Shown piece after piece: positions 1 to 64,000 of a stretch of 64,000 nt of DNA (position 1 is the first letter of the stretch; every line of letters begins with the position of its first letter). Below the pieces are notes generated by a model that saw only the letters and a list, made by a program, of their open reading frames with translations, had not been told where the DNA came from and made no database searches. Origin of the DNA: Balneola sp. (GTDB taxonomy: Bacteria; Bacteroidota; Rhodothermia; Balneolales; Balneolaceae); NCBI GenBank assembly GCA_002694685.1, contig NZMW01000010.1, forward strand, positions 372,001 through 436,000, written 5' to 3'. The position numbers were made by a program, and so were the translations under genes.

Positions 1-461
1 AATTGAGATGAGACATAGCTCACCATAAACACCAGAAAAATAACAACGAGTATGATGCGAAGGCTGCCGTTTTTATCATCAAAGCGTTCAGCGAAAAAAT
101 CAGGGACCGTGATGCAATCGTAGCGTTCTGAAAAAGTTCGGAGTCGTTTGGCGTAATACATAAACAGAAACCATTCCACGACAATATATCCTACCGCAGC
201 CCATAGTGCAGAAGCACCTTGAGCATAAGCCATGCCCGTAACTCCCAAAAGAAGCCAGGCACTACGCCCTGAGACCACTGCAGATAAGGCAACAACCAGC
301 CGATTCATTTTGCGCCCACCGATAAAAAACTCGGCTATACCTTCTGAAGAAAACCGAGCTGAATAAATTCCAATCCCAAAAAGAATGACCAGATAACCAA
401 CAAAGGCTGCCAGAACGTATCCACTTCCATCTTGTATAGTAATTGTATTCAGTTCATCCAT
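1..461 (-). CDS. Sodium/solute symporter (SSS/PutP-like), N-terminal part, runs off the window
   Basis: The reverse strand is open from an ATG at 461 to the window edge, about 153 residues. The start reads MDELNTITIQDGSG, followed by a first membrane helix (LAAFVGYLVILFGIGIY), then FFIGGRKMNRLVVALSAVVSGRSAWLLLG, whose layout is typical of the Na+/proline symporter branch of the SSS family (TM2 and the SGxSAWLLLG stretch). It would import an organic solute, perhaps proline, with Na+ across the inner membrane. The C-terminal two thirds lie outside the window, so the substrate cannot be judged. Family confidence is high. Confidence 0.85.
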   Translation of the reverse strand, partial: MDELNTITIQDGSGYVLAAFVGYLVILFGIGIYSARFSSEGIAEFFIGGRKMNRLVVALSAVVSGRSAWLLLGVTGMAYAQGASALWAAVGYIVVEWFLFMYYAKRLRTFSERYDCITVPDFFAERFDDKNGSLRIILVVIFLVFMVSYVSSQ

Positions 462-835
462 GAAATGAAGTTAGTGCTTTGAATTGAAATTACCAGAGAT
501 GAAAAAATGAAGGGGAATAATAATTGGGAGAAGAGGATTCTATCGAGGTGTTTGAAGGGCATAAAAATAGCCCGCCGATAAGTTCGTGGGCTTGTTTTTT
601 GAATAACTATCTCCAATATACGGCGGAAGTGGAGCCTCGACCAAACTTAATTTCTATTATATAACTAATGTAAGGTAATAGAAAATAAAAACAGAGTAAT
701 TGGTATTAATCACTGTTTTTAACTCATTCATAAACTTATGTTCAGACTCTAAACCTTAGCCAAAGTGAAGATTTTTGGTATGCTTTTGTGCTTGTTCATT
801 TTTTGTCGGGTGATTCCTTCCCGGAAATTTATTGA
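462..835. other. Gene-free spacer between symporter and gdh
   Basis: No convincing coding frame is seen. It contains a hairpin at 567-600 (AGCCCGC paired with GTGGGCT, then TTGTTTTTT; A/T-rich on both sides), which could terminate transcription in either direction. It also holds a segment at about 614-650 (CCAATATACGG ... GGAGCCT ... GACCAAA) that recurs in degenerate form near 33269. Confidence 0.5.
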
Positions 836-869
836 ATAAAAAAAGGCGAACCCTAAGGATTCGCCTTTT
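836..869 (-). terminator. Rho-independent terminator of gdh
   Basis: On the minus strand the stem GGCGAA/TTCGCC, with a CCTTAGG-type loop extension, is followed by an uninterrupted run of T (A run 838-844 on the plus strand). It lies 25 bases downstream of the glutamate dehydrogenase stop codon. Confidence 0.85.
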
Positions 870-893
870 GTAGTAAAACAAGTTGAGCAGATA

Positions 894-2300
894 TCAGGGG
901 AAGATTCCCATTTGCTCGTACATAATGCCAATCTTGTTAATAGCATTGATGAAGGCCGCGGTACGAAGATCGTCCAGATCGTGTTCTTTACGAATTTCAG
1001 ATATCTGCTGGTAAGCAGTAATCATGGTTTCTTCGAGACCGGAATCAACCAGGTCATATTCTTCTGCTCCATGGGCAAGATTATCGATCTCATCATCAGT
1101 GAACTTTCGATCAGAAATGTTTTCAATGACACCAAGAATTTTCTTCATGCTGTTCTCATCAAATCGTTTGCTCATTCGGCCATATCTTACGTGCTGAATG
1201 TTTTTTAACCATTCGAAGTAGGAAACAACAACACCACCAGCATTTAGGTAGGTGTCAGGTAGTATTAGCGCCCCTCTTTCTTTCATAATATCGTGGGCAT
1301 CAGCAGTCGTAGGACCGTTAGCGGCCTCTGCTATTATTTTAGCCTTCACATCTGCAGCATTATCACCGGTAATCTGACTTTCGAGGGCTGCCGGGATAAG
1401 TATATCACACTCCGAGGTAAGTGCATTATCTCGGTCTTTTAATTCTTTGGTGTTTCCAAAACCAATAATGGAGCCCGTTTCCTTCCGGTATTCCATGAGT
1501 TTTTCAAGGTCGATGCCATTTTCATCATAGATAGAACCTTCAATTTCAGCAATCCCTACGAGCTTAGCACCAGCTTCTGTCATATACTTCGAGGCATGAT
1601 ATCCTACATTACCCAGTCCCTGCACAACAAAAGTCTTTCCTTCCACACCGGGTTCAAGCCCGATTTTCTTCATGTCTTGTTCGTTATTGCAAGCTTCACG
1701 AATTCCGAAATAAACTCCTCGTCCTGTAGCCTCTGTACGTCCCCGAATACCGCCTTGTTCAATAGGCTTTCCGGTCACGCAACCTTCGGCATTAAGGTCA
1801 TCTTTCATCTGGCGATAAGTATCCAGAATCCAACCCATCTCCCGGGCTCCGGTTCCATAATCGGGTGCAGGGACATCAATTCCAGGTCCAATAAATCCTT
1901 TTTTGATCAATTCGTAAGTGTACCGACGGGTTATACGCTCCAGCTCACTTTCGGAATATTCGCGAGTACTGATTTTTACCCCGCCTTTTGCTCCACCGAA
2001 TGGAACATCAACAATGGCACATTTATAAGACATCAATGCCGCTAGCGCCATGGTTTCATCTTCATCTACTTTGTGGCTGAAGCGTATTCCACCTTTGGTA
2101 GGGGTTTTGTGATGACTATGCTCCACTCGCCAGCCTTCAATAACTTCAATCGTACCGTCATCTCTGCGAACGGGGAAGGTAACGTGATATACGGTATTAC
2201 AGATTTTAATCTGAGCTAAAATCCCTTTGTCAAAGCGAGTGTATTTGGCCGCTTTATCAAAGTTTTTATTAACCTGCTCATAAAACTTATATGTAGACAT
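894..2300 (-). CDS. gdhA: Glutamate dehydrogenase (Glu/Leu/Phe/Val dehydrogenase family)
   Basis: A 468-residue cytoplasmic enzyme interconverting glutamate and 2-oxoglutarate plus ammonia with NAD(P). Visible family landmarks are the substrate-binding PTKGGIRF (Lys69), the catalytic region MSYKCAIVDVPFGGAKGG (Lys93, Lys105), the GIDVPAPDYGTG segment, and a Rossmann motif VVQGLGNVGYHA near residue 225. The length is slightly above the usual 410-450. It sits alone, with a clear terminator downstream and 78 bases separating it from the next minus-strand gene, so it is probably monocistronic. Cofactor preference cannot be read with confidence. A leucine dehydrogenase paralogue lies at 26.7 kb. 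Confidence 0.93.
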   Translation of the reverse strand: MSTYKFYEQVNKNFDKAAKYTRFDKGILAQIKICNTVYHVTFPVRRDDGTIEVIEGWRVEHSHHKTPTKGGIRFSHKVDEDETMALAALMSYKCAIVDVPFGGAKGGVKISTREYSESELERITRRYTYELIKKGFIGPGIDVPAPDYGTGAREMGWILDTYRQMKDDLNAEGCVTGKPIEQGGIRGRTEATGRGVYFGIREACNNEQDMKKIGLEPGVEGKTFVVQGLGNVGYHASKYMTEAGAKLVGIAEIEGSIYDENGIDLEKLMEYRKETGSIIGFGNTKELKDRDNALTSECDILIPAALESQITGDNAADVKAKIIAEAANGPTTADAHDIMKERGALILPDTYLNAGGVVVSYFEWLKNIQHVRYGRMSKRFDENSMKKILGVIENISDRKFTDDEIDNLAHGAEEYDLVDSGLEETMITAYQQISEIRKEHDLDDLRTAAFINAINKIGIMYEQMGIFP

Positions 2301-2378
2301 ATTCCTTTTTTCTCCAGTCTAATTTGATAGTGACTGATGGTCGCAATTATATCACAGAGAAACAAGGTAAAGCCGGTT

Positions 2379-3116
2379 TTAATGCGAAACGGGTAAGGCT
2401 ACGTGAAGGTGGTCAGCGGTACCGACGTGGCGAATGGTTTTAAGCCCCATAAACTCAAGGGAAGTGCGGAGTATAAAATTTCTAAATTCATTTCGGCCAA
2501 TTGTTCGCAGATCAATGGCGTGTACATAACCGGTTGGTTGGGGAAAGTGAAGGGATCGCTGATTTACCGGAATGCCCATCGCAGCATAATCTTCCGGTTG
2601 GCGCTGGATGTCGGTAACTACGAGGTCACTGTCTGCCAGTGTTGTAGTTGCAACGGCGACTCGTAAAATAGGATGCATAGATCGATAGACTTCCCGAATG
2701 TCATCACTTTTAGCATTAACAGAAGAGAGGTACATCAACCCATAAAAACAGAAAGCAAGTACCAGTGCACCCACTCCGCCTAAGCTGAATCGCAACAACA
2801 TTTTCTTATTTGAAACCCTTCGGAAAAGGTAGAATATGTAGAATAGAAGAAATAGTACGGTCGCAAAAATACCACCGCTTAGAGCAAGCCAGCCATTCCA
2901 ATCGTAGGACAAATTCAAAAATACAGAAGTCCGAATGAGAATAAAGAAAGGCAGAACTGACATTCCGAATACCATTAAGAACCAGAACAGGATTCTAAAG
3001 CCAAGTTTCTTTTTGGGGGGCGAGGGTGGAGCAGAAGAGGCATTAGGGAGATTTGAAATCCCGGATTTATCCATATTCAGCAGCCAGTCAATATCTTTTT
3101 GAGAGACGTTATCCAT
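2379..3116 (-). CDS. Three-helix membrane protein of unknown function with HLHVALP C-terminus
   Basis: A 245-residue protein. A polar, Pro-rich N-terminus (about 40 residues, SSAPPSPPKKK) is followed by three hydrophobic segments (about residues 42-65, 78-98, 108-130) and a soluble C-terminal domain of about 110 residues. That domain ends with RHVGTADHLHVALP. The H...D-H-x-H pattern loosely recalls metal-binding ends of M15-type peptidases, but the rest of such a domain is not recognised, so no function is assigned. It is followed closely, in the same direction, by two other small membrane proteins (3146-3544 and 3640-3906), which may be co-transcribed with it. Confidence 0.7.
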   Translation of the reverse strand: MDNVSQKDIDWLLNMDKSGISNLPNASSAPPSPPKKKLGFRILFWFLMVFGMSVLPFFILIRTSVFLNLSYDWNGWLALSGGIFATVLFLLFYIFYLFRRVSNKKMLLRFSLGGVGALVLAFCFYGLMYLSSVNAKSDDIREVYRSMHPILRVAVATTTLADSDLVVTDIQRQPEDYAAMGIPVNQRSLHFPQPTGYVHAIDLRTIGRNEFRNFILRTSLEFMGLKTIRHVGTADHLHVALPVSH

Positions 3117-3145
3117 AGTTTTTGAACGGATAAAGTAGTACAGTG

Positions 3146-3544
3146 TTACACGCTACGGTAGGATCGTCGCAGTAAAAAGGGAAAACTTTGAAGCACTACA
3201 ACCAGAACAATAACAATAGGGATGATTTCGTATGAGTTATGCAAAATTGCCGAACCTAAATTCATTAAGTGATAGGCGAATAAAATTCCCGAGGTGAATA
3301 ATGTGAAGCCGTAAGTCCATGCTGCACGAGTCCACATAGAAAAGCTGCTAATCAGGGATGTAAACCCTACAGTAAGAGCAGATGCGATAGAAAGAGCAGG
3401 TAAATTGTTGGATTGAAATTCAAAAAGGTTTCCCGAAAACTGTCCGCTTTGCAGAGATCCAATCAGCCGGACAAATTGATATAGCCCGATAAGCAGAAAA
3501 AATAGTTGAAGGAAAAGGTGAATTCTGCGGTCTTTAACATTCAT
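3146..3544 (-). CDS. Small four-helix membrane protein, unknown
   Basis: 132 residues, nearly all hydrophobic, with four predicted helices (about 10-27, 48-68, 75-97, 103-122) and a basic C-terminal tail RRSYRSV. No family is recognised. It starts 29 bases upstream of the 245-residue membrane protein gene on the same strand, which suggests a two-gene unit. A strong 11-bp inverted repeat (3558-3599) lies just upstream. Confidence 0.65.
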   Translation of the reverse strand: MNVKDRRIHLFLQLFFLLIGLYQFVRLIGSLQSGQFSGNLFEFQSNNLPALSIASALTVGFTSLISSFSMWTRAAWTYGFTLFTSGILFAYHLMNLGSAILHNSYEIIPIVIVLVVVLQSFPFLLRRSYRSV

Positions 3545-3557
3545 TAGGGAAAATAGT

Positions 3558-3599
3558 TAGGGTTTGGAAGGTCTCTCTGTTATACCTAATTCCAAACCC
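3558..3599. repeat. 11-bp perfect inverted repeat with 20-nt loop
   Basis: AGGGTTTGGAA (3558-3568) pairs perfectly with TTCCAAACCCT (3589-3599). It sits between the GlsB-like gene and the four-helix membrane protein gene. On the minus strand it is followed by AACTATTTTCC, so it may be a weak terminator of the GlsB-like gene. It could equally be an operator-like or mobile hairpin. Confidence 0.6.
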
Positions 3600-3639
3600 T
3601 GAATTTTGTTCCCTTAAAACCGTAAAACCGAGAATAGGA

Positions 3640-3906
3640 TCAGACTTTTTCGGTTTCAGTAAAAATAGGTTCTTCTTGCCGGAATACATTTACCGTAAAG
3701 AGGACTCCAATAGCTCCAACGGCCGCATAGAAAGCAGTTCCTGCTAAGCCCACTGTTTGCACAATGAAACTACCGGCTAATGCGCCAAGAACTCCAAAGG
3801 CCAAACTTGGCAACATTGTTACTCCTCGCTGTTTAGTAAGAAGCCGACTGAGCCATCCGATTACAAGTCCTATTGTTGCATATGCTAATAAGTACATAAA
3901 AGTCAT
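3640..3906 (-). CDS. GlsB/YeaQ/YmgE family stress-response membrane protein
   Basis: An 88-residue inner-membrane protein with three hydrophobic segments and the family's glycine pattern: IGLVIGWLSRLL at the first helix, then FGVLGALAGSFI, then AAVGAIGVLF. Family members are small 'transglycosylase-associated' proteins induced by stress, and their biochemical role is unknown. Length and motif spacing fit. The acidic C-terminal tail (FRQEEPIFTETEKV) is short and unremarkable. Confidence 0.8.
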   Translation of the reverse strand: MTFMYLLAYATIGLVIGWLSRLLTKQRGVTMLPSLAFGVLGALAGSFIVQTVGLAGTAFYAAVGAIGVLFTVNVFRQEEPIFTETEKV

Positions 3907-4040
3907 GGTGGCTTTGGTTTTGTTAATATGTATTAAATAAATGAGCTACAGGGGGTTTACGTTCCGATGGCTTTCACAACTATCCCAAAATTAACATAGA
4001 TTATATCTCTATAATCACCTTAACAACACTGTCTTTAATT

Positions 4041-5315
4041 ATGAAATTACTAAGCTCTTCCATTTTAGCCCTATTGTTGATTGCGGGATGTGCCCCTAGC
4101 GAAAAAGAGATTTTTGATAAAGCTATGGATATCCATGAGCGGGTCATCACTCTTGATACGCATGTAGATATCAACGTGAATAACTTCACTGAAGAAACTA
4201 ATTATACCCAGCGACTAGATACACAAGTTGATCTGGTAAAGATGAATGAAGGTGGGCTGGATGTTGTGTGGCTGGTAGTTTATACCGGACAAGATACCTT
4301 AACGGCTGAAGGCTATGCAGATGCTTATGATAATGCGATAAGCAAGTTTGAAGCCATCCACAGGCTAACCGAGGAAATAGCTCCGGATCAAATTGAGCTG
4401 GCTACCACCTCAGAGGACGTACGAAGAATTACCGCTGCAGGTAAAAAAGTAGCTATGATTGGTGTTGAAAATGCCTATCCCATCGGAACGGACCTATCCA
4501 GGGTTGAAGAATTTTATAATCGCGGTGCACGATATATGTCGCTATCTCATAATGGCCACAGTCAGTTTAGTGATTCCAACACGGGGGAACGTGATGATGT
4601 TTGGATGCACGACGGACTCAGTGAAATGGGGCGTGAAGTTGTTGCCGAGATGAACCGGTTGGGAATGATGATTGATATCTCACATCCCTCTAAAAAAGCC
4701 AATATGGAAACCATGCGCCTATCAAAAGCACCGGTTGTTGCTTCTCATTCTTCCGCAAGAGCGCTGTATGATCACAGCCGGAATCTGAGCGATGAAGAAC
4801 TGATGATGGTCAAAGAAAATGGCGGAGTAGTACAGACGGTTGCTTTCAGAGGATATGTAGATGGAGAAAAACACAGTGCCTGGCAGGAAGCTTCGCGCAC
4901 AGTATTAGAAGAAGAAGCCGAGAAAATTGGATTTGAAATGGTTGGCTGGAGTGATATCCGCGAAATGAATGACGAAGAACGCGATGAATACATGGAAATG
5001 TATCGCACGGTTCAAGACAACGCCGAACCAAGAATCGAAAATGAAGTAAATGCTAATACTCCTCCGGTAAGCGTGGCTGATTTTGTAGATCATATTGATT
5101 ATATGGTCGATTTAATTGGTTTAAAGCACGTTGGAATCAGCTCTGATTTTGATGGTGGTGGTGGAGTTTATAATTGGATGGATGCTTCCGAAACCTTCAA
5201 CGTGACCCATGAGCTGGTGAAACGAGGATATTCAGAAGAAGAAATCGATATGCTTTGGAGTGGAAATTTACTTCGGGTGTTGGATGAAGTGCAGGCAGTA
5301 GCCGACGAGCTGTGA
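4041..5315 (+). CDS. Membrane dipeptidase (peptidase M19, renal dipeptidase family), lipoprotein
   Basis: A 424-residue zinc dipeptidase expected on the periplasmic face of a membrane. The signal peptide ends in a lipobox LIAGC with Cys17 as the lipidated residue. M19 ligands are visible: LDTHVDINV (His41, Asp43), IGVENAYP with the bridging Glu, SHNGHSQFSD, IDISHPS, ASHSSARALYDHSRNLSD, and the C-terminal GISSDFDGGGG. Family members hydrolyse dipeptides, including ones with a C-terminal D-residue. It is a single gene. Directly downstream lies an inverted pair of hairpin repeats whose second member carries a T-run and probably acts as its terminator. Confidence 0.92.
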   Translation: MKLLSSSILALLLIAGCAPSEKEIFDKAMDIHERVITLDTHVDINVNNFTEETNYTQRLDTQVDLVKMNEGGLDVVWLVVYTGQDTLTAEGYADAYDNAISKFEAIHRLTEEIAPDQIELATTSEDVRRITAAGKKVAMIGVENAYPIGTDLSRVEEFYNRGARYMSLSHNGHSQFSDSNTGERDDVWMHDGLSEMGREVVAEMNRLGMMIDISHPSKKANMETMRLSKAPVVASHSSARALYDHSRNLSDEELMMVKENGGVVQTVAFRGYVDGEKHSAWQEASRTVLEEEAEKIGFEMVGWSDIREMNDEERDEYMEMYRTVQDNAEPRIENEVNANTPPVSVADFVDHIDYMVDLIGLKHVGISSDFDGGGGVYNWMDASETFNVTHELVKRGYSEEEIDMLWSGNLLRVLDEVQAVADEL

Positions 5316-5320
5316 CCTAT

Positions 5321-5405
5321 TTGCTACGACGCAGAGCGATCGTAGCAAGTCGACTTTAGTTTGCTTATACCTACTCGTGCCGACGCTCTGCGTCGGCACG
5401 TTTTT
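5321..5405. repeat. Inverted pair of REP-like hairpins (BIME-like); second one doubles as terminator
   Basis: The first hairpin, 5321-5348 (plus orientation), has arms TTGCTACGA/TCGTAGCAA around CGCAGAGCGA. The second, 5376-5400 (minus orientation), has arms CGTGCCGACG/CGTCGGCACG around CTCTG and is followed by TTTTTAT. Read in their own orientations both carry the CGCAGAGCG core. The second is followed by GAG, like the other members of this family in the window (see 33453, 35326, 38219, 57456, 59178, 59822). Confidence 0.75.
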
Positions 5406-5546
5406 ATATCCAAGAATTTATACTGCTGTAAACTAATTAAAGCCAAATTATCTAATTGCTAAGAAAAATTAGAAAGGGGATATAAATTTTAAACCGGCGC
5501 CTAATCTTTTTAACTTTAGGTCTAATTTTAATAAATCAAAGAAAGA

Positions 5547-6038
5547 GTGATTGCAGAAGCAGACGTTTCAACCGACGTCAAGATTTTAAAAGCCGATTTA
5601 AACAATACCAAGCACGCCTCAGATATAGTCAAGATTGTTGATCTTTTTGCACGCGATCCTATGGGGCAGGATCAGGCACTGGACGAGGAAGTCCGCGTGG
5701 ATATGATTGCCGAAATGAAGAAAGTACCCACTACCATGACTTACATCGCTTATGCCGATGAAAAAGCGTTGGGCATTGTAACCTGCTTTGTAGGATTTTC
5801 TACCTTCACCGCAAGTAAAGTATTTAAGATTCACGATGTAGCGGTTCATCCCGATGCACGGGGAATGGGAATCGGTACCATGATGCTGGAAACCATCGAA
5901 GAAGAGGCCAAAGAAATGGGCTGCTCTAAAGTTACGCTGGAAGTTCGGGAAGACAACCCGGCGCGTCGCCTGTACGAAAAGCAGGACTTCGAATATGGAG
6001 ATCCCAAATGGTACTTCATGACGAAAGATCTCACGTAA
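5547..6038 (+). CDS. GNAT family N-acetyltransferase
   Basis: 163 residues with the single-domain GNAT fold. The beta4 motif VFKIHDVAVHPDARGMGIGTMM contains the acetyl-CoA pyrophosphate loop R-G-M-G-I-G-T at about residues 111-117. It is followed by the helix LETIEEEAKEMG and beta5 KVTLEVREDNPARRLYEKQDFE, typical of Rim/Ard-like small-molecule or amino-terminal acetylases. The chosen start is GTG at 5547, because no ATG precedes the folded domain. The acceptor substrate is unknown. A terminator follows at 6083. Confidence 0.85.
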   Translation: MIAEADVSTDVKILKADLNNTKHASDIVKIVDLFARDPMGQDQALDEEVRVDMIAEMKKVPTTMTYIAYADEKALGIVTCFVGFSTFTASKVFKIHDVAVHPDARGMGIGTMMLETIEEEAKEMGCSKVTLEVREDNPARRLYEKQDFEYGDPKWYFMTKDLT

Positions 6039-6082
6039 GTGAAAAACGAATATTGAACATTCAACACTGAATGTTGAAGTGA

Positions 6083-6112
6083 AGCCTCTTCTTAGCGGAA
6101 GGGGCTTTTTTT
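6083..6112 (+). terminator. Rho-independent terminator of the GNAT gene
   Basis: AGCCTCTTC pairs with GAAGGGGCT over nine base pairs (one G-T), with loop TTAGCG and a run of seven T. Just upstream (6053-6078) is a second, AT-rich inverted repeat, TTGAACATTCA/TGAATGTTGAA. Between here and 6331 lies another imperfect hairpin around 6266-6291 (CATCAGACGA ... TCGTCGGATG) and no gene. Confidence 0.8.
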
Positions 6113-6331
6113 ATGAATGTGAGTTTGGTTTAAAAGGTGAAGGTCAAGCCAGGGAACATCGTCTGACCGCTTGGGAAAAGAGTGGAAAAGTGCTGGAATT
6201 TTCAACGGTCCGACGATTGGAAAGTATCTGAGTTGGAGAAAGCTATCCAGCTTTAAAAAAATTCATCAGACGAACTGGAGTCGTCGGATGAACTCTGGTT
6301 TTCGTCTGCACCCTAAAAAAAGATTTTTTAT

Positions 6332-7105
6332 TTAATTCTCTTCTTGAATCAGCTCTCCATCTTCAATACGGGTCTGTCTTTTTATATTCCCGTCTTCATC
6401 ATAACTAACCCAAATAGATTGCTGGCCGGATGAATCTCTGCCACTTTCGATTTCCATCATCAGGTTTCCATTTGGGTACCAAGCTTTTTGATAGGTCCAT
6501 CTATTTCCATCTTTGATCTCAGTATATCCATATGATGTAAGCTGACCGTCGGGTGAGTAATTTCTGGTACTGTTCTCTGTATATTCAATTCGTTGAATCA
6601 GTTCATCATTACTGTCATAGCTGGTTTGGGTTACATACCTGCCATCCTCATATTCGTATAATTGGTATGCAACACGATTGCTTTCGATCATTTTTTTATT
6701 CAGGTACACTGTTTTTGTAATAATACCATCTTTGATATGGTCTTCCCAGCCAGGGTTTTTGGGACTTCGGCTATAAAATGTACGTTTGCCGGTAAAGATT
6801 TCACCTTCTTCATTGTGCAATATCGGGTCAAAGGGGTAGTAGGGAGGATAGGTAGCCTTCTCTTCTTTGATATATAATATAGGTTCCGACTTATAATAGC
6901 CTCCAATAAAACTGCTTCGGAGTTCAATTGGTGTCAGCCCATTTTCTGCATTTTGATCCGTACAGAACATCAAGGATAAACAGATGACTACAGGTGCTAG
7001 AAAAATCTTGATGGAGTTTGACCGGAATTGGGAGATATTCTTGCCCATCATCCTAAACCGCTTTTTGGTCAATGAGAAATCGATATGGCTGGTAAACTGT
7101 TTCAT
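6332..7105 (-). CDS. Detached duplicate of the BlaR1-like C-terminal region (membrane anchor plus YwqK/MORN-like repeats)
   Basis: 257 residues. Positions 6-25 (HIDFSLTKKRFRMMGKNIS) match residues 267-285 of the adjacent BlaR1-like protein (INFSLTKKRIKMMGKKIS). They are followed by one membrane helix and an extracytoplasmic tail that aligns along its length with that of the neighbour: the EEGEIFTGKRTFYS-type segment, KAWYPNGN versus KAWHPNGQ, and IEDGELIQEE versus YEDGELVEKI. The M56 peptidase domain is absent. It starts six bases after the BlaR1-like stop codon, so it is the third gene of the blaI operon. A role as an independent sensor or decoy is inference. It could also be a degenerating duplicate. 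Confidence 0.8.
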   Translation of the reverse strand: MKQFTSHIDFSLTKKRFRMMGKNISQFRSNSIKIFLAPVVICLSLMFCTDQNAENGLTPIELRSSFIGGYYKSEPILYIKEEKATYPPYYPFDPILHNEEGEIFTGKRTFYSRSPKNPGWEDHIKDGIITKTVYLNKKMIESNRVAYQLYEYEDGRYVTQTSYDSNDELIQRIEYTENSTRNYSPDGQLTSYGYTEIKDGNRWTYQKAWYPNGNLMMEIESGRDSSGQQSIWVSYDEDGNIKRQTRIEDGELIQEEN

Positions 7106-7111
7106 AGTCGG

Positions 7112-8608
7112 TTATTTGATCTTTTCTACAAGTTCACCATCTTCATAGCGCTCCTGCTCAATAATAGCCCCATTCTCATCATACACGGTGGCTAAACCTT
7201 GCCTGCCTCCGCCCGGAATCTTCATCTGAAACTCCCAAGCCAGCTGTCCATTAGGGTGCCATGCTTTGTTGATTATTAGCGAGTCCGTATTAATTTTTTT
7301 CATACTAAGGGTCAGACTATCAGAAAGCCTGTCGTTGTAAAATGTAGAGACAGTATTTCCATCTTCATCCAGAGACGGAATAACTACGGATTTGTATTGA
7401 TAAGCTCCTGTGCTGTCATACATATGAAACTCAGTCTGAGTTATTTTTCCATTAACAACTGTTTCCTTTTGGATCATAGATTCTGTATCGACACTGTATG
7501 TATTTCTTTCTCCGGTATATGGCTTGCCATTTGGCCCGATCAGTACACCGGAATGCTCATCTAGTGGGTGATATAAACCAGAGGGTCCATCGTATTCCAA
7601 CTCAACATCCTGATAGGTTGTGGGAGGCATGGAGTCCCATATTTCCTGCATACTTATGGTTTTAGGGTACTCATCTGTTTGGGCTGAAAAAACAATAATG
7701 AGAGCTACAGATAGTGGAAGGACAAAAAGCCAAACAGCCCCAACTTTCACCTTTGAAATCTTTTTGCCCATCATTTTGATACGCTTTTTGGTCAATGAAA
7801 AGTTAATGCTGCTGGTGTTATTTAATGAGGTATTTCCGGCACTTACCCGAATTAGCATTTCCTGATAGTTGCTAACGGATGAACCGCTGCGGACTACAGC
7901 ATCATCAGCCAGAAACTCATGGTTTAACTGAATGGCATGCTTGTAGAGATACATTAGCGGATTGAACCAAAAGATGACTTTCAGGAATTCGATAAACAAT
8001 ACATCAAATGAATGGAGCTGGCGGACATGTATGAATTCGTGATCCAGAATCTCAGGTTCTATTTTTTCTGATTCAAATCTTTGTTTTTCAAGAAATATGT
8101 AATCCAGAAAAGATTGTGGTACGATCGGCTCATCCAGCAAAACCAGCGTTGCATGATCTGTTTTTGTGTGATTTCCGTTTTTGATTTTATTCCTGATTTC
8201 AAATAATCCAACGGCAAACCGAATCAAAAGAAAAAGAGTGACCAATCCGTAGATTCCCAGTAGAACATCTAAAAAGCCTAACGGCCGGGATGCTTTTTCA
8301 GGAGTCGTTGGGGTGATGCCGGGGTTGGCAGAAGTTTCTTTTCGGGGCACAATCAGGGGTTCAACAGAATTGCTTACGGCTTCTGCCGGGGCATTTACGA
8401 TTCGCTCCATCTGTTGCAATTCGATTCCAGCAATAGACTGTTCAGGAGAAACTTCAAAAGAAATGAGGGGTGCGGTGAGGCCGAATACCAATGCGAAGAG
8501 TAAAAAGAACCGATTGAAACGATGCATCTTTTCATTTTCAAGCAAGAGCTTGTAAACACCGAGCAGCAGTCCAAGCAACAAAGTAGATTTTATTAGGTAG
8601 ATGATCAT
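7112..8608 (-). CDS. blaR1: BlaR1/MecR1-type M56 antirepressor metalloprotease with YwqK/MORN-like sensor tail
   Basis: 498 residues. Helices lie near 5-23, 33-50, 112-136 and 204-222. The gluzincin motif HEFIH (His190, Glu191, His194) sits on the cytoplasmic side, followed by LNHEFLADDAV (230-238), as in M56 proteases. The conserved FSLTKKRIKMMGKK stretch (270-283) precedes a last helix (290-308). The extracytoplasmic tail (310-498) has GKPYTGERNTYS, WHPNGQLAWEF and YDENGAIIEQERYEDGEL repeats in place of the penicillin-binding sensor of staphylococcal BlaR1. It overlaps blaI by four bases (ATGA). The likely role is to cleave, directly or through a partner, the BlaI-like repressor upon an envelope signal. 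The signal itself is unknown. Confidence 0.88.
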   Translation of the reverse strand: MIIYLIKSTLLLGLLLGVYKLLLENEKMHRFNRFFLLFALVFGLTAPLISFEVSPEQSIAGIELQQMERIVNAPAEAVSNSVEPLIVPRKETSANPGITPTTPEKASRPLGFLDVLLGIYGLVTLFLLIRFAVGLFEIRNKIKNGNHTKTDHATLVLLDEPIVPQSFLDYIFLEKQRFESEKIEPEILDHEFIHVRQLHSFDVLFIEFLKVIFWFNPLMYLYKHAIQLNHEFLADDAVVRSGSSVSNYQEMLIRVSAGNTSLNNTSSINFSLTKKRIKMMGKKISKVKVGAVWLFVLPLSVALIIVFSAQTDEYPKTISMQEIWDSMPPTTYQDVELEYDGPSGLYHPLDEHSGVLIGPNGKPYTGERNTYSVDTESMIQKETVVNGKITQTEFHMYDSTGAYQYKSVVIPSLDEDGNTVSTFYNDRLSDSLTLSMKKINTDSLIINKAWHPNGQLAWEFQMKIPGGGRQGLATVYDENGAIIEQERYEDGELVEKIK

Positions 8609-8976
8609 TGGTTTCTACTCTCTATTTCTTTTTCAACGATGCTTTTCAACTCCTCTAACTCTGCCTCAGATAAATTGGTCTCAGAGGTAAAAAAGGAAGC
8701 AAACTGAGAGGCTGAATCATCAAAAAACTTCCTGATTAATCCATTTACATGCTTCGAGAAATAGTCTGTTTTATTCACCAGCGGGTAATACTGACGGGAC
8801 CGTCCCATTTGTTCATAGCCTATGAAATCCTTGTCGGCCATTCTCTTCAATAATGTTGCGACAGTTGTGGAAGCCGGTTTAGGTTCCGGATACATCTCCA
8901 GCAGATCTTTCATGAAAGCCTTTTCCAGCTTCCATAAGTACTGCATCAGCTCTTCTTCTGTTTGTGTTAAACTCAT
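8605..8976 (-). CDS. blaI: BlaI/MecI/CopY family transcriptional repressor
   Basis: 123 residues. An N-terminal winged helix (MSLTQTEEELMQYLW ... STTVATLLKRMADKDFIGYEQMGRSRQYYPLV) has the family's characteristic TVATLLKRM recognition helix. It is followed by an acidic C-terminal dimerisation region ending LSEAELEELKSIVEKE. It would bind DNA as a dimer and repress its own operon, with release by the M56 partner encoded immediately downstream. Two palindromic operator candidates lie directly upstream of its start codon (8982-9017), which supports autoregulation. Confidence 0.92.
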   Translation of the reverse strand: MSLTQTEEELMQYLWKLEKAFMKDLLEMYPEPKPASTTVATLLKRMADKDFIGYEQMGRSRQYYPLVNKTDYFSKHVNGLIRKFFDDSASQFASFFTSETNLSEAELEELKSIVEKEIESRNQ

Positions 8977-8981
8977 TGGCC

Positions 8982-9017
8982 TTCTACAAAGTTAGAATTG
9001 TTTCTACAAATGTAGAA
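8982..9017. promoter_or_regulatory. Two tandem BlaI-type operators
   Basis: TTCTACAAATGTAGAA (9002-9017) is a two-fold symmetric site (TTCTACA, AA, TGTAGAA) containing the TACA-N2-TGTA core of BlaI/MecI operators. TTCTACAAAGTTAGAA (8982-8997) is a weaker copy. Their centres are 20 bases apart, about two helical turns, and the nearer site begins six bases upstream of the blaI start codon. Confidence 0.8.
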
Positions 9018-9243
9018 TAAAATATTTAAAAATCAAAGTTCAGGTTAAAAATCTGATACTGCATCTATAAATGAGTGGTCATCTTCTGGCGAATGCAACT
9101 GATCTGTTTGTTTAAGAACAAAAACGACTATATATGTTATGGTGAAATTTCGGGTAGTAGAAACAGATAGTTAAATGATTTGAAAATTTCAGAAATATAA
9201 AGGACTCTAAGATTGCCAATAATAATTGAAAGAGGGAGTAACC

Positions 9244-9477
9244 ATGAAAAGAATGACAATCGCAGTACTACTTGCAGTTTTATTTATATTTATTTCACCC
9301 ACAGCTACACAAAGCAACGACCGACTCAAAGCCTGTATTGGAGTTAGCTGTGGTACGCTGGGTAACGAAATTTGTAGCATCACATGGTATCCAAATGCTG
9401 ATGGCACGGTATCGTGGTATTGGTGTGTGATGATAACAGTTAGAGGAGATCGAATTCCTGATATTTCAAAAGCTTAG
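9244..9477 (+). CDS. Small secreted four-cysteine peptide
   Basis: 77 residues starting at ATG 9244, preceded by a good ribosome-binding site (GAGGGAG). An in-frame TTG at 9226 would place that site inside the gene, so it was rejected. A signal peptide (MKRMTIAVLLAVLFIFISPTATQS) is followed by a mature chain of about 50 residues with four cysteines (ACIGVSCG, EICSITW, WYWCVM), enough for two disulfides. No family is recognised with certainty. The arrangement, a short cysteine-containing exported peptide directly before a six-bladed beta-propeller protein, recalls the NVEALA peptide/propeller pairs of Bacteroidales. The next gene begins three bases after this stop. Confidence 0.75.
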   Translation: MKRMTIAVLLAVLFIFISPTATQSNDRLKACIGVSCGTLGNEICSITWYPNADGTVSWYWCVMITVRGDRIPDISKA

Positions 9478-9480
9478 ATC

Positions 9481-10587
9481 TTGAAGGCACTGACCACAAT
9501 AATAATTCTCTTTGGGAGTCTGATAAGCCTTGCTTCCTGTTCAGAAAGCACGGAAGGTGTTGTTGTAGAATGGCGAGGAGAGGAATATATATTCCCTTAT
9601 AAGTACAGACTTGAAGCTCAGCAAAACACAGAGCGAAGCTTCATTGATGTTGAGTTGCAAAAAAGGATGCAGATAAGTGGTCTTGACTCTTCTTCTCCAT
9701 TTACCCCTTCATGGCTTGACTTGGATAGCACTTCGTTTTATTTCCTGGATGGAATGAGTGGTTCAATCATGCAGTATGATTATGACGGAAACTACATGAA
9801 AAGAATAAGTTCAGGACTCGGAAGAGGGCCCGGCGAGTTTGAATATCCCTTTGATCTTTGCCATGATGCAGTGGGGAACTTTTATCAGGTTGACTTGGGA
9901 GTCCGGTCATTAGTGAGCCTTGATTCTAAAGGGAAGTTCAGGTGGCAAAAGTTCTTCAAAGAAAATAGCCCGGGCAATATAGCTTGTTCCAATTCAGGAG
10001 TTATAGTAAGTGTTGCAGGACCGGAGATGGGTCATATTTTTGAGTCTTATAGCGTACAAGGTGAACGTGAAGAGGCATTTACTCATATTGTAAATAATGA
10101 CGAACACAAGCTGGCTAAGAATGTTGGGGTTTTTGGGATGCCATTAGTTGGGAGCATGGAAGTATGGGACAATGAATTCATTTTTATTCCAAAGTATATC
10201 CCTCAAATAATAAGATACGGTCCAGAAGGAGAGATAAAGCAGGCTATTCGCACAATGGACAAAAGCTCAGCGCCAAAAATTATTTTTGGAGACGATGATT
10301 TGTATGGTTTGCCGGGGAATTTTCCAGTCGGATTTGAGGGAACTGATATAAACCTTGGGTCTGCTCTGATGGGCGATGAAATAGTGATCTGGAGTCAGTT
10401 GGGGAATGAGCAATATGACTACCACCTATTTGACGTATACACAGCCAATACTGGAAGATATCAATACTCCATGATATTAGATTTGGGAGATATTAGCGGG
10501 TTTAAAATTCATAATGAAAACCTCGTTACCTATAATACAGCGACCTATGAGATTATAGGATACCAAATGAATATCCCGAGGGACTGA
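9481..10587 (+). CDS. Six-bladed beta-propeller (NHL-like) lipoprotein
   Basis: 368 residues from a TTG start, three bases after the peptide gene, so translation is probably coupled. The lipobox SLASC puts the lipidated Cys at residue 20. The remainder shows repeating propeller blades: YFLDGMSGSIMQYDYDGNYMKRI, FYQVDLGVRSLVSLDSKGKFRWQ, FIFIPKYIPQIIRYGPEGEI. GRGPGEFEYPFDL is the signature commonly seen in Bacteroidota '6-bladed beta-propeller' proteins. It probably sits on the cell surface or in the periplasm and binds a ligand, possibly the upstream peptide (inference). Confidence 0.82.
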   Translation: MKALTTIIILFGSLISLASCSESTEGVVVEWRGEEYIFPYKYRLEAQQNTERSFIDVELQKRMQISGLDSSSPFTPSWLDLDSTSFYFLDGMSGSIMQYDYDGNYMKRISSGLGRGPGEFEYPFDLCHDAVGNFYQVDLGVRSLVSLDSKGKFRWQKFFKENSPGNIACSNSGVIVSVAGPEMGHIFESYSVQGEREEAFTHIVNNDEHKLAKNVGVFGMPLVGSMEVWDNEFIFIPKYIPQIIRYGPEGEIKQAIRTMDKSSAPKIIFGDDDLYGLPGNFPVGFEGTDINLGSALMGDEIVIWSQLGNEQYDYHLFDVYTANTGRYQYSMILDLGDISGFKIHNENLVTYNTATYEIIGYQMNIPRD

Positions 10588-10710
10588 TTTTTAATTGCTC
10601 AAGGATATATAATGAAACAGGCATTTATTATAAAAAAGCCTTTTGCGTCAGAAATGTGATTTCAAATTTATTATCATTCCGCTCCAACAATAAAAAACAG
10701 TCCTTTATCC

Positions 10711-12033
10711 ATGAAGAAGTATTTTGTACTTGCGGTAGGTGTCTTGCTTGTTGCGGCTTGCTCCCCCGAGAAACAAGGCCCGCCATTTGATGTTGAGTTT
10801 GCACTGGAAGCTAATGAGGGTAGGGTGCCTCCGATTTTAGCTCTTACCATGGGCGGGAATTATGTTTTTGATCCTGAATATCCGGGCGAACCAAGTGTTG
10901 TGCCTGATGGTCTGGTGGAAGGAGAAATTATTTACGGGATTATTGATACCTATCAATATGTAAGTCAGGGTGTGGCTGCAGGCTTTATCGATTCCGCTAT
11001 TTATAAAAGAAACAGCATGTTCATTAATGAGGGGACGATTACGGATGAATGGGTAGATGTGATTGTCACCGTAGCCGTTGGCGAAGATGCAGAGGGAAAT
11101 ATGGTAGTATTTACCGAGGGTGAAAATGGTTCTTTTGACTTGGATAATCCGGTCACCTTTAAACCTGCTACGGTAGAGTTTCAGGATAATGTATTTGAGG
11201 TGATGGAGGCCATTATTCCGGCCGGATTTGAATTCTACAACGGAAAAGATATAGAGCGTTTTGAAGAGAATGCCAGCTTGATGTATTTGACCGACATGGG
11301 CTTTGAAAGTCTTCAGATGTATTATCAAAAATTACGCTTCGGCACCTGGGAAGTAAACGGACAAACTTTCGATGTTGCTCTGGTCAAAGAAAGCGCTCCA
11401 CCCTACCGAAAAGAGCCCTATACCTATTTCTATGTGGATATGAATGGTGATGGAGTATTCGATATCATGGAAGATGGCGTTGAGGCTTATCCGGTCACAG
11501 AGCCGTTTAATATTGCCGGTGAGAGCTGGGAGATTACGGGAATGGCAATGGATGGGAGTCAGATTAAGATTGAAAAATCAGAAGTGGATGTAAATCCAAA
11601 AGTAGGGCTTCGGCCGGGGACAGAAGCCCCGTTATTTGAAGCAGAAACATTATCCGGCGAAATGATTTCTATATCTGAGCTGAAGGGAAAATATGTAATG
11701 CTGGATTTTTGGGGAACCTGGTGTGGCCCGTGTATAGAAGCATTGCCTAAGATTAAAGAAGCATATGATAGATATGGAGGTGAGCAGTTTGAAATAGTAG
11801 GAATTGCAAATGAATTGAGCCTGGAGAAGTTTCAGCAATTTGTGGAAAGGGAAGAAATCAACTGGCCCCAGATTGCAGAGATTTATGAAGAAAATGACCG
11901 GATTCAGGAAATGTATTCCGTAAACTCGTTCCCTACGTACTACCTGATAAACCCTGATGGTGAAATTGTGGAATATGGACTCGCCCTTTCTGACCAAAAT
12001 CTGATGGAAACACTGGCTAAATATCTGGACTAA
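10711..12033 (+). CDS. TlpA-like thioredoxin-fold lipoprotein
   Basis: 440 residues. The signal peptide ends in lipobox LVAAC (Cys17). Residues 18 to about 300 form an N-terminal domain I do not recognise. A C-terminal TlpA/ResA-type domain starts at PGTEAPLFEAETLSGE, with the redox site WCGPC (Cys338, Cys341) and a cis-Pro region NSFPTYYLINPDGEIV. It would reduce disulfides in exported proteins from the periplasmic face of a membrane. It lies 123 bases after the propeller gene, on the same strand. Together with the four-cysteine peptide two genes upstream this makes a plausible functional group. It ends four bases inside the convergent oxidoreductase gene. Confidence 0.85.
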   Translation: MKKYFVLAVGVLLVAACSPEKQGPPFDVEFALEANEGRVPPILALTMGGNYVFDPEYPGEPSVVPDGLVEGEIIYGIIDTYQYVSQGVAAGFIDSAIYKRNSMFINEGTITDEWVDVIVTVAVGEDAEGNMVVFTEGENGSFDLDNPVTFKPATVEFQDNVFEVMEAIIPAGFEFYNGKDIERFEENASLMYLTDMGFESLQMYYQKLRFGTWEVNGQTFDVALVKESAPPYRKEPYTYFYVDMNGDGVFDIMEDGVEAYPVTEPFNIAGESWEITGMAMDGSQIKIEKSEVDVNPKVGLRPGTEAPLFEAETLSGEMISISELKGKYVMLDFWGTWCGPCIEALPKIKEAYDRYGGEQFEIVGIANELSLEKFQQFVEREEINWPQIAEIYEENDRIQEMYSVNSFPTYYLINPDGEIVEYGLALSDQNLMETLAKYLD

Positions 12034-13007
12034 TCTTCAAAAACACTGATTACAACTTTACCGCTGTGAAGCCCTTCCCCAAAGTATTGAATGGCCGTTG
12101 GTGTTTCTTCCAAAGGATAAGGTCCATCAATAATACATTTGAGCTTATTATCTGAATAAAGCTCATTTATATAGTCCATACCTTTGTTGGGTTCCAAAGG
12201 TAAAAGCTTCAAATTTTTTCCGGTGAGTTTTGAAAGTATCGGTCCAAAGGACACAATTTTGAGAAGCTTAGAGAGCTTGCCGCCAACCGTAACGTATGTT
12301 CCGTTCGGGGACAGAGATGGGAGATAAGAACGTGGGGATCGATTTGTTTTAGCGTCCAGAATAAGATCATACTCCTGACCGTTTTTTATGAAGTCTTCCT
12401 TCTTATAATCAATGATGTGATCAAAACCGAGTGATTTCATCATCTGTAACTTTTCTCCGGTATCAACGCCGGTAACTTCGGCGTCATATAGTTTGGCAAG
12501 CTGAAGGCCAAAAGTCCCCACTCCACCACCGCCGCCGTTAATTAATATGAGTTGGCCATTTTTGATTCCGCCTTTATCCTTTAGACCCTGCAAAGCAAGA
12601 ATGCTGGCATGAGGGATTGAAGCAGCTTCTGTAAAACTCATTTTAGCGGGCATCAGGGTTAAAGCTGCTTCATTTACAGTCATATATTCAGCAAAGCTTC
12701 CAAACCCAAACTCAGAAGTATCCCCATACACTCTGTCGCCTGTTTTAAAAGAGGATACTTTTGTGCCAACCTCTTCTACAACACCGGCAACCTCCATTCC
12801 GGGAATCTTGGATTTGGGTTTGAGGACACCGAACAAAAGTCGATAAAGATAGGGTCTGCCTCTTACTGAACCCCAATCATAATCGTTAACGGCAGTTGCA
12901 TATATCTTGACGAGGACTTCATTTTCAGAAGGCGATGGCTTTTCAACATCACCATAGATAAGGTCTTTCGGATCCCCATATTTTTCACAAATGATAGCTT
13001 TCATCAA
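12030..13007 (-). CDS. MDR-superfamily NAD(P)-dependent alcohol dehydrogenase / quinone oxidoreductase
   Basis: 325 residues. It has the GroES-like N-terminal domain (VLVKIYATAVNDYDWGSVRG, PGMEVAGVVEEVG, GDRVYG) and a Rossmann domain (LINGGGGGVGTFGLQLAKL at about 155-173). The zinc-binding cysteines of true alcohol dehydrogenases are absent, which points to the zeta-crystallin-like quinone or enone reductase branch. It is convergent with the TlpA-like gene, the two stop codons overlapping by four bases. The substrate cannot be inferred. Confidence 0.85.
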   Translation of the reverse strand: MMKAIICEKYGDPKDLIYGDVEKPSPSENEVLVKIYATAVNDYDWGSVRGRPYLYRLLFGVLKPKSKIPGMEVAGVVEEVGTKVSSFKTGDRVYGDTSEFGFGSFAEYMTVNEAALTLMPAKMSFTEAASIPHASILALQGLKDKGGIKNGQLILINGGGGGVGTFGLQLAKLYDAEVTGVDTGEKLQMMKSLGFDHIIDYKKEDFIKNGQEYDLILDAKTNRSPRSYLPSLSPNGTYVTVGGKLSKLLKIVSFGPILSKLTGKNLKLLPLEPNKGMDYINELYSDNKLKCIIDGPYPLEETPTAIQYFGEGLHSGKVVISVFED

Positions 13008-13085
13008 AACGTGTATTGACTTAATTATTTGTTGGTCAATACTGCCCGACCAAAATAAAGTTGCTATCTAAATAGCTAAAAATCT

Positions 13086-13865
13086 TTAGTCAGTTTCTTC
13101 AATCTTGCGGGCTTCTTCAGCAAGCTCAAGAACCACCTTGGTGTACATGGTACTTGGGTTGTAACGCATAACTGCTTTCTCCATGCTTCCGGTAATTTTA
13201 TAAAAGTGAGCCAGATAATTAGCCACGGAAGCAATGTTGTTGGGCATGAAATAAAGATCTTTGCCTACAAACCACCGGTTTAAGGAATAGGGAATGAACT
13301 GTGCATAGGACATCGCCCCGGCATAGCTTGATTCCATAGCCATGATATCCAGATCGTTTTTCTTAGCAAAAATCAGAAGTTCTTCCAGCTGAGCTTTAGA
13401 CCAGTCGCTTCGATACCCTTCCGCATACATAGAAACATAAGCGTTAAAAGGGTTATAGCTTCCTTTATATCGTCCAAACTCTGACTCGATTCCGATTATC
13501 CCGGCTATCACGTGTTTTGGGATTCCGTACTTTTCTTCAGCAAAATCTAACTCAGGAGCATACTTAACGAGGAATTCTTCCATCTTCTCTATTTTCCGGT
13601 CGTACCTGATAACCCCTTGATAGTCCTCAAAACTTTCAATTTTGATTTCTACGGCACGGGTAAATTTCCCTGTTATATTCTCAATCAGCTTGAATCGGGA
13701 ATCTTTGAGTATATCATTAAAAGCATAGCCTTTTGCTTCAAAATACTCAGCCAGTTCATCAATGTTGGCTTTCATTTTTTCGGGATCTGTACTGTCAGCT
13801 CCGATTACAGCCGGCATCAGCAAAAGTAGAAACAGGGATGTGATAATAGTCTTTTTCATAATCAT
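13086..13865 (-). CDS. MltB-like lytic murein transglycosylase (GH103/SLT_2)
   Basis: 259 residues with a signal peptide (LFLLLLMPAVIGAD). The MltB core is visible: YGIPKHVIAGIIGIESEFGRYKG carries the catalytic Glu, then NPFNAYVSM, ESSYAGAMSYAQFIPYSLNRW, and a final IASVANYLAHF. It would cleave peptidoglycan glycan strands with formation of 1,6-anhydro ends in the periplasm. There is no lipobox, so it is probably soluble. The protein is shorter than E. coli MltB (about 360) but complete for the catalytic region. The start could be the first ATG (13865) or the third codon. Confidence 0.85.
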   Translation of the reverse strand: MIMKKTIITSLFLLLLMPAVIGADSTDPEKMKANIDELAEYFEAKGYAFNDILKDSRFKLIENITGKFTRAVEIKIESFEDYQGVIRYDRKIEKMEEFLVKYAPELDFAEEKYGIPKHVIAGIIGIESEFGRYKGSYNPFNAYVSMYAEGYRSDWSKAQLEELLIFAKKNDLDIMAMESSYAGAMSYAQFIPYSLNRWFVGKDLYFMPNNIASVANYLAHFYKITGSMEKAVMRYNPSTMYTKVVLELAEEARKIEETD

Positions 13866-13978
13866 AGCGGTTAATTCGCCTCTCTGTTAGGAGTATAACA
13901 AATTCAGCGGGTATTTCAGTATTAAAGATTGTTGAGTTTTTGAAGTTATCTTTGGGTGATATATATTGAATTTCAATT

Positions 13979-13990
13979 AACTAATTAGTT
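13979..13990. promoter_or_regulatory. Palindrome abutting the antitoxin start codon
   Basis: AACTAATTAGTT is a perfect 12-bp palindrome ending one base before the ATG at 13991. A second small palindrome, TTGAATTTCAA (13966-13976), precedes it. The position is what one would expect of an operator for toxin-antitoxin autoregulation, but the site overlaps the usual ribosome-binding position. Confidence 0.45.
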
Positions 13991-14203
13991 ATGAGAGATC
14001 AATTAATAAAAGAATTAAAAGAGTTAACACCTGAAGACAAGCTTGTTGCTACTGAAATCCTTTGGGATAGCCTGAAGGAAGAGGATGTTCCTTTATCTGA
14101 AACGCAACTCAATATTATAAGGGAGAGAGAAGAACAGTATAAGTTAGGTAATCAAAAGCTATTTACCTGGGATGAAGTAAAGAAAAGTGCCGGTAAAGAA
14201 TGA
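13991..14203 (+). CDS. Antitoxin, putative addiction-module component (TIGR02574-like)
   Basis: 70 residues. The sequence has the family layout: an N-terminal helix LIKELKELTPEDKLVATEILWDSL, an LSETQ turn followed by REREEQYKLG, and the C-terminal TWDEVKKS motif typical of antitoxins paired with ParE/RelE-like toxins. Its stop overlaps the toxin start by four bases (ATGA), a usual coupled arrangement. It would neutralise the partner by wrapping its C-terminus around it, and probably represses the operon through the palindrome just upstream. Confidence 0.88.
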   Translation: MRDQLIKELKELTPEDKLVATEILWDSLKEEDVPLSETQLNIIREREEQYKLGNQKLFTWDEVKKSAGKE

Positions 14204-14487
14204 AACTGATTCTTTTTACAGGTGCAGCAAGGGAGGATTATCAGGAGGCAAAAAAATGGTATTCTGAAATTGACCAGCATCTTGGTGAGCATTTTGAGTC
14301 ATCAATAGATCATGCTTTACGAAGAGTTTTAGAGAATCCAGTGCAATTTCCAATAGTATCAGGGGATACAAGAAAAGCTCTTGTTCGGAGGTTCCCATTT
14401 AGTGTTTTCTATATAATAGATGAATTTAATATTGTAATTACTGCCATTCTCCACCATAGAAGAAATCCAAAACACCAGAATCGATAA
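14200..14487 (+). CDS. ParE/RelE-family toxin
   Basis: 95 residues. Typical fold elements are ILFTGAAREDYQEAKKWYSEI at the N-terminus, then FESSIDHALRRVLENPVQFPIV, then RKALVRRFPFSVFYIIDE, and the closing ILHHRRNPKHQ. The basic C-terminal HHRRNP segment is a common RelE/ParE-superfamily ending. ParE relatives poison gyrase and RelE relatives cleave mRNA; which applies cannot be decided from sequence alone. The gene pair is isolated between a transglycosylase gene and lpdA. Confidence 0.87.
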   Translation: MKLILFTGAAREDYQEAKKWYSEIDQHLGEHFESSIDHALRRVLENPVQFPIVSGDTRKALVRRFPFSVFYIIDEFNIVITAILHHRRNPKHQNR

Positions 14488-14572
14488 GCTAAACTTCAAG
14501 ATTCCTCCCTCAATACTCGATGTTCAATACAAAAAACCTTACCTTTGAATGCTATTAAATCAGTGCGTCAGG

Positions 14573-14590
14573 CCGAACGTGGTTCGGTTT
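14573..14590 (+). terminator. Short hairpin, possible terminator of the toxin-antitoxin operon
   Basis: CCGAAC pairs with GTTCGG around a GTG loop and is followed by only three T. It is located 86 bases after the toxin stop codon and about 90 bases before the lpdA start. Confidence 0.4.
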
Positions 14591-14680
14591 AATCTCGTTT
14601 GAAGTTTGGTAATTCCTGAAATTGTTCAGGACCTGCAACAGAGAGGGCGTATAACTTCAAAATCATTATCAGAAAGTACC

Positions 14681-16102
14681 ATGGCAAAAGAATTTGATGT
14701 ATGTGTAATCGGGTCAGGCCCCGGCGGATATGTAGCCGCCATTCGCGCTTCTCAGCTTGGCTTTAAGACAGCAATTATAGAAAAAAGACATCTCGGTGGA
14801 GTTTGTCTGAACATTGGCTGTATCCCAACCAAAGCCTTATTGCGTTCAGCTGAAGTATTTGAGTCGATTGAGCACGCCGGAGATTATGGAATTAACGTGA
14901 AGGACTATTCTGCTGATTTTGGCGGAATGGTGAAGCGCAGCCGTGGTGTCGCAAACAAGATGAGCAAAGGCGTTCAATTCCTCATGAAAGCGAATAAAAT
15001 TGAAGTGTTCATGGGAACAGGTGTTTTCAAATCTAAGTCTGAAGTTGCCGTAAATGACGACAAAGGCAAAGAGCAGGAAAGCATCAAAGCGAAGAACTTT
15101 ATTATAGCAACCGGTGCTCGCCCGCGTCAGCTTCCAAGCCTGGAAATTGATGGCGAGATGATTATCGATTCCGAAAAAGCCATGCAGCTCGAAAAGCAGC
15201 CTAAGAAAATGGTGATAGTTGGAGCCGGCGCTATTGGCGTTGAGTTTGCTTATTTCTACAACACCATCGGAACCGAAGTAACGCTTGTTGAACTTCAGAA
15301 AAACCTGGTTCCTGTAGAAGATGCTGATGTTGGAAAAGAACTCGGCAAGATTTACAAGAAAAAAGGCATTAACGTCATGACCGAAAGCACGGTCGAAAAC
15401 GTGAAGAAGAAAGGAAAAGGCGTTGAAGTAACCGTAAAAACCAAGAAAGGCGAAGAGAAGATCGAAGCTGACGTTGTTCTTTCTGCGGTTGGTGTTACTG
15501 GAAACGTTGAAAACCTTGGTCTTGATAAAGCCGGTGTTAAAACCGAAAAAGGATCTATCGTAGTTGATAAGAAATCATACAAAACTGATACCGACGGAAT
15601 TTATGCAATCGGTGATGTGATTGGCGCTCCTTGGTTGGCTCATAAAGCTTCTCATGAAGCAACCGTTTGTATTGAGCAACTAGCAGGCGAAAATCCACAT
15701 CCGATTAACTACAACAACATTCCGGGCTGTACCTATTGTGAGCCTCAAGTTGCTTCAGTTGGTTTAACTGAACAACAAGCAAAAGACGAAGGCTATGACA
15801 TCAAAGTGGGTAAATTCCCGCTTTCAGCTTCAGGAAAAGCAACTGCTTTAGGCCATGAAGAAGGCTTTGTGAAAGTAGTGTTTGATGCTAAGTACGGCGA
15901 ATGGTTAGGTTGCCATATGATTGGATTCGGCGTGACGGAAATGATTGCAGAAGCTGTAGTAGCTCGCGATCTCGAAACGACCGGACATGAAATTATAAGT
16001 GCGGTTCACCCTCACCCAACATTGTCAGAAGCAGTGATGGAAGCAGCGGCAGAAGCGTATAACGAAGGGGTTCATTTAGGAACACCTGTTAAGAAAAAAT
16101 AG
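14681..16102 (+). CDS. lpdA: Dihydrolipoyl dehydrogenase (E3)
   Basis: 473 residues from ATG 14681. An upstream in-frame ATG at 14606 adds 25 non-conserved residues and was not used. FAD-binding GSGPGGYVAAIRASQ is followed by the redox disulfide CLNIGC (Cys42, Cys47), the NAD-binding GAGAIGVEFAYFY, the second FAD contact YAIGDVIGAPWLAH, and the C-terminal catalytic HPHPTLSE. It reoxidises dihydrolipoamide on the E2 subunits of 2-oxoacid dehydrogenases and of the glycine cleavage system. Lipoate ligation and synthesis genes (lipB, lipA) follow in the same direction, a functional grouping. A terminator at 16182 separates it from lipB. Confidence 0.96.
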   Translation: MAKEFDVCVIGSGPGGYVAAIRASQLGFKTAIIEKRHLGGVCLNIGCIPTKALLRSAEVFESIEHAGDYGINVKDYSADFGGMVKRSRGVANKMSKGVQFLMKANKIEVFMGTGVFKSKSEVAVNDDKGKEQESIKAKNFIIATGARPRQLPSLEIDGEMIIDSEKAMQLEKQPKKMVIVGAGAIGVEFAYFYNTIGTEVTLVELQKNLVPVEDADVGKELGKIYKKKGINVMTESTVENVKKKGKGVEVTVKTKKGEEKIEADVVLSAVGVTGNVENLGLDKAGVKTEKGSIVVDKKSYKTDTDGIYAIGDVIGAPWLAHKASHEATVCIEQLAGENPHPINYNNIPGCTYCEPQVASVGLTEQQAKDEGYDIKVGKFPLSASGKATALGHEEGFVKVVFDAKYGEWLGCHMIGFGVTEMIAEAVVARDLETTGHEIISAVHPHPTLSEAVMEAAAEAYNEGVHLGTPVKKK

Positions 16103-16115
16103 ATGTACATCAGTT

Positions 16116-16169
16116 GTCATGCTGAACTCGTTTCAGCATCTTAAGATCCTGAACTAAATTCAGGATGAC
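16116..16169. repeat. GTCAT...ATGAC double-hairpin repeat
   Basis: A 54-bp element bounded by GTCAT and ATGAC. Hairpin one is TGCTGAA/TTCAGCA, hairpin two ATCCTGAA/TTCAGGAT, joined by a short ATCTTAA-like linker. A second element with the same ends and the same two-hairpin plan but different arms is at 49885-49935. Intergenic elements of this type are widespread in bacteria. Confidence 0.7.
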
Positions 16170-16181
16170 GACAAAAGAATC

Positions 16182-16206
16182 TGGCTCCTTCGGGAGCCAT
16201 TTTTTT
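16182..16206 (+). terminator. Rho-independent terminator of lpdA
   Basis: TGGCTCC pairs with GGAGCCA around a stable TTCG tetraloop and is followed by seven T. Confidence 0.9.
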
Positions 16207-16223
16207 CTCTGTGATTGATAATT

Positions 16224-16263
16224 CTTTTCGTAGGGGCAATTCATGAATTGCCCCTACGAAAAG
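16224..16263. repeat. 40-bp perfect palindrome (GTAG...CTAC hairpin) upstream of lipB
   Basis: CTTTTCGTAGGGGCAATTCA is followed directly by its exact reverse complement. The core GTAGGGGCAATT/AATTGCCCCTAC resembles GTAG-headed REP-like repeats found in many genomes. It ends 29 bases before the lipB start and creates an artificial in-frame extension of that gene. Confidence 0.85.
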
Positions 16264-16292
16264 ACGTTGGTTATAGACTTATATGTAACAAC

Positions 16293-17021
16293 ATGTCACA
16301 CAAAAAAGCTGTTGAATTATACGATTTGGGTTCAGCCTCGTATCAGCCGATATGGGATTTACAGCATGCCGTGCAGCAGCGCATCATAGACGAAAAACGT
16401 ACCGAGCAAAAAGGAGAGTTTGAGGGAAGTCGATTAGATGATATCCTGCTTTTTGTAGAGCACCCTCATGTTTACACGTTGGGTAAAAGTGGAAAAGAGG
16501 AACATCTGCTTCGTTCATTAAACGAACTCGATCAGCTTGATGCTGAATTTGTTAAAATTGACAGAGGTGGTGATATCACGTACCACGGACCGGGACAAAT
16601 CGTTGGCTATCCCATTTTAGATTTAGACCGCCATTTCACCGACGTGCACAAATATCTGCGGTATCTGGAAGAAGTGATGATTCGGGTTTGTGCCGACTAC
16701 GGATTTGAGGCAGGTAGAATTGAAGGCGCTACCGGAGTGTGGGTCGATGAAGCCAAAATATGTGCCATGGGAATACGCTGTTCACGCTGGGTAACCATGC
16801 ACGGTTTTGCGCTCAACGTAAATACCGACCTAAGATATTTTAACAACATTGTTCCGTGTGGAATTAATGATAAATCCGTAACCAGTTTGCAAAAGCTGAC
16901 GGGTAAAGAGGTAGACGCTCAGGAGGTGAAGGATAGGATTGTTTTTCATTTCGAAAATGTTTTCGATGTATCCATTTCTCCAAAGGGTTCCATGCAGGAA
17001 GTGGAGCATAATATTTTGTAA
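16293..17021 (+). CDS. lipB: Octanoyl-[ACP]:protein octanoyltransferase
   Basis: 242 residues from ATG 16293 (MSHKKAVELYDLG). The reading frame extends upstream to 16215, but that extension is encoded by the 40-bp palindrome and is not conserved protein. LipB landmarks are LLFVEHPHVYTLGKSG, KIDRGGDITYHGPGQIVGYPI, GVWVDEAKICAMGIRCSRWVTMHGFALNV and the catalytic-lysine/cysteine region ending FNNIVPCGI. It transfers octanoate from acyl carrier protein to lipoyl domains. lipA, encoding the next step, lies 54 bases downstream. Confidence 0.95.
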   Translation: MSHKKAVELYDLGSASYQPIWDLQHAVQQRIIDEKRTEQKGEFEGSRLDDILLFVEHPHVYTLGKSGKEEHLLRSLNELDQLDAEFVKIDRGGDITYHGPGQIVGYPILDLDRHFTDVHKYLRYLEEVMIRVCADYGFEAGRIEGATGVWVDEAKICAMGIRCSRWVTMHGFALNVNTDLRYFNNIVPCGINDKSVTSLQKLTGKEVDAQEVKDRIVFHFENVFDVSISPKGSMQEVEHNIL

Positions 17022-17075
17022 CTTTAGCAGCATTGTTATTACAATGCATCTTGATTAATTATTTAGAGAAGCACC

Positions 17076-17954
17076 ATGATTAAAGAACTTCAGGTAGTAG
17101 ATAAACCATCCGAAAATCGCCGGCCAGATTGGCTGCGTGTTAAGCTTCCATCAGGGGAGAAATTTAAAGAGGTTTCAAAAACCATTCGGGAGAATAACCT
17201 GAATACAGTTTGTTCGGAAGCCCGTTGTCCAAACATGGGGGAATGCTGGGGAGCCGGCACGGCCACGTTCATGATTTTAGGAGATGTTTGTACTCGTTCG
17301 TGTGCTTTCTGTGCTATTAAAACAGGCCGCCCACCACAAGACTTAGATTGGGATGAGCCCAAACGAGTTGCTGATGCTGCTGCCAAGATGGGATTGAAGC
17401 ACGTAGTTTTAACCTCTGTAAACCGAGATGAACGTAAAGACGGCGGTGCACCAATTTTTGCAGAGTGCCATAAAGAAATTAGGAAAGCGATACCCGGTGT
17501 AACAATTGAGTCTCTCATTCCCGATTTTCGTGGAGAATGGGACAATGCGTTACAAATCGTTTTTGATACTCCACCAGATGTGCTAAGCCACAACCTTGAA
17601 ACGGTGCCAAGTAAATACCGGAGAGTTCGCCCACAAGCTCGCTACGAGCGCTCTTTAGAACTCCTTCAACGCACAAAAAATGCTGGCTTAAGAACCAAGA
17701 CCGGTATCATGGTAGGATTAGGAGAAGAACGCGAAGAAGTTATTGAATTAATGCAGGATTGCGTAGAGCACGGTGTGGACGTTTTGACTATTGGTCAGTA
17801 CATGCAGCCTACAAAAATGCACCACCCGGTCTTAGACTGGGTACATCCCGATCAATTTGCTGAATACAAAGAGATTGGCGAAAAATTAGGAATTGAGCAC
17901 GTGGAAAGTGGTCCGCTTGTTCGTTCTTCGTACCACGCTGAGCGACACGTCTAG
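17076..17954 (+). CDS. lipA: Lipoyl synthase (radical SAM)
   Basis: 292 residues. Both cluster motifs are complete: the auxiliary [4Fe-4S] site CSEARCPNMGEC (Cys46, Cys51, Cys57) and the radical-SAM site CTRSCAFC (Cys72, Cys76, Cys79). The C-terminus carries the conserved RSSYHAE serine motif that coordinates the auxiliary cluster. It inserts two sulfur atoms into the octanoyl chain placed by LipB. The A-type Fe-S carrier further down the same strand (20487) could supply clusters. Length is as expected. Confidence 0.97.
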   Translation: MIKELQVVDKPSENRRPDWLRVKLPSGEKFKEVSKTIRENNLNTVCSEARCPNMGECWGAGTATFMILGDVCTRSCAFCAIKTGRPPQDLDWDEPKRVADAAAKMGLKHVVLTSVNRDERKDGGAPIFAECHKEIRKAIPGVTIESLIPDFRGEWDNALQIVFDTPPDVLSHNLETVPSKYRRVRPQARYERSLELLQRTKNAGLRTKTGIMVGLGEEREEVIELMQDCVEHGVDVLTIGQYMQPTKMHHPVLDWVHPDQFAEYKEIGEKLGIEHVESGPLVRSSYHAERHV

Positions 17955-18002
17955 ATTTTTTTCCTGTTTCTGTTGTAGTAACTTGGAGCAAATAAAAAGC
18001 AT

Positions 18003-18704
18003 ATGGTTTCACTTCTGATAGTTTTACTGATCAGTTACTTGTTGGGGTCTATCCCGTCATCCCTTTGGGTTGGTCAGATTTTCCATAAGATGGATATCCG
18101 CAATTTTGGAAGTGGAAATCTGGGCTCAACCAATGCTTTTAGAAATTTGGGGTGGAAATCCGGTGCCAGTGTTTTAGTGCTGGACTTCATGAAAGGCTTC
18201 GTTTCTTCCTATTGGGTAGCCATGTATGCTTTTGAGATTGGAAGTGGCCCAATTGCTCCTCCTGGATGGGAAGCTGACGCTTTTCTTAAAATTACCTGCG
18301 GCCTTTTTGCGGTAGTCGGCCATATGTTTCCTGTATTTGCAAACTTTAAAGGCGGAAAAGGTGCAGCTACAGCATGCGGAATGTTATACGGAATTGAGCC
18401 CATCTCAATAGGTATTTCTTCGGTTGTCTTTATCACAATAACATTAACAACGCGGTATGTTTCCTTGGCTTCCATTGTTGCAAGCTTCATATACCCAATT
18501 AGTTTGCTGATTATGCGTTATGGCTTTGGGTATTTTGTTGATGGAAGCATAATCATCTTCGCGATATTTATAGCAGCAGGTATTATCTATAAGCACAAAT
18601 CAAATATCAGGCGCTTGCTTGATGGGAATGAGAGCAAAGTGGATATCTACGGCAAAAAGGACAAAAAAGAAGAAACCGCAGATTTAGCAGAGGCAGAAGC
18701 ATGA
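18003..18704 (+). CDS. plsY: Glycerol-3-phosphate acyltransferase PlsY
   Basis: A 233-residue inner-membrane enzyme transferring acyl groups from acyl-phosphate to glycerol-3-phosphate. The three PlsY motifs are readable: LGSIPSSLWVG near the N-terminus, NFGSGNLGSTNAFRNLGWKSG, and FKGGKGAATACG. Several hydrophobic helices separate them. The charged C-terminal tail (KKDKKEETADLAEAEA) is longer than usual. Its stop overlaps the gpsA start by four bases (ATGA), so the two glycerolipid genes are translationally coupled. Confidence 0.95.
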   Translation: MVSLLIVLLISYLLGSIPSSLWVGQIFHKMDIRNFGSGNLGSTNAFRNLGWKSGASVLVLDFMKGFVSSYWVAMYAFEIGSGPIAPPGWEADAFLKITCGLFAVVGHMFPVFANFKGGKGAATACGMLYGIEPISIGISSVVFITITLTTRYVSLASIVASFIYPISLLIMRYGFGYFVDGSIIIFAIFIAAGIIYKHKSNIRRLLDGNESKVDIYGKKDKKEETADLAEAEA

Positions 18705-19717
18705 GCAATAGAAATGTAACCGTTGTTGGTGCCGGAAGTTTTGGTACAGCGTTGGCAATGGTTTTGGATACAGCCGGAAATAATGTTCAAATTTGGGCTC
18801 GTGAAGAAAAAATAGCGAATCAGATCAACGAAAAGCATAGCAATCCGTCTTACCTGAAGGACGTAAAGCTCCCGGATTCCATTAAGGCCTACAATGATTT
18901 GGAGCAATGCCTCAGGTCACAAGAGATGGTTATTTTTGCGACCCCTTCTCATACACTCAGAGAAGTAGCAGAAAAACTTAAGCCTTGTCTGGATGGCCAT
19001 GAAATTCTGGTTACGGTGGCGAAAGGAATCGAAAATGATACTTTCAAAACGATGTCTCAGGTGTTGGTAGAAGTGATGGAGGGGACTACGCTTGAAGATA
19101 ATATTGGGGTGCTTTACGGTCCAAGCCATGCTGAAGAAGTGGGTAAACTAAAGCCAACAACGGTTGTTGCCGCTGCGTATTCGACCCGAACGGCGAGAAT
19201 CATTCAGGAAACTTTTTTGACTCCTATGTTCCGGGTATACATCAACAACGATGTGATAGGTGTCGAGATCGGAGGGTCGGTTAAAAATATTATGGCGATT
19301 GCCGCCGGTATTATTGATGGAGCAGAACTTGGGGATAATGCTAAGGCAGCTTTGATAACCAGAGGATTGCATGAGATGAAACGGATGGGTGTTCTGATGG
19401 GGGCTCACTCCGATACCTTTTCCGGACTGACCGGAATGGGAGATTTGATTGTTACTTGTACCAGTACACATAGCCGGAACCGTTCGGTCGGATTTCGCAT
19501 TGGTAAAGGGGAAAAGCTGGACGATGTTATCGAAAGTATGAACATGGTTGCAGAAGGCGTGAAGACAGCAAAGTCGGTACGGGATTGGGCGGTTAAGAAT
19601 AACGTTGAAATGCCCATCACTCACGCAATCTACAGTGTACTATTTGAAAATGTTGATCCGCGCGATGCGTTATATGAATTGATGACCCGCGACCCTAAAG
19701 ATGAAATCGTGATGTAG
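18701..19717 (+). CDS. gpsA: Glycerol-3-phosphate dehydrogenase [NAD(P)+]
   Basis: 338 residues. The N-terminal Rossmann motif TVVGAGSFGTALAMVL and the GpsA signatures VTVAKGIEN, GPSHAEEV, IGVEIGGSVKNIMAIAAGI (catalytic Lys) and FSGLTGMGDLIVTCTS are visible. It makes sn-glycerol-3-phosphate from dihydroxyacetone phosphate, the substrate of the upstream PlsY. Coupled to plsY by a four-base overlap. Confidence 0.96.
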   Translation: MSNRNVTVVGAGSFGTALAMVLDTAGNNVQIWAREEKIANQINEKHSNPSYLKDVKLPDSIKAYNDLEQCLRSQEMVIFATPSHTLREVAEKLKPCLDGHEILVTVAKGIENDTFKTMSQVLVEVMEGTTLEDNIGVLYGPSHAEEVGKLKPTTVVAAAYSTRTARIIQETFLTPMFRVYINNDVIGVEIGGSVKNIMAIAAGIIDGAELGDNAKAALITRGLHEMKRMGVLMGAHSDTFSGLTGMGDLIVTCTSTHSRNRSVGFRIGKGEKLDDVIESMNMVAEGVKTAKSVRDWAVKNNVEMPITHAIYSVLFENVDPRDALYELMTRDPKDEIVM

Positions 19718-19757
19718 CTGATTTCATTAAGAGTTCAACCCAAAATCATCTACAATT

Positions 19758-20456
19758 ATGAAAGACGAACTCGAATTTTATTTACAATTTACCGACACTG
19801 TTAAAGTATCAAAGCTTACCCCAAGTGATTTAAAAGGACTTATCCAGACCGGAGAGAGTAGTTTTCTGGAGTTTAAGCACAGTGTGGCTTCCCCCGAAAA
19901 AATAGCTAAAGAAATGGCCGCTTTTGCCAACACAAAAGGCGGAACCATTCTAATTGGTGTAGAAGATAATGGGGAAATGATTGGGGTTGAAGGATATCAT
20001 GAAGAAGAATTTTGGCTGAACCAGGCCGCTTCTGAAGAATGTATTCCTGCAGTGCCTATAGAAATTGAATTATTGAATTTGGGTGAGCGGGATGTGCTGA
20101 TTGTGAAAGTACCGGAGTCGGAAGAAAAACCGGTGTATGTGAAGGGAAAGAAAATGCGTCAGGTATATATACGTGTTGACGATGAAAGTGTAGTAGCCAG
20201 CGACGAGTATATTGAAGTATTAAAGCAAAATTACTCAGATGAAGGCGTCACTTTTGAGTATGGAGAAAGAGAGCAACAACTATTCCGCTTTTTGAATGAA
20301 TATGGAGACATTACGGTTGAAAGATTCTCATTGCTGATAAGTGTAACAACCTATCGTGCGGCAAAAATTTTGGTGAATTTAGTGAGTGCGGGTGTTCTTG
20401 ACTTGTTTGAAAAAGAAGGCGTAACTCATTACACATTTTCCAATAAAAGTTCGTAA
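19758..20456 (+). CDS. AlbA_2 (Schlafen-like) domain protein with winged helix
   Basis: 232 residues. The AlbA_2 domain (about residues 20-140) shows the signature SSFLEFKHSVASPEKIAKEMAAFANTKGGTILIGVEDNGEMIGV, with an E-x-K-like pair. It is followed by IEIELLNLGERDVLIVKVPES and RQVYIRVDDESVVAS. The C-terminus (about 160-232) is a winged-helix-like segment (EQQLFRFLNEYGDITVERFSLLI). Such proteins are annotated as ATP- or nucleic-acid-binding regulators, and some relatives are nucleases. The gene follows gpsA by 40 bases and precedes the Fe-S carrier by 30, so it is likely in the same transcript. Confidence 0.82.
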   Translation: MKDELEFYLQFTDTVKVSKLTPSDLKGLIQTGESSFLEFKHSVASPEKIAKEMAAFANTKGGTILIGVEDNGEMIGVEGYHEEEFWLNQAASEECIPAVPIEIELLNLGERDVLIVKVPESEEKPVYVKGKKMRQVYIRVDDESVVASDEYIEVLKQNYSDEGVTFEYGEREQQLFRFLNEYGDITVERFSLLISVTTYRAAKILVNLVSAGVLDLFEKEGVTHYTFSNKSS

Positions 20457-20486
20457 TTTTGACTCGTTCTAAATAAAGGGAGCGAC

Positions 20487-20939
20487 ATGAGTGTTCAAGA
20501 AGACAATTTAGATGATGTTATTTCCTCATTAATTGATGTAGATGAGGAAGAAGAGGGAACTACACCCCAGCCAATCACTGAGAAAGACTATGAAAAACAG
20601 GAGCTGACAGGTGAGCCTGTATTGCTTACCGAACGCGCAGCTCGACAGGTAGAGAAGATTAAACAGCAGGAAAACATGGATGATAATCTCTATCTCCGTG
20701 TGGCTGTTGATGGCGGTGGTTGCTCTGGGCTGAGCTACAAATTAGGCCTTGACTATCGCACTGATGAAGATAAGATATACGAAAGCTATGGTGTTGAAAT
20801 TATCGTAGCTCCAAAACATCTGATGTATTTAGAAGGGATGGAAATTGATTACCCAGATGGATTGGATGCTCGTGGCTTTACCTTCGAAAATCCGAACGCA
20901 GTAGAGAATTGTGGCTGCGGAACTTCCTTCGCCATTTAA
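20487..20939 (+). CDS. A-type iron-sulfur cluster carrier (IscA/ErpA/HesB)
   Basis: 150 residues. The HesB core begins near residue 45 (VLLTERAARQVEKIKQQ) and has all three cluster cysteines, one in VDGGGCSGLSYKLG and two in the closing ENCGCGTSF. An acidic N-terminal extension of about 40 residues (SSLIDVDEEEEGTTPQ) is longer than in enterobacterial IscA. It shuttles [4Fe-4S] or [2Fe-2S] clusters to client enzymes; lipoyl synthase, encoded upstream, is a plausible client. Its stop codon overlaps the convergent transporter gene by four bases. Confidence 0.92.
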   Translation: MSVQEDNLDDVISSLIDVDEEEEGTTPQPITEKDYEKQELTGEPVLLTERAARQVEKIKQQENMDDNLYLRVAVDGGGCSGLSYKLGLDYRTDEDKIYESYGVEIIVAPKHLMYLEGMEIDYPDGLDARGFTFENPNAVENCGCGTSFAI

Positions 20940-23278
20940 TTAACATCAGTATCGGGAGATGAAGACATCCCCAACTGCTCTTTCACTCTTTTAATCCCTT
21001 CCGTTGCCTTTAGCTTCCAATCGTCCGTAACATATCTGCGAACCATTAATACAGAACAAGGTGCGCGGTCAGCTATGATGTCCGGAATGGTTCCGAAGAG
21101 TACATTGCGAATGCCCCATTCGTGGGAGGCTCCAATGATGATGAGGTCATCTTTACGCTTTTCAAGCTCCTCCAGCATACCTCCAGTCACATCAGTTGAT
21201 TCTTTAATAGTAATTTCTACATTCTTGAACCCTTCCAGCAGCGGTTCAACTCGCTCCTGAAGCTCTTCCTCTTCCTCTGATAAATCAGTGCCGGGTTTCA
21301 CTAACCGAAGAACACGGAGTTTAGCATCCAGTGCCTGTGCAATCCTGATTCCAATTTCCATCCCAAGCTGGGCATGAAGTCCGCCACCCCACGGCACTAC
21401 AATCGAATCAATGTCTTTTAATTCGCGGTCTTTAAGTACTGCAAGATCGGCTTTCAGGTTTTTAATAATAGGCTGAATAGGAGTGTTATAAATCCGCCCA
21501 AGGCTGAAACCTCCCTGCCAACCCATTACCAACATATCAGCTTCTCGGCCTTCAGTTTCAGAAATCAATCCTTTAAAAATATCGTGAGATGCGGCAGTAG
21601 CTGTCTCAAATGAAGTAGATGAAAGAGCTTCTTTATTCGGAACATCAAGGTTTTCGATTCTGGATTCTTCAATGATATCTTTTATGCTTTCACGAACAGG
21701 TTCCTGCTCATGAAGTTTTCTTTCGATGGTAGAAATAGGAGTTTGGTAAGGGACTTTCACCATATTCAATCCCGTTACATTTCCACCCTCTTCTTTGCCG
21801 GTAGCTATAAGTTGCGAAACCCTTAAAAGTGCTTGCTCATGAACGGGGTTTGCCAAAGCAGCAATTACCTTTCTTCCTTTATTGATATCCAGTGCCCGGA
21901 CAGCTGGGAACCACTCTTCGTCTTCTGAAAGATGTTTTTCAGGCGCTTCTATAAACACTTTTATTCCGTGCTCTTTCCAATTTTGTTTGAACTGAGGAAC
22001 GGCATGTTCAAATTCAACCCGAGATTTGCCCCAGGCGAGATACCAAAGCAGACTTCCAATAATCAGCACAACAACAGCAATTTGTGCAAATGTACCGGAG
22101 TAAATGATAATTGATAAACAACCGATGGCAGCTATAATTTGAAGCCAAGGCGAACCGGGTGTACGATAGGTAGGTTTATACCAATCAGGCTTAGAAACCC
22201 TCAATACAATACAGCCAATATTCAGTGCGGCATAACTATATAACTGTAAAACACTGGCAATTTTGGCAAGATTTTCAAGACTATCCAGCAGTAAAAATAA
22301 GAGTGCTAAAACTCCGGTTAGCACAATAGCGCGGTAAGGAGTTAGAAGTTTGTCGTGAATGGCGCTGAGCCAGTTTGGAACCATTCGGTCACGAGCCATG
22401 GCCAGGTTTATGCGAGACGAAGCCATGATGCTGGCGTTGGCTGAAGAAAGAGTTGCCAATAACCCAGCAACAATGATGGCAACAGCTCCGGGGTTCCCTA
22501 AAATTTTACGTGCAGCTGTTGTAAGCGGATCTTTAACATCAGCAATAGTGGATTGCTCGAACATCCCACCGATAACGAGTACAATCACGATATACAATAC
22601 CGTTACTAAAGCAACCGAGCCAATCAAAGCCCGTGGAAGGTTCTTGGATGGATCTTTAATCTCTTCGGCTACGGCGGCTATTTTCACAAAACCGAGGAAT
22701 GAAACAAATACCAAAGCGGTGGTTGCAGAGATGGAGTCAAAGCCAAAAGGCATAAACGGGTCATAGTAGTCCGATTCAATATAGAATACGCCCATAAAGC
22801 TGAACGTACCTAAGATCACAAAAAGGATGAGAACGACGACGACTTGAGTTCGGCCGGATTCTTTTGCCCCGACAACATTCAAAATAGTTAATAGAACTCC
22901 ACCGATAACAGCTCCCCAAAAGACCGTTAGCGGCAAGAACTGAGACATGTATTCGCCCAACCCATAAAGATAAAAAGCGATAGCAAAGGTGAGACTCAGC
23001 CAGATTCCAACTCCGGAAATGGCTCCAAACGCAGGCCCAAGTGATCGTGATACGAAGAAGTAATCCCCACCTGATTTAGGCATTCCGGTTGCGAGCTCGG
23101 CTGCACTGGATGCTGTAATCATACAAACTACACCGGCTAACAAATAAGCAAAAATAGCTGCCGGACCTGACATTTCGAGTGCAATTCCTGCTAAAAGAAA
23201 AATCCCGGCGCCAATCATAGTTCCTGCGCCAATAGTTAGCGCATCCCAAAAACCAAGCTCGCGTTTTAAATCTGCCAT
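20936..23278 (-). CDS. APC-family amino acid transporter fused to two UspA domains
   Basis: 780 residues. Residues 1 to about 430 form a twelve-helix APC permease beginning LGFWDALTIGAGTMIGAGIFLLAG, the glycine-rich first helix that binds the substrate carboxylate. From about 455 there are two universal-stress-protein domains. The second ends LIIIGASHEWGIRNVLFGTIPDIIADRAPCSVLMVR, a close variant of the UspA nucleotide-binding GxxG...CxVLxV motif. Permease-Usp fusions are known in archaea and marine bacteria and suggest nucleotide- or stress-gated transport. No neighbouring gene on this strand indicates the substrate. Confidence 0.9.
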   Translation of the reverse strand: MADLKRELGFWDALTIGAGTMIGAGIFLLAGIALEMSGPAAIFAYLLAGVVCMITASSAAELATGMPKSGGDYFFVSRSLGPAFGAISGVGIWLSLTFAIAFYLYGLGEYMSQFLPLTVFWGAVIGGVLLTILNVVGAKESGRTQVVVVLILFVILGTFSFMGVFYIESDYYDPFMPFGFDSISATTALVFVSFLGFVKIAAVAEEIKDPSKNLPRALIGSVALVTVLYIVIVLVIGGMFEQSTIADVKDPLTTAARKILGNPGAVAIIVAGLLATLSSANASIMASSRINLAMARDRMVPNWLSAIHDKLLTPYRAIVLTGVLALLFLLLDSLENLAKIASVLQLYSYAALNIGCIVLRVSKPDWYKPTYRTPGSPWLQIIAAIGCLSIIIYSGTFAQIAVVVLIIGSLLWYLAWGKSRVEFEHAVPQFKQNWKEHGIKVFIEAPEKHLSEDEEWFPAVRALDINKGRKVIAALANPVHEQALLRVSQLIATGKEEGGNVTGLNMVKVPYQTPISTIERKLHEQEPVRESIKDIIEESRIENLDVPNKEALSSTSFETATAASHDIFKGLISETEGREADMLVMGWQGGFSLGRIYNTPIQPIIKNLKADLAVLKDRELKDIDSIVVPWGGGLHAQLGMEIGIRIAQALDAKLRVLRLVKPGTDLSEEEEELQERVEPLLEGFKNVEITIKESTDVTGGMLEELEKRKDDLIIIGASHEWGIRNVLFGTIPDIIADRAPCSVLMVRRYVTDDWKLKATEGIKRVKEQLGMSSSPDTDVN

Positions 23279-23332
23279 AAAGAGTTTTTAAAGTTGAAGA
23301 GCTAAACTACTATCAATCTCAGAAAAGTAAAA

Positions 23333-23467
23333 TTAACCTTTATCTTTTTTTGCAATAAGTCGCACTCCACGCTTAAACGTAATATAGTGCCAGGTCCATT
23401 CGGCAAAAACACGAAAACGGTTTCGGAAACCGATGAGGAAGAAAATGTGAATGAGGCCCCATAGTAG
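23333..23467 (-). other. Read-through tail of the NADH dehydrogenase after an in-frame amber codon
   Basis: After the TAG at 23470-23468 the same frame stays open for 44 codons to a TAA at 23335-23333. It encodes LLWGLIHIFFLIGFRNRFRV, then FAEWTWHYITFKRGVRLI and a lysine-rich end. This is the conserved C-terminal membrane-anchoring segment of type II NADH dehydrogenases, in which FFAWLLW would be expected across the TAG. The amber codon therefore most likely replaces a TGG Trp codon. Confidence 0.8.
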
Positions 23468-24574
23468 CTAGGCGAAAAAGCCACTAAATTTAAAGCCCCT
23501 TATGTCAGCTACCGCTTTCGCCCGGCCAATGGTAGCCATGGTCCCTTTATCAACATACTGGAAGGGTTCTCGGGAAGAGGAATCTTTCTTGATCAAGTTC
23601 CCAAGATATTTTCCCTGCTGAAGGGCAACAGGTGCAAGTCCGGGCAAGGGATTTCCTTTGTTGTCTTTGACGTGGGCTGCATCTCCGGCTACAAAGATAT
23701 TAGGTGAGCCTGCGATAGAAAGATCTGATTCAACAATTGCACGACCCATTCTATCCGTTTCCACCCCAATATTTTGAATAATTGGAGATGCCTTTACCCC
23801 GGCACCCCAGATAATATTCGGGGTTTTTATAAACCGCCCTTCAATTTCAACACCGTCTTCACGGATTTCTTTTACCGGGGAATTTAATAACACCTCAACC
23901 CCCATATCCTCAAGAGTTTTTAATCCTTTTTCGGGGAGTGGATTGTCAAAACCATTTAAAATACCATCAGCTGCTTCGGCTAAAAAAATCTTGGTTTCAT
24001 CAGGTTTAATATTGCGGAAATCCTGCATCATACTTCGCTTGGCTATTTCGGCAATTGATCCGGCCATCTCCACACCGGTTGGGCCGCCTCCAATAACTAC
24101 ATAGGTCAGGAATGGTTTGCGCTTTTCAGGATCTATAATCTGTTCCGCCTTTTCAAGAGAAAGCAGAATGCGCTCCCTGATTTCGAGAGCATCTGAAAGA
24201 GATTTCAATCCGGGAGCGTGTTTCTTCCATTCGTTATTTCCGAAGTAATTGTACTCTGCGCCAGGGGCTAGTACCAGATAGTCAAAAGGAAGACTTGAGT
24301 TGTTGCTAAGGTGAATGCGATTTTTTTCTTTGTCAACTTTATCGACCTCACCGAGAATGACTTGCACATTCTTCTGTTTACTGAAAATTGCTCGTATGGG
24401 CGTTGCAATATCGCCGGGAGAAAGGGCCGCTGTAGCTACCTGATACAGCAAAGGTTGAAAAAGGTGGTGGTTGGTTCTATCAACTATAGTGACCTTAAAA
24501 GAAGTATTGGCTAGTTTTTTAGCAACGGAAATCCCGACAAACCCCCCGCCTACAATAATTACATTTTTACCCAT
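23468..24574 (-). CDS. ndh: Type II NADH:quinone oxidoreductase (NDH-2), interrupted by amber codon near the C-terminus
   Basis: 368 residues to the TAG; 413 if the TAG is read through. The FAD-binding motif KNVIIVGGGFVGISVAKKLA and HHLFQPLLYQVATAALSPGDIA are typical of NDH-2. Further landmarks are the second Rossmann fold YVVIGGGPTGVEMAGSIAEI, the FAD contact NIFVAGDAAHV and the quinone-site region LPGLAPVALQQGKYLG. The enzyme oxidises NADH and reduces quinone at the inner membrane face without pumping. The frame stops within ...FSGFFA, and the membrane-binding tail continues in frame after the TAG. It could be a true truncation, a pseudogene in the making, suppressed amber, or a base error. 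It follows the 276-residue membrane protein gene by 21 bases. Confidence 0.9.
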   Translation of the reverse strand: MGKNVIIVGGGFVGISVAKKLANTSFKVTIVDRTNHHLFQPLLYQVATAALSPGDIATPIRAIFSKQKNVQVILGEVDKVDKEKNRIHLSNNSSLPFDYLVLAPGAEYNYFGNNEWKKHAPGLKSLSDALEIRERILLSLEKAEQIIDPEKRKPFLTYVVIGGGPTGVEMAGSIAEIAKRSMMQDFRNIKPDETKIFLAEAADGILNGFDNPLPEKGLKTLEDMGVEVLLNSPVKEIREDGVEIEGRFIKTPNIIWGAGVKASPIIQNIGVETDRMGRAIVESDLSIAGSPNIFVAGDAAHVKDNKGNPLPGLAPVALQQGKYLGNLIKKDSSSREPFQYVDKGTMATIGRAKAVADIRGFKFSGFFA

Positions 24575-24595
24575 AAGATGGAGAATTGAAAATGG

Positions 24596-25426
24596 CTACT
24601 CATTTATTTTTGATCTTGATTCTCTCTCAACACCCTCACCAGCATAATCATTTTCAGGAATCTCAATTTGTGATGAATTTTTTTCGTCTACATTTTTATC
24701 AATAGTAGATTTTAAGTGCCGTTCGATTTTTCCCTGCAGCGTTTCTACAAACTCCTGAAGGTTTTTCTTTCTTTTCCTTTTCCGGCCATTTACAAAACGT
24801 GTGTATAGAAAAGAGGTTAGCAAAAATATTCCGGAAAATATGGCAATGGGACCTGTGTCGCTTCCTGCCTGATCAAAAACGACGCCTGCAAACATCATGA
24901 AGCCTGCAAAACCTGCGAGAATTCCGGGGATGTAGAGCTTGTTTAGGGTCTTCAGGCTTTGGCTTACTTTTATCTTTGTATTCCCATCAACCTTTTGGAA
25001 TACTACTTCTGGTGAATTTGATGAGGCAATTAGCTTGGAAGGCCCTACCGGCTTTGCTTTCCAAATGATTTTATCACGCCGTTGGGTAACGGTGCCCAGC
25101 GTATTGAAGTGATACTCGGCCTGACCTTTGAGCTCATTAAAAAGCTCTTTATCTACAGAACCTTTAGCAAAACCCACGATTTCTGTACTGTTGAAATCGT
25201 TATTATCGATGACTAAAGGTTCTTGAATCGGTATCCCTGAATGTTCCACATATGCTTCGTAAACGAAGCGGCGCGGGATTCCTATTTCGTCGGTAATTTC
25301 ATACAGGGATTTAATCTCCTCATTCAGATCGGACTGTTTTTTTGAAGAGGTTTCTTCTCCGAATTTTTCAAGCAAAGATGCTTTTTGTACAATTTGGCGG
25401 ATTTCGTCGTCGGAGAGTTTTCCCAT
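24596..25426 (-). CDS. Membrane protein of unknown function between hslO and ndh
   Basis: 276 residues. The N-terminus (KLSDDEIRQIVQKASLLEKF and IYEITDEIGIPRRFVYEAYVEHSG-like text, about 1-70) forms helical segments of a type often seen at the start of Bacteroidota/Gemmatimonadota membrane proteins. The middle (85-160) is mixed alpha/beta. Two hydrophobic helices (about 168-187 and 192-210) are followed by a very basic stretch (NGRKRKRKKN) and an acidic tail. No family name is offered. It begins 12 bases after hslO and ends 21 bases before ndh, so it belongs to the same operon. Confidence 0.7.
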   Translation of the reverse strand: MGKLSDDEIRQIVQKASLLEKFGEETSSKKQSDLNEEIKSLYEITDEIGIPRRFVYEAYVEHSGIPIQEPLVIDNNDFNSTEIVGFAKGSVDKELFNELKGQAEYHFNTLGTVTQRRDKIIWKAKPVGPSKLIASSNSPEVVFQKVDGNTKIKVSQSLKTLNKLYIPGILAGFAGFMMFAGVVFDQAGSDTGPIAIFSGIFLLTSFLYTRFVNGRKRKRKKNLQEFVETLQGKIERHLKSTIDKNVDEKNSSQIEIPENDYAGEGVERESRSKINE

Positions 25427-25438
25427 GGGTAGACTTGG

Positions 25439-26341
25439 TTAGTTCATTTTAGCTTGAGCATCCATCACGATTTTCTCGATTTCATCTTTCGAGATAAACT
25501 CTTTATTGTTGCAGTACTGACAAACCATTTCTTGCCCTTCGCCATCCATTTCTTTCAAGTCTTCATAATTGAGCATTGATAGCGCATTCAGGAATCGTTT
25601 TCGGGAACAGCGGCAGAAAAAGTCTACAGGCTGACGGTTCAGTTCTTTAACCTGAAGCGGTGATACCGCTTTACCCATAATTTCATCAATGTATTGTCCG
25701 TCATTCAAGAGCTCATCAATAGGAGGAAAAGAACCAAGACGTTCCTGAAGCATATCAATTTGTCCGTCTGGGGCTCCCGGCATACGCTGGATGAGGAGTC
25801 CGCCAGCTTGTGTTACATTTCCTTCTTCGTCGATGCCTACATCAACCAAAATAGCGGAAGGAATTTGTTCGGACTGAGCAAGGTAGTGAGCAACGTCAGC
25901 ATTTACATCACCCTTAACCAATTCGATGGTGCTTGTTTTGGGCTCAGCTTCATTATAGAGAACTTTTGAAAAGGTTAGAATTCCAAGTCCAATGCCGTCG
26001 CCAAGTTCGGTTTCAGGGTTGGAGTAATCCAGTTCCGCCGCAGGGTTCTGAACATATCCCCGGATTTCCCCCACAGAGTTAGCTTCGGCAATAATAAATC
26101 CAATCGGTCCATCCCCGTCCATACGAAGCTGAATACGTTCCTCCCCTTTCAGTTCGGAAGCAAGCAACATGGTGGCTGTAAGTGCTTTGCCAAGAACAAC
26201 CGTATTTAATAGTGAAAGCTGGTGATTCTCTTTTGCTGTTTTAACAACTTCAGTCGTTTTGACAACAGAAATCTTGAAATGACCATCGGTTGTGATGCCT
26301 TTAAGCAGGCGGTCTTTAAAATTATATTCTTCAATGTTCAT
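25439..26341 (-). CDS. hslO: Redox-regulated chaperone Hsp33
   Basis: 300 residues. N-terminal Hsp33 fold: FKISVVKTTEVVKTA, LGKALTATMLLASELKGEERIQLRMDGDGPIG, GYVQNP. The C-terminal zinc switch is complete, with CRC (Cys243, Cys245) and CQYC (Cys274, Cys277). Under oxidative stress zinc is released, two disulfides form and the dimer becomes an ATP-independent holdase. It is the first gene of a three-gene unit ending with the quinone oxidoreductase, which fits a redox theme. Confidence 0.96.
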   Translation of the reverse strand: MNIEEYNFKDRLLKGITTDGHFKISVVKTTEVVKTAKENHQLSLLNTVVLGKALTATMLLASELKGEERIQLRMDGDGPIGFIIAEANSVGEIRGYVQNPAAELDYSNPETELGDGIGLGILTFSKVLYNEAEPKTSTIELVKGDVNADVAHYLAQSEQIPSAILVDVGIDEEGNVTQAGGLLIQRMPGAPDGQIDMLQERLGSFPPIDELLNDGQYIDEIMGKAVSPLQVKELNRQPVDFFCRCSRKRFLNALSMLNYEDLKEMDGEGQEMVCQYCNNKEFISKDEIEKIVMDAQAKMN

Positions 26342-26716
26342 AGGAGGTAGAAGTACTGTTTAAAAAGTCTTTTAAGTGTATTTAACTTGCTCCAAAGATA
26401 CGCAGAAAATTGCGTTTTATTTGAATGGATTGGCTAGATAAAGAGAAGAATAATAGCCGGATTATTGCTGTTTCTGCACAGAGATGAAACATTTTGTTAA
26501 TACACGATATTAATATTGTAGTGGGCTACAAAATCCAAAGGAGCGAAACTGTATCAAAATTATCAAGTGGCGTGTATGTGTATTCGTTGATTATAGATGG
26601 GCAATTATCAGAGACTAAGAAAATGATGCTTATCAAATAGGAACTTTCATCCATCAAAAAAGGGCGCCCCTTACCGAAGCGCCCCTTTTCTCACTCACTC
26701 AAAATGTTAGTTAGAA
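26342..26716. other. Spacer between hslO and leucine dehydrogenase
   Basis: No gene is seen. The right end carries a minus-strand terminator for the leucine dehydrogenase: at 26655-26690, GGGCGC pairs with GCGCCC and, on the minus strand, is followed by six T. The rest (26342-26650) is AT-rich and presumably holds the hslO promoter. No specific site could be defended. Confidence 0.6.
26655..26690 (-). terminator. Rho-independent terminator of leucine dehydrogenase
   Basis: On the minus strand the GGGCGC/GCGCCC stem is followed by CTTTTTT, 27 bases after the stop codon. Confidence 0.85.
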
Positions 26717-27892
26717 TCAGCTGTTAAAGCGTTTGTAGATTTCGCCAAGCCGTCCTGAAACACTGGCTGTTGAAGAATATTTATTCTTGATATTTCCAAC
26801 AGTCTCAATTCTTTGTTCAGCTAATGAATTAGACGCTTTATGTGCAGGAATATTGTGTTCTTCCGAATAATCCAGGATATCAGTGATAGTAGTATAAATA
26901 TTGCCTGCATTTTGCATTGCGCGCTCTTCGTTGTAGCCTTCCAGCTCACTGGCAATGTTAATAATTCCACCGGCATTGATTACATAATCAGGGGCGTATA
27001 AAATGCCTTTATCGAGCAGCATTTGTCCGTGACGGTCTTCCTCATCCAATACGTTATTTGCCCCACCGGCAATGATATCACAATTAAAATGGTCAATAGT
27101 ATCATCGTTAATAACTCCACCTAAAGCGCATGGAGTATAAATATCTACATCGAGGCTATAGATGGCATCTGCATCAACCACTTCGCCACCAACTTCTTCG
27201 GCGAGGGCTTTGGCTTTGTCGCCGTAAATATCACAGATAAAAAGCTTGGCTCCTTCTTTAGCAGCGTGGCGTGCAAAATAAGAAGCGACATTCCCGGCAC
27301 CTTGAAGAGCTATTCGTTTCCCTTCGAGTGAATCATTTCCATAGGCTTTTTTGGCACAAGCTTTCACACCCATATATACTCCATAAGCCGTTACTGGCGA
27401 AGGATTTCCACTTCCACCCAGTGCTTTTGGAATACCTGTTACGTACTTCGTTTCTGAATAAACCCATTCCATTTCGCGCTCAGTCATCCCAACATCTTCT
27501 GCAGTGATGTAACGGCCCCCAAGCCCATCAACAAAACGACCGAAAGACCGAAATAAAGCTTCTGTTTTTTCGGTATGAGGATCACCAATAATCACCGCTT
27601 TCCCTCCACCTAAATTCAATCCGGAAATAGCTGCTTTGTAGGTCATTCCGCGGGAGAGGCGAAGTACATCTTTAATTGCTGCTTCCTCAGATTCATAATT
27701 CCACATACGGGTTCCACCAAGGGCAGGACCCAGCGTAGTGTTATGAATGGCGATGATAGCCTTCAGTCCTACTTCAGGGTCTGAGCACATTACGATCTGC
27801 TCGTGCTCTTTATTTGCAAGTTCGTTGAACAAAGTAAAATTTGGGTTCTTTTCCTTCAATTTGTTTGAGTTTTTTGCAGGTGCGTCAATCAT
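26717..27892 (-). CDS. Leucine dehydrogenase (Glu/Leu/Phe/Val dehydrogenase family)
   Basis: 391 residues. Key segments are LGPALGGTRMWNY (substrate glycine-rich loop), SRGMTYKAAISGLNLGGGKAVIIGDP with the two catalytic-region lysines, TAEDVGMTEREMEWV, and the NAD-binding RIALQGAGNVASYFARHAAKEG. The motif set matches leucine/valine dehydrogenases rather than the glutamate enzyme at 0.9 kb (LGGTRMW versus TKGGIRF). It deaminates branched-chain amino acids to 2-oxoacids. An N-terminal extension of about 25 residues (IDAPAKNSNKLKEKNPN) exceeds the usual 364-residue length, so the true start could be internal. Confidence 0.92.
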   Translation of the reverse strand: MIDAPAKNSNKLKEKNPNFTLFNELANKEHEQIVMCSDPEVGLKAIIAIHNTTLGPALGGTRMWNYESEEAAIKDVLRLSRGMTYKAAISGLNLGGGKAVIIGDPHTEKTEALFRSFGRFVDGLGGRYITAEDVGMTEREMEWVYSETKYVTGIPKALGGSGNPSPVTAYGVYMGVKACAKKAYGNDSLEGKRIALQGAGNVASYFARHAAKEGAKLFICDIYGDKAKALAEEVGGEVVDADAIYSLDVDIYTPCALGGVINDDTIDHFNCDIIAGGANNVLDEEDRHGQMLLDKGILYAPDYVINAGGIINIASELEGYNEERAMQNAGNIYTTITDILDYSEEHNIPAHKASNSLAEQRIETVGNIKNKYSSTASVSGRLGEIYKRFNS

Positions 27893-28186
27893 GGTAATAC
27901 TTAAATTTTATCATTTGGCTCATTTTGTGGAACCGCTTCCAAAGTCGGGATTTATTTAACGGAACTCAACCCTAGATACTGTCAAACACATAAATACTTG
28001 TAATTATTTTTAAGCAAGTTGGGGCAAACTGAACGATATGATGGGATTGTGATATTTATGTAACAAAGATGCTGATTTTCTCCCTTTAAATAGTATTTTA
28101 TATAGGTAATAAGAACGCTTTGCGTTGGCTGTGCCGGCTTGATCGCCGAACTGCCTTTATGAATAAAAATAAAGCACAAAACAATC

Positions 28187-29887
28187 ATGTCATTCCGCTG
28201 GGTATACGCGCAGCCGGAGCAGGAAGAGTATATCTCCAAATTGGGAGAGACACTTGGAATTCCGGCCAAAATAGCCCGACTTCTGGCTATCCGCGGCATA
28301 AAAACATACGATGATGCAGAATACTTTTTCCGGCCAAAGATAGAAAACCTCCACGATCCCTTTTTAATGAGGGATATGGACAAAGGTGCAGAACGCTTAG
28401 CTCTGGCCATTCGCAAAAGTGAGAAAGTGCTCGTTTATGGCGATTACGACGTAGACGGGACTACAGCAACTTCCTGTGTCTATACTTTTCTAAAAGAATT
28501 TGGGGTTGATGCGGACTACTATATTCCTCATCGCTTTAAAGAAGGCTATGGTATCAATCCGGATGGGATTAAGTATGCCGAGGATATCAATGCAACACTG
28601 ATTGTTTCCGTAGATTGCGGAATTACGGCGATCAAAGAAGCAAAAGTAGCCAAGGAAAAAGGTATTGATCTGATCGTCTGTGATCACCACACAGTAGGCG
28701 ATGAAATCCCGGATGCTGTAGCTGTTTTGGATCCTAAAAGACTCGATTGCAACTACCCCTTTGATGGACTTTCAGGTGCGGGTGTTGGCTTCAAGCTGAT
28801 TCAGGGAACCATCGAGAAGCTGGGCCTTCCTCAAACAATTTCCTATAAATTTCTGGATTTAGTAGCCATCTCAATTGCCTCCGATATTGTGCCCATCATT
28901 GATGAGAACAGGGTATTGATGAAGGCAGGTTTGCAGATGATTCAGCGAAGTCCCAGAGTTGGAATTAAAGCACTGCTTGAGCTGATCAAGGTTTCCAAAG
29001 AGGATGTGAACACATCCAAGATCGTATTTTCAATTGGCCCTCGTATAAATGCTGCGGGGCGTATGGGCGACGCCAGCACCGCAGTAAAGCTTATGATCTC
29101 GGAAACGCTGGGCGAGGCTAAATCCCACGCTTATGAGCTGGAATCCATCAACATGAAAAGGCGGGATACGGATTCCAAAACGATGAAAGAGGCGATGGAA
29201 CAAATCGAGAAAGATTTTGATATGGATGAGACCTCGACCATCGTGCTGTACAGCGAGGACTGGCACCTTGGCGTGATTGGTATCGTAGCTTCTCGCTTGG
29301 TCGATTTATACCATCGCCCGGCTATTATGCTGAGTAATGTAGATGGAAAAATAAAAGGATCGGCCCGGAGCATTAAAGGTTTTAATATTTACGACGCCAT
29401 AAAAAAATGCGGGGATTTGTTAGAGCAATTTGGCGGGCATGAATTTGCTGCGGGACTCACACTGGAAGAAGATAAGCTCTCAGAATTTCGCCGACGGATG
29501 AATGATCTAGCCTATACCGATCTTTCTGAAAATTCTTTTGAACCGGAACTCAATATCGATGCCAAACTGGATTTAGGGGAAGTGGATATGAAGTTCTGGA
29601 AACTTCTGAGTCAGTTTGAACCATTTGGTCCTGCAAACCTTCGCCCAATTTTTGTAAGTGAAGAGGTGAAGGTAGTAGGCGTTCCAACTATTGTCGGTAA
29701 TGGGCACCTGAAGATGCGGGTGAAACAAGAAGGTTCAGGTATATTTGATACGATCGGCTTTAACATGCACGATTATTTGCCGGGCGTTCGGGGTGGAGAC
29801 CCTTTTAAGATTGCCTATGTACTGGAAGAGAACAACTGGAATGGCCGCCGGACACTTCAACTTCGATTGAAAGACATTCAGATTTAG
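28187..29887 (+). CDS. recJ: Single-stranded-DNA-specific exonuclease RecJ
   Basis: 566 residues. DHH-superfamily motifs are clear: VYGDYDVDGTTA (Asp86, Asp88, Asp90), VDCGIT, VCDHHTVGDEIPDAVAVLDPKR (Asp166, His167, His168), GAGVGFKL, and the DHHA1 domain with FGGHEFAAGLTL. It degrades single-stranded DNA 5' to 3' in recombination and mismatch repair. The length is typical of bacterial RecJ. It is preceded by a 294-base spacer without recognisable genes. Confidence 0.96.
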   Translation: MSFRWVYAQPEQEEYISKLGETLGIPAKIARLLAIRGIKTYDDAEYFFRPKIENLHDPFLMRDMDKGAERLALAIRKSEKVLVYGDYDVDGTTATSCVYTFLKEFGVDADYYIPHRFKEGYGINPDGIKYAEDINATLIVSVDCGITAIKEAKVAKEKGIDLIVCDHHTVGDEIPDAVAVLDPKRLDCNYPFDGLSGAGVGFKLIQGTIEKLGLPQTISYKFLDLVAISIASDIVPIIDENRVLMKAGLQMIQRSPRVGIKALLELIKVSKEDVNTSKIVFSIGPRINAAGRMGDASTAVKLMISETLGEAKSHAYELESINMKRRDTDSKTMKEAMEQIEKDFDMDETSTIVLYSEDWHLGVIGIVASRLVDLYHRPAIMLSNVDGKIKGSARSIKGFNIYDAIKKCGDLLEQFGGHEFAAGLTLEEDKLSEFRRRMNDLAYTDLSENSFEPELNIDAKLDLGEVDMKFWKLLSQFEPFGPANLRPIFVSEEVKVVGVPTIVGNGHLKMRVKQEGSGIFDTIGFNMHDYLPGVRGGDPFKIAYVLEENNWNGRRTLQLRLKDIQI

Positions 29888-29899
29888 GATAAAGAGGGG

Positions 29900-29957
29900 C
29901 AAGGAGTTAGGTTTTAGGTGCTAGTATTTCTTTCTAACACCTAAAACCTTGCTCCTG
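29900..29957. repeat. Imperfect inverted repeat downstream of recJ
   Basis: CAAGGAGTTAGGTTTTAGGTG and CACCTAAAACCTTGCTCCTG face each other across a loop of about 17 bases. There is no T-run, so it is not a classical terminator. It is one of several such long intergenic inverted repeats here (compare 41251-41334). Confidence 0.6.
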
Positions 29958-30024
29958 ACAACTTTCCTGAATTTAATATTGTATAAGGATTACAAACCCT
30001 TTATCTTTGCCGTCCTTGTTGAAA

Positions 30025-30097
<73 letters not shown>

Positions 30098-30105
30098 CAT
30101 CAAGT

Positions 30106-30143
30106 AAAGCCCATGTAGATCAAAGATTTGCATGGGCTTTTTT
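30106..30143 (+). terminator. Rho-independent terminator of tRNA-Phe
   Basis: AAAGCCCATG pairs with CATGGGCTTT around a 15-nt loop and continues into TTTTTT. Confidence 0.88.
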
Positions 30144-30369
30144 GGTTTGATGATATATTTTAGAATGAATAGACTATGAATAACTTAGTAGGCGGTTATT
30201 CAGTCCGCATGTAGCCTTTTCCCGCTTTATATCTATTCGATTTTACTATTATTTAGCTTTTCTTTCTTCTTTCGAATCATTTACGCTTTCCCTATAATCT
30301 TTTGTTAATAATCTCAATCTGATTTTAGATTAATATATTTAGATAAAAGAGATAAAATTATTTCGAGCC

Positions 30370-32259
30370 ATGAGAAAATATATATACTTAATTCTAGTAT
30401 TGAGTGCTTGTTCGACCTCATCCTTTGGCCAATCAAGTTTTTCTATAAATGATGCTTTACAAGCTCAAGGTGGTTTTACGATCTCAGGTGGAACTGGTAA
30501 AATTGGTTTACCAGTTCCGGCTTTTCAACATCTTACCACCGGAGACATTAATGGTGATAACTACGAGGATTTACTAACTGTAATTGACCCCTACGAAAAC
30601 GAAAGAGGTTTTCCCGTTCCAGGGGGACTCATAATACTTTACGGCTCTGAGAAACTATCAGATCAAAGTAATATAGAACTTGCTGAAATAGATAGTCTTG
30701 ATGTTACAATTATTAATGGACTCGAGGGTTACAGGACTAGAGATATTGCACTTGCAGATATAAATAATGATGGTCTTGATGACATTTTCATTGGGCAAAA
30801 TTACTCTGAAATGGATATAAAAGATAATGATGAAGTGAGAATCATTTACGGGCAGAGTGAGATGCCAGATACCATTGAATTGTCTGTATTGTCCGAAGAA
30901 AAAGGGTTTAAGTTAATTGACAAAGAAAAAAACAGTGCACTTGGTTTTAGTTTGGAAAGGGGGGATCTGAACAATGATGATATCGATGATATAATAATTG
31001 GGGCTCCAATTGGAGGTGAAAAATTTGATGAAGGTGGACAGCAAATATTTTCCCCGGGAATTGTTTACGTATTATACGGCAGAAACAGTCAAAATATATT
31101 TCCGGCGGAAATTTCTCTAGATACTCTAAATATTTCACAAGGCTATAAAATAATTGGTCCACAAGCAGAGGGAAATATGGTTCCGATATTTGGTGGAGGT
31201 ACGGGATACTCTTACTTCACTGGCTTTTCAGTAAGTAGTGGTGACCTTGACGGAGATAACCTTAATGATCTTATAATAGGGTCCAGATTCGCTGAGTATG
31301 AAGGCAAAACAGAAATCGGTTTAGTAACCATTATATATGGCTCCAATAATATTGATTCGGTTTATCAAATAAATAGCTCTTCTGATACGAAGATCACCAG
31401 AATTTATGGCATCAGTGAGTACGACTTACTGGGTACTTCGGTTGCAACGGGTGACGTCAACGGTGATGGACTTGCTGATCTAACCATGAGTGCAACTGGT
31501 GTAAGCTTCGTTGAACCTCAGGATGATGGAGAGGTCTATACCTTATTTGGTAAAGAGGGAGGATATGGGGAAATATTCGATTTAACCACGTTAAATGGAA
31601 CAAATGGCGTAACGATTAAGGTTGCCAGAGCAGAGGATAACTTAGGAGCTAAGGTTTTAAACAAGGATCTTAATAACGACGGATATGCCGAAATAATCGC
31701 GTCAGCACCAGTTGCTGATGGAGAAAAAGTTAAGATGGGGTATTTGTATCTATTGATCGGTAAAGAAGAGTATGATCCTACTATCGATTTATTCTATTTA
31801 AGCGAGGAAGATGGAATCGCTATACATGGACCAGGCAGAGGTAGCAGATTTTCATTGGATTATGAGTTTGCGGATATTAATGGGGATGGATTGTTGGATC
31901 TTATGGGGTTTTATCAATCAGATGTAAGTAACCTGGTTTTAATTTTTGGCACTGATGATTTGGTAACTTCACTGAACCAGGTTCAGAATTATCCCACTCA
32001 GATTCAGTTAAACCAAAACTACCCCAACCCTTTTAACCCATCCACACAGATTCAGTATACCTTGCCCGAGGCTTCGCGGGTGCGGATTCAGGTAAACAAT
32101 ACGCTGGGTCAGCGGGTGGCACTACTGGTGGATGGGCAGCAGAGTGCAGGCACCTATACGGTTAATTTCGATGCACCCAATCTGTCGAGCGGAATGTATT
32201 TCTACAGCATCGAAGCGGGGGACTTCACCCAGACCAGAAAGATGCTATTGATTAAATGA
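30370..32259 (+). CDS. FG-GAP/integrin-like repeat protein with type IX secretion sorting domain
   Basis: 629 residues with a signal peptide (LILVLSACSTSSFGQ; a lipobox-like LSAC or cleavage after FGQ). There are seven calcium-binding-type FG-GAP repeats, each centred on a D-x-N-x-D motif: GDINGDNYED, ADINNDGLDD, GDLNNDDIDD, GDLDGDNLND, GDVNGDGLAD, KDLNNDGYAE, ADINGDGLLD. This implies a beta-propeller on the cell surface. The last 80 residues are a type A T9SS sorting domain (LNQNYPNPFNPST, GQRVALLVDGQQSAGTY, LSSGMYFY, KMLLIK). The DNA encoding that domain is visibly richer in G+C than the repeats. The ligand is unknown. No secretion-system component is present in the window. Confidence 0.9.
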   Translation: MRKYIYLILVLSACSTSSFGQSSFSINDALQAQGGFTISGGTGKIGLPVPAFQHLTTGDINGDNYEDLLTVIDPYENERGFPVPGGLIILYGSEKLSDQSNIELAEIDSLDVTIINGLEGYRTRDIALADINNDGLDDIFIGQNYSEMDIKDNDEVRIIYGQSEMPDTIELSVLSEEKGFKLIDKEKNSALGFSLERGDLNNDDIDDIIIGAPIGGEKFDEGGQQIFSPGIVYVLYGRNSQNIFPAEISLDTLNISQGYKIIGPQAEGNMVPIFGGGTGYSYFTGFSVSSGDLDGDNLNDLIIGSRFAEYEGKTEIGLVTIIYGSNNIDSVYQINSSSDTKITRIYGISEYDLLGTSVATGDVNGDGLADLTMSATGVSFVEPQDDGEVYTLFGKEGGYGEIFDLTTLNGTNGVTIKVARAEDNLGAKVLNKDLNNDGYAEIIASAPVADGEKVKMGYLYLLIGKEEYDPTIDLFYLSEEDGIAIHGPGRGSRFSLDYEFADINGDGLLDLMGFYQSDVSNLVLIFGTDDLVTSLNQVQNYPTQIQLNQNYPNPFNPSTQIQYTLPEASRVRIQVNNTLGQRVALLVDGQQSAGTYTVNFDAPNLSSGMYFYSIEAGDFTQTRKMLLIK

Positions 32260-32388
32260 TGACTTCTGGCCAAAATCTGCATAATGAAACTGAACGTGAA
32301 AAATCATAATAGTTTAAAATTAATCATAGAAAGATTTGTCATTAATACCTGATTTTGTTGGCCTAAGAGCCAACCAAATTATTTGTCT

Positions 32389-33105
32389 ATGACCATTCAG
32401 GAATACGTTGAAGAGTTAAATAGGCACTATAAATCGGGGTACTCATGGGGGCACAGTTACAGAGGAGACTGACAAACCCTTTTAGAATCTATTCTCCCTG
32501 ATATTTTAGTAACCAATGAGCCGAAGCGTTCAGATGTTGGAGCGCCCGATTACATTCTCACTAAAGGGAATATTCCCGTTGGTTATGTAGAGGCTAAAGA
32601 TATTGCCGACCCCGACCTGAGTGGAAAGAAAAAGAATAAGGAGCAATTCAACCGTTATAAAGACGGGCTCCCTAATCTTATATTTACGGATCATCTCGAT
32701 TTTCACCTTTCCGAGAGGGATAGTTTATCATCTCTATTCGCATTGCCGAAGTAGTAGGTGGAGAGATCAAAGCTACCAAGCAACAAGACCCTATCATTCA
32801 CTTTTATGAAATGTTCTTGGCTGAATATGACCCTTCACTAAGAAAGAGCCGTGGAGTACGGTACACCCCCGAACCTGTGGTAAACTTTATAGTAAGAGCC
32901 GTAGATGATATCCTAAAAGATGGCTTAGCCGACAATTCAAAAACTACGGTGAAGGTTAATACTGATGTTCCTGATAAACGCTCTGCAACAGGCTATAAGA
33001 AAGAACAGGGAGAGGTTCCAAGGTTCAGATATTAGACCCTGCCACAGGAACCTTTTTAGCTAAGGTTATAAAGCAGATTCATTCCCGAAAGGTCCAGCTT
33101 CAAAA
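32389..33105 (+). pseudogene. Decayed type ISP-like restriction-modification gene (nuclease/N6-adenine methylase)
   Basis: Conceptual translation from ATG 32389 gives MTIQEYVEELNRHYKSG ... SYRGD, then a TGA at codon 28. It continues in frame as QTLLESILPDILVTNEPKR, with PDYIL ... VGYVEAKD (PD-ExK nuclease region). A frameshift near 32712 is needed to pass through FISIRIAEVVGGEIKAT, and then QQDPIIHFYEMFLAEYDP, RKSRGVRYTPEPVVNFIVRAVDDIL follows in a second frame. A further frameshift near 33018 leads to QILDPATGTFLAKVIKQI, the methylase motif I (missing two residues of the usual DPATGTGTFL). The roughly 200 residues that normally separate the nuclease from DPIIHFYE are missing, as is everything beyond motif I. 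A functional product is not expected. Confidence 0.8.
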
Positions 33106-33452
33106 AACGAAGTCATCAATTCATGGTGCTTAAAACAGTCCGGTACTAATAACTGATAATTGCATAAAGCATTTGGGACAAGGATATAGTTATCGAATGA
33201 GGGGAACTGTCTGGGGAGAAATACTAAAGTTTACTTCATAGTGTGCTTTTATTTGAAGCAACTCCGACCAATATACGGTAGAGGAGCCTGGCTGACCAAA
33301 TCTATTTTGTTTTGGCAGTTCATTGGTTCCTATTCGGTAAGTAATAATAGGTAATAGTTAATCAATGTAGTTTTATATGCCTTCAATGAGGAGAAGAATG
33401 GGGGTGAGTCGAAAAAGAAAAATCTAAAATAGCAGACTTAATGCGTATTCAA
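33106..33452. other. Gene-free remnant region
   Basis: No frame with recognisable protein. The stretch at 33269-33320 (CCAATATACGG, GGAGCCT, GACCAAA) matches, with several substitutions and a short gap, the segment at about 614-650. A short frame reads PIYG.GA..TK in both copies, which suggests a shared decayed coding or mobile sequence. Confidence 0.4.
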
Positions 33453-33483
33453 CTGCGTCACGAAGCAAGAGCTTCGTGACGAG
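33453..33483 (+). repeat. REP-like hairpin repeat (GTCACGAAGC arms)
   Basis: GTCACGAAGC (33457-33466) pairs perfectly with GCTTCGTGAC (33471-33480) around AAGA, and is preceded by CTGC and followed by GAG. It belongs to the same family as 35326-35375, whose arms are almost identical. Confidence 0.8.
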
Positions 33484-33498
33484 TATGAAATGTGATAC

Positions 33499-35232
33499 TT
33501 AGTATCCGGCAGCCTGCCCATCAACCCGGGATTCGGAGGCTCCAAAGTACACGCCTTTTTCATGGTCGCGCATAATAGCCTGGAAGCGTCCGAAGAAGCT
33601 GTCTCCAATCTGAACGTTATGTCCCATTTGCCTTAAGGCTTGCACAACACTAAAATCTACGCCGGACTCAATACTCACTTGTCCCGTAGTTGTAAGATTG
33701 TCTGAGAGGTTATCTGTTGGCTGAGTGGAGCCGGAATGTTCCCACCGAAAAGCATCTCCGGCTTGCTGAACGTTCATCCCAAAGTCGATGATGTTGGTAA
33801 GAATACTGACATGACCGATCGGCTGATATCCACCCCCCATATTACCAAAGGCCATAATCGGCTTGCCGTCTTTCATAACAAATCCGGGAATAATGGTGTG
33901 AAAAGGTCTTTTTCCGGGCGCATATACATTTGGGTGATCAGGGTCAGTGGAAAATAATTCTCCGCGATTTTGAAAACTGAATCCCGTGCCCGGAACCACA
34001 AACCCGGTACCCATTCCTCGAAAATTACTTTGAATGAGTGAAACCATATTGCCTTCTTCATCTGCGGTTGTAAGATAAATGGTGTCACCATCTTCAATTA
34101 CATCTACCCCGGTGGTGATGTCATTAAGTGCCCGGTCACCGATGAGTTTTCGACGCTCGGCTGCATATTCTTTGGATAACAGTTTATCATAAGGAACCTC
34201 ATGAAAATCGGGATCGGCATAGTGTTTGGCGCGGTCTTCGAAAGCAAGCTTTTTGGCCTCAATCATTAGATGCAGGGTTTCGGCTGACCCAAATCCGGTT
34301 TCCGATAGGTCAAATCCTTCCAGAATATTTAATATCTGTAAGACGGCTGTGCCCTGTACGTTGCCGCCCACCTGGTACACATCATAACCCCGATAATTTA
34401 CGGTTTGCGGTTCTATCCAATCTGAATGGTGGTTGTCGAAATCTTCGTAGCGGAGATAGCCATCGTTTTCTTTCATCCATGTATCAATTTTCTGCGCTAT
34501 TTCTCCTCTGTAGAATGCATCCCGTCCCTGATCTGTAAGCAAGCGGAAGGTATTGCCGAGGTCAGGATTACGGAAGACTTCACCCTTTTCAGGCCCTTCC
34601 CCATCAATGGAAAAAGTCTCTTCAAAAGCTCCGGGCTGGTTCTTCAGAAAGGGAACGCTTCGTCGCCAGGAAGCAGAGATCGCTTCGCTAACCGGAAACC
34701 CGTTTTCAGCATAATAAATAGGTTCAGATAAAATCATATCCATATCAACAGAACCAAAACGTTCGTGCATTTCGAACCAGCCATCCACAGCTCCGGGTAC
34801 GGATACAGAAAGAAGGTCGTAGGCAGGAATATCATCTTCGCCTTTAGCGTCCAGAATCTCCATCAGTCGATCATAAGACAAACCTTGTGGGGAGCGACCG
34901 CTGGCGTTGAGGGCATAGAGTTTCCCGCTTTCGGCATGCCAAATAATAGCAAAGAGATCACCGCCGATTCCATTTCCGGTGGGTTCCATCAAGCCCATGG
35001 CGGCATTAGCTCCGATGGCAGCATCAATGGCATTGCCTCCGTTCCGAAGGATATTCAGACCAACCTGAGTGGCCAAAGGCTGACTGGTGGCTACCATGCC
35101 TCGCTGGGCAATAACCTCAGAGCGCGTTGAGATTAAATTCCCGGCTTCCCGGTCAATTTGGGCAGAAGCAGTTTGGGAGATAAGAAGTAACCCAAAGAGG
35201 AAGAGAGTAGAAGAGTAGAAAAAAGATTTCAT
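33499..35232 (-). CDS. ggt: Gamma-glutamyltransferase (GGT family, COG0405)
   Basis: 577 residues with a signal peptide (LLLISQTASAQ). An autocatalytically processed N-terminal-nucleophile hydrolase. The large-subunit region starts GMVATSQPLATQVGLNILRNGGNAIDAA. The predicted cleavage and catalytic residue is Thr384 in DGDTIYLTTADEEGNMVSLIQS, aligned by the constant spacing to the downstream GN. Small-subunit landmarks are PGTGFSFQNRG and FGNMGGGYQPIGH. It would hydrolyse or transfer gamma-glutamyl groups, for example of glutathione, in the periplasm. Flanked on both sides by REP-like hairpins with nearly identical arms (33453 and 35326). Confidence 0.94.
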   Translation of the reverse strand: MKSFFYSSTLFLFGLLLISQTASAQIDREAGNLISTRSEVIAQRGMVATSQPLATQVGLNILRNGGNAIDAAIGANAAMGLMEPTGNGIGGDLFAIIWHAESGKLYALNASGRSPQGLSYDRLMEILDAKGEDDIPAYDLLSVSVPGAVDGWFEMHERFGSVDMDMILSEPIYYAENGFPVSEAISASWRRSVPFLKNQPGAFEETFSIDGEGPEKGEVFRNPDLGNTFRLLTDQGRDAFYRGEIAQKIDTWMKENDGYLRYEDFDNHHSDWIEPQTVNYRGYDVYQVGGNVQGTAVLQILNILEGFDLSETGFGSAETLHLMIEAKKLAFEDRAKHYADPDFHEVPYDKLLSKEYAAERRKLIGDRALNDITTGVDVIEDGDTIYLTTADEEGNMVSLIQSNFRGMGTGFVVPGTGFSFQNRGELFSTDPDHPNVYAPGKRPFHTIIPGFVMKDGKPIMAFGNMGGGYQPIGHVSILTNIIDFGMNVQQAGDAFRWEHSGSTQPTDNLSDNLTTTGQVSIESGVDFSVVQALRQMGHNVQIGDSFFGRFQAIMRDHEKGVYFGASESRVDGQAAGY

Positions 35233-35325
35233 GTAACAGCTGATTAATTTAAATACGTAGGATTATACAACCCAGAAGTGCCTTTTACAAAAGGGGAGGA
35301 AAGAAAGCCCCGGATATTTTAGTGG

Positions 35326-35375
35326 GAAGCTGGAGCTTCTCCGGTGGCGTCACGAAGTCAGAGCTTCGTGACGAG
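35326..35375 (+). repeat. REP-like composite repeat: two hairpins
   Basis: Hairpin A: GAAGCT GG AGCTTC (35326-35339). Linker TCCGGTGGC. Hairpin B: GTCACGAAG (35349-35357) and CTTCGTGAC (35364-35372) around TCAGAG, followed by GAG. The same A-linker-B-GAG plan is seen at 38219-38269, 59178-59224 and 59822-59867. Confidence 0.85.
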
Positions 35376-35477
35376 CTGTGTTTAGAGTAGTCACGAGCTG
35401 AAAAGGCGTAATCAAAGTGGGGCATTAATGTGGAGAGATAAGGAAGGAAGTGATATTTAAAATATTAAAATAAGACC

Positions 35478-35492
35478 TGACACAATGTGTCA
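35478..35492. promoter_or_regulatory. 15-bp perfect palindrome upstream of the deoxynucleotidase gene
   Basis: TGACACA A TGTGTCA lies 110 bases upstream of the start codon at 35602 and 246 bases upstream of ggt. It looks like a dimeric regulator site. It lacks a T-run and its arms are too short for a repeat family member. Confidence 0.45.
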
Positions 35493-35601
35493 TATTCAGT
35501 CCTTATCTTTTAAGGTGATTTCGGGAAAAATTGAGAGGTAGCTTAAACTGTAAATCACATTTACTCTCCCATCAAATCTTAAAATCAAAATTCATATAAC
35601 A

Positions 35602-36066
35602 ATGAGTAATCAAATACGTGTTTTTGTTGACATGGATAATGTGTTAGTCAACTTCCAGTCGGGTATTGATCAGTTATCAGAAGACGAGAAAAAGTCTTAC
35701 GGTGATGACCTTGATAACGTGCCGGGCATTTTTTCTACTATGAAGCCTTTACCTGGAGCCATTGAAGCTTACCATTGGTTGGCTGAAAACTTCGATACTT
35801 ATATACTGTCAACCGCCCCTTGGGATAACCCTACTTCCTGGATCGATAAGCGATTATGGGTAGAAGAATATATTGGGGATAAGGCTTACAAAAGGCTGAT
35901 CCTGAGTCATCACAAAAACCTTGTGAATGGAGATTATATAATTGATGATCGTACCGCAAGAGGAGTTGATAAGTTTGAGGGCACCCATATCCATTTTGCA
36001 CAGGAAGGGTTTGAAAACTGGGAGAAAGTGCTGGATTACTTCAAACAAGTAAAGGCTGAATTGTAA
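35602..36066 (+). CDS. 5'(3')-deoxyribonucleotidase-like HAD hydrolase (NT5C family)
   Basis: 154 residues. HAD motif I is VFVDMDNVLVNF, with the nucleophile Asp and the NT5C-type DMDxVLxxF. Then FSTMKPLPGAIEAYHWLAE, motif II YILSTAPWDNPTSW, motif III lysine KRLILSHHKN and motif IV DYIIDDRTARG. The set fits the small bacterial 5'-nucleotidases of deoxypyrimidine nucleotides. A short hairpin at 36091-36116, with flanking T and A runs, provides a bidirectional terminator towards the convergent polymerase gene. Confidence 0.85.
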   Translation: MSNQIRVFVDMDNVLVNFQSGIDQLSEDEKKSYGDDLDNVPGIFSTMKPLPGAIEAYHWLAENFDTYILSTAPWDNPTSWIDKRLWVEEYIGDKAYKRLILSHHKNLVNGDYIIDDRTARGVDKFEGTHIHFAQEGFENWEKVLDYFKQVKAEL

Positions 36067-36084
36067 GTCTGCCAACTAATAGCA

Positions 36085-36120
36085 GATTTTTTACTGGTAG
36101 CTCCAGCTTCCAGTAAAAAA
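36085..36120. terminator. Bidirectional terminator made of a REP-like hairpin
   Basis: TTACTGG (36091-36097) pairs with CCAGTAA (36110-36116), flanked by T-run and A-run, between two convergent genes. The loop GTAGCTCCAGCTT contains, on the minus strand, the same GGAAGCTGGAGCT word as hairpin A of the composite repeats. Confidence 0.75.
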
Positions 36121-36131
36121 AGATGCCATAT

Positions 36132-37475
36132 TCAAACATTCCTCTCCAGAAAGTGCGTATTGCCTTCCACTCGGTATAAGGTATTTGCTTTAGTAATGTA
36201 CTTCTGCCCGAATCGATTTTTGATCTCGTCCATTGCTTTGACCCGGGCGGTTTTATCCTCATCATCCTGAAAGAAGACATTAAGCTGGTTCGTTTTGTCA
36301 ATCTCATAAGTCCCCAGCATCAGGTTACGAATCTCGATGTCATGACTGCATATTTCTTTCAGCCCTGGTTCAATTTTTTCCATGAGGCTTTGGTATACGT
36401 AGTCATCGATATTGGTATGGGCAGATGTTACAAACCGAAATCCAATCCCGGGCTTATCCTGCTCATTAAAACCGATCACTCCGGAAAATGAATTAGCCCG
36501 AATACCATAGGCTCTCATTCGGTAGCATACTTGTTGAACGGCAATGGCGTACTCTCCTTTTACCCGTTCTAAATCAGTTGATCCTTCCGAGAAAGTGTGT
36601 CCATAGCTCACACCACCTTTTGGCTCGTAGTTCTCAGAGATTTCTTCCATCACCCGTCCCTGATCTTTGCCGGTAATGGTTTGGAACAGCATCTTACCAA
36701 AGTTGGCCCCGAACAGCCGTATAAAAGTTTTTTGGTTACCCCGTTCAGCTACATCTCCGATGGATTTATAGCCTTCAGCAAGTATGTGCTCATGCCTGCG
36801 CCTGCCAACTCCCCATACTTCATTGACGTCGAGGGGCCAGATCTCAGAGCGCTCCTCGTCTTCCGTAAGAATAAGACTTCGTCCTTTGGGCTTGTCCAAA
36901 CTGCTGGCAAGTTTCGCATAGGTCTTGGATCGGGCAATTCCGATAGCTCCCACTAAGCAGGTGGCCTGATAAATACGTTTTTGGAGCCGCTGAGCAAAAC
37001 TATTGATTTGTTGGCGAGTACGACCTTTAAGAAAATCGATTTCCATGAAATACTCATCCATAGAATACCGCTCCACGACGGGAGCAAATTCCTTAAATAT
37101 AAAATGAACCTGCTTTGATATGGCGGTGTATGCGTCATAGTCTACCTGGAGCATACACACATGCGGGCAAAGCTGATAGGCTTCAAAGGCACTCATGCCG
37201 GTTTTGATACCCAGCTTCCGGGCCTCATAACTGGCTGTAGCCACAATCCCTTTTACCTGACCATTTTCCTTTCTCCATCCCCCGATAATTAGCGGCAACC
37301 CGTACATTTTTCTTCGAAGCTGTTCTACCTGAGCGTAGAAGCATGCGAAGTCAAAGTGCAGGTACAAGCGGTCTTTTTGGGAGCGATGCTGATGCTCAGG
37401 GTATACGGTGTTATATAGGGTTATTCGGTGGACATCATGTTCGGGCTGATAAGGGTGCGGCTTTTTATTTGGCAT
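36132..37475 (-). CDS. Y-family DNA polymerase (DinB/Pol IV-like)
   Basis: 447 residues. Catalytic carboxylates are visible: Asp42 in LHFDFACFYAQVEQ (with Tyr47 as steric gate) and Asp140-Glu141 in ERYSMDEYFMEI. Then LVGAIGIARSKTYAKLASSLDKPKG and the helix-hairpin-helix region VWGVGRRRHEHILAEGYKSIGDVAE. It would perform error-prone translesion synthesis. It has an N-terminal extension of about 35 residues before the palm. It is divergent from an unknown 201-residue gene, with 71 bases between the two start codons, so regulation may be shared. Confidence 0.9.
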   Translation of the reverse strand: MPNKKPHPYQPEHDVHRITLYNTVYPEHQHRSQKDRLYLHFDFACFYAQVEQLRRKMYGLPLIIGGWRKENGQVKGIVATASYEARKLGIKTGMSAFEAYQLCPHVCMLQVDYDAYTAISKQVHFIFKEFAPVVERYSMDEYFMEIDFLKGRTRQQINSFAQRLQKRIYQATCLVGAIGIARSKTYAKLASSLDKPKGRSLILTEDEERSEIWPLDVNEVWGVGRRRHEHILAEGYKSIGDVAERGNQKTFIRLFGANFGKMLFQTITGKDQGRVMEEISENYEPKGGVSYGHTFSEGSTDLERVKGEYAIAVQQVCYRMRAYGIRANSFSGVIGFNEQDKPGIGFRFVTSAHTNIDDYVYQSLMEKIEPGLKEICSHDIEIRNLMLGTYEIDKTNQLNVFFQDDEDKTARVKAMDEIKNRFGQKYITKANTLYRVEGNTHFLERNV

Positions 37476-37524
37476 TTTCTCTCCATATATATTGATATGT
37501 ACAAAATATGTGTATAGTTTAAAA

Positions 37525-37547
37525 TGACCAAACAGAATTACTGGTCA
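37525..37547. promoter_or_regulatory. Inverted repeat between divergent polymerase and unknown gene
   Basis: TGACCA and TGGTCA are separated by 11 bases, the right half overlapping the start codon at 37547. Nearby, TGTACAAAATATGTGTATA (about 37498-37516) is a looser symmetric stretch. Either could be a shared operator, for example for an SOS repressor, but no known LexA box is recognised. Confidence 0.4.
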
Positions 37548-38152
37548 TGAACAAATTTCCGCTTATAGATATGTTGGCAATTTTTACCCGGTACGGAGGA
37601 GTCCGCTACCCGGACTGGCGTTTGTCCTATCGCAGGGATGTTGCCCAGGTTCGGTCTTGCCACAGTAAAGTTCAGGGCGGGGTGATGAAGTCGTTTTACA
37701 CAGTGGAAACAAAGACGGGGGATATCTTGGACCTCATGTTTAATGAAGAAGAGTTGCTCTGGAGTTTAGTGCCAGCGCCCGGTTATGAAGGAAAAGCCAT
37801 AGACCGCGTACTCGTTTATGTACAGCGCCATAAGCACCTGCCTTCACGAGCACATCGCATGGTGCCTTATCGTTTTGAGCTGCTCCCGGAAGAGGTAGCT
37901 AAAAAGCAGTATGATGGTACGGAGCGACCCCTCATTCAGCGAATGCAGCCTTATAGATTTCAATCCGGAAAAATTAACTCCGCACAGGTGATGGATATTC
38001 CTACCCGGCATATGGAAAACGTGATGGTTACCAAGGAACTTAACTATGTAGTAAAAACCGATGAAAATCGATTCTTTCATCTGGTATATATTCTGGATCA
38101 ACTAGACTGGAGGCTGATGCAGGAGGTAGATGAGGAGTTCTTTTTTGTTTGA
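37547..38152 (+). CDS. Unknown protein divergently paired with the Y-family polymerase
   Basis: 201 residues, soluble. No family is recognised. Features are an N-terminal half rich in basic and aromatic residues (YPDWRLSYRRDVAQVRSCH), two similar PYRFELLPEE / PYRFQSGKIN segments (about 101-112 and 134-144), and a C-terminal stretch VVKTDENRFFHLVYILDQLDWRLMQEVDEEFFFV that reads like a compact beta-rich domain. An internal ATG at residue 47 (MKSFYTVETKTGD) is an alternative start. The divergent arrangement with the polymerase suggests a role in damage tolerance (inference). Confidence 0.65.
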   Translation: MNKFPLIDMLAIFTRYGGVRYPDWRLSYRRDVAQVRSCHSKVQGGVMKSFYTVETKTGDILDLMFNEEELLWSLVPAPGYEGKAIDRVLVYVQRHKHLPSRAHRMVPYRFELLPEEVAKKQYDGTERPLIQRMQPYRFQSGKINSAQVMDIPTRHMENVMVTKELNYVVKTDENRFFHLVYILDQLDWRLMQEVDEEFFFV

Positions 38153-38218
38153 GGGATGGCTTTGCCTATCACATTAACTGCCTCAAGATTTTGGTGGGTG
38201 TTAACCTATTTGCTTAAC

Positions 38219-38308
38219 CTCGTTGCTAAGCTCTGGCTTAGCAACGCAGTCCCGGAGGCTCCAGCTTCCTAGGTAGCATGACGAAGCAGGAGCTTCTTGT
38301 CGCGTACG
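38219..38308. repeat. Inverted pair of REP-like repeats
   Basis: 38219-38269 is a full composite in minus orientation. Hairpin B arms GTTGCTAAG/CTTAGCAAC surround CTCTGG, preceded by CTC (GAG on the minus strand); the linker is GCAGTCCCGG; hairpin A is AGGCTCCAGCTTCC. 38272-38308 is a degraded plus-orientation copy (GACGAAGC ... GCTTCTTGTC, with AGGAGC at the apex). Together they resemble a BIME. Confidence 0.75.
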
Positions 38309-38433
38309 TTCCTCTTCACAAAAATCGGTTTTGAAATGTATCCTAAAACACCAGTCTAAACTCAATGAAATGCCTTTGCCTGATATCCTGTTGTAGTTTT
38401 TGACTAATTCAAATAAATCAAAAGAGACAGAAT

Positions 38434-38757
38434 ATGAGTACAGCAACAGAAGAAGTCGCAGAAGCAAAATTAACCGAGGGAAATGATGTGAAGGAAATCC
38501 TGGCATCCGGAGAAAATGTAGGACTTAGAGTTTGGAGAGATGAAGAGCCGGGAGCCGACAAAGAAATGCACAGCCATTCTTATGAAACAGTTGGTTACGT
38601 GCTTAAGGGTAAGGCAGAATTACACGTAAACGATAAAGTGATCGAGCTGACAGAAGGTAATTCCTATTTAGTACCTAAAGAAGCAGAGCACACGTATAAA
38701 ATTTTAGAAACATTCTCAGCTGTAGAGGCGACTTCACCGCCGGCGCATCTACAGTAA
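38434..38757 (+). CDS. Cupin-domain protein
   Basis: 107 residues, a single small beta-barrel cupin. The first motif region is KEMHSHSYETVGYVLKGKAELHVNDKVIELTEGN, with two His and the Glu. The second is YLVPKEAEHTYKILET, with the third His. The metal site thus seems intact. The substrate is unknown, and such proteins often act as metal-dependent enzymes or small-molecule sensors. A terminator follows at 38781. Confidence 0.85.
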   Translation: MSTATEEVAEAKLTEGNDVKEILASGENVGLRVWRDEEPGADKEMHSHSYETVGYVLKGKAELHVNDKVIELTEGNSYLVPKEAEHTYKILETFSAVEATSPPAHLQ

Positions 38758-38780
38758 TGACATATGAGATTTAGTTCTTT

Positions 38781-38815
38781 AAGGCTCGATGATTTTTCAT
38801 CGGGCTTTTCTTTTT
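38781..38815 (+). terminator. Rho-independent terminator of the cupin gene
   Basis: GCTCGATGA pairs with TCATCGGGC around TTTT and is followed by TTTTCTTTTT. Confidence 0.8.
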
Positions 38816-38823
38816 GAAGGCAA

Positions 38824-39402
38824 TTAAGGAGCAATCCAACGCTCTTTCCAAGATCCATTGGACGACAGCTCTCTGAAAGATCGCAAGTGCCGATGACCAT
38901 CAAGCTGAAGAAATTCCATACTGTGCGACTCAATATGGATCACGCAAAAATGTTCAGAGTCCTCAAGATTCCACTCGTAGGCCTCATCAGGCTTTTGGAT
39001 AACTTCTCCCGGACTCTTAACTGAAGTGTAGGAATGAGTTCCTTTAGAGCCGGATTCTGTCCAGTGGTTAAGGTTCCCTTCGCCATCAGATAAAACCTTA
39101 GCGCTACCTTTGACAGTGACCTGAAGTTTTTGGTCGTGATCATAAAAAAGAAGGCTCACAGAATTGTTATCTATGAGATCTTCAACTTTACCGGATCGGG
39201 CATCTGTGTAGATAGTAAAGCGATTATGTTGGCTGAACTTCCTAAGAACCACCATTCGCTGAGACGGTTGATCTTTTGCATCAACAGTGGCAAGGCTTAG
39301 ATATCGAAAAGCATGTCCGGGATTTTTTGAGGCGGCATTCAGTTCACTTAACACCTTTCCCCAGGCCTCTTCAATCGTCATTTCATGGTTTATGATTGGC
39401 AT
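38824..39402 (-). CDS. Pyridoxamine 5'-phosphate oxidase family flavoprotein
   Basis: 192 residues with the split-barrel FMN-binding fold. SLATVDAKDQPSQRMVVLRKF matches the PNPOx start (RxVVLR), followed by FTIYTDARSGKVEDLIDNN and VSLLFYDHDQKLQVTVKGSAKV, and a C-terminal HRHLRSFRELSSNGSWKERWIAP resembling the PdxH dimer-interface end (R-W-x-P). It may be a general FMN-dependent oxidoreductase rather than true PdxH, since the canonical substrate residues are not all evident. It starts one base after the stop of the CPXCG gene, on the same strand. Confidence 0.82.
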   Translation of the reverse strand: MPIINHEMTIEEAWGKVLSELNAASKNPGHAFRYLSLATVDAKDQPSQRMVVLRKFSQHNRFTIYTDARSGKVEDLIDNNSVSLLFYDHDQKLQVTVKGSAKVLSDGEGNLNHWTESGSKGTHSYTSVKSPGEVIQKPDEAYEWNLEDSEHFCVIHIESHSMEFLQLDGHRHLRSFRELSSNGSWKERWIAP

Positions 39403-39403
39403 A

Positions 39404-39595
39404 TTATTGTCCTATTGATGAAGCTTCAAAATAGATAAGGTCTTCGCCTTGAAATTTGTAGTGAATGTTGATGGGGTTACAGCAGACTTCACAGTCTTCG
39501 ATGTATTCCTGTTCTGGATAAAATTGCTCTAAAATCATATTGATCTGAGCTCCACAGTAGGGACACATAAAAGTATGTTCAAACTCGCCTGTCAT
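39404..39595 (-). CDS. CPXCG-motif cysteine-rich small protein
   Basis: 63 residues. CPYCG near the N-terminus and CEVCCNPI about 23 residues later form a likely four-cysteine zinc ribbon. The sequence, including YIEDCEVCCNPI, matches the small 'CPXCG' family of unknown function. It is translated immediately before the FMN-binding protein (one-base gap), so the two are coupled. Confidence 0.85.
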   Translation of the reverse strand: MTGEFEHTFMCPYCGAQINMILEQFYPEQEYIEDCEVCCNPINIHYKFQGEDLIYFEASSIGQ

Positions 39596-39613
39596 GATTT
39601 ATGAGATTTATAA

Positions 39614-39645
39614 GAAAAGCCGAGCTTGAAGGCTCGGCTTAACTA
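39614..39645 (-). terminator. Terminator between the MDR gene and the CPXCG gene
   Basis: AAGCCGAGC pairs perfectly with GCTCGGCTT around TTGAAG. On the minus strand it is followed by TTCTT, so it serves the MDR gene (stop at 39662). Confidence 0.78.
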
Positions 39646-39661
39646 ATTTTTGAAAAGGTAA

Positions 39662-40618
39662 CTACGGAGTGATTATTAATTTCCCTCGGGTGTGAAGGGA
39701 TTGAACCTTCTGCAGGGCGTCTCCGGTTTCATAAAGAGTGAATGTTTCTGTGACGGGTAAAGAAATTTTACCACTGTCTGCTAATACAGCAATGTGCTCG
39801 AGCTGTTCTGCATTAGGCTCTACAAATACATATTTAAAGTCAATATCATCACTGATGTCAGGTTTGCTGTTTGTGATAGAAACTACTTTTCCACCTTCTT
39901 TCAGCACACCAGTTTCCATGACTTGTGCAAAAGAATCTCCACGGGAACAATGGAAAATCACATCTACTCCATCTGAGTGAATTTCTTTCACGGCCTCACC
40001 GACATGTGTATCCTGATAATCAATGGTGTGGTCAGCACCAAGTTCTTTCATGTATTCGTGATTGGCTTCACTTGCAACACCAATAACATTTGCACCAACT
40101 GATTTTGCCAGCTGAATAGCTAAGGTGCCAACTCCACCCGAAGCTCCTAACACGAGTAAAGTTTGATTTTCTTTCAACTCCCCAAAATCAAAAATTGACT
40201 GATAAGCTGTTAACCCAACTAATGGGATTCCGCCCGCTTCTTCCATAGAAATATTAGAAGGTCGTTCAGCGAGATAAGATTCGGGCAGACTGATATACTC
40301 AGCAAAAGTCCCGTGCTGAATTTTAGGTCGGCGTGCATAAGCATATACTTCATCTCCGGCGCTAAAGCGACTTGCCGAGTGACCGGTTTCTTCAACCACA
40401 CCTGCAACATCCCATCCGGGAATTAAGGGGAATTCTCCGGGGATAGCATCTTTGAGGTGACCGCCCACAATTGCAGCATCTACCGGATTTACACCTGCTG
40501 CTTTAACTCGAACTAGTACTTCGCCCTCGCCGGCCTCAGGTTTATTCTGTTCTCCAGTTTTAATCTTGTCAAAATCTCCATACTGCTCTAAATAAGCAGC
40601 GTTCATTGTATTGCTCAT
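39662..40618 (-). CDS. NADP-dependent MDR oxidoreductase
   Basis: 318 residues. GroES-like domain: VLVRVKAAGVNPVDAAI, LIPGWDVAGVVEETG, GDEVYAYARRP. Rossmann domain: LLVLGASGGVGTLAIQLAKSVGANVIGVAS. No zinc-binding cysteines are seen, as in zeta-crystallin/quinone-reductase relatives. It is a paralogue of the 12.0-13.0 kb gene but clearly different in sequence. The substrate is unknown. Confidence 0.87.
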   Translation of the reverse strand: MSNTMNAAYLEQYGDFDKIKTGEQNKPEAGEGEVLVRVKAAGVNPVDAAIVGGHLKDAIPGEFPLIPGWDVAGVVEETGHSASRFSAGDEVYAYARRPKIQHGTFAEYISLPESYLAERPSNISMEEAGGIPLVGLTAYQSIFDFGELKENQTLLVLGASGGVGTLAIQLAKSVGANVIGVASEANHEYMKELGADHTIDYQDTHVGEAVKEIHSDGVDVIFHCSRGDSFAQVMETGVLKEGGKVVSITNSKPDISDDIDFKYVFVEPNAEQLEHIAVLADSGKISLPVTETFTLYETGDALQKVQSLHTRGKLIITP

Positions 40619-40692
40619 AAATATGTGTTGATGAATGTCTTTTTCTATTTGATATCAAAACAAGTGAACAAAACAGTGCATTCCGCTAAATG

Positions 40693-41235
40693 CTATTTAA
40701 GTGAAAAAGTCTCGATAACCTTCCAGGACTCACCATTATGTTTTAAAACAGAAAGAGTATTTGCTTTAAAAGAGCCTTTAAACTCTCGATTTTCGAACTC
40801 CTCCCAGGCTTTGTAAAAATTGGATTTGGTGAGATCTTTGAAGGCGAGTGTTACATGAGGGTGATAAGGCCGTTCCGCATAATTGTAGTTGAAGAGTTCA
40901 GAATGAGATCGAGCCAGTGCTTCCAGTTTTTCTTGCACTTCCATGAGTTGCGGGCTTTGTTCTACATCAATAAAAACAACCCGGGGTGGGAAGGTAGAGA
41001 AGTTATTAAGGTGCACTTCAACCGGTTCAAATTTCTGAATAAAAGCTTCCAGCAGAGAACTTAATTGATTGGTGTCTTCATCTTCCAGCCGAAAAGGACT
41101 GAGTAGGGTGATATGTGGAGGAGCATTCAGCGAGTGGGAGCTTTTGAACTTCTCTTTTACCTCCAGCTTCAACTCCTGTATTTCATCCTTAAGCGGACTG
41201 GGAGGAATTAAAGCTATAAAGTACAGTTGGTTCAT
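40693..41235 (-). CDS. 2'-5' RNA ligase / cyclic phosphodiesterase family protein
   Basis: 180 residues with the two H-x-T-x motifs of the 2H phosphoesterase superfamily, PPHITLLSPF near residue 42 and HPHVTLAFKDL near residue 127, at the usual spacing. Members reversibly ligate 2',5' RNA ends or hydrolyse cyclic phosphates. The physiological role in bacteria is unclear. It ends the run of minus-strand genes downstream of argH, separated from it by a long inverted repeat. Confidence 0.86.
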   Translation of the reverse strand: MNQLYFIALIPPSPLKDEIQELKLEVKEKFKSSHSLNAPPHITLLSPFRLEDEDTNQLSSLLEAFIQKFEPVEVHLNNFSTFPPRVVFIDVEQSPQLMEVQEKLEALARSHSELFNYNYAERPYHPHVTLAFKDLTKSNFYKAWEEFENREFKGSFKANTLSVLKHNGESWKVIETFSLK

Positions 41236-41250
41236 GAGTTATAGTAGTTA

Positions 41251-41334
41251 GATATGAGATGTAAGATTTTAGACTCGAGATAATCTTACATCTTATGTCT
41301 TATATCTAGAGTCTAAAATCTATTATATCTCAAG
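41251..41334. repeat. Nested inverted repeats downstream of argH
   Basis: GATGTAAGAT faces ATCTTACATC, and AGATTTTAGACTC faces GAGTCTAAAATCT, in an interleaved arrangement that permits two alternative hairpins. The element ends at the argH stop codon region. It could terminate or stabilise the arginine transcript. Confidence 0.6.
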
Positions 41335-42618
41335 ATTGTTTAGTCTTTCTTTGATCTCCTCATTACCCAAATTCCCAATACTGCCTTCATGGGTATGATT
41401 AAGTTCAGTCGGTGGCTCAAAACTTCCATCTTCGATTTGCTGGGCTACCTGTAGATAAGCATCCCGAAACGGGACGCCTTCTTTCACCAATTCATTCACA
41501 GCTTCTACGGAGAAGATGAGTTTGTATTTTGGATCGTCTAAAATTTTGTCATTTACGCCCATTTGTCCGGCGGCATATTCGGTGATAAATAGGCAGCTTT
41601 TCAATTCTTCAATAGCTGGAAACAATAACTCTTTCAAAATCTGGAAATCCCTATGGTAGCCGGAAGTCAGATTAGTGGTGGCCATCATAATTTGGTTGGG
41701 AAGTGTTTTTAGTGCATTGGTTTTGGCACGAATCAGCTCAAAAACATCCGGGTTCTTTTTGTGGGGCATGATACTGGAACCGGTGGTGAGTTCATCGGGC
41801 AACTTCAGGAATTTGAAGTTTTGGCTGTTGTAGAGACAAACATCGGCGGCCAATTTGTTGAGAGTCCCGGCAAGTCCGGCCATGGCAAAAGAAAGCGTTT
41901 GTTCTGTTTTACCACGTCCCATTTGGGCATATACTGTATTCACATTCAGGCCTTCAAACCCGAGAAGTTCTGCAGTCATGGTTCTGTTCAAAGGAAAGGA
42001 AGACCCATAGCCGGCAGCCGATCCCAGCGGATTTCGGTTGATGATGTGATAGGTAGATTCCAGCAAAACCAAATCATCAACTAAGCTTTCAGCATAAGCT
42101 CCAAACCACATCCCAAAACTAGACGGCATGGCAGCCTGAGTGTGTGTGTATCCCGGAAGTAGTATTTCCTTCGTGGCTTCACTTTGATCAATCAGCGTAT
42201 TAAAAAGCTTCTTAGAAAGCTGTGCTATTTCTTTGATCTGATCTCGCAGGTATAATCGGATATCAACTAACACCTGATCATTTCGGGAGCGACCGGAATG
42301 GACTTTTTTACCGACATCTCCCAGCTTTTGGATCAGCATAAGTTCGATTTGGGAATGAACATCTTCAACGCCATCTTCAATTTCGAAATCGCCGGGCTCA
42401 ATGACTTCTGCCAAAATCCGGTTCAATTCCTTAGTCAGGATTTCGAGCTCATCACTCTCCAACAATCCCACCGATTCCAGCATCGTGATATGCGCTATGG
42501 TTCCCTGTACATCATATTTAGCCAGTTCCAGATCAAGCTCACGGTCTTTCCCTACAGTAAATTGCTCGATGAATGCATCGGTTTTAATTCCCTTTTCCCA
42601 AAGTTTCTTGTTGCTCAT
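41323..42618 (-). CDS. argH: Argininosuccinate lyase
   Basis: 431 residues. The fumarase/aspartase superfamily signature TGSSIMPHKKNPDVFELIRA with the catalytic Ser loop is present, as are GRSRNDQVLVDIRLYLRD and LPGYTHTQAAMPSSFGMW with the catalytic-region His. It cleaves argininosuccinate to arginine and fumarate, the last step of the pathway. It is the distal gene of the arginine cluster, 123 bases after the M20 gene. Confidence 0.96.
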   Translation of the reverse strand: MSNKKLWEKGIKTDAFIEQFTVGKDRELDLELAKYDVQGTIAHITMLESVGLLESDELEILTKELNRILAEVIEPGDFEIEDGVEDVHSQIELMLIQKLGDVGKKVHSGRSRNDQVLVDIRLYLRDQIKEIAQLSKKLFNTLIDQSEATKEILLPGYTHTQAAMPSSFGMWFGAYAESLVDDLVLLESTYHIINRNPLGSAAGYGSSFPLNRTMTAELLGFEGLNVNTVYAQMGRGKTEQTLSFAMAGLAGTLNKLAADVCLYNSQNFKFLKLPDELTTGSSIMPHKKNPDVFELIRAKTNALKTLPNQIMMATTNLTSGYHRDFQILKELLFPAIEELKSCLFITEYAAGQMGVNDKILDDPKYKLIFSVEAVNELVKEGVPFRDAYLQVAQQIEDGSFEPPTELNHTHEGSIGNLGNEEIKERLNNLEI

Positions 42619-42741
42619 AATTATTAATTTTTAATTTACCATGAAAGCTTTAAAGCACGAAAGAGTTAGAACACGGGTGACGTGGATTCTGCAGATCATC
42701 ACAGATATAAATTAAATTAGCGACTATCCGTAAAATCAATG

Positions 42742-43815
42742 TTATCCGCGTTCCAAGTTCAAACCATCCAAAAGCTCAATATAGATTTTGATGCCATTGC
42801 GAATTTCATCCAGATAGATAAACTCATCTGCCGTGTGGGAGCGGTGAGTATTTCCCGGCCCAATTTTTACGCTGTTGAAATCCATATGAACCTGATCTGA
42901 CATGGTCTTTGATCCATAAGTTTTAATTCCGAGAGTCTGTGCTTTTTTCACAAATGGATGGTCAAGGTCTACACCGGAAGCGTTGAGATTAGTGGATCTC
43001 GGGTTTACGTCGCAATCCACATGCTCTCGTATAATATCCACCACTTCCTGATTCGTATAAAATTCATTTGGGCGCACATCAACCACAAACCGGCATTCAT
43101 CCGGAACCACGTTATGCTGACTTCCAGATTCAATCATGGTTACCGTCATATTGATAGAGCCGAGCACTTCAGAATCCTGATCAAACTCAAAGGTCTTAAA
43201 CCACTCGATATCTTTCATTGCTTTGTAGAACGCATTTTCGCCCTCGTTTCTGGCGGCGTGGCCGCTTTTTCCATGAGATATGCAATCAAGCACAATCAGC
43301 CCACGCTCAGCAATGGCTAAATCCATAGAAGTCGGCTCACCAACGACTGCAAAATCTATATCAAGCAATTCCGGAAGAACAATAGGAACCCCTTTCTTCC
43401 CTGAAGTTTCCTCTTCCGCGGAAGCAAGAAAAATGAGGTTGTAGGGTTGTTCTTTTTTGGACAGATAAACAAAAGTAGCTAACAGGCTAACCAAAGGGCC
43501 CCCGGCATCATTACTTCCTAAGCCAAAAAGCTTTCCATCTTCTATGGTTGGAGTGAACGGTTCTTTCGTCCACTTTGATGAAGCCTTAACGGTATCATGA
43601 TGCGAGTTTAGCATGATGGTCGGTTTTTTAGGATCGATCTCCCCTGACCAGCCCCAAATGTTATTGCCTTTTCGCTGAGCTTCAAAACCAAATTCGGTTA
43701 ATACAGCAGCAATCAGGTCTCCGGTTTTATCTTCATCGCCACTGTAGGACTGAATAGAAATCAGTTTTTTTAGCAGCTCAATGGCCTGTTCTGTAAGTTG
43801 TTCAATTTCACTCAT
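42742..43815 (-). CDS. argE: M20-family deacylase, probable N-acyl-ornithine/citrulline deacetylase
   Basis: 357 residues. M20 zinc ligands: LNSHHDTV (His, and the Asp two residues on), GLGSNDAGGPLV (bridging Asp), ASAEEETSGKKG (catalytic Glu-Glu pair) and VGEPTSMDLAIAERG. The dimerisation domain follows (HGKSGHAA). Position between argB and argH identifies it as the deacylase. In pathways with an N-acylornithine transcarbamylase, the substrate is N-acylcitrulline rather than N-acylornithine. Whether the acyl group is acetyl or succinyl is left open. Confidence 0.88.
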   Translation of the reverse strand: MSEIEQLTEQAIELLKKLISIQSYSGDEDKTGDLIAAVLTEFGFEAQRKGNNIWGWSGEIDPKKPTIMLNSHHDTVKASSKWTKEPFTPTIEDGKLFGLGSNDAGGPLVSLLATFVYLSKKEQPYNLIFLASAEEETSGKKGVPIVLPELLDIDFAVVGEPTSMDLAIAERGLIVLDCISHGKSGHAARNEGENAFYKAMKDIEWFKTFEFDQDSEVLGSINMTVTMIESGSQHNVVPDECRFVVDVRPNEFYTNQEVVDIIREHVDCDVNPRSTNLNASGVDLDHPFVKKAQTLGIKTYGSKTMSDQVHMDFNSVKIGPGNTHRSHTADEFIYLDEIRNGIKIYIELLDGLNLERG

Positions 43816-43856
43816 TGTTTCCTTAACTAGTTATAGTTCAAACATTGATGTTCAAA

Positions 43857-44618
43857 CTACGATACTAATGTTGTTCCTGATTTAGGTTTATATACTTCTT
43901 TAAAGCTCCTTACGCTGACTTTCTTCACCCCGTTGGTAAGGGCTGCGAATCCGAGGTCAAGTTTTGGGATCATTCCTTCTGTGACAATTCCGGTGCCTTT
44001 CAAGTGCCGGTACAAAAGCAGATTCAGTTCGGTTATTAGTTTGTCTTCATTCATGACGCCGGATTGCTCAAAACAAAACATAAGCTCTGTTTCAAAGTCT
44101 TCTGATAAAGCTGATGCTATCTTTGAGGCAATGGTATCGGCATTGGTGTTCAACATGTGTCCACTTCCATCGTGCGTGAGAGGTGCCAGGACAGGGATCA
44201 CATCTCCGTTCAAGAATTCAGAAATCCATTGGGTATTTACTTTTTCAACATCGCCAACCCAGCCAAAATCGATGGGTTCAGGATTGCGTTTTTTGGCTGG
44301 AATGATGTTGAGGTCGGCTCCTGAAAGTCCGACCGCATTTGCTCCCAAAGCCTGAAGCTTGGCGACAATTTTTTTATTGACCAGTCCGCCATAAACCATG
44401 GTGATAACCTCCAGTGTTTCGGCATCAGTGACTCGGCGGCCCTCTATCATATTTGGTTTGATGCCAAGTCGTTCTCCCATTTTTGAAGCAATTGAACCCC
44501 CACCGTGAACCAAGACTTTTGGTCCTTTGATAGAAACCAATGATGCTAAAAAGGCATCCAGATTTTGATCATCATCAATTACCTTTCCACCAACTTTTAT
44601 GACCTTCACTGACTTCAT
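43857..44618 (-). CDS. argB: N-acetylglutamate kinase
   Basis: 253 residues of the amino-acid-kinase fold: VIKVGGKVIDD at the N-terminus, KVLVHGGGSIASKMGERLG, MIEGRRVTDAETLEVITMVYGGLVNK with the acylglutamate-binding Arg, and GLSGADLNI. Its start overlaps the transcarbamylase stop by four bases (ATGA). It phosphorylates N-acylglutamate, the second step of arginine synthesis. Confidence 0.95.
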   Translation of the reverse strand: MKSVKVIKVGGKVIDDDQNLDAFLASLVSIKGPKVLVHGGGSIASKMGERLGIKPNMIEGRRVTDAETLEVITMVYGGLVNKKIVAKLQALGANAVGLSGADLNIIPAKKRNPEPIDFGWVGDVEKVNTQWISEFLNGDVIPVLAPLTHDGSGHMLNTNADTIASKIASALSEDFETELMFCFEQSGVMNEDKLITELNLLLYRHLKGTGIVTEGMIPKLDLGFAALTNGVKKVSVRSFKEVYKPKSGTTLVS

Positions 44619-45565
44619 TTCAACCCCTCTAAGATATGTTGAAGAACCACCTGCATGGAATAAATTCGGTTGGTTGCTTCAGGAATAACCAGGCTGTTTT
44701 CACTGTCTATGACTGCATCCTCTACAATCACATTACGGCGAACCGGAAGGCAGTGCATAAATTTAGCATTATTGGTCAGTCCCATTTTCTTTTTTGAGAC
44801 CATCCATTCCGGATCGGTAGAAAGTATTTTACCATAGCTGGAATAGCTGCTCCAGTTTTTGGCATATACAAAATCAGCACCTTCAAAGGCTTTGTTCTGA
44901 TCGTAATCGACCTTGGCATTTCCAACAGCTTCATCTACTAGTTCATAACCTTCGGGGTGAGTAATAGTGAGGTCAAAGTCCGCCGCCTGCATCCATCTGG
45001 AAAACGAATTGGCTACCGCCTGTGGTAATGCCCGAGGATGGGGAGCCCAGGTTAACACCACTTTTGGCTTATCAACGCTTTTATGCTCTTCTATGGTGAT
45101 AAGGTCGGCAAGCGCTTGCAGTGGGTGACCGGTTCCGGATTCCATGTTTATAACCGGCGCGGGACAGTATGTTTTAAAAGCCTCCATCACCTGTTCGCTA
45201 TAATCTTCTTCCCTATCTTCAAGTTTTGCAAAAGCACGAATAGCAACAACATCAAAATATGATCCTATGACTGCAGCAGCTTCTTTTATGTGTTCTGCCT
45301 TGTTGGAATCCATGACGACACCATCCGCAAACTCTAGCTGCCAGCCCTGACTTCCAACGTCCAAGACCGCCGTATTCAACCCAAGATTAAAAGCAGCTTT
45401 CTGAGAACTCAGCCGCGTTCTCAGGCTTGGATTCAAAAAGATGAGGCACATAGATTTATTCTGACCAAGGTCTTTATAAACGTGTGGATTTTTCTTGATC
45501 TCCAGCGCAACTTTAACCAGCTTTGGTAAATCACGGACGTCTTTTATAGATAAAAATGATTTCAT
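44615..45565 (-). CDS. argF': N-acyl-L-ornithine carbamoyltransferase (AOTCase/SOTCase type)
   Basis: 316 residues. The carbamoyl-phosphate motif is FLNPSLRTRLSSQKAAFNLG, where classical ornithine transcarbamylases have STRT. MDSNKAEHIKEAAAVIGSYFD, INMESGTGHPLQALADLITIEE, WAPHPRALPQAV and FMHCLPVRRNVIVEDAVID are typical of the transcarbamylases acting on N-acetyl- or N-succinylornithine. The position equivalent to Pro90 of Bacteroides SOTCase (and Glu92 of Xanthomonas AOTCase) is Ala90 here, so acyl preference is not assigned. The gene overlaps argB by four bases. Confidence 0.93.
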   Translation of the reverse strand: MKSFLSIKDVRDLPKLVKVALEIKKNPHVYKDLGQNKSMCLIFLNPSLRTRLSSQKAAFNLGLNTAVLDVGSQGWQLEFADGVVMDSNKAEHIKEAAAVIGSYFDVVAIRAFAKLEDREEDYSEQVMEAFKTYCPAPVINMESGTGHPLQALADLITIEEHKSVDKPKVVLTWAPHPRALPQAVANSFSRWMQAADFDLTITHPEGYELVDEAVGNAKVDYDQNKAFEGADFVYAKNWSSYSSYGKILSTDPEWMVSKKKMGLTNNAKFMHCLPVRRNVIVEDAVIDSENSLVIPEATNRIYSMQVVLQHILEGLK

Positions 45566-45595
45566 TAGTATGTGGGGTTAAAAATTAAAAGTCTC

Positions 45596-45745
45596 GTCAT
45601 CGCGAGGAGCCTGGTTTTATGAAAAGAGTTGAATGTAATCGACGTGGCGATCTCCCTAATTAACTTGGGATTTGGGTTCCGGCAGATTGCGTCGTCGTTT
45701 AAGTTTTCGAGCTTACATTGGGTCGTTGAGGCTCCTCGCAAAGAC
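45596..45745. mobile_element. MITE-like 150-bp element between argD and argF'
   Basis: Terminal inverted repeats of about 16 bp: GTCATCGCGAGGAGCC at the left, GGCTCCTCGCAAAGAC at the right (13 of 16 positions match when inverted). An internal, imperfect second inverted repeat is CGACGTGGCGATCTCCC facing GGCAGATTGCGTCGTCG. This resembles the non-autonomous 'GTCATTGCGAGGAG' repeats seen in many bacterial genomes. It produces a spurious 68-codon frame at 45565-45771. Confidence 0.78.
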
Positions 45746-45767
45746 AAGCCTCTGTTTAGTAGAAATT

Positions 45768-46895
45768 TCATTTAATAACCTCTTTGAGGGCTTGAATTAA
45801 TTGATCGCATTCCTCTTTACCAATTCCCAAGGGAGGGAGTAACCGCAATACGTTTTTGTTTGAAGAAGAACCGGTAAAAATGTGGTGCTTATAGAGCACT
45901 TCTTTTCTCCATTCAACAACGGGTTCTTCAAATTCAGCGCCAATCATCAGGCCAAATCCACGAACTTCCTTAACCTTTGGAAGTTTAGCGAGCTCTTCTT
46001 TCAGGTAACCGCCGAGCTTATCTGCATTCTTCATAAGCCCTTCTTGCTCCAGCACTTCCAACACTGCCAAGGATGCGGCACAAGCCAGGTGGTTTCCGCC
46101 AAAAGTGGTTCCCAGCATCCCAATAGAAGCCTCAAATTTTGGATGAATTAACACTCCGCCTACAGGAAATCCATTACCCATTCCTTTAGCCATCGAGATG
46201 ATGTCGGGTTCAATATCAAAATGTTGATGAGCGAAAAACTTACCCGTTCGCCCAAAGCCGGATTGCACTTCGTCCAGAATCAGAACGGTTCCGGTATCGT
46301 CACAAAGGGTTCGCAGATGTTTAAAGAACTCGGCACTTGGACTTTCAATGCCCCCAACTCCTTGTATGCCTTCAATAATTACAGAGCTGATATCTTCTTG
46401 TTTGAGCGCCTTTTCAACACCCTCAAAATCATTGAATGCGAAGCGCAGGACTTCAGTGCCTTCATTCACCGGAAATACAATATTCGGATTGTCGGTAACA
46501 GCCACAGCCAGTGAAGTTCGCCCATGGAAAGCTCCTTTAAACGCCAGTATTTTCTTTCGTACATTATAAGCTGAAGCCACTTTCAAGGCATTTTCGTTAG
46601 CCTCGGCTCCGGAATTGCATAAGAATAAATTCCAGTCGCCATAGCCGGAAATCTGCCCTAATTTTTTGGCAAGTTCCTGCTGAATACCGATTGGGACAGA
46701 GTTTGAATAAAAGCCGATATCATTTAGCTGGGCATTTATCCGATCCACATAGTGGGGGTGAGAATGACCGATAGATATCACCGCATGACCGCCATAGAAA
46801 TCGAGATACTTTTGGCCTTCTGCATCATACACATAATGACCTTTGGCCTTAACGGGCTCCACATCAAAAAGGGGGTAAACCTGGAATAAATTCAT
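45768..46895 (-). CDS. argD: Acetylornithine aminotransferase
   Basis: 375 residues from ATG 46895 (MNLFQVYPLFDVEPV), one base after the proC stop. An in-frame ATG at 46934 would add 13 residues and overlap proC. Class III aminotransferase landmarks: GGHAVISIGHSHPH, LCNSGAEANENALKVA, FKGAFHGRTSLAVAVT, VLILDEVQSGFGRTG, SMAKGMGNGFPVGG with the PLP lysine, and GTTFGGNHLACAA. It transaminates N-acylglutamate semialdehyde to N-acylornithine. Confidence 0.94.
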   Translation of the reverse strand: MNLFQVYPLFDVEPVKAKGHYVYDAEGQKYLDFYGGHAVISIGHSHPHYVDRINAQLNDIGFYSNSVPIGIQQELAKKLGQISGYGDWNLFLCNSGAEANENALKVASAYNVRKKILAFKGAFHGRTSLAVAVTDNPNIVFPVNEGTEVLRFAFNDFEGVEKALKQEDISSVIIEGIQGVGGIESPSAEFFKHLRTLCDDTGTVLILDEVQSGFGRTGKFFAHQHFDIEPDIISMAKGMGNGFPVGGVLIHPKFEASIGMLGTTFGGNHLACAASLAVLEVLEQEGLMKNADKLGGYLKEELAKLPKVKEVRGFGLMIGAEFEEPVVEWRKEVLYKHHIFTGSSSNKNVLRLLPPLGIGKEECDQLIQALKEVIK

Positions 46896-46896
46896 G

Positions 46897-47706
46897 TTAT
46901 TGGGTGATGGTGTTAATTTTTTCGAAGGAGGCAAGGAGTCCTTTTATTACTGCAGAGCTGAGTCCTTGGTGCTCCATTTCATTGAGACCTGCAATGGTGC
47001 AGCCTTGCGGTGTGGTTACTTTGTCAATTTCTGTTTCGGGGTGATTTTCGCCTTCAATCAAAAGTGATGCGGCTCCACGTGCAGTTTGCATCGCAATTTT
47101 TTGGGCTTCATCGGCATGAAATCCAAGTTGAATTCCGCCCTGAGTAGCTGCTCTGATATATCGAAGGAAGAAGGCAATTCCGCTGGCTGCTAAAACGGTG
47201 GCGGCTTTCATGAGGTTTTCATCAATGATCATAGCTTCACCCAGAGCTTCGAACAGCTTCTTAACTTCTTTAAGCTGTTGATCAGAAACATTCTTTGCAC
47301 AAAGGCAGGTCATCGACTCCTGTATAGCCGTAGCCGTATTTGGCATGGCCCGAATTACAGGCATTGTTTGTTCAAGGTGTTCTTCAATAGCCGCAATCTC
47401 AACGCCGGTTATAGTTGAAATCAAGACATGCTTTTCAGGGTCTAAGACTGAATTAATTTCTTCCAAAACAGCAGGCAGTTGTTTGGGTTGAACGCAGAGG
47501 AAAATGTATTCAGAGTTCTGGACGGCATCTTTGTTATCGGAAGTTATTTTAAACTTTTGAGATTTGAGATGGTCCAGCTTCTCCAGGTGCCGACGCGTCA
47601 AATACATGTTCTTTGGTTTAGCCAATTTCGCTCCGCTAATTCCCTTCGCTATGGCAATGCCTAAATTTCCTGCCCCAATAATTGCGATGTCATGTTTCTT
47701 AGCCAT
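46897..47706 (-). CDS. proC: Pyrroline-5-carboxylate reductase
   Basis: 269 residues. N-terminal Rossmann motif IAIIGAGNLGIAIAKGISG; ISTITGVEIAAIEEHL; MPVIRAMPNTATAIQESMTCLCA; and the C-terminal ProC signature region TPQGCTIAGLNEMEHQGLSSAVIKGL. It makes proline from pyrroline-5-carboxylate. A proC within the arginine cluster is common in Bacteroidota and relatives. It joins proline synthesis to the semialdehyde chemistry of the neighbouring argC and argD, though a direct metabolic link is not proven by position. Confidence 0.94.
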   Translation of the reverse strand: MAKKHDIAIIGAGNLGIAIAKGISGAKLAKPKNMYLTRRHLEKLDHLKSQKFKITSDNKDAVQNSEYIFLCVQPKQLPAVLEEINSVLDPEKHVLISTITGVEIAAIEEHLEQTMPVIRAMPNTATAIQESMTCLCAKNVSDQQLKEVKKLFEALGEAMIIDENLMKAATVLAASGIAFFLRYIRAATQGGIQLGFHADEAQKIAMQTARGAASLLIEGENHPETEIDKVTTPQGCTIAGLNEMEHQGLSSAVIKGLLASFEKINTITQ

Positions 47707-47708
47707 AA

Positions 47709-48671
47709 TTAAAATGCTGTGGATTTAAAATTGAGTCCGGAAGTTTCATCCAGTCCAAATAGCAGATTCATATTTTGGACAGCCTGTCCGGATGCCCCTT
47801 TCAGCAAGTTGTCAATCACTCCGGTGATCAAAATCTGTCCATTCTCTTTTTGAATATGAACCTGAGCTTTATTGGTTCCAACCACACGTTTTATATCCGG
47901 TGAAGAATCGGATACCGTGACAAAAGGATGATCCTTGTAATAATTTTGATACAACTCCTGAATTTCTTTAGCAGACTTATTCAGCTCCAAATAGCAAGCG
48001 GCAAGAATTCCACGGGTGAATGCTCCACGCATGGGAATGAAGTGAATGGACTGATCAAAATCCGACTGTAATTGCTTTAGGCTCTGACTAATCTCCCCCA
48101 AATGCTGATGCGTAAATGCTTTGTAAATGGAGGCGTTGTTACTTCTCCAGCTAAAGTGGGTGGTAGAAGTTGGGTTCTGTCCCGCGCCCGTACTTCCGGT
48201 GATGGCTGTAACATGTACTGAAGTATTCAATAAGCCTGCTTTTGCCAGTGGAAATAAACTGAGTTGAATACAAGTGGCAAAACAGCCCGGATTTGCAATA
48301 TGATTGGCAGCTTTAATTTCATCGCGATGTAGTTCAGGCAAGCCATACACAAAATCATGTTCGCCTTTTATGCGATAATCGGAGCTGAGGGCTATAATTT
48401 TTGCCTGCTTTGGAATGATGTCTCCTTCCACTACCGCTTTCGATTTTCCATGACCTGAGCAGAGTAAAACAACATCAACATCTTGTGATAACGTTGAATC
48501 AAATTTGAGTTCCGTCTCTCCTTCTAAGTCAGGGTGAGCTTGGTACAAAAACTCTCCGCCATGACTTCTGCTCACCACGCTAGTTATTTCAACTTCAGGA
48601 TGATGAAGTAAAATTCTGATGAGCTCACCTGCTGTGTATCCGGCTCCGCCTATGATGCCTGCTTTAATCAT
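47709..48671 (-). CDS. argC: N-acetyl-gamma-glutamyl-phosphate reductase
   Basis: 320 residues. Rossmann start KAGIIGGAGYTAGELIRILLHHPEVEI. The catalytic Cys sits in NHIANPGCFATCIQLSLFPL, with the catalytic His in the region FIPMRGAFTRGI. It reduces N-acylglutamyl phosphate to the semialdehyde. It overlaps argG by eight bases upstream and ends two bases before proC, so the cluster is tightly packed here. Confidence 0.95.
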   Translation of the reverse strand: MIKAGIIGGAGYTAGELIRILLHHPEVEITSVVSRSHGGEFLYQAHPDLEGETELKFDSTLSQDVDVVLLCSGHGKSKAVVEGDIIPKQAKIIALSSDYRIKGEHDFVYGLPELHRDEIKAANHIANPGCFATCIQLSLFPLAKAGLLNTSVHVTAITGSTGAGQNPTSTTHFSWRSNNASIYKAFTHQHLGEISQSLKQLQSDFDQSIHFIPMRGAFTRGILAACYLELNKSAKEIQELYQNYYKDHPFVTVSDSSPDIKRVVGTNKAQVHIQKENGQILITGVIDNLLKGASGQAVQNMNLLFGLDETSGLNFKSTAF

Positions 48672-49860
48672 TGTTCTGTACTTTTTGTTGAATAAGCATG
48701 GAGTTCGACAAAATTTTGGTAAATCCTTTCACATCATCTCCACTCCAGGCGTTATTCATTTCACCATATTGACCCGCTTTGGAGCCCATTAAATCATTTT
48801 CAGATTCAACGCCTTCCAGTTCGAAGTGCTTGTTATCAAGTTTGACGAACACCTTTCCAGAGACAGTTTTTTGGGTGTCTTCCAAAAAGGTCTCGATGTT
48901 GCGCATCACCGGATCAAGGTATTGGCCTTCGTGCATCAGCATTCCATACCATTCGGCCAGCTGATCTTTCCAATATAACTGCCACTTACCGAGCGTGTGT
49001 TTTTCCAAAAGCTGGTGTGCTTTAATGATGATCATCGGAGCTGCCGCCTCAAATCCTACACGACCTTTAATCCCAATGATGGTATCGCCGACGTGGATGT
49101 CTCGACCTACACCAAAAGGAGAAGCTATTTCATTCAGTTTCTTAATTAATTCTACCGTCGTTAATCGTTCGTCGTTAATCGTTACTGGTTCACCATTTTC
49201 AAAACCGATTTGAACTAATAACGAATCACGATCAACGACCTTTGTTGGCCAGGCATCTTCGGGTAGTCCTTTATGGGAAGTCAGCGTTTCAGCTCCACCA
49301 ACTGAAGTTCCCCAAAGTCCCTTATTGATCGAGTACTTTGCTTTTGCCCATTCCTGATCAATGCCATTTTCTTTCAAATACTCAACTTCTTCTTCACGGC
49401 TCAATTTTTGATCACGAATCGGAGTAATAATTTCCAGATCGGGAGCAATCACATTGAAGACTAAATCAAAACGAACCTGGTCATTTCCAGCTCCGGTACT
49501 TCCATGGGCAATCGCATCAGCACCGATTTCTTTTGCATACTCGGCAATAGCTACGGCTTGGAAAACTCGTTCCGCACTTACTGATAGTGGATAAGTATGA
49601 TTTTTGAGCACGTTTCCGAAGATCAGGTACTTGATGCCTTTTTCGTAGAAGGTGTCTTCTACATCCAGCATAGTGTGATTTTCTATCCCTAGTTTTTTGG
49701 CTTTTTCTGCTAATGCTTTCTCTTCAGCTGCATCAAAACCACCGGTATTTACGGCCGCGGTATGGACATCGAAGCCTTGATCTTTTGCCAGCCAAATGGC
49801 GCAATAACTGGTGTCGAGTCCACCGCTGAATGCGAGTAATACTTTTTTCTTTTTGCTCAT
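48664..49860 (-). CDS. argG: Argininosuccinate synthase
   Basis: 398 residues. The ATP-pyrophosphatase P-loop LLAFSGGLDTSYCAIWL is at the N-terminus. HGSTGAGNDQVRFDL and YSINKGLWGTSVGGAETL are the citrulline- and aspartate-binding stretches. It condenses citrulline and aspartate. Upstream lies a GTCAT...ATGAC double-hairpin repeat and then the GNAT gene. Whether that repeat breaks the transcript is unclear. Confidence 0.96.
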   Translation of the reverse strand: MSKKKKVLLAFSGGLDTSYCAIWLAKDQGFDVHTAAVNTGGFDAAEEKALAEKAKKLGIENHTMLDVEDTFYEKGIKYLIFGNVLKNHTYPLSVSAERVFQAVAIAEYAKEIGADAIAHGSTGAGNDQVRFDLVFNVIAPDLEIITPIRDQKLSREEEVEYLKENGIDQEWAKAKYSINKGLWGTSVGGAETLTSHKGLPEDAWPTKVVDRDSLLVQIGFENGEPVTINDERLTTVELIKKLNEIASPFGVGRDIHVGDTIIGIKGRVGFEAAAPMIIIKAHQLLEKHTLGKWQLYWKDQLAEWYGMLMHEGQYLDPVMRNIETFLEDTQKTVSGKVFVKLDNKHFELEGVESENDLMGSKAGQYGEMNNAWSGDDVKGFTKILSNSMLIQQKVQNND

Positions 49861-49884
49861 GATATCATTTAGATTCTTTTAAAG

Positions 49885-49935
49885 GTCATCCCGGATTTGA
49901 TTCGGGATCTGGATTCCTGCCTTCGCAGGAATGAC
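49885..49935. repeat. GTCAT...ATGAC double-hairpin repeat
   Basis: A 51-bp element with the same ends and two-hairpin plan as 16116-16169. Hairpin one TCCCGGA/TTCGGGA; hairpin two ATTCCTG/CAGGAAT around CCTTCG. It sits between argG and the GNAT gene. Confidence 0.75.
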
Positions 49936-49945
49936 TTTAGGTTAT

Positions 49946-50590
49946 TTATAAAAAGAGATTTATTGGGTTTATGAAATCCAGAAACTTAACGGTCTTCAAT
50001 TTCACCCAGCGATAGTACTTGGCGATATTTTTTTCTCGTTCCTGCTTCGTTTTCTTATTGGGTTTATTCGGGTCAAACATCATTCCGGTACACAAGCAGT
50101 TCTTGCGCTCATTGCGTGTAAGGATGTCATAATTAGGACAACTTTGGCATCCACTCCAAAAAGTCTCATCCTGTGTAAGTTCAGAAAAAGTAACCGGTCG
50201 ATAGCCCAGGTCAGAGTTTATCTTCATAACCGGGAGGCTGGTCGTAATCCCAAATAATTTAGATCCTGGATATTTCTTGCGGGAAAGTTCAAATGCTTTG
50301 GCTTTAATCTTGCTGGCTAATCCCTGTCCTCGATAATCAGGATGGACAATTAAGCCTGAGTTCGCTACATATTTTTTGTTTTCCCAGATTTCGATGTAGC
50401 AATAGCCAGCAAGCTTTCCATCATCTAGTGCGATGACGGAATTTCCATTTTTAATTTTCTTTTTGATGTAATCAGGGTCACGCTTAGCAATACCGGTTCC
50501 TCGTTTGTGGGCGGCTTCTTCAATCATAGCACAGATATCTTCTGCATATGAGGTATGATGCGCTTTGGCGATATGAATGTGAACGGACAT
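49946..50590 (-). CDS. GNAT acetyltransferase at head of arginine cluster, probable N-acylglutamate synthase
   Basis: 214 residues. The acetyl-CoA motif is NSGLIVHPDYRGQGLASKIKAKAFELS, with the R-G-Q-G-L-A loop at about residues 87-92. Downstream of the fold is a cysteine cluster, SGCQSCPNYDILTRNERKNCLCTGMM, that could bind a metal. No argA, argJ or other entry enzyme is visible among the seven arg genes downstream. Related GNAT proteins open the arginine clusters of Bacteroidota. Assignment as the glutamate N-acyltransferase is therefore inference from context, and the acyl donor (acetyl or succinyl) is open. Confidence 0.8.
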   Translation of the reverse strand: MSVHIHIAKAHHTSYAEDICAMIEEAAHKRGTGIAKRDPDYIKKKIKNGNSVIALDDGKLAGYCYIEIWENKKYVANSGLIVHPDYRGQGLASKIKAKAFELSRKKYPGSKLFGITTSLPVMKINSDLGYRPVTFSELTQDETFWSGCQSCPNYDILTRNERKNCLCTGMMFDPNKPNKKTKQEREKNIAKYYRWVKLKTVKFLDFINPINLFL

Positions 50591-50842
50591 GTTGTGAGAA
50601 TAAGTAATGAGTGAGTAAACTTCTTCTGAGTGAAGTTGTTAGTTAGGATCTTGCGGTAAAAGATGAGCGCTACTTAAAAAGCAGCAATATAGATATGACT
50701 ACCGCCGTCGCGGAATCCGCCGGAGTGCAGTAAAATTGATCCTATATGTGCATAAAGTTTGCATGGGTAGAAAGTAAACAAAGATGACGCTTTAAAACAA
50801 GCCCTGACGCATATTTTAATCTTACCTCAGGTTTCTTGAATT

Positions 50843-51343
50843 TTAGCGGTACTGTGGAGGTTCAATCCCGGAGACTCTTAAATACGTGATCATCTGTCCC
50901 CGGTGGTGAGAATGGTGGTCTAGGAAGCTGACGATGCCAGCTGTTAATTGGGGATTAGCATCCTGAGCCATAATAAATTCAGACATCTCTTTAAACTGAG
51001 TGTCGAAATAGCTTATCAGTTCTTCTTTGGTCATTCGGTTTTCATCGCCGGGTTCCCAGGCAACTTGCTCACCGTTGAATCTCTTTTTGAAAAACTCAGT
51101 GCTGTAAGCAATATGAAAAGCCTGAGCGGAAAAGGTTCGGACGTCTTCGGAAGGTTTAAAGGCGAAGTCCTCGGCAGGCATAGCCTCGAAAACTTCGAGT
51201 GTGTATTCGTGAACGCTGGTCAGTTTTTGGGTCAGGTATTCATAATCTGTAACCCTTGTGCTATCAATTGAGCTGGCTCCCACTAAAACAGTAGAAACTA
51301 TTAGGAGAGCGGGCAGTAATTTATTTATAGGGATTGATTTCAT
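50843..51343 (-). CDS. DinB-superfamily (four-helix-bundle metal-binding) exported protein
   Basis: 166 residues. A signal peptide (LLPALLIVSTVLVGASS) precedes the DinB fold: a first-helix TQKLTSVHEYTLEVFEAMPAEDFAFKPSEDVRTF, the mid-chain His in AQAFHIAYSTEFFKK, and the C-terminal DHHSHHRGQMITYLRVSGIEPP that supplies the other metal-ligand histidines. The family name derives from Bacillus DinB/YfiT and is unrelated to polymerase IV. The function of exported members is unknown. Confidence 0.85.
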   Translation of the reverse strand: MKSIPINKLLPALLIVSTVLVGASSIDSTRVTDYEYLTQKLTSVHEYTLEVFEAMPAEDFAFKPSEDVRTFSAQAFHIAYSTEFFKKRFNGEQVAWEPGDENRMTKEELISYFDTQFKEMSEFIMAQDANPQLTAGIVSFLDHHSHHRGQMITYLRVSGIEPPQYR

Positions 51344-51554
51344 AATCGGAAGGTTTTGAGTTTATGGTGTGAATGGAAGATTCTTAGCAAAACACAGATT
51401 GTATCAATACAACAAAGATGAAATAAGGTTGCGCACATTTATGGTGAAATGAATATGATGAAATCAATAGGGAACGAAGGATCATTGAATTCACCTTAAT
51501 CTGATCAGAACAGTTCATCAAAAGAGACGCAGCTTAGTGTTGCACATTTAGTTC

Positions 51555-51584
51555 AGAGCCGGATATTCTCCGGCTCTTTTTTTG
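51555..51584 (+). terminator. Orphan rho-independent terminator upstream of the TPR gene
   Basis: AGAGCCGG pairs with CCGGCTCT around ATATTCT and is followed by seven T, plus strand. No plus-strand gene precedes it for several kilobases. It may end a small RNA or act as a leader attenuator of the TPR gene 54 bases downstream. Confidence 0.75.
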
Positions 51585-51637
51585 TTTAGTAGTCGACCAA
51601 GCAAAAATCACACTTTCCTGTTATACTTAGCGTTGAT

Positions 51638-53329
51638 ATGACTGCCATGAAATATTTCATAATTACCTTTATAAGTATCCTGTTTTTTACGGGAAAACCT
51701 GCATTTGCTCAAATTCAAATGGAGGAAGAAATATCTGGAAAGGCTGCTTATATACAAGGCATTGAGGCTTTTGAAAATGAAGAATTTGATACTGCAAAAG
51801 AGTTACTACTCAAAGCAAGCCGCAGTCTGACAAATGCACCCGGGGTTAGCTACGCGCTGGCAGATACCTATCTTGCGCTGGACGACCTTCCCAATGCCGC
51901 ACTTTATGGAAAACAAGCCGTCGATAGTGATCCTGAGGATAAATGGTTTAGGTTGAAACTAGCCCAAATCTATAGAAGCGCCGGCCGGAATCAAGCCACA
52001 CTTGATGAACTGAACGCACTTCTTGATTATCATCCGAATGATTTCAACGCATTGTATATGCTTGCTGATACCTATATAGACTACGGCGAATTCGTGAAGT
52101 CCAATCAGATGCTTGACGAGATCTTAAACCTTAGAGGCCCTGATATTCAGGTGCTTTTATTGAAATTCAGAAATTATGAGGCTTTAGTTGTTCCTGATTC
52201 AGCCGTGGCTCAGTTAGAGAAAGTGCGCGAGATTGATCCCGATAATCTGGAGATGTTGAATATGCTGGGACAGTATTATGTGCAGATCGGAAATACAACT
52301 TCAGCCAAAAAAGTACTCACAGATGCTCTTGACCGGAATGCACGCGATCCCCAGTCTTTGATTAATCTGGCCGGTATATATCTGGATGAACAAAAATGGG
52401 ACAGTGCCGGCACATTATTGACCAACTTCATTTCAGATCCTTTAATTGAGCCACTACAGAAAATGGATATTGCTCAATTCTTATATAGTCGTTCACAGCA
52501 GGATTCTCAGAATGTACAGCTTCGAATTGAAACCGAACGAGCAATGGATGCCCTCACAGAAGCCGAGGCAGAATACGGCCCCGCATTCACTTTAGCTGGA
52601 GAATTTTTTGCACAAATAGGACAGCCTGAAAAAGCCTTGGAAAAGCTCGAAATAGCTAACGAGCTGCTCCCTCAGGATGATATAGCCTGGAGACAAAGAC
52701 TGCAATTGTTGATGGGTCAGCAAGAATATGCGAAAGCAATCGAGGTTGGGCAGAAAGCAGATGAAGTAGTGCCGGATGATTCTTTTATCCAATTCTTTGT
52801 GGGCAGTGCCTACATGCTGAGTAATCAAAACGAGAAAGCAGAGGAGTGGCTTGAAAATGCAACCCGTGCACCTGCGAGGCGACCTTTTAAATCCATAGTG
52901 TATAGTACATTAGGTGATGTAAGAGCTAATCTCGGAAATAATGAGGGCTCGGATGAAGCCTATGAACTAGCACTTCGCTATGACCCTGATAATGACAATG
53001 CGATGAATAACTACGCATATAATTTATCGGTTCGAGAAGAAAATCTGGAACGTGCGAAAGAATTAGCACTTAAAGCTATTGAAGTTGCTCCCGAAAATGC
53101 GGCTTATCTGGACACGGTAGGCTGGGTATATTTTAAGCTTGGTGATTATGATAGAGCAGAGCGGTTCATTCAGGCAGCGATAGATACGGGAGCCGCAAGT
53201 GCAGAAGTACTCGAACACCGAGGCGATGTAGAAGAACAATTGGGTAATATGGAAGAAGCCCAGAATTGGTGGAGACAAGCTCTTGAAAAAGATTCAACCC
53301 GAACTCATTTGCAGGAAAAAATCAATTAG
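51638..53329 (+). CDS. Exported TPR-repeat protein
   Basis: 563 residues. A signal peptide (FIITFISILFFTGKPAFAQ) is followed by tetratricopeptide repeats through most of the chain: YIQGIEAFENEEFDTAKELLLKA, ALADTYLALDDLPNAALYGKQAV, LNMLGQYYVQIGNTTSAKKVL, YLDTVGWVYFKLGDYDRAERFI, and a last EHRGDVEEQLGNMEEAQNWWRQAL. It probably acts as a periplasmic scaffold. The start could be ATG 51638 or ATG 51647. It is followed at once by the DUF4292 and EnvC-like genes, a triplet seen across Bacteroidota. Confidence 0.88.
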   Translation: MTAMKYFIITFISILFFTGKPAFAQIQMEEEISGKAAYIQGIEAFENEEFDTAKELLLKASRSLTNAPGVSYALADTYLALDDLPNAALYGKQAVDSDPEDKWFRLKLAQIYRSAGRNQATLDELNALLDYHPNDFNALYMLADTYIDYGEFVKSNQMLDEILNLRGPDIQVLLLKFRNYEALVVPDSAVAQLEKVREIDPDNLEMLNMLGQYYVQIGNTTSAKKVLTDALDRNARDPQSLINLAGIYLDEQKWDSAGTLLTNFISDPLIEPLQKMDIAQFLYSRSQQDSQNVQLRIETERAMDALTEAEAEYGPAFTLAGEFFAQIGQPEKALEKLEIANELLPQDDIAWRQRLQLLMGQQEYAKAIEVGQKADEVVPDDSFIQFFVGSAYMLSNQNEKAEEWLENATRAPARRPFKSIVYSTLGDVRANLGNNEGSDEAYELALRYDPDNDNAMNNYAYNLSVREENLERAKELALKAIEVAPENAAYLDTVGWVYFKLGDYDRAERFIQAAIDTGAASAEVLEHRGDVEEQLGNMEEAQNWWRQALEKDSTRTHLQEKIN

Positions 53330-53330
53330 T

Positions 53331-54092
53331 GTGAAGTTATCCTCTCATTTTTCCCTTTTAGCTATTTTGATTTTAGCCGGTATCATGTCTGCTTGTTCCT
53401 CAACAAGAACAGTGTCGGAGGGGGATTACAGCAGAACAGATGCCTCTGAAGAAGAGGTGGTTTCTCTTATTCCGGACTATGGCGCGGAACTCACATCAAT
53501 TAAAGGCAAAGGCCGTGCATTGGTTAGTGAGCCGGGAAATAGCGATCGGGCGACCATAGATTTCCAAGCCAATAAGGAGCTGAGTTTACTTACTATTCAA
53601 AACCGTATTGGTATCGAAGGCGGGCAGATGTTGGTCGATTCCGATTCCATCCTGATTTACAACCGTGTGGATAAAGTTGCCCAAAAGATATCGATTTATG
53701 ATGGGCGCATGACCAGCCTGAATGAGTTGGCTTCTATCAACATTCTGGATCTTGTTAATTATAAAGTTGAAGCGGAAGATGTGCAGTCGGTTTGGCAAAG
53801 CAATAATTCCTATCAGCTTCGGTTAAAAAATGGCGCTCATGTATTTGTAAATAAGGAGCAAGGCTGGGTTCAGCAGGTAGAACAAACCCGGCGCGGAATG
53901 GCTCCCTACTCCAGGATTATTTATGAAAGTTATGGTGAATTGAATGGATTCACTTTACCAAGAAAAATAACGATCTTTAGCGCAGACGGAGATTCACGGG
54001 TTGTCTTCTTAGTGAGAAGCCTTGAAGTGAATCCCAATAAACTGGATCTCGAAATTGATATCCCCAACGACATTGTAATTCAACGATTATGA
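53331..54092 (+). CDS. DUF4292 family lipoprotein
   Basis: 253 residues from a GTG start at 53331, one base after the TPR stop. The resulting N-terminus (MKLSSHFSLLAILILAGIMSAC) is a proper lipoprotein signal with lipidated Cys22. An upstream ATG at 53283 would bury it. The rest is a beta-rich domain (SIKGKGRALVSEPGNSDRATIDF, TIQNRIGIEGGQMLVDSDSILIYNRV) resembling LolA/LolB-like folds, consistent with DUF4292. It may handle lipids or lipoproteins with the neighbouring TPR and EnvC-like proteins (inference). Confidence 0.83.
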   Translation: MKLSSHFSLLAILILAGIMSACSSTRTVSEGDYSRTDASEEEVVSLIPDYGAELTSIKGKGRALVSEPGNSDRATIDFQANKELSLLTIQNRIGIEGGQMLVDSDSILIYNRVDKVAQKISIYDGRMTSLNELASINILDLVNYKVEAEDVQSVWQSNNSYQLRLKNGAHVFVNKEQGWVQQVEQTRRGMAPYSRIIYESYGELNGFTLPRKITIFSADGDSRVVFLVRSLEVNPNKLDLEIDIPNDIVIQRL

Positions 54093-55414
54093 AATCAACA
54101 AGCTGGTTGCGAATTATTGGAGTTGTGATCTTTGTGTTATCGCTGGGAATGGAATCATTTGCCCAAACCTATCAGGAAAAGAGAGAGGAGCTTTTAAAAC
54201 GGCAGGAAAATACCCGTGCCGAGATTAATGTGCTGGAAGCCCGTATTAAGAATTACCAGCAGCGGGTAAGTCAGGCCGAACAGCGATTTGATAAATCATT
54301 CGAGCAGTTTCAATCCTTAAACAATCTGATTGCCCTTCAGGATGATAAAATCAACAGTCTGGAAGAAGAGCAGAGCCAGATTGAAGCAGAGATTAGTCTG
54401 ACAGAAAAAGAAATAGAACTTCGTGAGCAAGAACTTGAGCAGCTCATTGAAAACTATAAGCAGATTATATTGTACGCATATAAAAACGGGCGAGCCGGAA
54501 ATTTAGAACTACTGCTGACTTCTGAATCTATCAATCAAATGGTTGTGCGCTCGAATTACCTTCAGCGTTTTGAGGAACAGAAGGCAAAGCAGGCTGTTCT
54601 CATCCGTAAAAACAAGAATGAGCTGGATCAGGTAAAGGAAGACTTGCGGGACAGTTATCAAAAGAATTCAGAAATCATTGGAGAGATTCGGATTGAAAAA
54701 GAAGAACTGGGCGACCAGCGCCAGCAGCAACAGCAAACAGTTGAACGCATCAAGGAAGAGCGAAGCACCTGGCTGGAAGAACTCCGCAAAACCCGTCAGG
54801 AAAAAGAGAACCTCGAAAGTGCTTTCACCAGTTTAATTACTGAAGAAGAGTCGTTGCGAGAAGCTGAAAATGAGCGTTTAAGGAAATTAGCAGAGGCTCG
54901 AAATATAGCTGATGCCGCACGCCGAGCCGATGAAGTTGAAAAATATTCCAAACCCATCACGCGCGAAAATTTTGTGAGTGATGAAATCTTACTTACCTAT
55001 GAAAATGCTTTCATTCAGTCAAAAGGGAACTTGCGCTGGCCGGTAGATAGTAAGACAGTCGGTAAAAAATTTGGGAGGATACGTAACCCGTTATACGGAT
55101 CAGTAACAGAGCACCCCGGAATTGATATTGTAGCTGAATCAGGAACAACCGTTGAGGCCGTTTCGCCGGGTTATGTATTCAACATCTCGCCAATGCTTGG
55201 GTATGGTGACGTGGTGTTTGTTAAACACGGCTCCTACTACACGGCCTATGGCAACCTTAGCGAAATCACAGTTGAAGTAGGCTCGGTTTTGCAAGTGGGA
55301 GATAAAATAGGCAGCTCAGGAGTGGCAACATCAGAATTAGGAGAAGTCCTTTTCTTTGCCGTAAGAGATGGAACTGAATTTGTAAATCCTGAAATTTGGC
55401 TTTCTTCACGGTAA
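54089..55414 (+). CDS. EnvC-like murein hydrolase activator (coiled coil + degenerate M23/LytM)
   Basis: 441 residues, signal peptide ending SFAQ. A long coiled coil (about 25-290, heptads such as EEEQSQIEAEISLTEKEIELREQELEQLIE) is followed by a LytM domain (about 320-441). The first metal-site motif HPGIDIVAE is present. The second, normally H-x-H in HLHFE, reads GEVLFFAVRDG without either histidine, and YTAYGNLSEI replaces the usual Y-x-H-L. The domain is thus probably non-catalytic, as in EnvC, and would activate cell-wall amidases. It overlaps the DUF4292 gene by four bases. Confidence 0.88.
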   Translation: MKSTSWLRIIGVVIFVLSLGMESFAQTYQEKREELLKRQENTRAEINVLEARIKNYQQRVSQAEQRFDKSFEQFQSLNNLIALQDDKINSLEEEQSQIEAEISLTEKEIELREQELEQLIENYKQIILYAYKNGRAGNLELLLTSESINQMVVRSNYLQRFEEQKAKQAVLIRKNKNELDQVKEDLRDSYQKNSEIIGEIRIEKEELGDQRQQQQQTVERIKEERSTWLEELRKTRQEKENLESAFTSLITEEESLREAENERLRKLAEARNIADAARRADEVEKYSKPITRENFVSDEILLTYENAFIQSKGNLRWPVDSKTVGKKFGRIRNPLYGSVTEHPGIDIVAESGTTVEAVSPGYVFNISPMLGYGDVVFVKHGSYYTAYGNLSEITVEVGSVLQVGDKIGSSGVATSELGEVLFFAVRDGTEFVNPEIWLSSR

Positions 55415-55541
55415 GAATTCAACATCCCTGTCACAATACTTTTGAATTCCGTTAAAAGATATGTTCGCATTGGAATTTGGGCCTTCTTTTTAGGAATTTC
55501 AGCTTACCTTAATATTCATTAAATGAACAAAGCAGCCTGTT

Positions 55542-55961
55542 TTGGATAATATACCTCGGTTAATTTTTTATGCTTCCGGTGTGTTGATGATTTCAGCCGC
55601 CTTTACCCTTTTTTCCTCTGAATTCATGAGTCTGATAAACTCGCCAAATTTTGCGGGATTACTTGTTTTATTAGGCTTTGGTCTGGTGTATATGAACATC
55701 ATTTTTATAACGGGCCGCCGCTTTATGCGTCGCCTTCAGGGACCAAACCCTATCCCTTATGTATTCGGTTTACTGGTTGCCATTCCGCCACTGGTTTGGG
55801 TTCAGATTTATGATGCCGGTTTAGGGAATTCCAAGCTCACTTTCATGTTTACCATAATAATTGCTTGCGGAACAGGCGCTTATTTTGGTCACCGTGCCGG
55901 ATTAAAAGCTCAGGCAAAATTTCAGGAAAACCTGCAGGAATTTTTGAATCAGGATGACTAA
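55542..55961 (+). CDS. Small membrane protein, unknown
   Basis: 139 residues from a TTG start, since the upstream ATG at 55523 runs into a stop after eight codons. Hydrophobic segments lie at about 7-25, 37-57, 74-92 and 100-118, with a charged tail (KAQAKFQENLQEFLNQDD). No family is recognised. Its end overlaps the upstream part of the M28 peptidase frame, and the two genes may be co-transcribed. Confidence 0.65.
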   Translation: MDNIPRLIFYASGVLMISAAFTLFSSEFMSLINSPNFAGLLVLLGFGLVYMNIIFITGRRFMRRLQGPNPIPYVFGLLVAIPPLVWVQIYDAGLGNSKLTFMFTIIIACGTGAYFGHRAGLKAQAKFQENLQEFLNQDD

Positions 55962-56001
55962 GCAGGATGATTACACAATAATTTCAACAAAAAATACATT
56001 T

Positions 56002-57375
56002 ATGAAATCGGTTAAAGCTACTATTCTATCTATTCTTTTCGCTACGGTTTTTCTGGGAAGCACACTTGCTCAGACTTTGCAAATGGAAGTACTTCGTGAA
56101 ATTGGGGCTGCTCCTTCAGCTGAACGCATCGAGGCAGATATCACAACTTTAGTTGAGTTTGGCACCCGCCATACTTTATCGGACACCACTTCTGACACTC
56201 GCGGTATTGGTGCTGCCCGGCGCTGGATCAAAGCTGAATTCGAGCGAATTTCTGCTGATTGCGGAGGTTGCCTGGAAGTATTTTATGTAAGTGATGTGAT
56301 TGAAGGAACTCGACGGATTCCCGAACCCACCAATGTGGTAAATGTAGTTGCCATACAGCGAGGGACGGCAGATCCAAACCGATTTATTATGATGAGTGGC
56401 GATATTGATTCTCGTGTTTCTGATGCCCTGGATGGTGAGTCTGAATCTCCCGGCGCGAATGATAATGCTTCCGGTGTTGCCGGTGCATTGGAAGCTGCTC
56501 GAGTTTTGACGAACTATGAATTTGAAGGTTCAATTATGTACGCAGCACTTTCAGGCGAGGAACAAGGATTATTCGGAGGTCAGATTCTCGCAGAATACAT
56601 GAAAGAGAATGATATGGACCTCAAGGGAGTGCTGAATAATGATATGATTGGAAATATTCAGGGCATTAATCAGGTAATTGATAATACAACGGCCCGTGTG
56701 TTTTCGGAAGGAACCCGTGCGGTAGAGACGGAAAGAGAAGGAAATATTCGTCGCTATACCGGTGGCGAAGTTGATTCTCCATCACGAAATCTGGCTCGTT
56801 ATGTAGATAAGATGGCGGATGATTATATCCGAAATTTGGACGTGATGATGATTTACCGCTTGGACCGATTTGGCCGAGGCGGACACCATCGCCCATTTAA
56901 TGCAGCCGGATTCCCTGGCGTTCGAATTATGGAAACCAACGAAGATTATAACCGACAGCATCAGGATTTAAGAACTGAAGATGGCGTTGAATACGGAGAT
57001 GTTCTGGATGAAGTGGAATTTGACTTCGCAGCTAAGCTAACCGGATTGAACGCAGTAGTAATGGCAGGAATGAGTTGGGCTCCAAGTCCACCCGCTGAAG
57101 TTGAAATTGAAGGTGCCGTCCGCCCAAGCACAACCCTGAAGTGGAAGGCACTTGATGCCGAACAAAATCCACAGCTGGCCGGCTATAAAATTTACTGGCG
57201 ACTAACCGATGCCAATCAATGGCAGAAAAGTGTGTTTGTCCCGGCCGATGCCACCGAGCATACCCTCGAAAACGTTGTAATTGATAACTATTACTTCGGC
57301 GTAGCAAGCGTATCAAAAGATGGGTTTGAAAGTCCGGTAGTATTTCCCGGACCGAACGGTTCCTTTGGTGACTAA
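56002..57375 (+). CDS. Exported M28-family metallopeptidase with C-terminal fibronectin-like domain
   Basis: 457 residues from ATG 56002, which gives a clean signal peptide (KATILSILFATVFLGSTLAQ). An upstream in-frame ATG at 55954 adds 16 polar residues. Zinc-site text: MMSGDIDSRVSD (where M28 usually has H-x-D, so the first His is replaced), PGANDNASGVAGALEAARVL (bridging Asp), LSGEEQGLFGG (catalytic Glu-Glu), VLNNDMIGN and a final His. The C-terminal 90 residues (TLKWKALDAEQNPQLAGYKIYWRLT) form an FnIII-like domain. It is probably an aminopeptidase, though the missing first His leaves activity uncertain. Confidence 0.85.
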   Translation: MKSVKATILSILFATVFLGSTLAQTLQMEVLREIGAAPSAERIEADITTLVEFGTRHTLSDTTSDTRGIGAARRWIKAEFERISADCGGCLEVFYVSDVIEGTRRIPEPTNVVNVVAIQRGTADPNRFIMMSGDIDSRVSDALDGESESPGANDNASGVAGALEAARVLTNYEFEGSIMYAALSGEEQGLFGGQILAEYMKENDMDLKGVLNNDMIGNIQGINQVIDNTTARVFSEGTRAVETEREGNIRRYTGGEVDSPSRNLARYVDKMADDYIRNLDVMMIYRLDRFGRGGHHRPFNAAGFPGVRIMETNEDYNRQHQDLRTEDGVEYGDVLDEVEFDFAAKLTGLNAVVMAGMSWAPSPPAEVEIEGAVRPSTTLKWKALDAEQNPQLAGYKIYWRLTDANQWQKSVFVPADATEHTLENVVIDNYYFGVASVSKDGFESPVVFPGPNGSFGD

Positions 57376-57394
57376 GTAAATTCAGTACAAAAAC

Positions 57395-57427
57395 GTAGGT
57401 CGGACAGGCTGTCCGCTCTACTTTTTT
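57395..57427 (+). terminator. GTAG...CTAC hairpin serving as terminator of the M28 gene
   Basis: GTAGGTCGGACAG faces CTGTCCGCTCTAC (11 of 13 complementary) and is followed by TTTTTT. It has the GTAG head of classical REP elements and so may be a repeat doing double duty. Confidence 0.7.
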
Positions 57428-57455
57428 AAGTCCAAATTAATATAGAAAGCCTACT

Positions 57456-57480
57456 CGCTCCGATGCTCTGCGTCGGAGCG
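57456..57480 (-). repeat. REP-like hairpin repeat (CGCTCCGA arms)
   Basis: CGCTCCGA pairs with TCGGAGCG around TGCTCTGCG. On the minus strand it reads ...CGCAGAGC... and is followed by GAGTAGG, exactly as the copy at 5376-5400 is. Confidence 0.8.
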
Positions 57481-57487
57481 TATTTGT

Positions 57488-59077
57488 TTACCCGATATAG
57501 CTGGGCTCTATAACCCGCTCTATTTTCAGTTTTTTCCCTGTTACTTCTTTGAATAACTCAGCCTTTCGCTCCGCTCCCCAAATTTCTAAGTGAGGCTCAC
57601 CTTCCGTCCGGATATTAATCTTGATATAGTCATCCTCAGAATACACTTGCAGGTCTTTTACGTTTTGGTAGTGACTTCGGTCTAATCCATCAGCCACCCT
57701 CAAAATCCCGGATAGCTTTTTAATACGCTTCCGGATAGGAGCCGGCATTTTCCAGTATTCACTATGTCGTTTCTTAGGTGTAGACCGCCGGTGATAGCGG
57801 GCCACGTTTGCAATTATCTGAATTTCATCTTCCTTAAAACCTTTCAAATCTGAGTGGCGGATGATATACAATGCATGTTTATGATGTTTAGAGTGCGAAA
57901 TGTAGTATCCGATATCGTGCAGATAACTGGCGTATTCTAACAGTTCCCGATCCTGAAGGGTGAGTTCCAGTTCTTTTTCCAGAGCATCAAAGATGGTAAG
58001 CGCCATATTGGCCACATGACGGGAGTGAGTCTCATGCCAGTCCGTTTTACGGAGCAGTTCAAAGACACTTCTGCGACGGGGGTCGGCAAAAGCTCCGGTC
58101 CATTGAAGTCCAATCATTTCTTTTTTGAGGTACCGAATAACAATCCCTTCCCTCAAAGCTTGAGATGAAATCTTCACCGTTTTGATTCCAAATTTTCGAA
58201 TCATATAGTTGAGCAGAACCACCCCGGTATTGATGAAGCCAACTCGTTTGGTGTCTAAACCGGAAACACTACGCCGTTCTTTCTTGGAGAGTTTGATAAA
58301 CCAGTCATAAAATTTCCTGAAATCTTCTGCCGAAAACTCCATCTCATTGATGGTCATGTCGATAGATTTGTCCTTCCGGTTCGCAATCATCTGGGCGATG
58401 TTTTCCATGGTTCCGGAAGAACCGATAATCGTATCTGTTCGGTTTAGCGCAAAGGCCTGGGCTACATCCTGAAGCTTTTCTTCATAATGACCTTCCAGCG
58501 TTTTAATGTCTTCTGTGGTGATGGGGTCTTTAGGTTTAAAGATCTCGGTCATCCTGGAAACCCCGATTTTCTTACTCGCTGTAAAGAAAAATTCCTTCTC
58601 ATTTCCCAGAATGAATTCTACGCTACCGCCCCCAATATCAGCTACAAGCACAGGTTTTTCTGTCAATTTCACTCCATGACGAACAGCTAATCCAATAAGC
58701 TCTGCTTCAACACGGCCCGGAATGGCATTTATCTTCACACCAATATCATCGATGCTTTTTTGGATGAACTCACCGCCATTTTCTGCTTCCCGAATAGCAC
58801 TGGTGGCGTAGGCTAAAATCTCCTCACATTCATAACTATCAGCAAGCCGCTTAATATTTTTGAGTGCCGTCAATCCCCGTTTAAAAGCCCCATCTGATAA
58901 TCTTTTCCCCATCCCGCCTTTGGCAAGCTGAACCATTTCCTTGAGCTTATCGAGGGTTCTGAAACTGCCATCAGAATAAATATCCACAATAATGGCGTGG
59001 AATGAGTTGGTGCCGATATCAATAGCGGCGATGCGTTTGATGGGTGTAACCTGATTGCTGTTGCTGCTGACGATCAA
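57488..59077 (-). CDS. Ppx/GppA exopolyphosphatase-like protein with C-terminal HD domain
   Basis: 529 residues. ASKHA phosphate-binding motifs: AAIDIGTNSFHAIIVDI (phosphate 1), VLVADIGGGSVEFILGN (phosphate 2), plus AYATSAIREAENG and GSSGTMENIAQM. The C-terminal half (about 350-500) is HD-like: ETHSRHVANMALTIFDALEKE, YASYLHDIGYYISHSKHHKHA. It would hydrolyse polyphosphate or pppGpp. The fused HD part resembles the C-terminal domain of E. coli Ppx/GppA. It is a single gene. Confidence 0.92.
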   Translation of the reverse strand: MIVSSNSNQVTPIKRIAAIDIGTNSFHAIIVDIYSDGSFRTLDKLKEMVQLAKGGMGKRLSDGAFKRGLTALKNIKRLADSYECEEILAYATSAIREAENGGEFIQKSIDDIGVKINAIPGRVEAELIGLAVRHGVKLTEKPVLVADIGGGSVEFILGNEKEFFFTASKKIGVSRMTEIFKPKDPITTEDIKTLEGHYEEKLQDVAQAFALNRTDTIIGSSGTMENIAQMIANRKDKSIDMTINEMEFSAEDFRKFYDWFIKLSKKERRSVSGLDTKRVGFINTGVVLLNYMIRKFGIKTVKISSQALREGIVIRYLKKEMIGLQWTGAFADPRRRSVFELLRKTDWHETHSRHVANMALTIFDALEKELELTLQDRELLEYASYLHDIGYYISHSKHHKHALYIIRHSDLKGFKEDEIQIIANVARYHRRSTPKKRHSEYWKMPAPIRKRIKKLSGILRVADGLDRSHYQNVKDLQVYSEDDYIKINIRTEGEPHLEIWGAERKAELFKEVTGKKLKIERVIEPSYIG

Positions 59078-59177
59078 AGCGGAAAAAGAGGTTGATTAAT
59101 GTACGCATCAATCATAACCAAAAGTGCTGAGTTTTGATAGTACTGATTATGCTTCTTCTCGTTAGTTCTCGTTAGTT

Positions 59178-59224
59178 CTCGTTGAGTAGCTCCGCTGCTC
59201 AATGTCCCGAAGAGGCTCTGCCTC
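59178..59224 (-). repeat. REP-like composite repeat, left flank of the RAYT gene
   Basis: Minus orientation: hairpin A GAGGC AGA GCCTC, linker TTCGGGACA, hairpin B TTGAGCAG ... CTACTCAA with GGAGC at the apex, then CGAG. The first 25 bases on the plus strand (starting CTCGTTGAGTAGCTCCGC) are identical to the inverted end of the right-flank copy. To the left the motif TTCTCGTTAG is repeated (59155-59180), reiterating the ACGAG end. Confidence 0.88.
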
Positions 59225-59270
59225 AAAAAAAGATTGTAAGGAATGCCTTTCATATCCCTCTAACCGGTAA

Positions 59271-59816
59271 AAAGACAAGGGAAAAACGAGATTCAAGTTT
59301 AAAGAAGAACATTATCCCTATTTAATTACCTGTACCACAGTAAAAGGGATTTCGTTATTTGTTTATCAGGATATTAGCAAGATCATCATTGAGTCCATAA
59401 AACATCTTCAAGACAAAGAAAAGGTAGATGTATATGCGTATGTGCTTATGCACAATCATATCCATATGATCATTCAGGCAGAAGGCTTACCTGATATAAT
59501 AAGAAAGTTTAAATCGTACACGGCCAGATGCATTATTGATTATCTGAAAGCATTTAACCGCAGATATTTTCTTTCGGAATTGAAGGCTTATAAGCATTCG
59601 AAGCATAAAGATAGCGAGTATCAGATTTGGCAAGAAGGGGTGCATCCCAAGCAGGTTTCAAATTTGGAAATGATGCAGCAGAAAATTGAATATGTGCATC
59701 TAAATCCGGTGAAAGCAGGATTTGTAGAATTACCTGAGCATTGGAAATATTCATCAGCTCGAAGCTACTTGGGTGAGGATAATACTGTGGTTTCAGTTAA
59801 ACTATTCTCAGGGTAA
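59271..59816 (+). CDS. REP-associated tyrosine transposase (RAYT, Y1_Tnp/IS200-like), N-terminus uncertain
   Basis: The open frame gives about 181 residues but has no ATG, GTG or TTG before the GTG at 59442. Family text begins earlier (KFKEEHYPYLITCTTVKGISLF), so the gene either uses an unusual start or has a frameshift near 59288. Upstream, in another frame, IPLTGKKTREKR looks like the missing lead-in. The HUH motif LMHNHIHMII and the region EYVHLNPVKAGFV...PEHWKYSSARSY, containing the likely nucleophile Tyr, are intact. Such single-copy transposases act on flanking REP hairpins. Here inverted hairpin repeats lie 47 bases before the open frame and 5 bases after its stop. Confidence 0.85.
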   Translation, partial: KDKGKTRFKFKEEHYPYLITCTTVKGISLFVYQDISKIIIESIKHLQDKEKVDVYAYVLMHNHIHMIIQAEGLPDIIRKFKSYTARCIIDYLKAFNRRYFLSELKAYKHSKHKDSEYQIWQEGVHPKQVSNLEMMQQKIEYVHLNPVKAGFVELPEHWKYSSARSYLGEDNTVVSVKLFSG

Positions 59817-59821
59817 AAAGA

Positions 59822-59867
59822 AGGCGGAGCCTCCGGGTGGCGTTGAGCAGCGGAGCTACTCAACGAG
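59822..59867 (+). repeat. REP-like composite repeat, right flank of the RAYT gene
   Basis: Plus orientation: hairpin A GGCGGAGCC, linker TCCGGGTGGC, hairpin B GTTGAG ... CTCAAC with GGAGC at the apex, then GAG. Its last 25 bases are the exact inverse of the left-flank copy's outer end, so the RAYT is bounded by 25-bp perfect terminal inverted repeats, 690 bp apart in total. Confidence 0.9.
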
Positions 59868-59997
59868 ATTATGCTGACTTATCAGATTACAGATAAACTC
59901 ACCTAAATTCCTTCTTGCCCAATCATCTTGGAATACCTAACATTAGCTAACTTTTAAGTAATTTATTACCGGTAATACGGAATAATCAAATTTGAGC

Positions 59998-62499
59998 ATG
60001 AAGAAATCTGTTGTTTTAGCTGTTTTAGGAACTCTTTTACTAACATCAACCGCATGGTCTCAGGTGCAGTCGCCCGCTGAATTTTTGGGTTATGAGTTAG
60101 GAGAAAAGTGGACCCCTCACTATAAAGTTCTGAACTATTTCCAGCATGTGGCGGAGGAATCGCCAATGGTTACGCTGACTGAATATGGAAAAACCAATGA
60201 AGGGCGTGAGTTGGTATATGCTGTAGTTACATCCCAAGGAAATCACCAAAACCTGGAAGAAATACGTGTCAATAATTTACGGCTGGCCGATTTAGAGGAA
60301 GGGACTCCTACCACGAATCAAAAAGCAATTGTATGGCTGAGCTATAACGTACACGGCAATGAGACTTCATCCAGCGAGGCTGCCCTTAATACGGTGTATA
60401 AATTAGTAGCTGAAAATGCCGGCTGGTTAGAAAATACGGTTGTGATCATGGATCCAATGGTAAATCCGGATGGTCGTGATCGCTACGTGAATTGGTTTAG
60501 AAGTGTGGTTGGTGAAGAGAAAAACGTTCATCCCGAAACCAGAGAGCACAATGAACCGTGGCCGGGTGGGCGAACCAATCACTACTATTTTGATTTGAAT
60601 CGCGATTGGGCATGGCAAACACAGGTAGAAAGTCAGCAGCGGGTTAAAGTTTACAACCAATGGATGCCTCATGTTCATGTTGATTTCCACGAGCAGGGTT
60701 ACAACTCTCCCTATTACTTTGCACCTGCAGCAGAGCCAATGCATATGGCGATTACGGACTGGCAGCGTGACTTCCAGACGATGATTGGGAAAAATCACAC
60801 CAAGTATTTTGATGAAGAAAACTGGCTTTATTTCACCCGCGAAGTTTTTGACTTGTTCTATCCCAGCTACGGCGATACCTGGCCTACTTTCAACGGTGCT
60901 ATTGGGATGACCTACGAACAAGCCGGGCACAGCTCCGGTGGCCGTGGAGTGATAACAGCCGAAGGGGATACGTTGACACTGAAAGACCGCCTTACTCATC
61001 ACAGCGTAAGCGGATTGTCAACGATAGAAATCACTTCTCAAAATCACCAAAAGGTGATACAGGAATTCTCTGATTACTTTACGAGTACTACCCAAAATGG
61101 TGCGGGTGAGTACAAGACATTCATTGTGAAGAAGAGCAGCAATCCGGATAAAGTATCCAGCCTTTTGCGCTACTTGTTAAATCAGGAAATTGAGTTTGGT
61201 GTTGCCTCCCGCTCCTCCAATGCAAATGGCTATGACTACAGCAACGGTGAAACCGGACGAGTGTCTATAGAGGAAGGAGATTATGTAATAAGTACCTATC
61301 AACCCAAAGGCACATTAGTGCGTGTATTATTTGAGCCGAAGCCGGAATTAGCTGATTCCCTTACTTACGACATTACTGCCTGGGAAACACATTATGCCTA
61401 TGGGGTAGATGGATATGCAATCAAAGGACAGGTAGAAACCCGCCCACTTTCCATGAGTATGGAAGACGAGCTCACACCCGTTATAGACAAACCCTATGCC
61501 TACCTCGCAAAATGGAATTCCATAGAAGATTTAAGATATCTGGCCAGGCTGCTGGATGAAGGAGTCGCCGTTCGATATGCAGAAAAAGCTTTTAGCTTGA
61601 ACGGAAAGCAATATGCACCCGGAACGCTCATTATCACCCGAAATGGAAATGAACAGCTGGGCAGTAACTTTGATCAAATCGTTAAAGATGAAGCCGGATT
61701 ATTGAATCGAATTGTCACCCCGGTGGCTACTGGTTTTGTGGATTCAGGTAAAGACTTTGGGTCCTCGTCAGTTCGATATATCGAAGCCCCTAAAGTTGCA
61801 CTTCTTTCCGGTGACGGAACCAGTTCAAACATGGTAGGCCACATTTGGAATTACTTTGATCAGCAGATTAATTACCCCGTGAATTTGATTGATGCTGAAG
61901 ATGTTGGCTCAGTAGATTGGAGTGATTATCATGTAATGATATTGCCGGACACCTATGGAGTTTTGGGTAGCGATGAGCTTGAAACTATCACAGATTGGGT
62001 TCGAGATGGTGGTACACTCATAGCCTTGGGCAATGCAAATAATGATCTGGTTGGTAAGGATGGTTTTAATCTGGAGCTCAAGGAAAGAGAAGAAGAAATT
62101 GAAGGTGAAAATCCTGAAGATAAGCTTCAAAAATATGGAGAGGCCTCACGGGAACGAGCTCAATATTCGAATCCCGGCAGTATTTATGAAATCACGATGG
62201 ACACTTCGCATCCACTCGCATTTGGGTATGAGGAAGAATATATGTCGCTAAAGCTGGGATCCTCAGCATACGATTATTTAGAAAATGGCTGGAATGTTGG
62301 CGCAGCAAAGCCTGGAGCGCACCGAAGTGGTTTTGTAGGAAATAAAGCCAAAGAATCTTTAGAGCATACCTTAGCCTTTGGAGTTCAAAATATGGGTAGG
62401 GGGAATGTAGTTTATATGGTAGATAATCCATTGTTCCGCGGGTTCTGGCATAATGGTAAACTGCTTTTTGGGAATGCTGTTTTCTTTGTTGGAAACTAA
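59998..62499 (+). CDS. Exported M14-family zinc carboxypeptidase
   Basis: 833 residues from ATG 59998, with a signal peptide (VVLAVLGTLLLTSTAWSQ). M14 site: LSYNVHGNETSSSEAA (His119, Glu122), MVNPDGRDRYVNW with the substrate Asn-Pro-Asp-Gly-Arg, FDLNRDWAWQTQ, and PHVHVDFHEQGYNSPYYFAP with the third zinc ligand. The large C-terminal part (about 400-833) contains a segment resembling a class-I-glutamine-amidotransferase-like fold (VALLSGDGTSSNMVGHIWNYFDQQ, HVMILPDTYG). It is probably periplasmic or outer-membrane associated and cleaves peptides from their C-terminus. Confidence 0.9.
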   Translation: MKKSVVLAVLGTLLLTSTAWSQVQSPAEFLGYELGEKWTPHYKVLNYFQHVAEESPMVTLTEYGKTNEGRELVYAVVTSQGNHQNLEEIRVNNLRLADLEEGTPTTNQKAIVWLSYNVHGNETSSSEAALNTVYKLVAENAGWLENTVVIMDPMVNPDGRDRYVNWFRSVVGEEKNVHPETREHNEPWPGGRTNHYYFDLNRDWAWQTQVESQQRVKVYNQWMPHVHVDFHEQGYNSPYYFAPAAEPMHMAITDWQRDFQTMIGKNHTKYFDEENWLYFTREVFDLFYPSYGDTWPTFNGAIGMTYEQAGHSSGGRGVITAEGDTLTLKDRLTHHSVSGLSTIEITSQNHQKVIQEFSDYFTSTTQNGAGEYKTFIVKKSSNPDKVSSLLRYLLNQEIEFGVASRSSNANGYDYSNGETGRVSIEEGDYVISTYQPKGTLVRVLFEPKPELADSLTYDITAWETHYAYGVDGYAIKGQVETRPLSMSMEDELTPVIDKPYAYLAKWNSIEDLRYLARLLDEGVAVRYAEKAFSLNGKQYAPGTLIITRNGNEQLGSNFDQIVKDEAGLLNRIVTPVATGFVDSGKDFGSSSVRYIEAPKVALLSGDGTSSNMVGHIWNYFDQQINYPVNLIDAEDVGSVDWSDYHVMILPDTYGVLGSDELETITDWVRDGGTLIALGNANNDLVGKDGFNLELKEREEEIEGENPEDKLQKYGEASRERAQYSNPGSIYEITMDTSHPLAFGYEEEYMSLKLGSSAYDYLENGWNVGAAKPGAHRSGFVGNKAKESLEHTLAFGVQNMGRGNVVYMVDNPLFRGFWHNGKLLFGNAVFFVGN

Positions 62500-62585
62500 A
62501 TGTGTTTAAGTGTGAAAGTGTTTAGGTTATAAATATAGCTCAACGCCTTCGCACTAAAACACTCAAACACCCGAACACTTAAAAC

Positions 62586-63743
62586 ATGAAACGTAAGGAA
62601 ACAAAAGCCATCCGCACCCAAACCGAACGCACAAAGTTTGGAGAGCACGCCACGCCTATTTACATGACCTCCAGCTATGTGTTTGACAATGCCGAGCACA
62701 TGCGAGCTATGTTTGCAGGAGAGGAAGATGGGAATGTGTATAGCCGGTACTCAAACCCCACTGTAGATGAGTTTATTGATAAAATTGCTTTACTGGAAGG
62801 AGCGGAAGCCGGATGGGCAACGGCCTCCGGAATGGCTGCTGTATTTTCAACCTTTGCAGCTCTGTTAGATGCCGGTGATGAGGTGCTTTCGTCCCGATCT
62901 GTATTTGGCTCAACCCATAAATTATTTACCCAGATTTTTCCGAAGTGGAACATAAAGACCAATTATGTGTCAGCCGGAGAAATGGACACTTGGGAAGATG
63001 CCATCACCCCAAACACTAAAATTATCTACCTCGAAACCCCATCGAATCCGGCGCTGGATATCATCGACATGGCGAAGGCCAAAGAGATCGCGGAAAAGCA
63101 CAATCTTATTTACGTAGTTGATAATTGCTTTACCACCCCGGTGATTCAAAACCCGATTGAATTTGGGGCTGATTTGGTTATTCACTCTGCTACGAAGTAC
63201 ATAGATGGGCAAGGTCGTGGTTTGGGTGGCGCGATTGTAGGAAAGCAGGAGCTTATTGATGAAATTGAAGCCTTTGCGAGGCATTCAGGGCCCTGCCTCT
63301 CGCCATTCAATGCATGGATGCTTTCTAAGAGTTTAGAGACCTTGCAGATTCGTATGGAGCGTCATTCTCAAAACGCCCTTGAAGTTGCGAAACGGCTCCA
63401 GGATCACGATCAGGTGGAATGGGTAAAATATCCATTTTTGGAAACTCATCCGGCATACGACATCGCCCAAAAACAAATGTCGATGGGCGGGGGAATTGTG
63501 ACTTTTGGAATCAAGGGTGGATTGGAGGCAGGTAAGAACTTTCTGGACTCACTTGAAATGCTATCTCTGACTGCTAATCTGGGTGACTCAAGAACCATCG
63601 CCACACATCCCGCTTCTACAACTCATTCCAAACTTTCGGAAGAAGAACGCCAAATGGTTGGCATTACTCAGGGACTCATTCGCCTGTCAATTGGGCTTGA
63701 GCATGTGGAAGATATCTGGGAAGATGTAGATCAGGCGTTGTGA
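62586..63743 (+). CDS. metZ: O-succinylhomoserine/O-acetylhomoserine sulfhydrylase (Cys/Met metabolism PLP enzyme)
   Basis: 385 residues. Cys/Met-metabolism PLP family: TPIYMTSSYVF, SRYSNPTVDEFIDKIALLEGAEAGWATASGMAAV, SRSVFGSTHKLF, LETPSNPALDIID, VDNCFTTPVIQNP, and the PLP lysine Lys204 in HSATKYIDGQGRGLGGAIVG. The GxGRGLGG form after the lysine is typical of MetZ. It makes homocysteine from an acylhomoserine and sulfide. The 86-base leader holds an AT-rich inverted repeat (AGTGTTTAGG facing CACTAAAACACT) but no recognisable riboswitch. Confidence 0.93.
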   Translation: MKRKETKAIRTQTERTKFGEHATPIYMTSSYVFDNAEHMRAMFAGEEDGNVYSRYSNPTVDEFIDKIALLEGAEAGWATASGMAAVFSTFAALLDAGDEVLSSRSVFGSTHKLFTQIFPKWNIKTNYVSAGEMDTWEDAITPNTKIIYLETPSNPALDIIDMAKAKEIAEKHNLIYVVDNCFTTPVIQNPIEFGADLVIHSATKYIDGQGRGLGGAIVGKQELIDEIEAFARHSGPCLSPFNAWMLSKSLETLQIRMERHSQNALEVAKRLQDHDQVEWVKYPFLETHPAYDIAQKQMSMGGGIVTFGIKGGLEAGKNFLDSLEMLSLTANLGDSRTIATHPASTTHSKLSEEERQMVGITQGLIRLSIGLEHVEDIWEDVDQAL

Positions 63744-63783
63744 TTTAAATTCTGCGAAAAACCTCAAACGCCAGCCACCCCAT

Positions 63784-64000
63784 TTAATTTTGAGCCAACT
63801 CCGCTTCGCTGGCTATATATCCAAATGCCGCCCAGTTTCCACCGTCATATACATTTTGCCAAATTTGTTGAGCACGTCCGGGTCTGCCGTTTATGTCATG
63901 CCAGAACCCAAGTCCATAGCCGAGAGTGGCGTTATCAAGAGCGGTATTTTCATCTCCTAATAATTCATCAGGACTAAAAACACCCTTAAAGACCATCAGT
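63784..64000 (-). CDS. C-terminal end of a TPR-like protein, runs off the window
   Basis: The reverse strand is open from the window edge to a TAA at 63784, about 72 residues. It contains LGYGLGFWHDINGRPGRAQQIWQNVYDGGNWAAFGYIASEAEL. The Y-G-L...W...G...A..IW pattern with a following G-A-F-G-Y-I-A-A-like helix matches the last tetratricopeptide-type repeats of an exported protein. The start lies outside the window, so nothing more can be said. Confidence 0.65.
   Translation of the reverse strand, partial: LMVFKGVFSPDELLGDENTALDNATLGYGLGFWHDINGRPGRAQQIWQNVYDGGNWAAFGYIASEAELAQN

Follow-up and report, generated by a model that had tools for sequence, protein, structure and literature searches.

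The window, that is, the whole 64,000-nt stretch of Balneola sp. DNA analysed here, carries at 59178–59867 a 690-bp unit in which the frame of a predicted RAYT (an HUH/Y1 single-strand DNA transposase) stands between its own inverse two-hairpin repeats (Table 1). The boundaries given in the initial annotation were borne out, as was its description of a RAYT frame enclosed by inverted two-hairpin ends: the protein passes the NCBIfam REP-transposase cut-off, and folding of each end placed hairpin B outside and hairpin A inside on both flanks, as had been proposed. The outermost 25 nt (59178–59202 and 59843–59867) are exact inverse copies, again as annotated, and become 26 nt when one further outward base is counted; they sit in a 47-nt inverted repeat with 85% complementarity. 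In the folds, B consists of 11 bp with a 3-nt loop and A of 4–5 bp (z=−3.4 and −3.0 for the two ends). A 19-nt piece of the arm, searched through the window with up to 3 mismatches, matched only the two unit ends (0.02 matches expected from shuffles), and a 22-nt arm pattern found no further place in the genome at ≤2 mismatches and one at 3 (C1:104100). Just before the left end, at 59156–59179, two direct copies of TTCTCGTTAG repeat the first bases of that end, which could be a sign of slippage or of a cleavage or target motif.

Table 1. Features of the RAYT unit and the other composites found in the window, which are of another class (window positions)
Feature	Position	Strand	Details
Dispersed partial composite, outer hairpin, 4-nt loop, AAGCTC core	33447..33483	-	R2 32.1 bits (L137)
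Dispersed composite, 4-nt loop class	35325..35375	-	R2 48.7 bits (L126)
Dispersed composite, 4-nt loop class	38219..38269	+	R2 54.4 bits (L084)
Left outer hairpin B, CTC foot	59178..59204	+	CTCG-TTGAGTAGC-TCC-GCTGCTCAA-TG
Left inner hairpin A	59211..59225	+	GAGGC-TCT-GCCTC core; 6 nt inside B
Promoter-like bipartite element	59235..59264	+	TGTAAGGAA-N15-TCTAAC, exact match; proposed ECF -35/-10
RAYT/TnpA_REP frame	59277..59816	+	HNHIH ~59451-59465; Tyr 59691-59693
Right inner hairpin A	59820..59834	-	Fold and inverted repeat
Right outer hairpin B	59841..59867	-	Fold and inverted repeat; outer 25 nt = inverse of left end

The open frame (59274–59816, plus strand) comprises 180 codons and a stop. 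Its product matches Pfam Y1_Tnp (E=3.5e-7) and scores 100.1 bits against the NCBIfam model REP_Tyr_transpos (NF047646, cut-off 80), which places it in the RAYT family; against the IS200 equivalog model NF033573 it reaches 22.3 bits, below the cut-off of 55. H62, H64 and Y140, the last of which we take to be the catalytic tyrosine, are invariant across 15 aligned RAYTs. An AlphaFold2 model computed from 15 sequences (pLDDT 89.9) has as its best PDB match 4er8, the REP-bound TnpA_REP (rank 1, E=8.8e-8, TM 0.69/0.74), followed by TnpA of ISDra2 and of the IS608 type. The initial annotation described a Y1/HUH frame with an intact HIH motif. The HNHIH motif, Y140 and the family match are in place, but the start codon is missing. 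The first ATG, GTG or TTG in the frame is a GTG at 59442, and the codon at 59277–59279 is AAG where the relatives in genomes G004 and G005 have ATG (TTATGGG in both, ACAAGGG in the window). Judged from this alignment, the start codon appears to have been lost, or swapped for something unrecognised, and a copy without ATG may be weakly expressed or decaying. The orthologue in G004 contains an internal stop.

Relatives of this RAYT were found in all ten genomes of the genus, G008 having only a distant one (E=1.2e-7), and the flanks of those read follow one plan, with a CTCG foot, a hairpin B of 11 pairs, 5–7 nt, and a hairpin A of 5–6 pairs. The CTCG foot occurs in 31/31 aligned composites, which had been chosen by CTCG; as the foot is CTCG and not GTAG, these are not classical GTAG REPs. 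The stems differ between lineages through compensatory pair changes, with 45 two-sided changes for A2 against 13.7 in shuffles and 31 for A3 against 9.7 (0/500 shuffles in each case). By script, A and B have equal loop lengths in 30 of the 31 composites, and on re-reading in the 31st too. The two hairpins also have a loop-proximal core in common: 135 of 180 positions in 30 composites, compared with 101.8 (sd 6.0) and 0/10000 shuffles, or 72 of 96 compared with 54.6 (2/20000 shuffles) when one composite was kept for each of 16 loci. Since core and loop length are shared by A and B within each RAYT lineage, both hairpins are probably read by one enzyme. The RAYT tree makes two or more changes of loop length probable, the deciding fork having a support of only 84/89. 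Four loci (L009, L010, L016 and L025) bear an additional, different outer hairpin (ACTGGTTCCGC...).

Because a joint alignment of all 31 composites misplaced the loop gaps, two covariance models were built by loop length, R1 (3 nt) and R2 (4 nt), from 17 + 13 composites, with L007:1439–1485 left out for its 5-nt spacer and three end coordinates corrected by hand. These models recovered dispersed composites that an exact-arm search had almost missed owing to the variation of the stems. Given as lower bounds, since 150 candidates were scored per genome (47 in the order survey), the window's own genome holds at least 21 R1 and at least 16 R2 matches at E≤0.01, the two sets overlapping and some matches being weak, and the ten genus genomes, all of which have composites, range from 9 to 86 (R1) and from 12 to 77 (R2). 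The genome search called for in the initial annotation thus returned dispersed copies in the form of related composites, the exact arms being confined to the unit's own ends. None of the own-genome dispersed copies listed has the exact arms of the window RAYT, and several of them agree with it in core and inner hairpin. The window RAYT had also been put forward as the probable source of the related hairpins elsewhere in the window, a suggestion that did not hold up. The three other composites belong to another loop and core class (4-nt loops, AAGCTC core), the one found at RAYTs L021 (G004) and L024 (G002), and the arm does not recur at ≤2 mismatches; on these features the window RAYT is probably not their source. 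A second RAYT of the close group was not found in the own genome beyond that of the window.

Among 128 genomes of the order, 28 have both a RAYT (called at E≤1e-20) and composites, 15 a RAYT only, 9 composites only and 76 neither, an association with a Fisher p of 3e-10 when relatedness is ignored. The composites are therefore in excess and are not equally common in genomes without a RAYT, and the identification as a RAYT/REP locus stands on this dispersal together with the family score and a fold nearest to REP-bound TnpA_REP. The nine composite-only genomes carry at least 1–8 copies each (E≤1e-5) and argue against strict dependence; their copies could be orphans, or the genomes could have sub-threshold RAYTs, G008 with its distant RAYT being one of the nine. 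Two further hairpin types were seen. At a more distant RAYT match (L005:1887–1913, G000:C11) there is a palindrome with a GTAG foot, which looks like the insertion of a classical REP, and window positions 5376–5400 and 57456–57480 show another hairpin family (CTACTCG...GCTCTGC...CG), unmatched by R1 or R2 in the own genome at E≤0.01.

Inside the 690-bp unit, between the inner hairpin A and the gene, lies a bipartite element that the initial annotation does not mention. The window copy is TGTAAGGAATGCCTTTCATATCCCTCTAAC, and no second site turns up in the window at ≤2 mismatches (0.34 expected). For TGTAAGGAA-N15-TCTWAC, 19 sites in the own genome match exactly and 9 with one mismatch, and at ≤2 mismatches there are 50 compared with 21 for the reversed control; the ten genus genomes together have 177 exact sites compared with 0. 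Across the order the element was found in 63/128 genomes, concentrated in the family of the window, and the exact reversed control gave 3 matches in all 128. The listed sites of a sister genus mostly end in GTCTWAC. Part of the sites are imperfectly palindromic (GTAAG...CTTAC), a form that would fit a dimeric regulator as well.

The association of the element with RAYTs is closest for the near relatives. When near-complete close RAYTs are defined by ≥39% identity over ≥165 aligned residues (20 of the 51 homologue rows of the genus), the element precedes 20/20, 15 exactly and 5 with one mismatch. The other 31 rows, distant or cut-off RAYTs, include 9 with the element (e.g. G000:C2:82040 and G000:C10:441743) and 19 without (e.g. 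G004:C6:118409, G001:C8, G007:C161, G007:C220 and G002:C15), leaving aside three rows, two at contig ends and one not read. At the RAYT loci read outside the genus, a site stands just upstream in 21/21, with 0, 1, 2 and 3 mismatches in 5, 6, 5 and 5 cases. To see whether composites also flank the other genes behind the element, 154 element loci (54 + 100) were searched with R1, which matched outside RAYT loci at L151, L238, L243 and L163, of which L163 is beside a RAYT.

The first ORF was read after 146 of the 177 exact sites (139/145 in G000–G007, 5/12 in G008 and 2/20 in G009; six RAYT sites in G000–G007 were left out, so that RAYTs are under-counted), and at 140 of these an ORF of ≥55 codons started within 260 nt. 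The families of these 140 ORFs include four-helix bundle (28), RAYT (14), SSB (9), RecQ, GIY-YIG and TPR (8 each), ComM-type, ComEC-type, integrase and SMC_N/RecF-type (7 each) and RecA (5). Across the genus the element stands before ssb, recA, recF, recQ, radC, comM and comEC; genes for an integron-type integrase, for IS200-like and four-helix proteins and for small nucleases also follow it. The own-genome integrase is of the integron type (449 bits, cut-off 265), RecF and RadC there score above the cut-offs of their equivalog models, and RadC and ComEC stand behind one-mismatch sites. As to DNA uptake, comEC, comM, ssb, recA and radC carry a site, and neither dprA nor pilus genes appear among the 25 families listed of the 50 matched for the 140 ORFs; we know of no role in uptake for the four-helix-bundle genes, the commonest class. 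Start codons lie as close as 4–5 nt after the element, and 25/140 within 10 nt; the starts were chosen mechanically from the longest frame, and some of the very short distances are artefacts. Such distances are as for leaderless transcripts. In the sister genus (G010 and G011), 32 of 33 further exact sites led to 29 ORFs, among them 7 RAYT, 7 GIY-YIG, 3 IS200, 2 ComM-type, 2 RadC, 2 four-helix, 1 integron integrase and 1 DUF559.

Several single loci add to this picture. In G010, GIY-YIG copies at L336, L347, L350 and L351 are 90–96% identical to L336, mostly with a start 5 nt behind the element, and three further sites (L338, L349 and L352) fall at contig ends; perhaps gene and element form a recently multiplied single-gene unit. 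L090 (G000:C2:103245–103274) is an exact element without an ORF, upstream of a PAS-domain gene, followed after ~80 nt by a terminator-like hairpin with a T-run, and is a candidate small RNA of the putative regulon. L001 and L002 (G000:C4) are two IS200-like transposases with palindromic ends, the L001 gene having an upstream element (L095).

The element at L103 has an ECF-sigma-like gene on one side and a TPR gene on the other, and in 8/8 genomes (G000–G007) the sigma-like ORF ends 0–8 nt before it. The protein falls below the curated cut-offs (Sigma70_r2 17.1 bits vs 24; sigma70-ECF 36.9 vs 42.9), and its best PDB profile match has E=0.13. Its structural model (pLDDT 69) retrieved sigma factors at the top ranks of Foldseek, mostly ECF and SigW first (E=7e-3), with none below 0.001. 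A fixed bipartite element before several genes and its linkage to a sigma-like gene are both as in an ECF promoter class; the element would then be a promoter read by the adjacent ECF sigma, which we infer to autoregulate through it.

The locus is of the REPtron/TIRtron type and close to the published subclass 2.6. In the part of Quentin et al. 2018 consulted (PMC6006769), subclass 2.6 of RAYT/TnpA_REP takes in its 40 Bertels group 5 members, and has the NH[LIV]H and WQ motifs, ~180 aa, and genes lying between 'atypical secondary structures' of which the genome contains further copies, all of which recall the window locus. The NHIH and WQ motifs match, whereas YVHLNP of the window RAYT differs at two positions from the YIH[QN]NP given there, and the two-hairpin composite and its covariation, described here for the window RAYT class, go beyond that portion of the account. 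The same applies to TIRtrons (TIRYT; Di Nocera et al. 2013, PMC3733652, of which a portion was consulted), likewise RAYT-like genes enclosed by long terminal inverted repeats, of which some contain double palindromes and some make up moderately abundant families: co-change of the A and B cores and a built-in, shared putative promoter are features of the window class. With E. coli TnpA_REP and its GTAG REPs the window class shares the fold, 4er8 being the best structural match, and the HUH/Y chemistry, but it differs in having a CTCG foot and two unlike hairpins per end. Alternative sigma factors can also control late competence regulons, as ComX does in streptococci. The arrangement seen here is similar in that one putative promoter class precedes ssb, recA, radC and comEC-type genes, but the candidate is ECF-type, occurs in another lineage, and also precedes RAYT, IS200-like, integron-type integrase and small nuclease genes. 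Among openly accessible journal papers, the search brought up none that ties RAYTs to competence or to a sigma factor; PMC6006769 (main text) and PMC2817692 contain none of the words 'promoter', 'competence' and 'sigma', and where PMC3686654 uses them, in a few places, it does so in other connections. The locus belongs to a known type, a domesticated transposase gene of the RAYT kind flanked by hairpins, and its new part is the apparent built-in promoter shared with a putative regulon.

We think it fairly probable that this RAYT/REP locus, the hairpins of which would be cut by its own enzyme, belongs through an ECF-type promoter to a competence and ssDNA-recombination regulon. The RAYT would most likely recognise and cut the hairpins on single-stranded DNA, and an active RAYT would spread the composites. 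Since the predicted promoter between the inner hairpin and the gene is shared with ssb, recA, recF, recQ, radC, comM, comEC and the integron-type integrase, the RAYT would be made during DNA uptake and ssDNA recombination, when its single-stranded substrate is present. We advance more tentatively, at chances slightly below even, that throughout the family one ECF-type promoter joins DNA uptake and ssDNA recombination with enzymes of folded ssDNA and with small genes, RAYTs belonging to the competence stage and composites being spread or exchanged in transformation.

At the level of the unit itself, the initial annotation had taken the 690 bp for a self-contained RAYT/REP locus. Perfect inverted ends, and the several related copies held by most genus genomes, would fit an IS-like transposon moving as one unit, but the surroundings in G004 indicate otherwise: there too the RAYT adjoins the ppx orthologue (85% protein identity), and the gene for the M14 peptidase (82%) lies ~6 kb away on its other side. 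Since both genes flank the RAYT in G000 and G004 alike, vertical descent and not a recent jump is indicated; moreover, the dispersed copies listed for the own genome are composites, and the NF033573 score is only 22 bits against 55, so that we regard such a transposon as very improbable. About evenly balanced, and compatible with the family-wide proposal, is that the window copy is a dead relic whose hairpins are kept by slow decay only. The AAG in place of the ATG of two relatives, with the GTG at 59442 as the next start, and the interrupted G004 orthologue point that way, but otherwise the 180-codon frame reads through, neither its catalytic residues nor the promoter-like element show damage, and the hairpins are near-perfect at both ends.

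The element itself could also be read in other ways. It might be the operator or promoter of a DNA-damage (SOS-like) response, with a damage-induced RAYT in an otherwise ordinary RAYT/REP locus. recA, ssb, recQ, recF and the integron integrase are plausible damage genes, some sites are quasi-palindromic, and in Vibrio cholerae expression of the integron integrase follows SOS induction, according to the part of PMC8191803 consulted. The set, however, also includes comEC, comM and radC, the element keeps a fixed spacing and approaches start codons to 4–5 nt, and the ECF-sigma-like gene ends 0–8 nt before it in 8/8 genomes, which makes this explanation unlikely. Rather unlikely, too, is that the element is an autoregulatory site of RAYTs or a selfish add-on by which mobile small genes (RAYT, IS200-like, GIY-YIG and four-helix) copy a host promoter, with no link to uptake. 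The frequency of such genes behind it (28 four-helix, 14 RAYT and 8 GIY-YIG of 140) speaks in its favour, as do the near-identical G010 GIY-YIG copies with their three contig-end sites; yet ssb, recA, recF, comEC and comM carry the element genus-wide at near-constant positions, and since these are housekeeping-type genes, the host too has it as a signal of its own.

The consulted part of PMC6006769 describes as an open question how, and for what reason, tnpA_REP genes persist, and an element shared with ssb, recA, comEC and the integron-type integrase leads to a direct hypothesis, namely that RAYTs act when single-stranded DNA is imported. It would suggest when these enigmatic enzymes are made, and it turns the sigma-like gene into a candidate competence regulator, while the unexplained four-helix, GIY-YIG and PDDEXK_3 genes gain a common context. 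If the competence reading is true, RAYTs with their composites, IS200-like transposases and the integron-type integrase would form a guild handling folded ssDNA, accompanied in its regulon by the small four-helix-bundle, GIY-YIG and PDDEXK_3/GxxExxY genes, and RAYTs would act on incoming or recombining single-stranded DNA.
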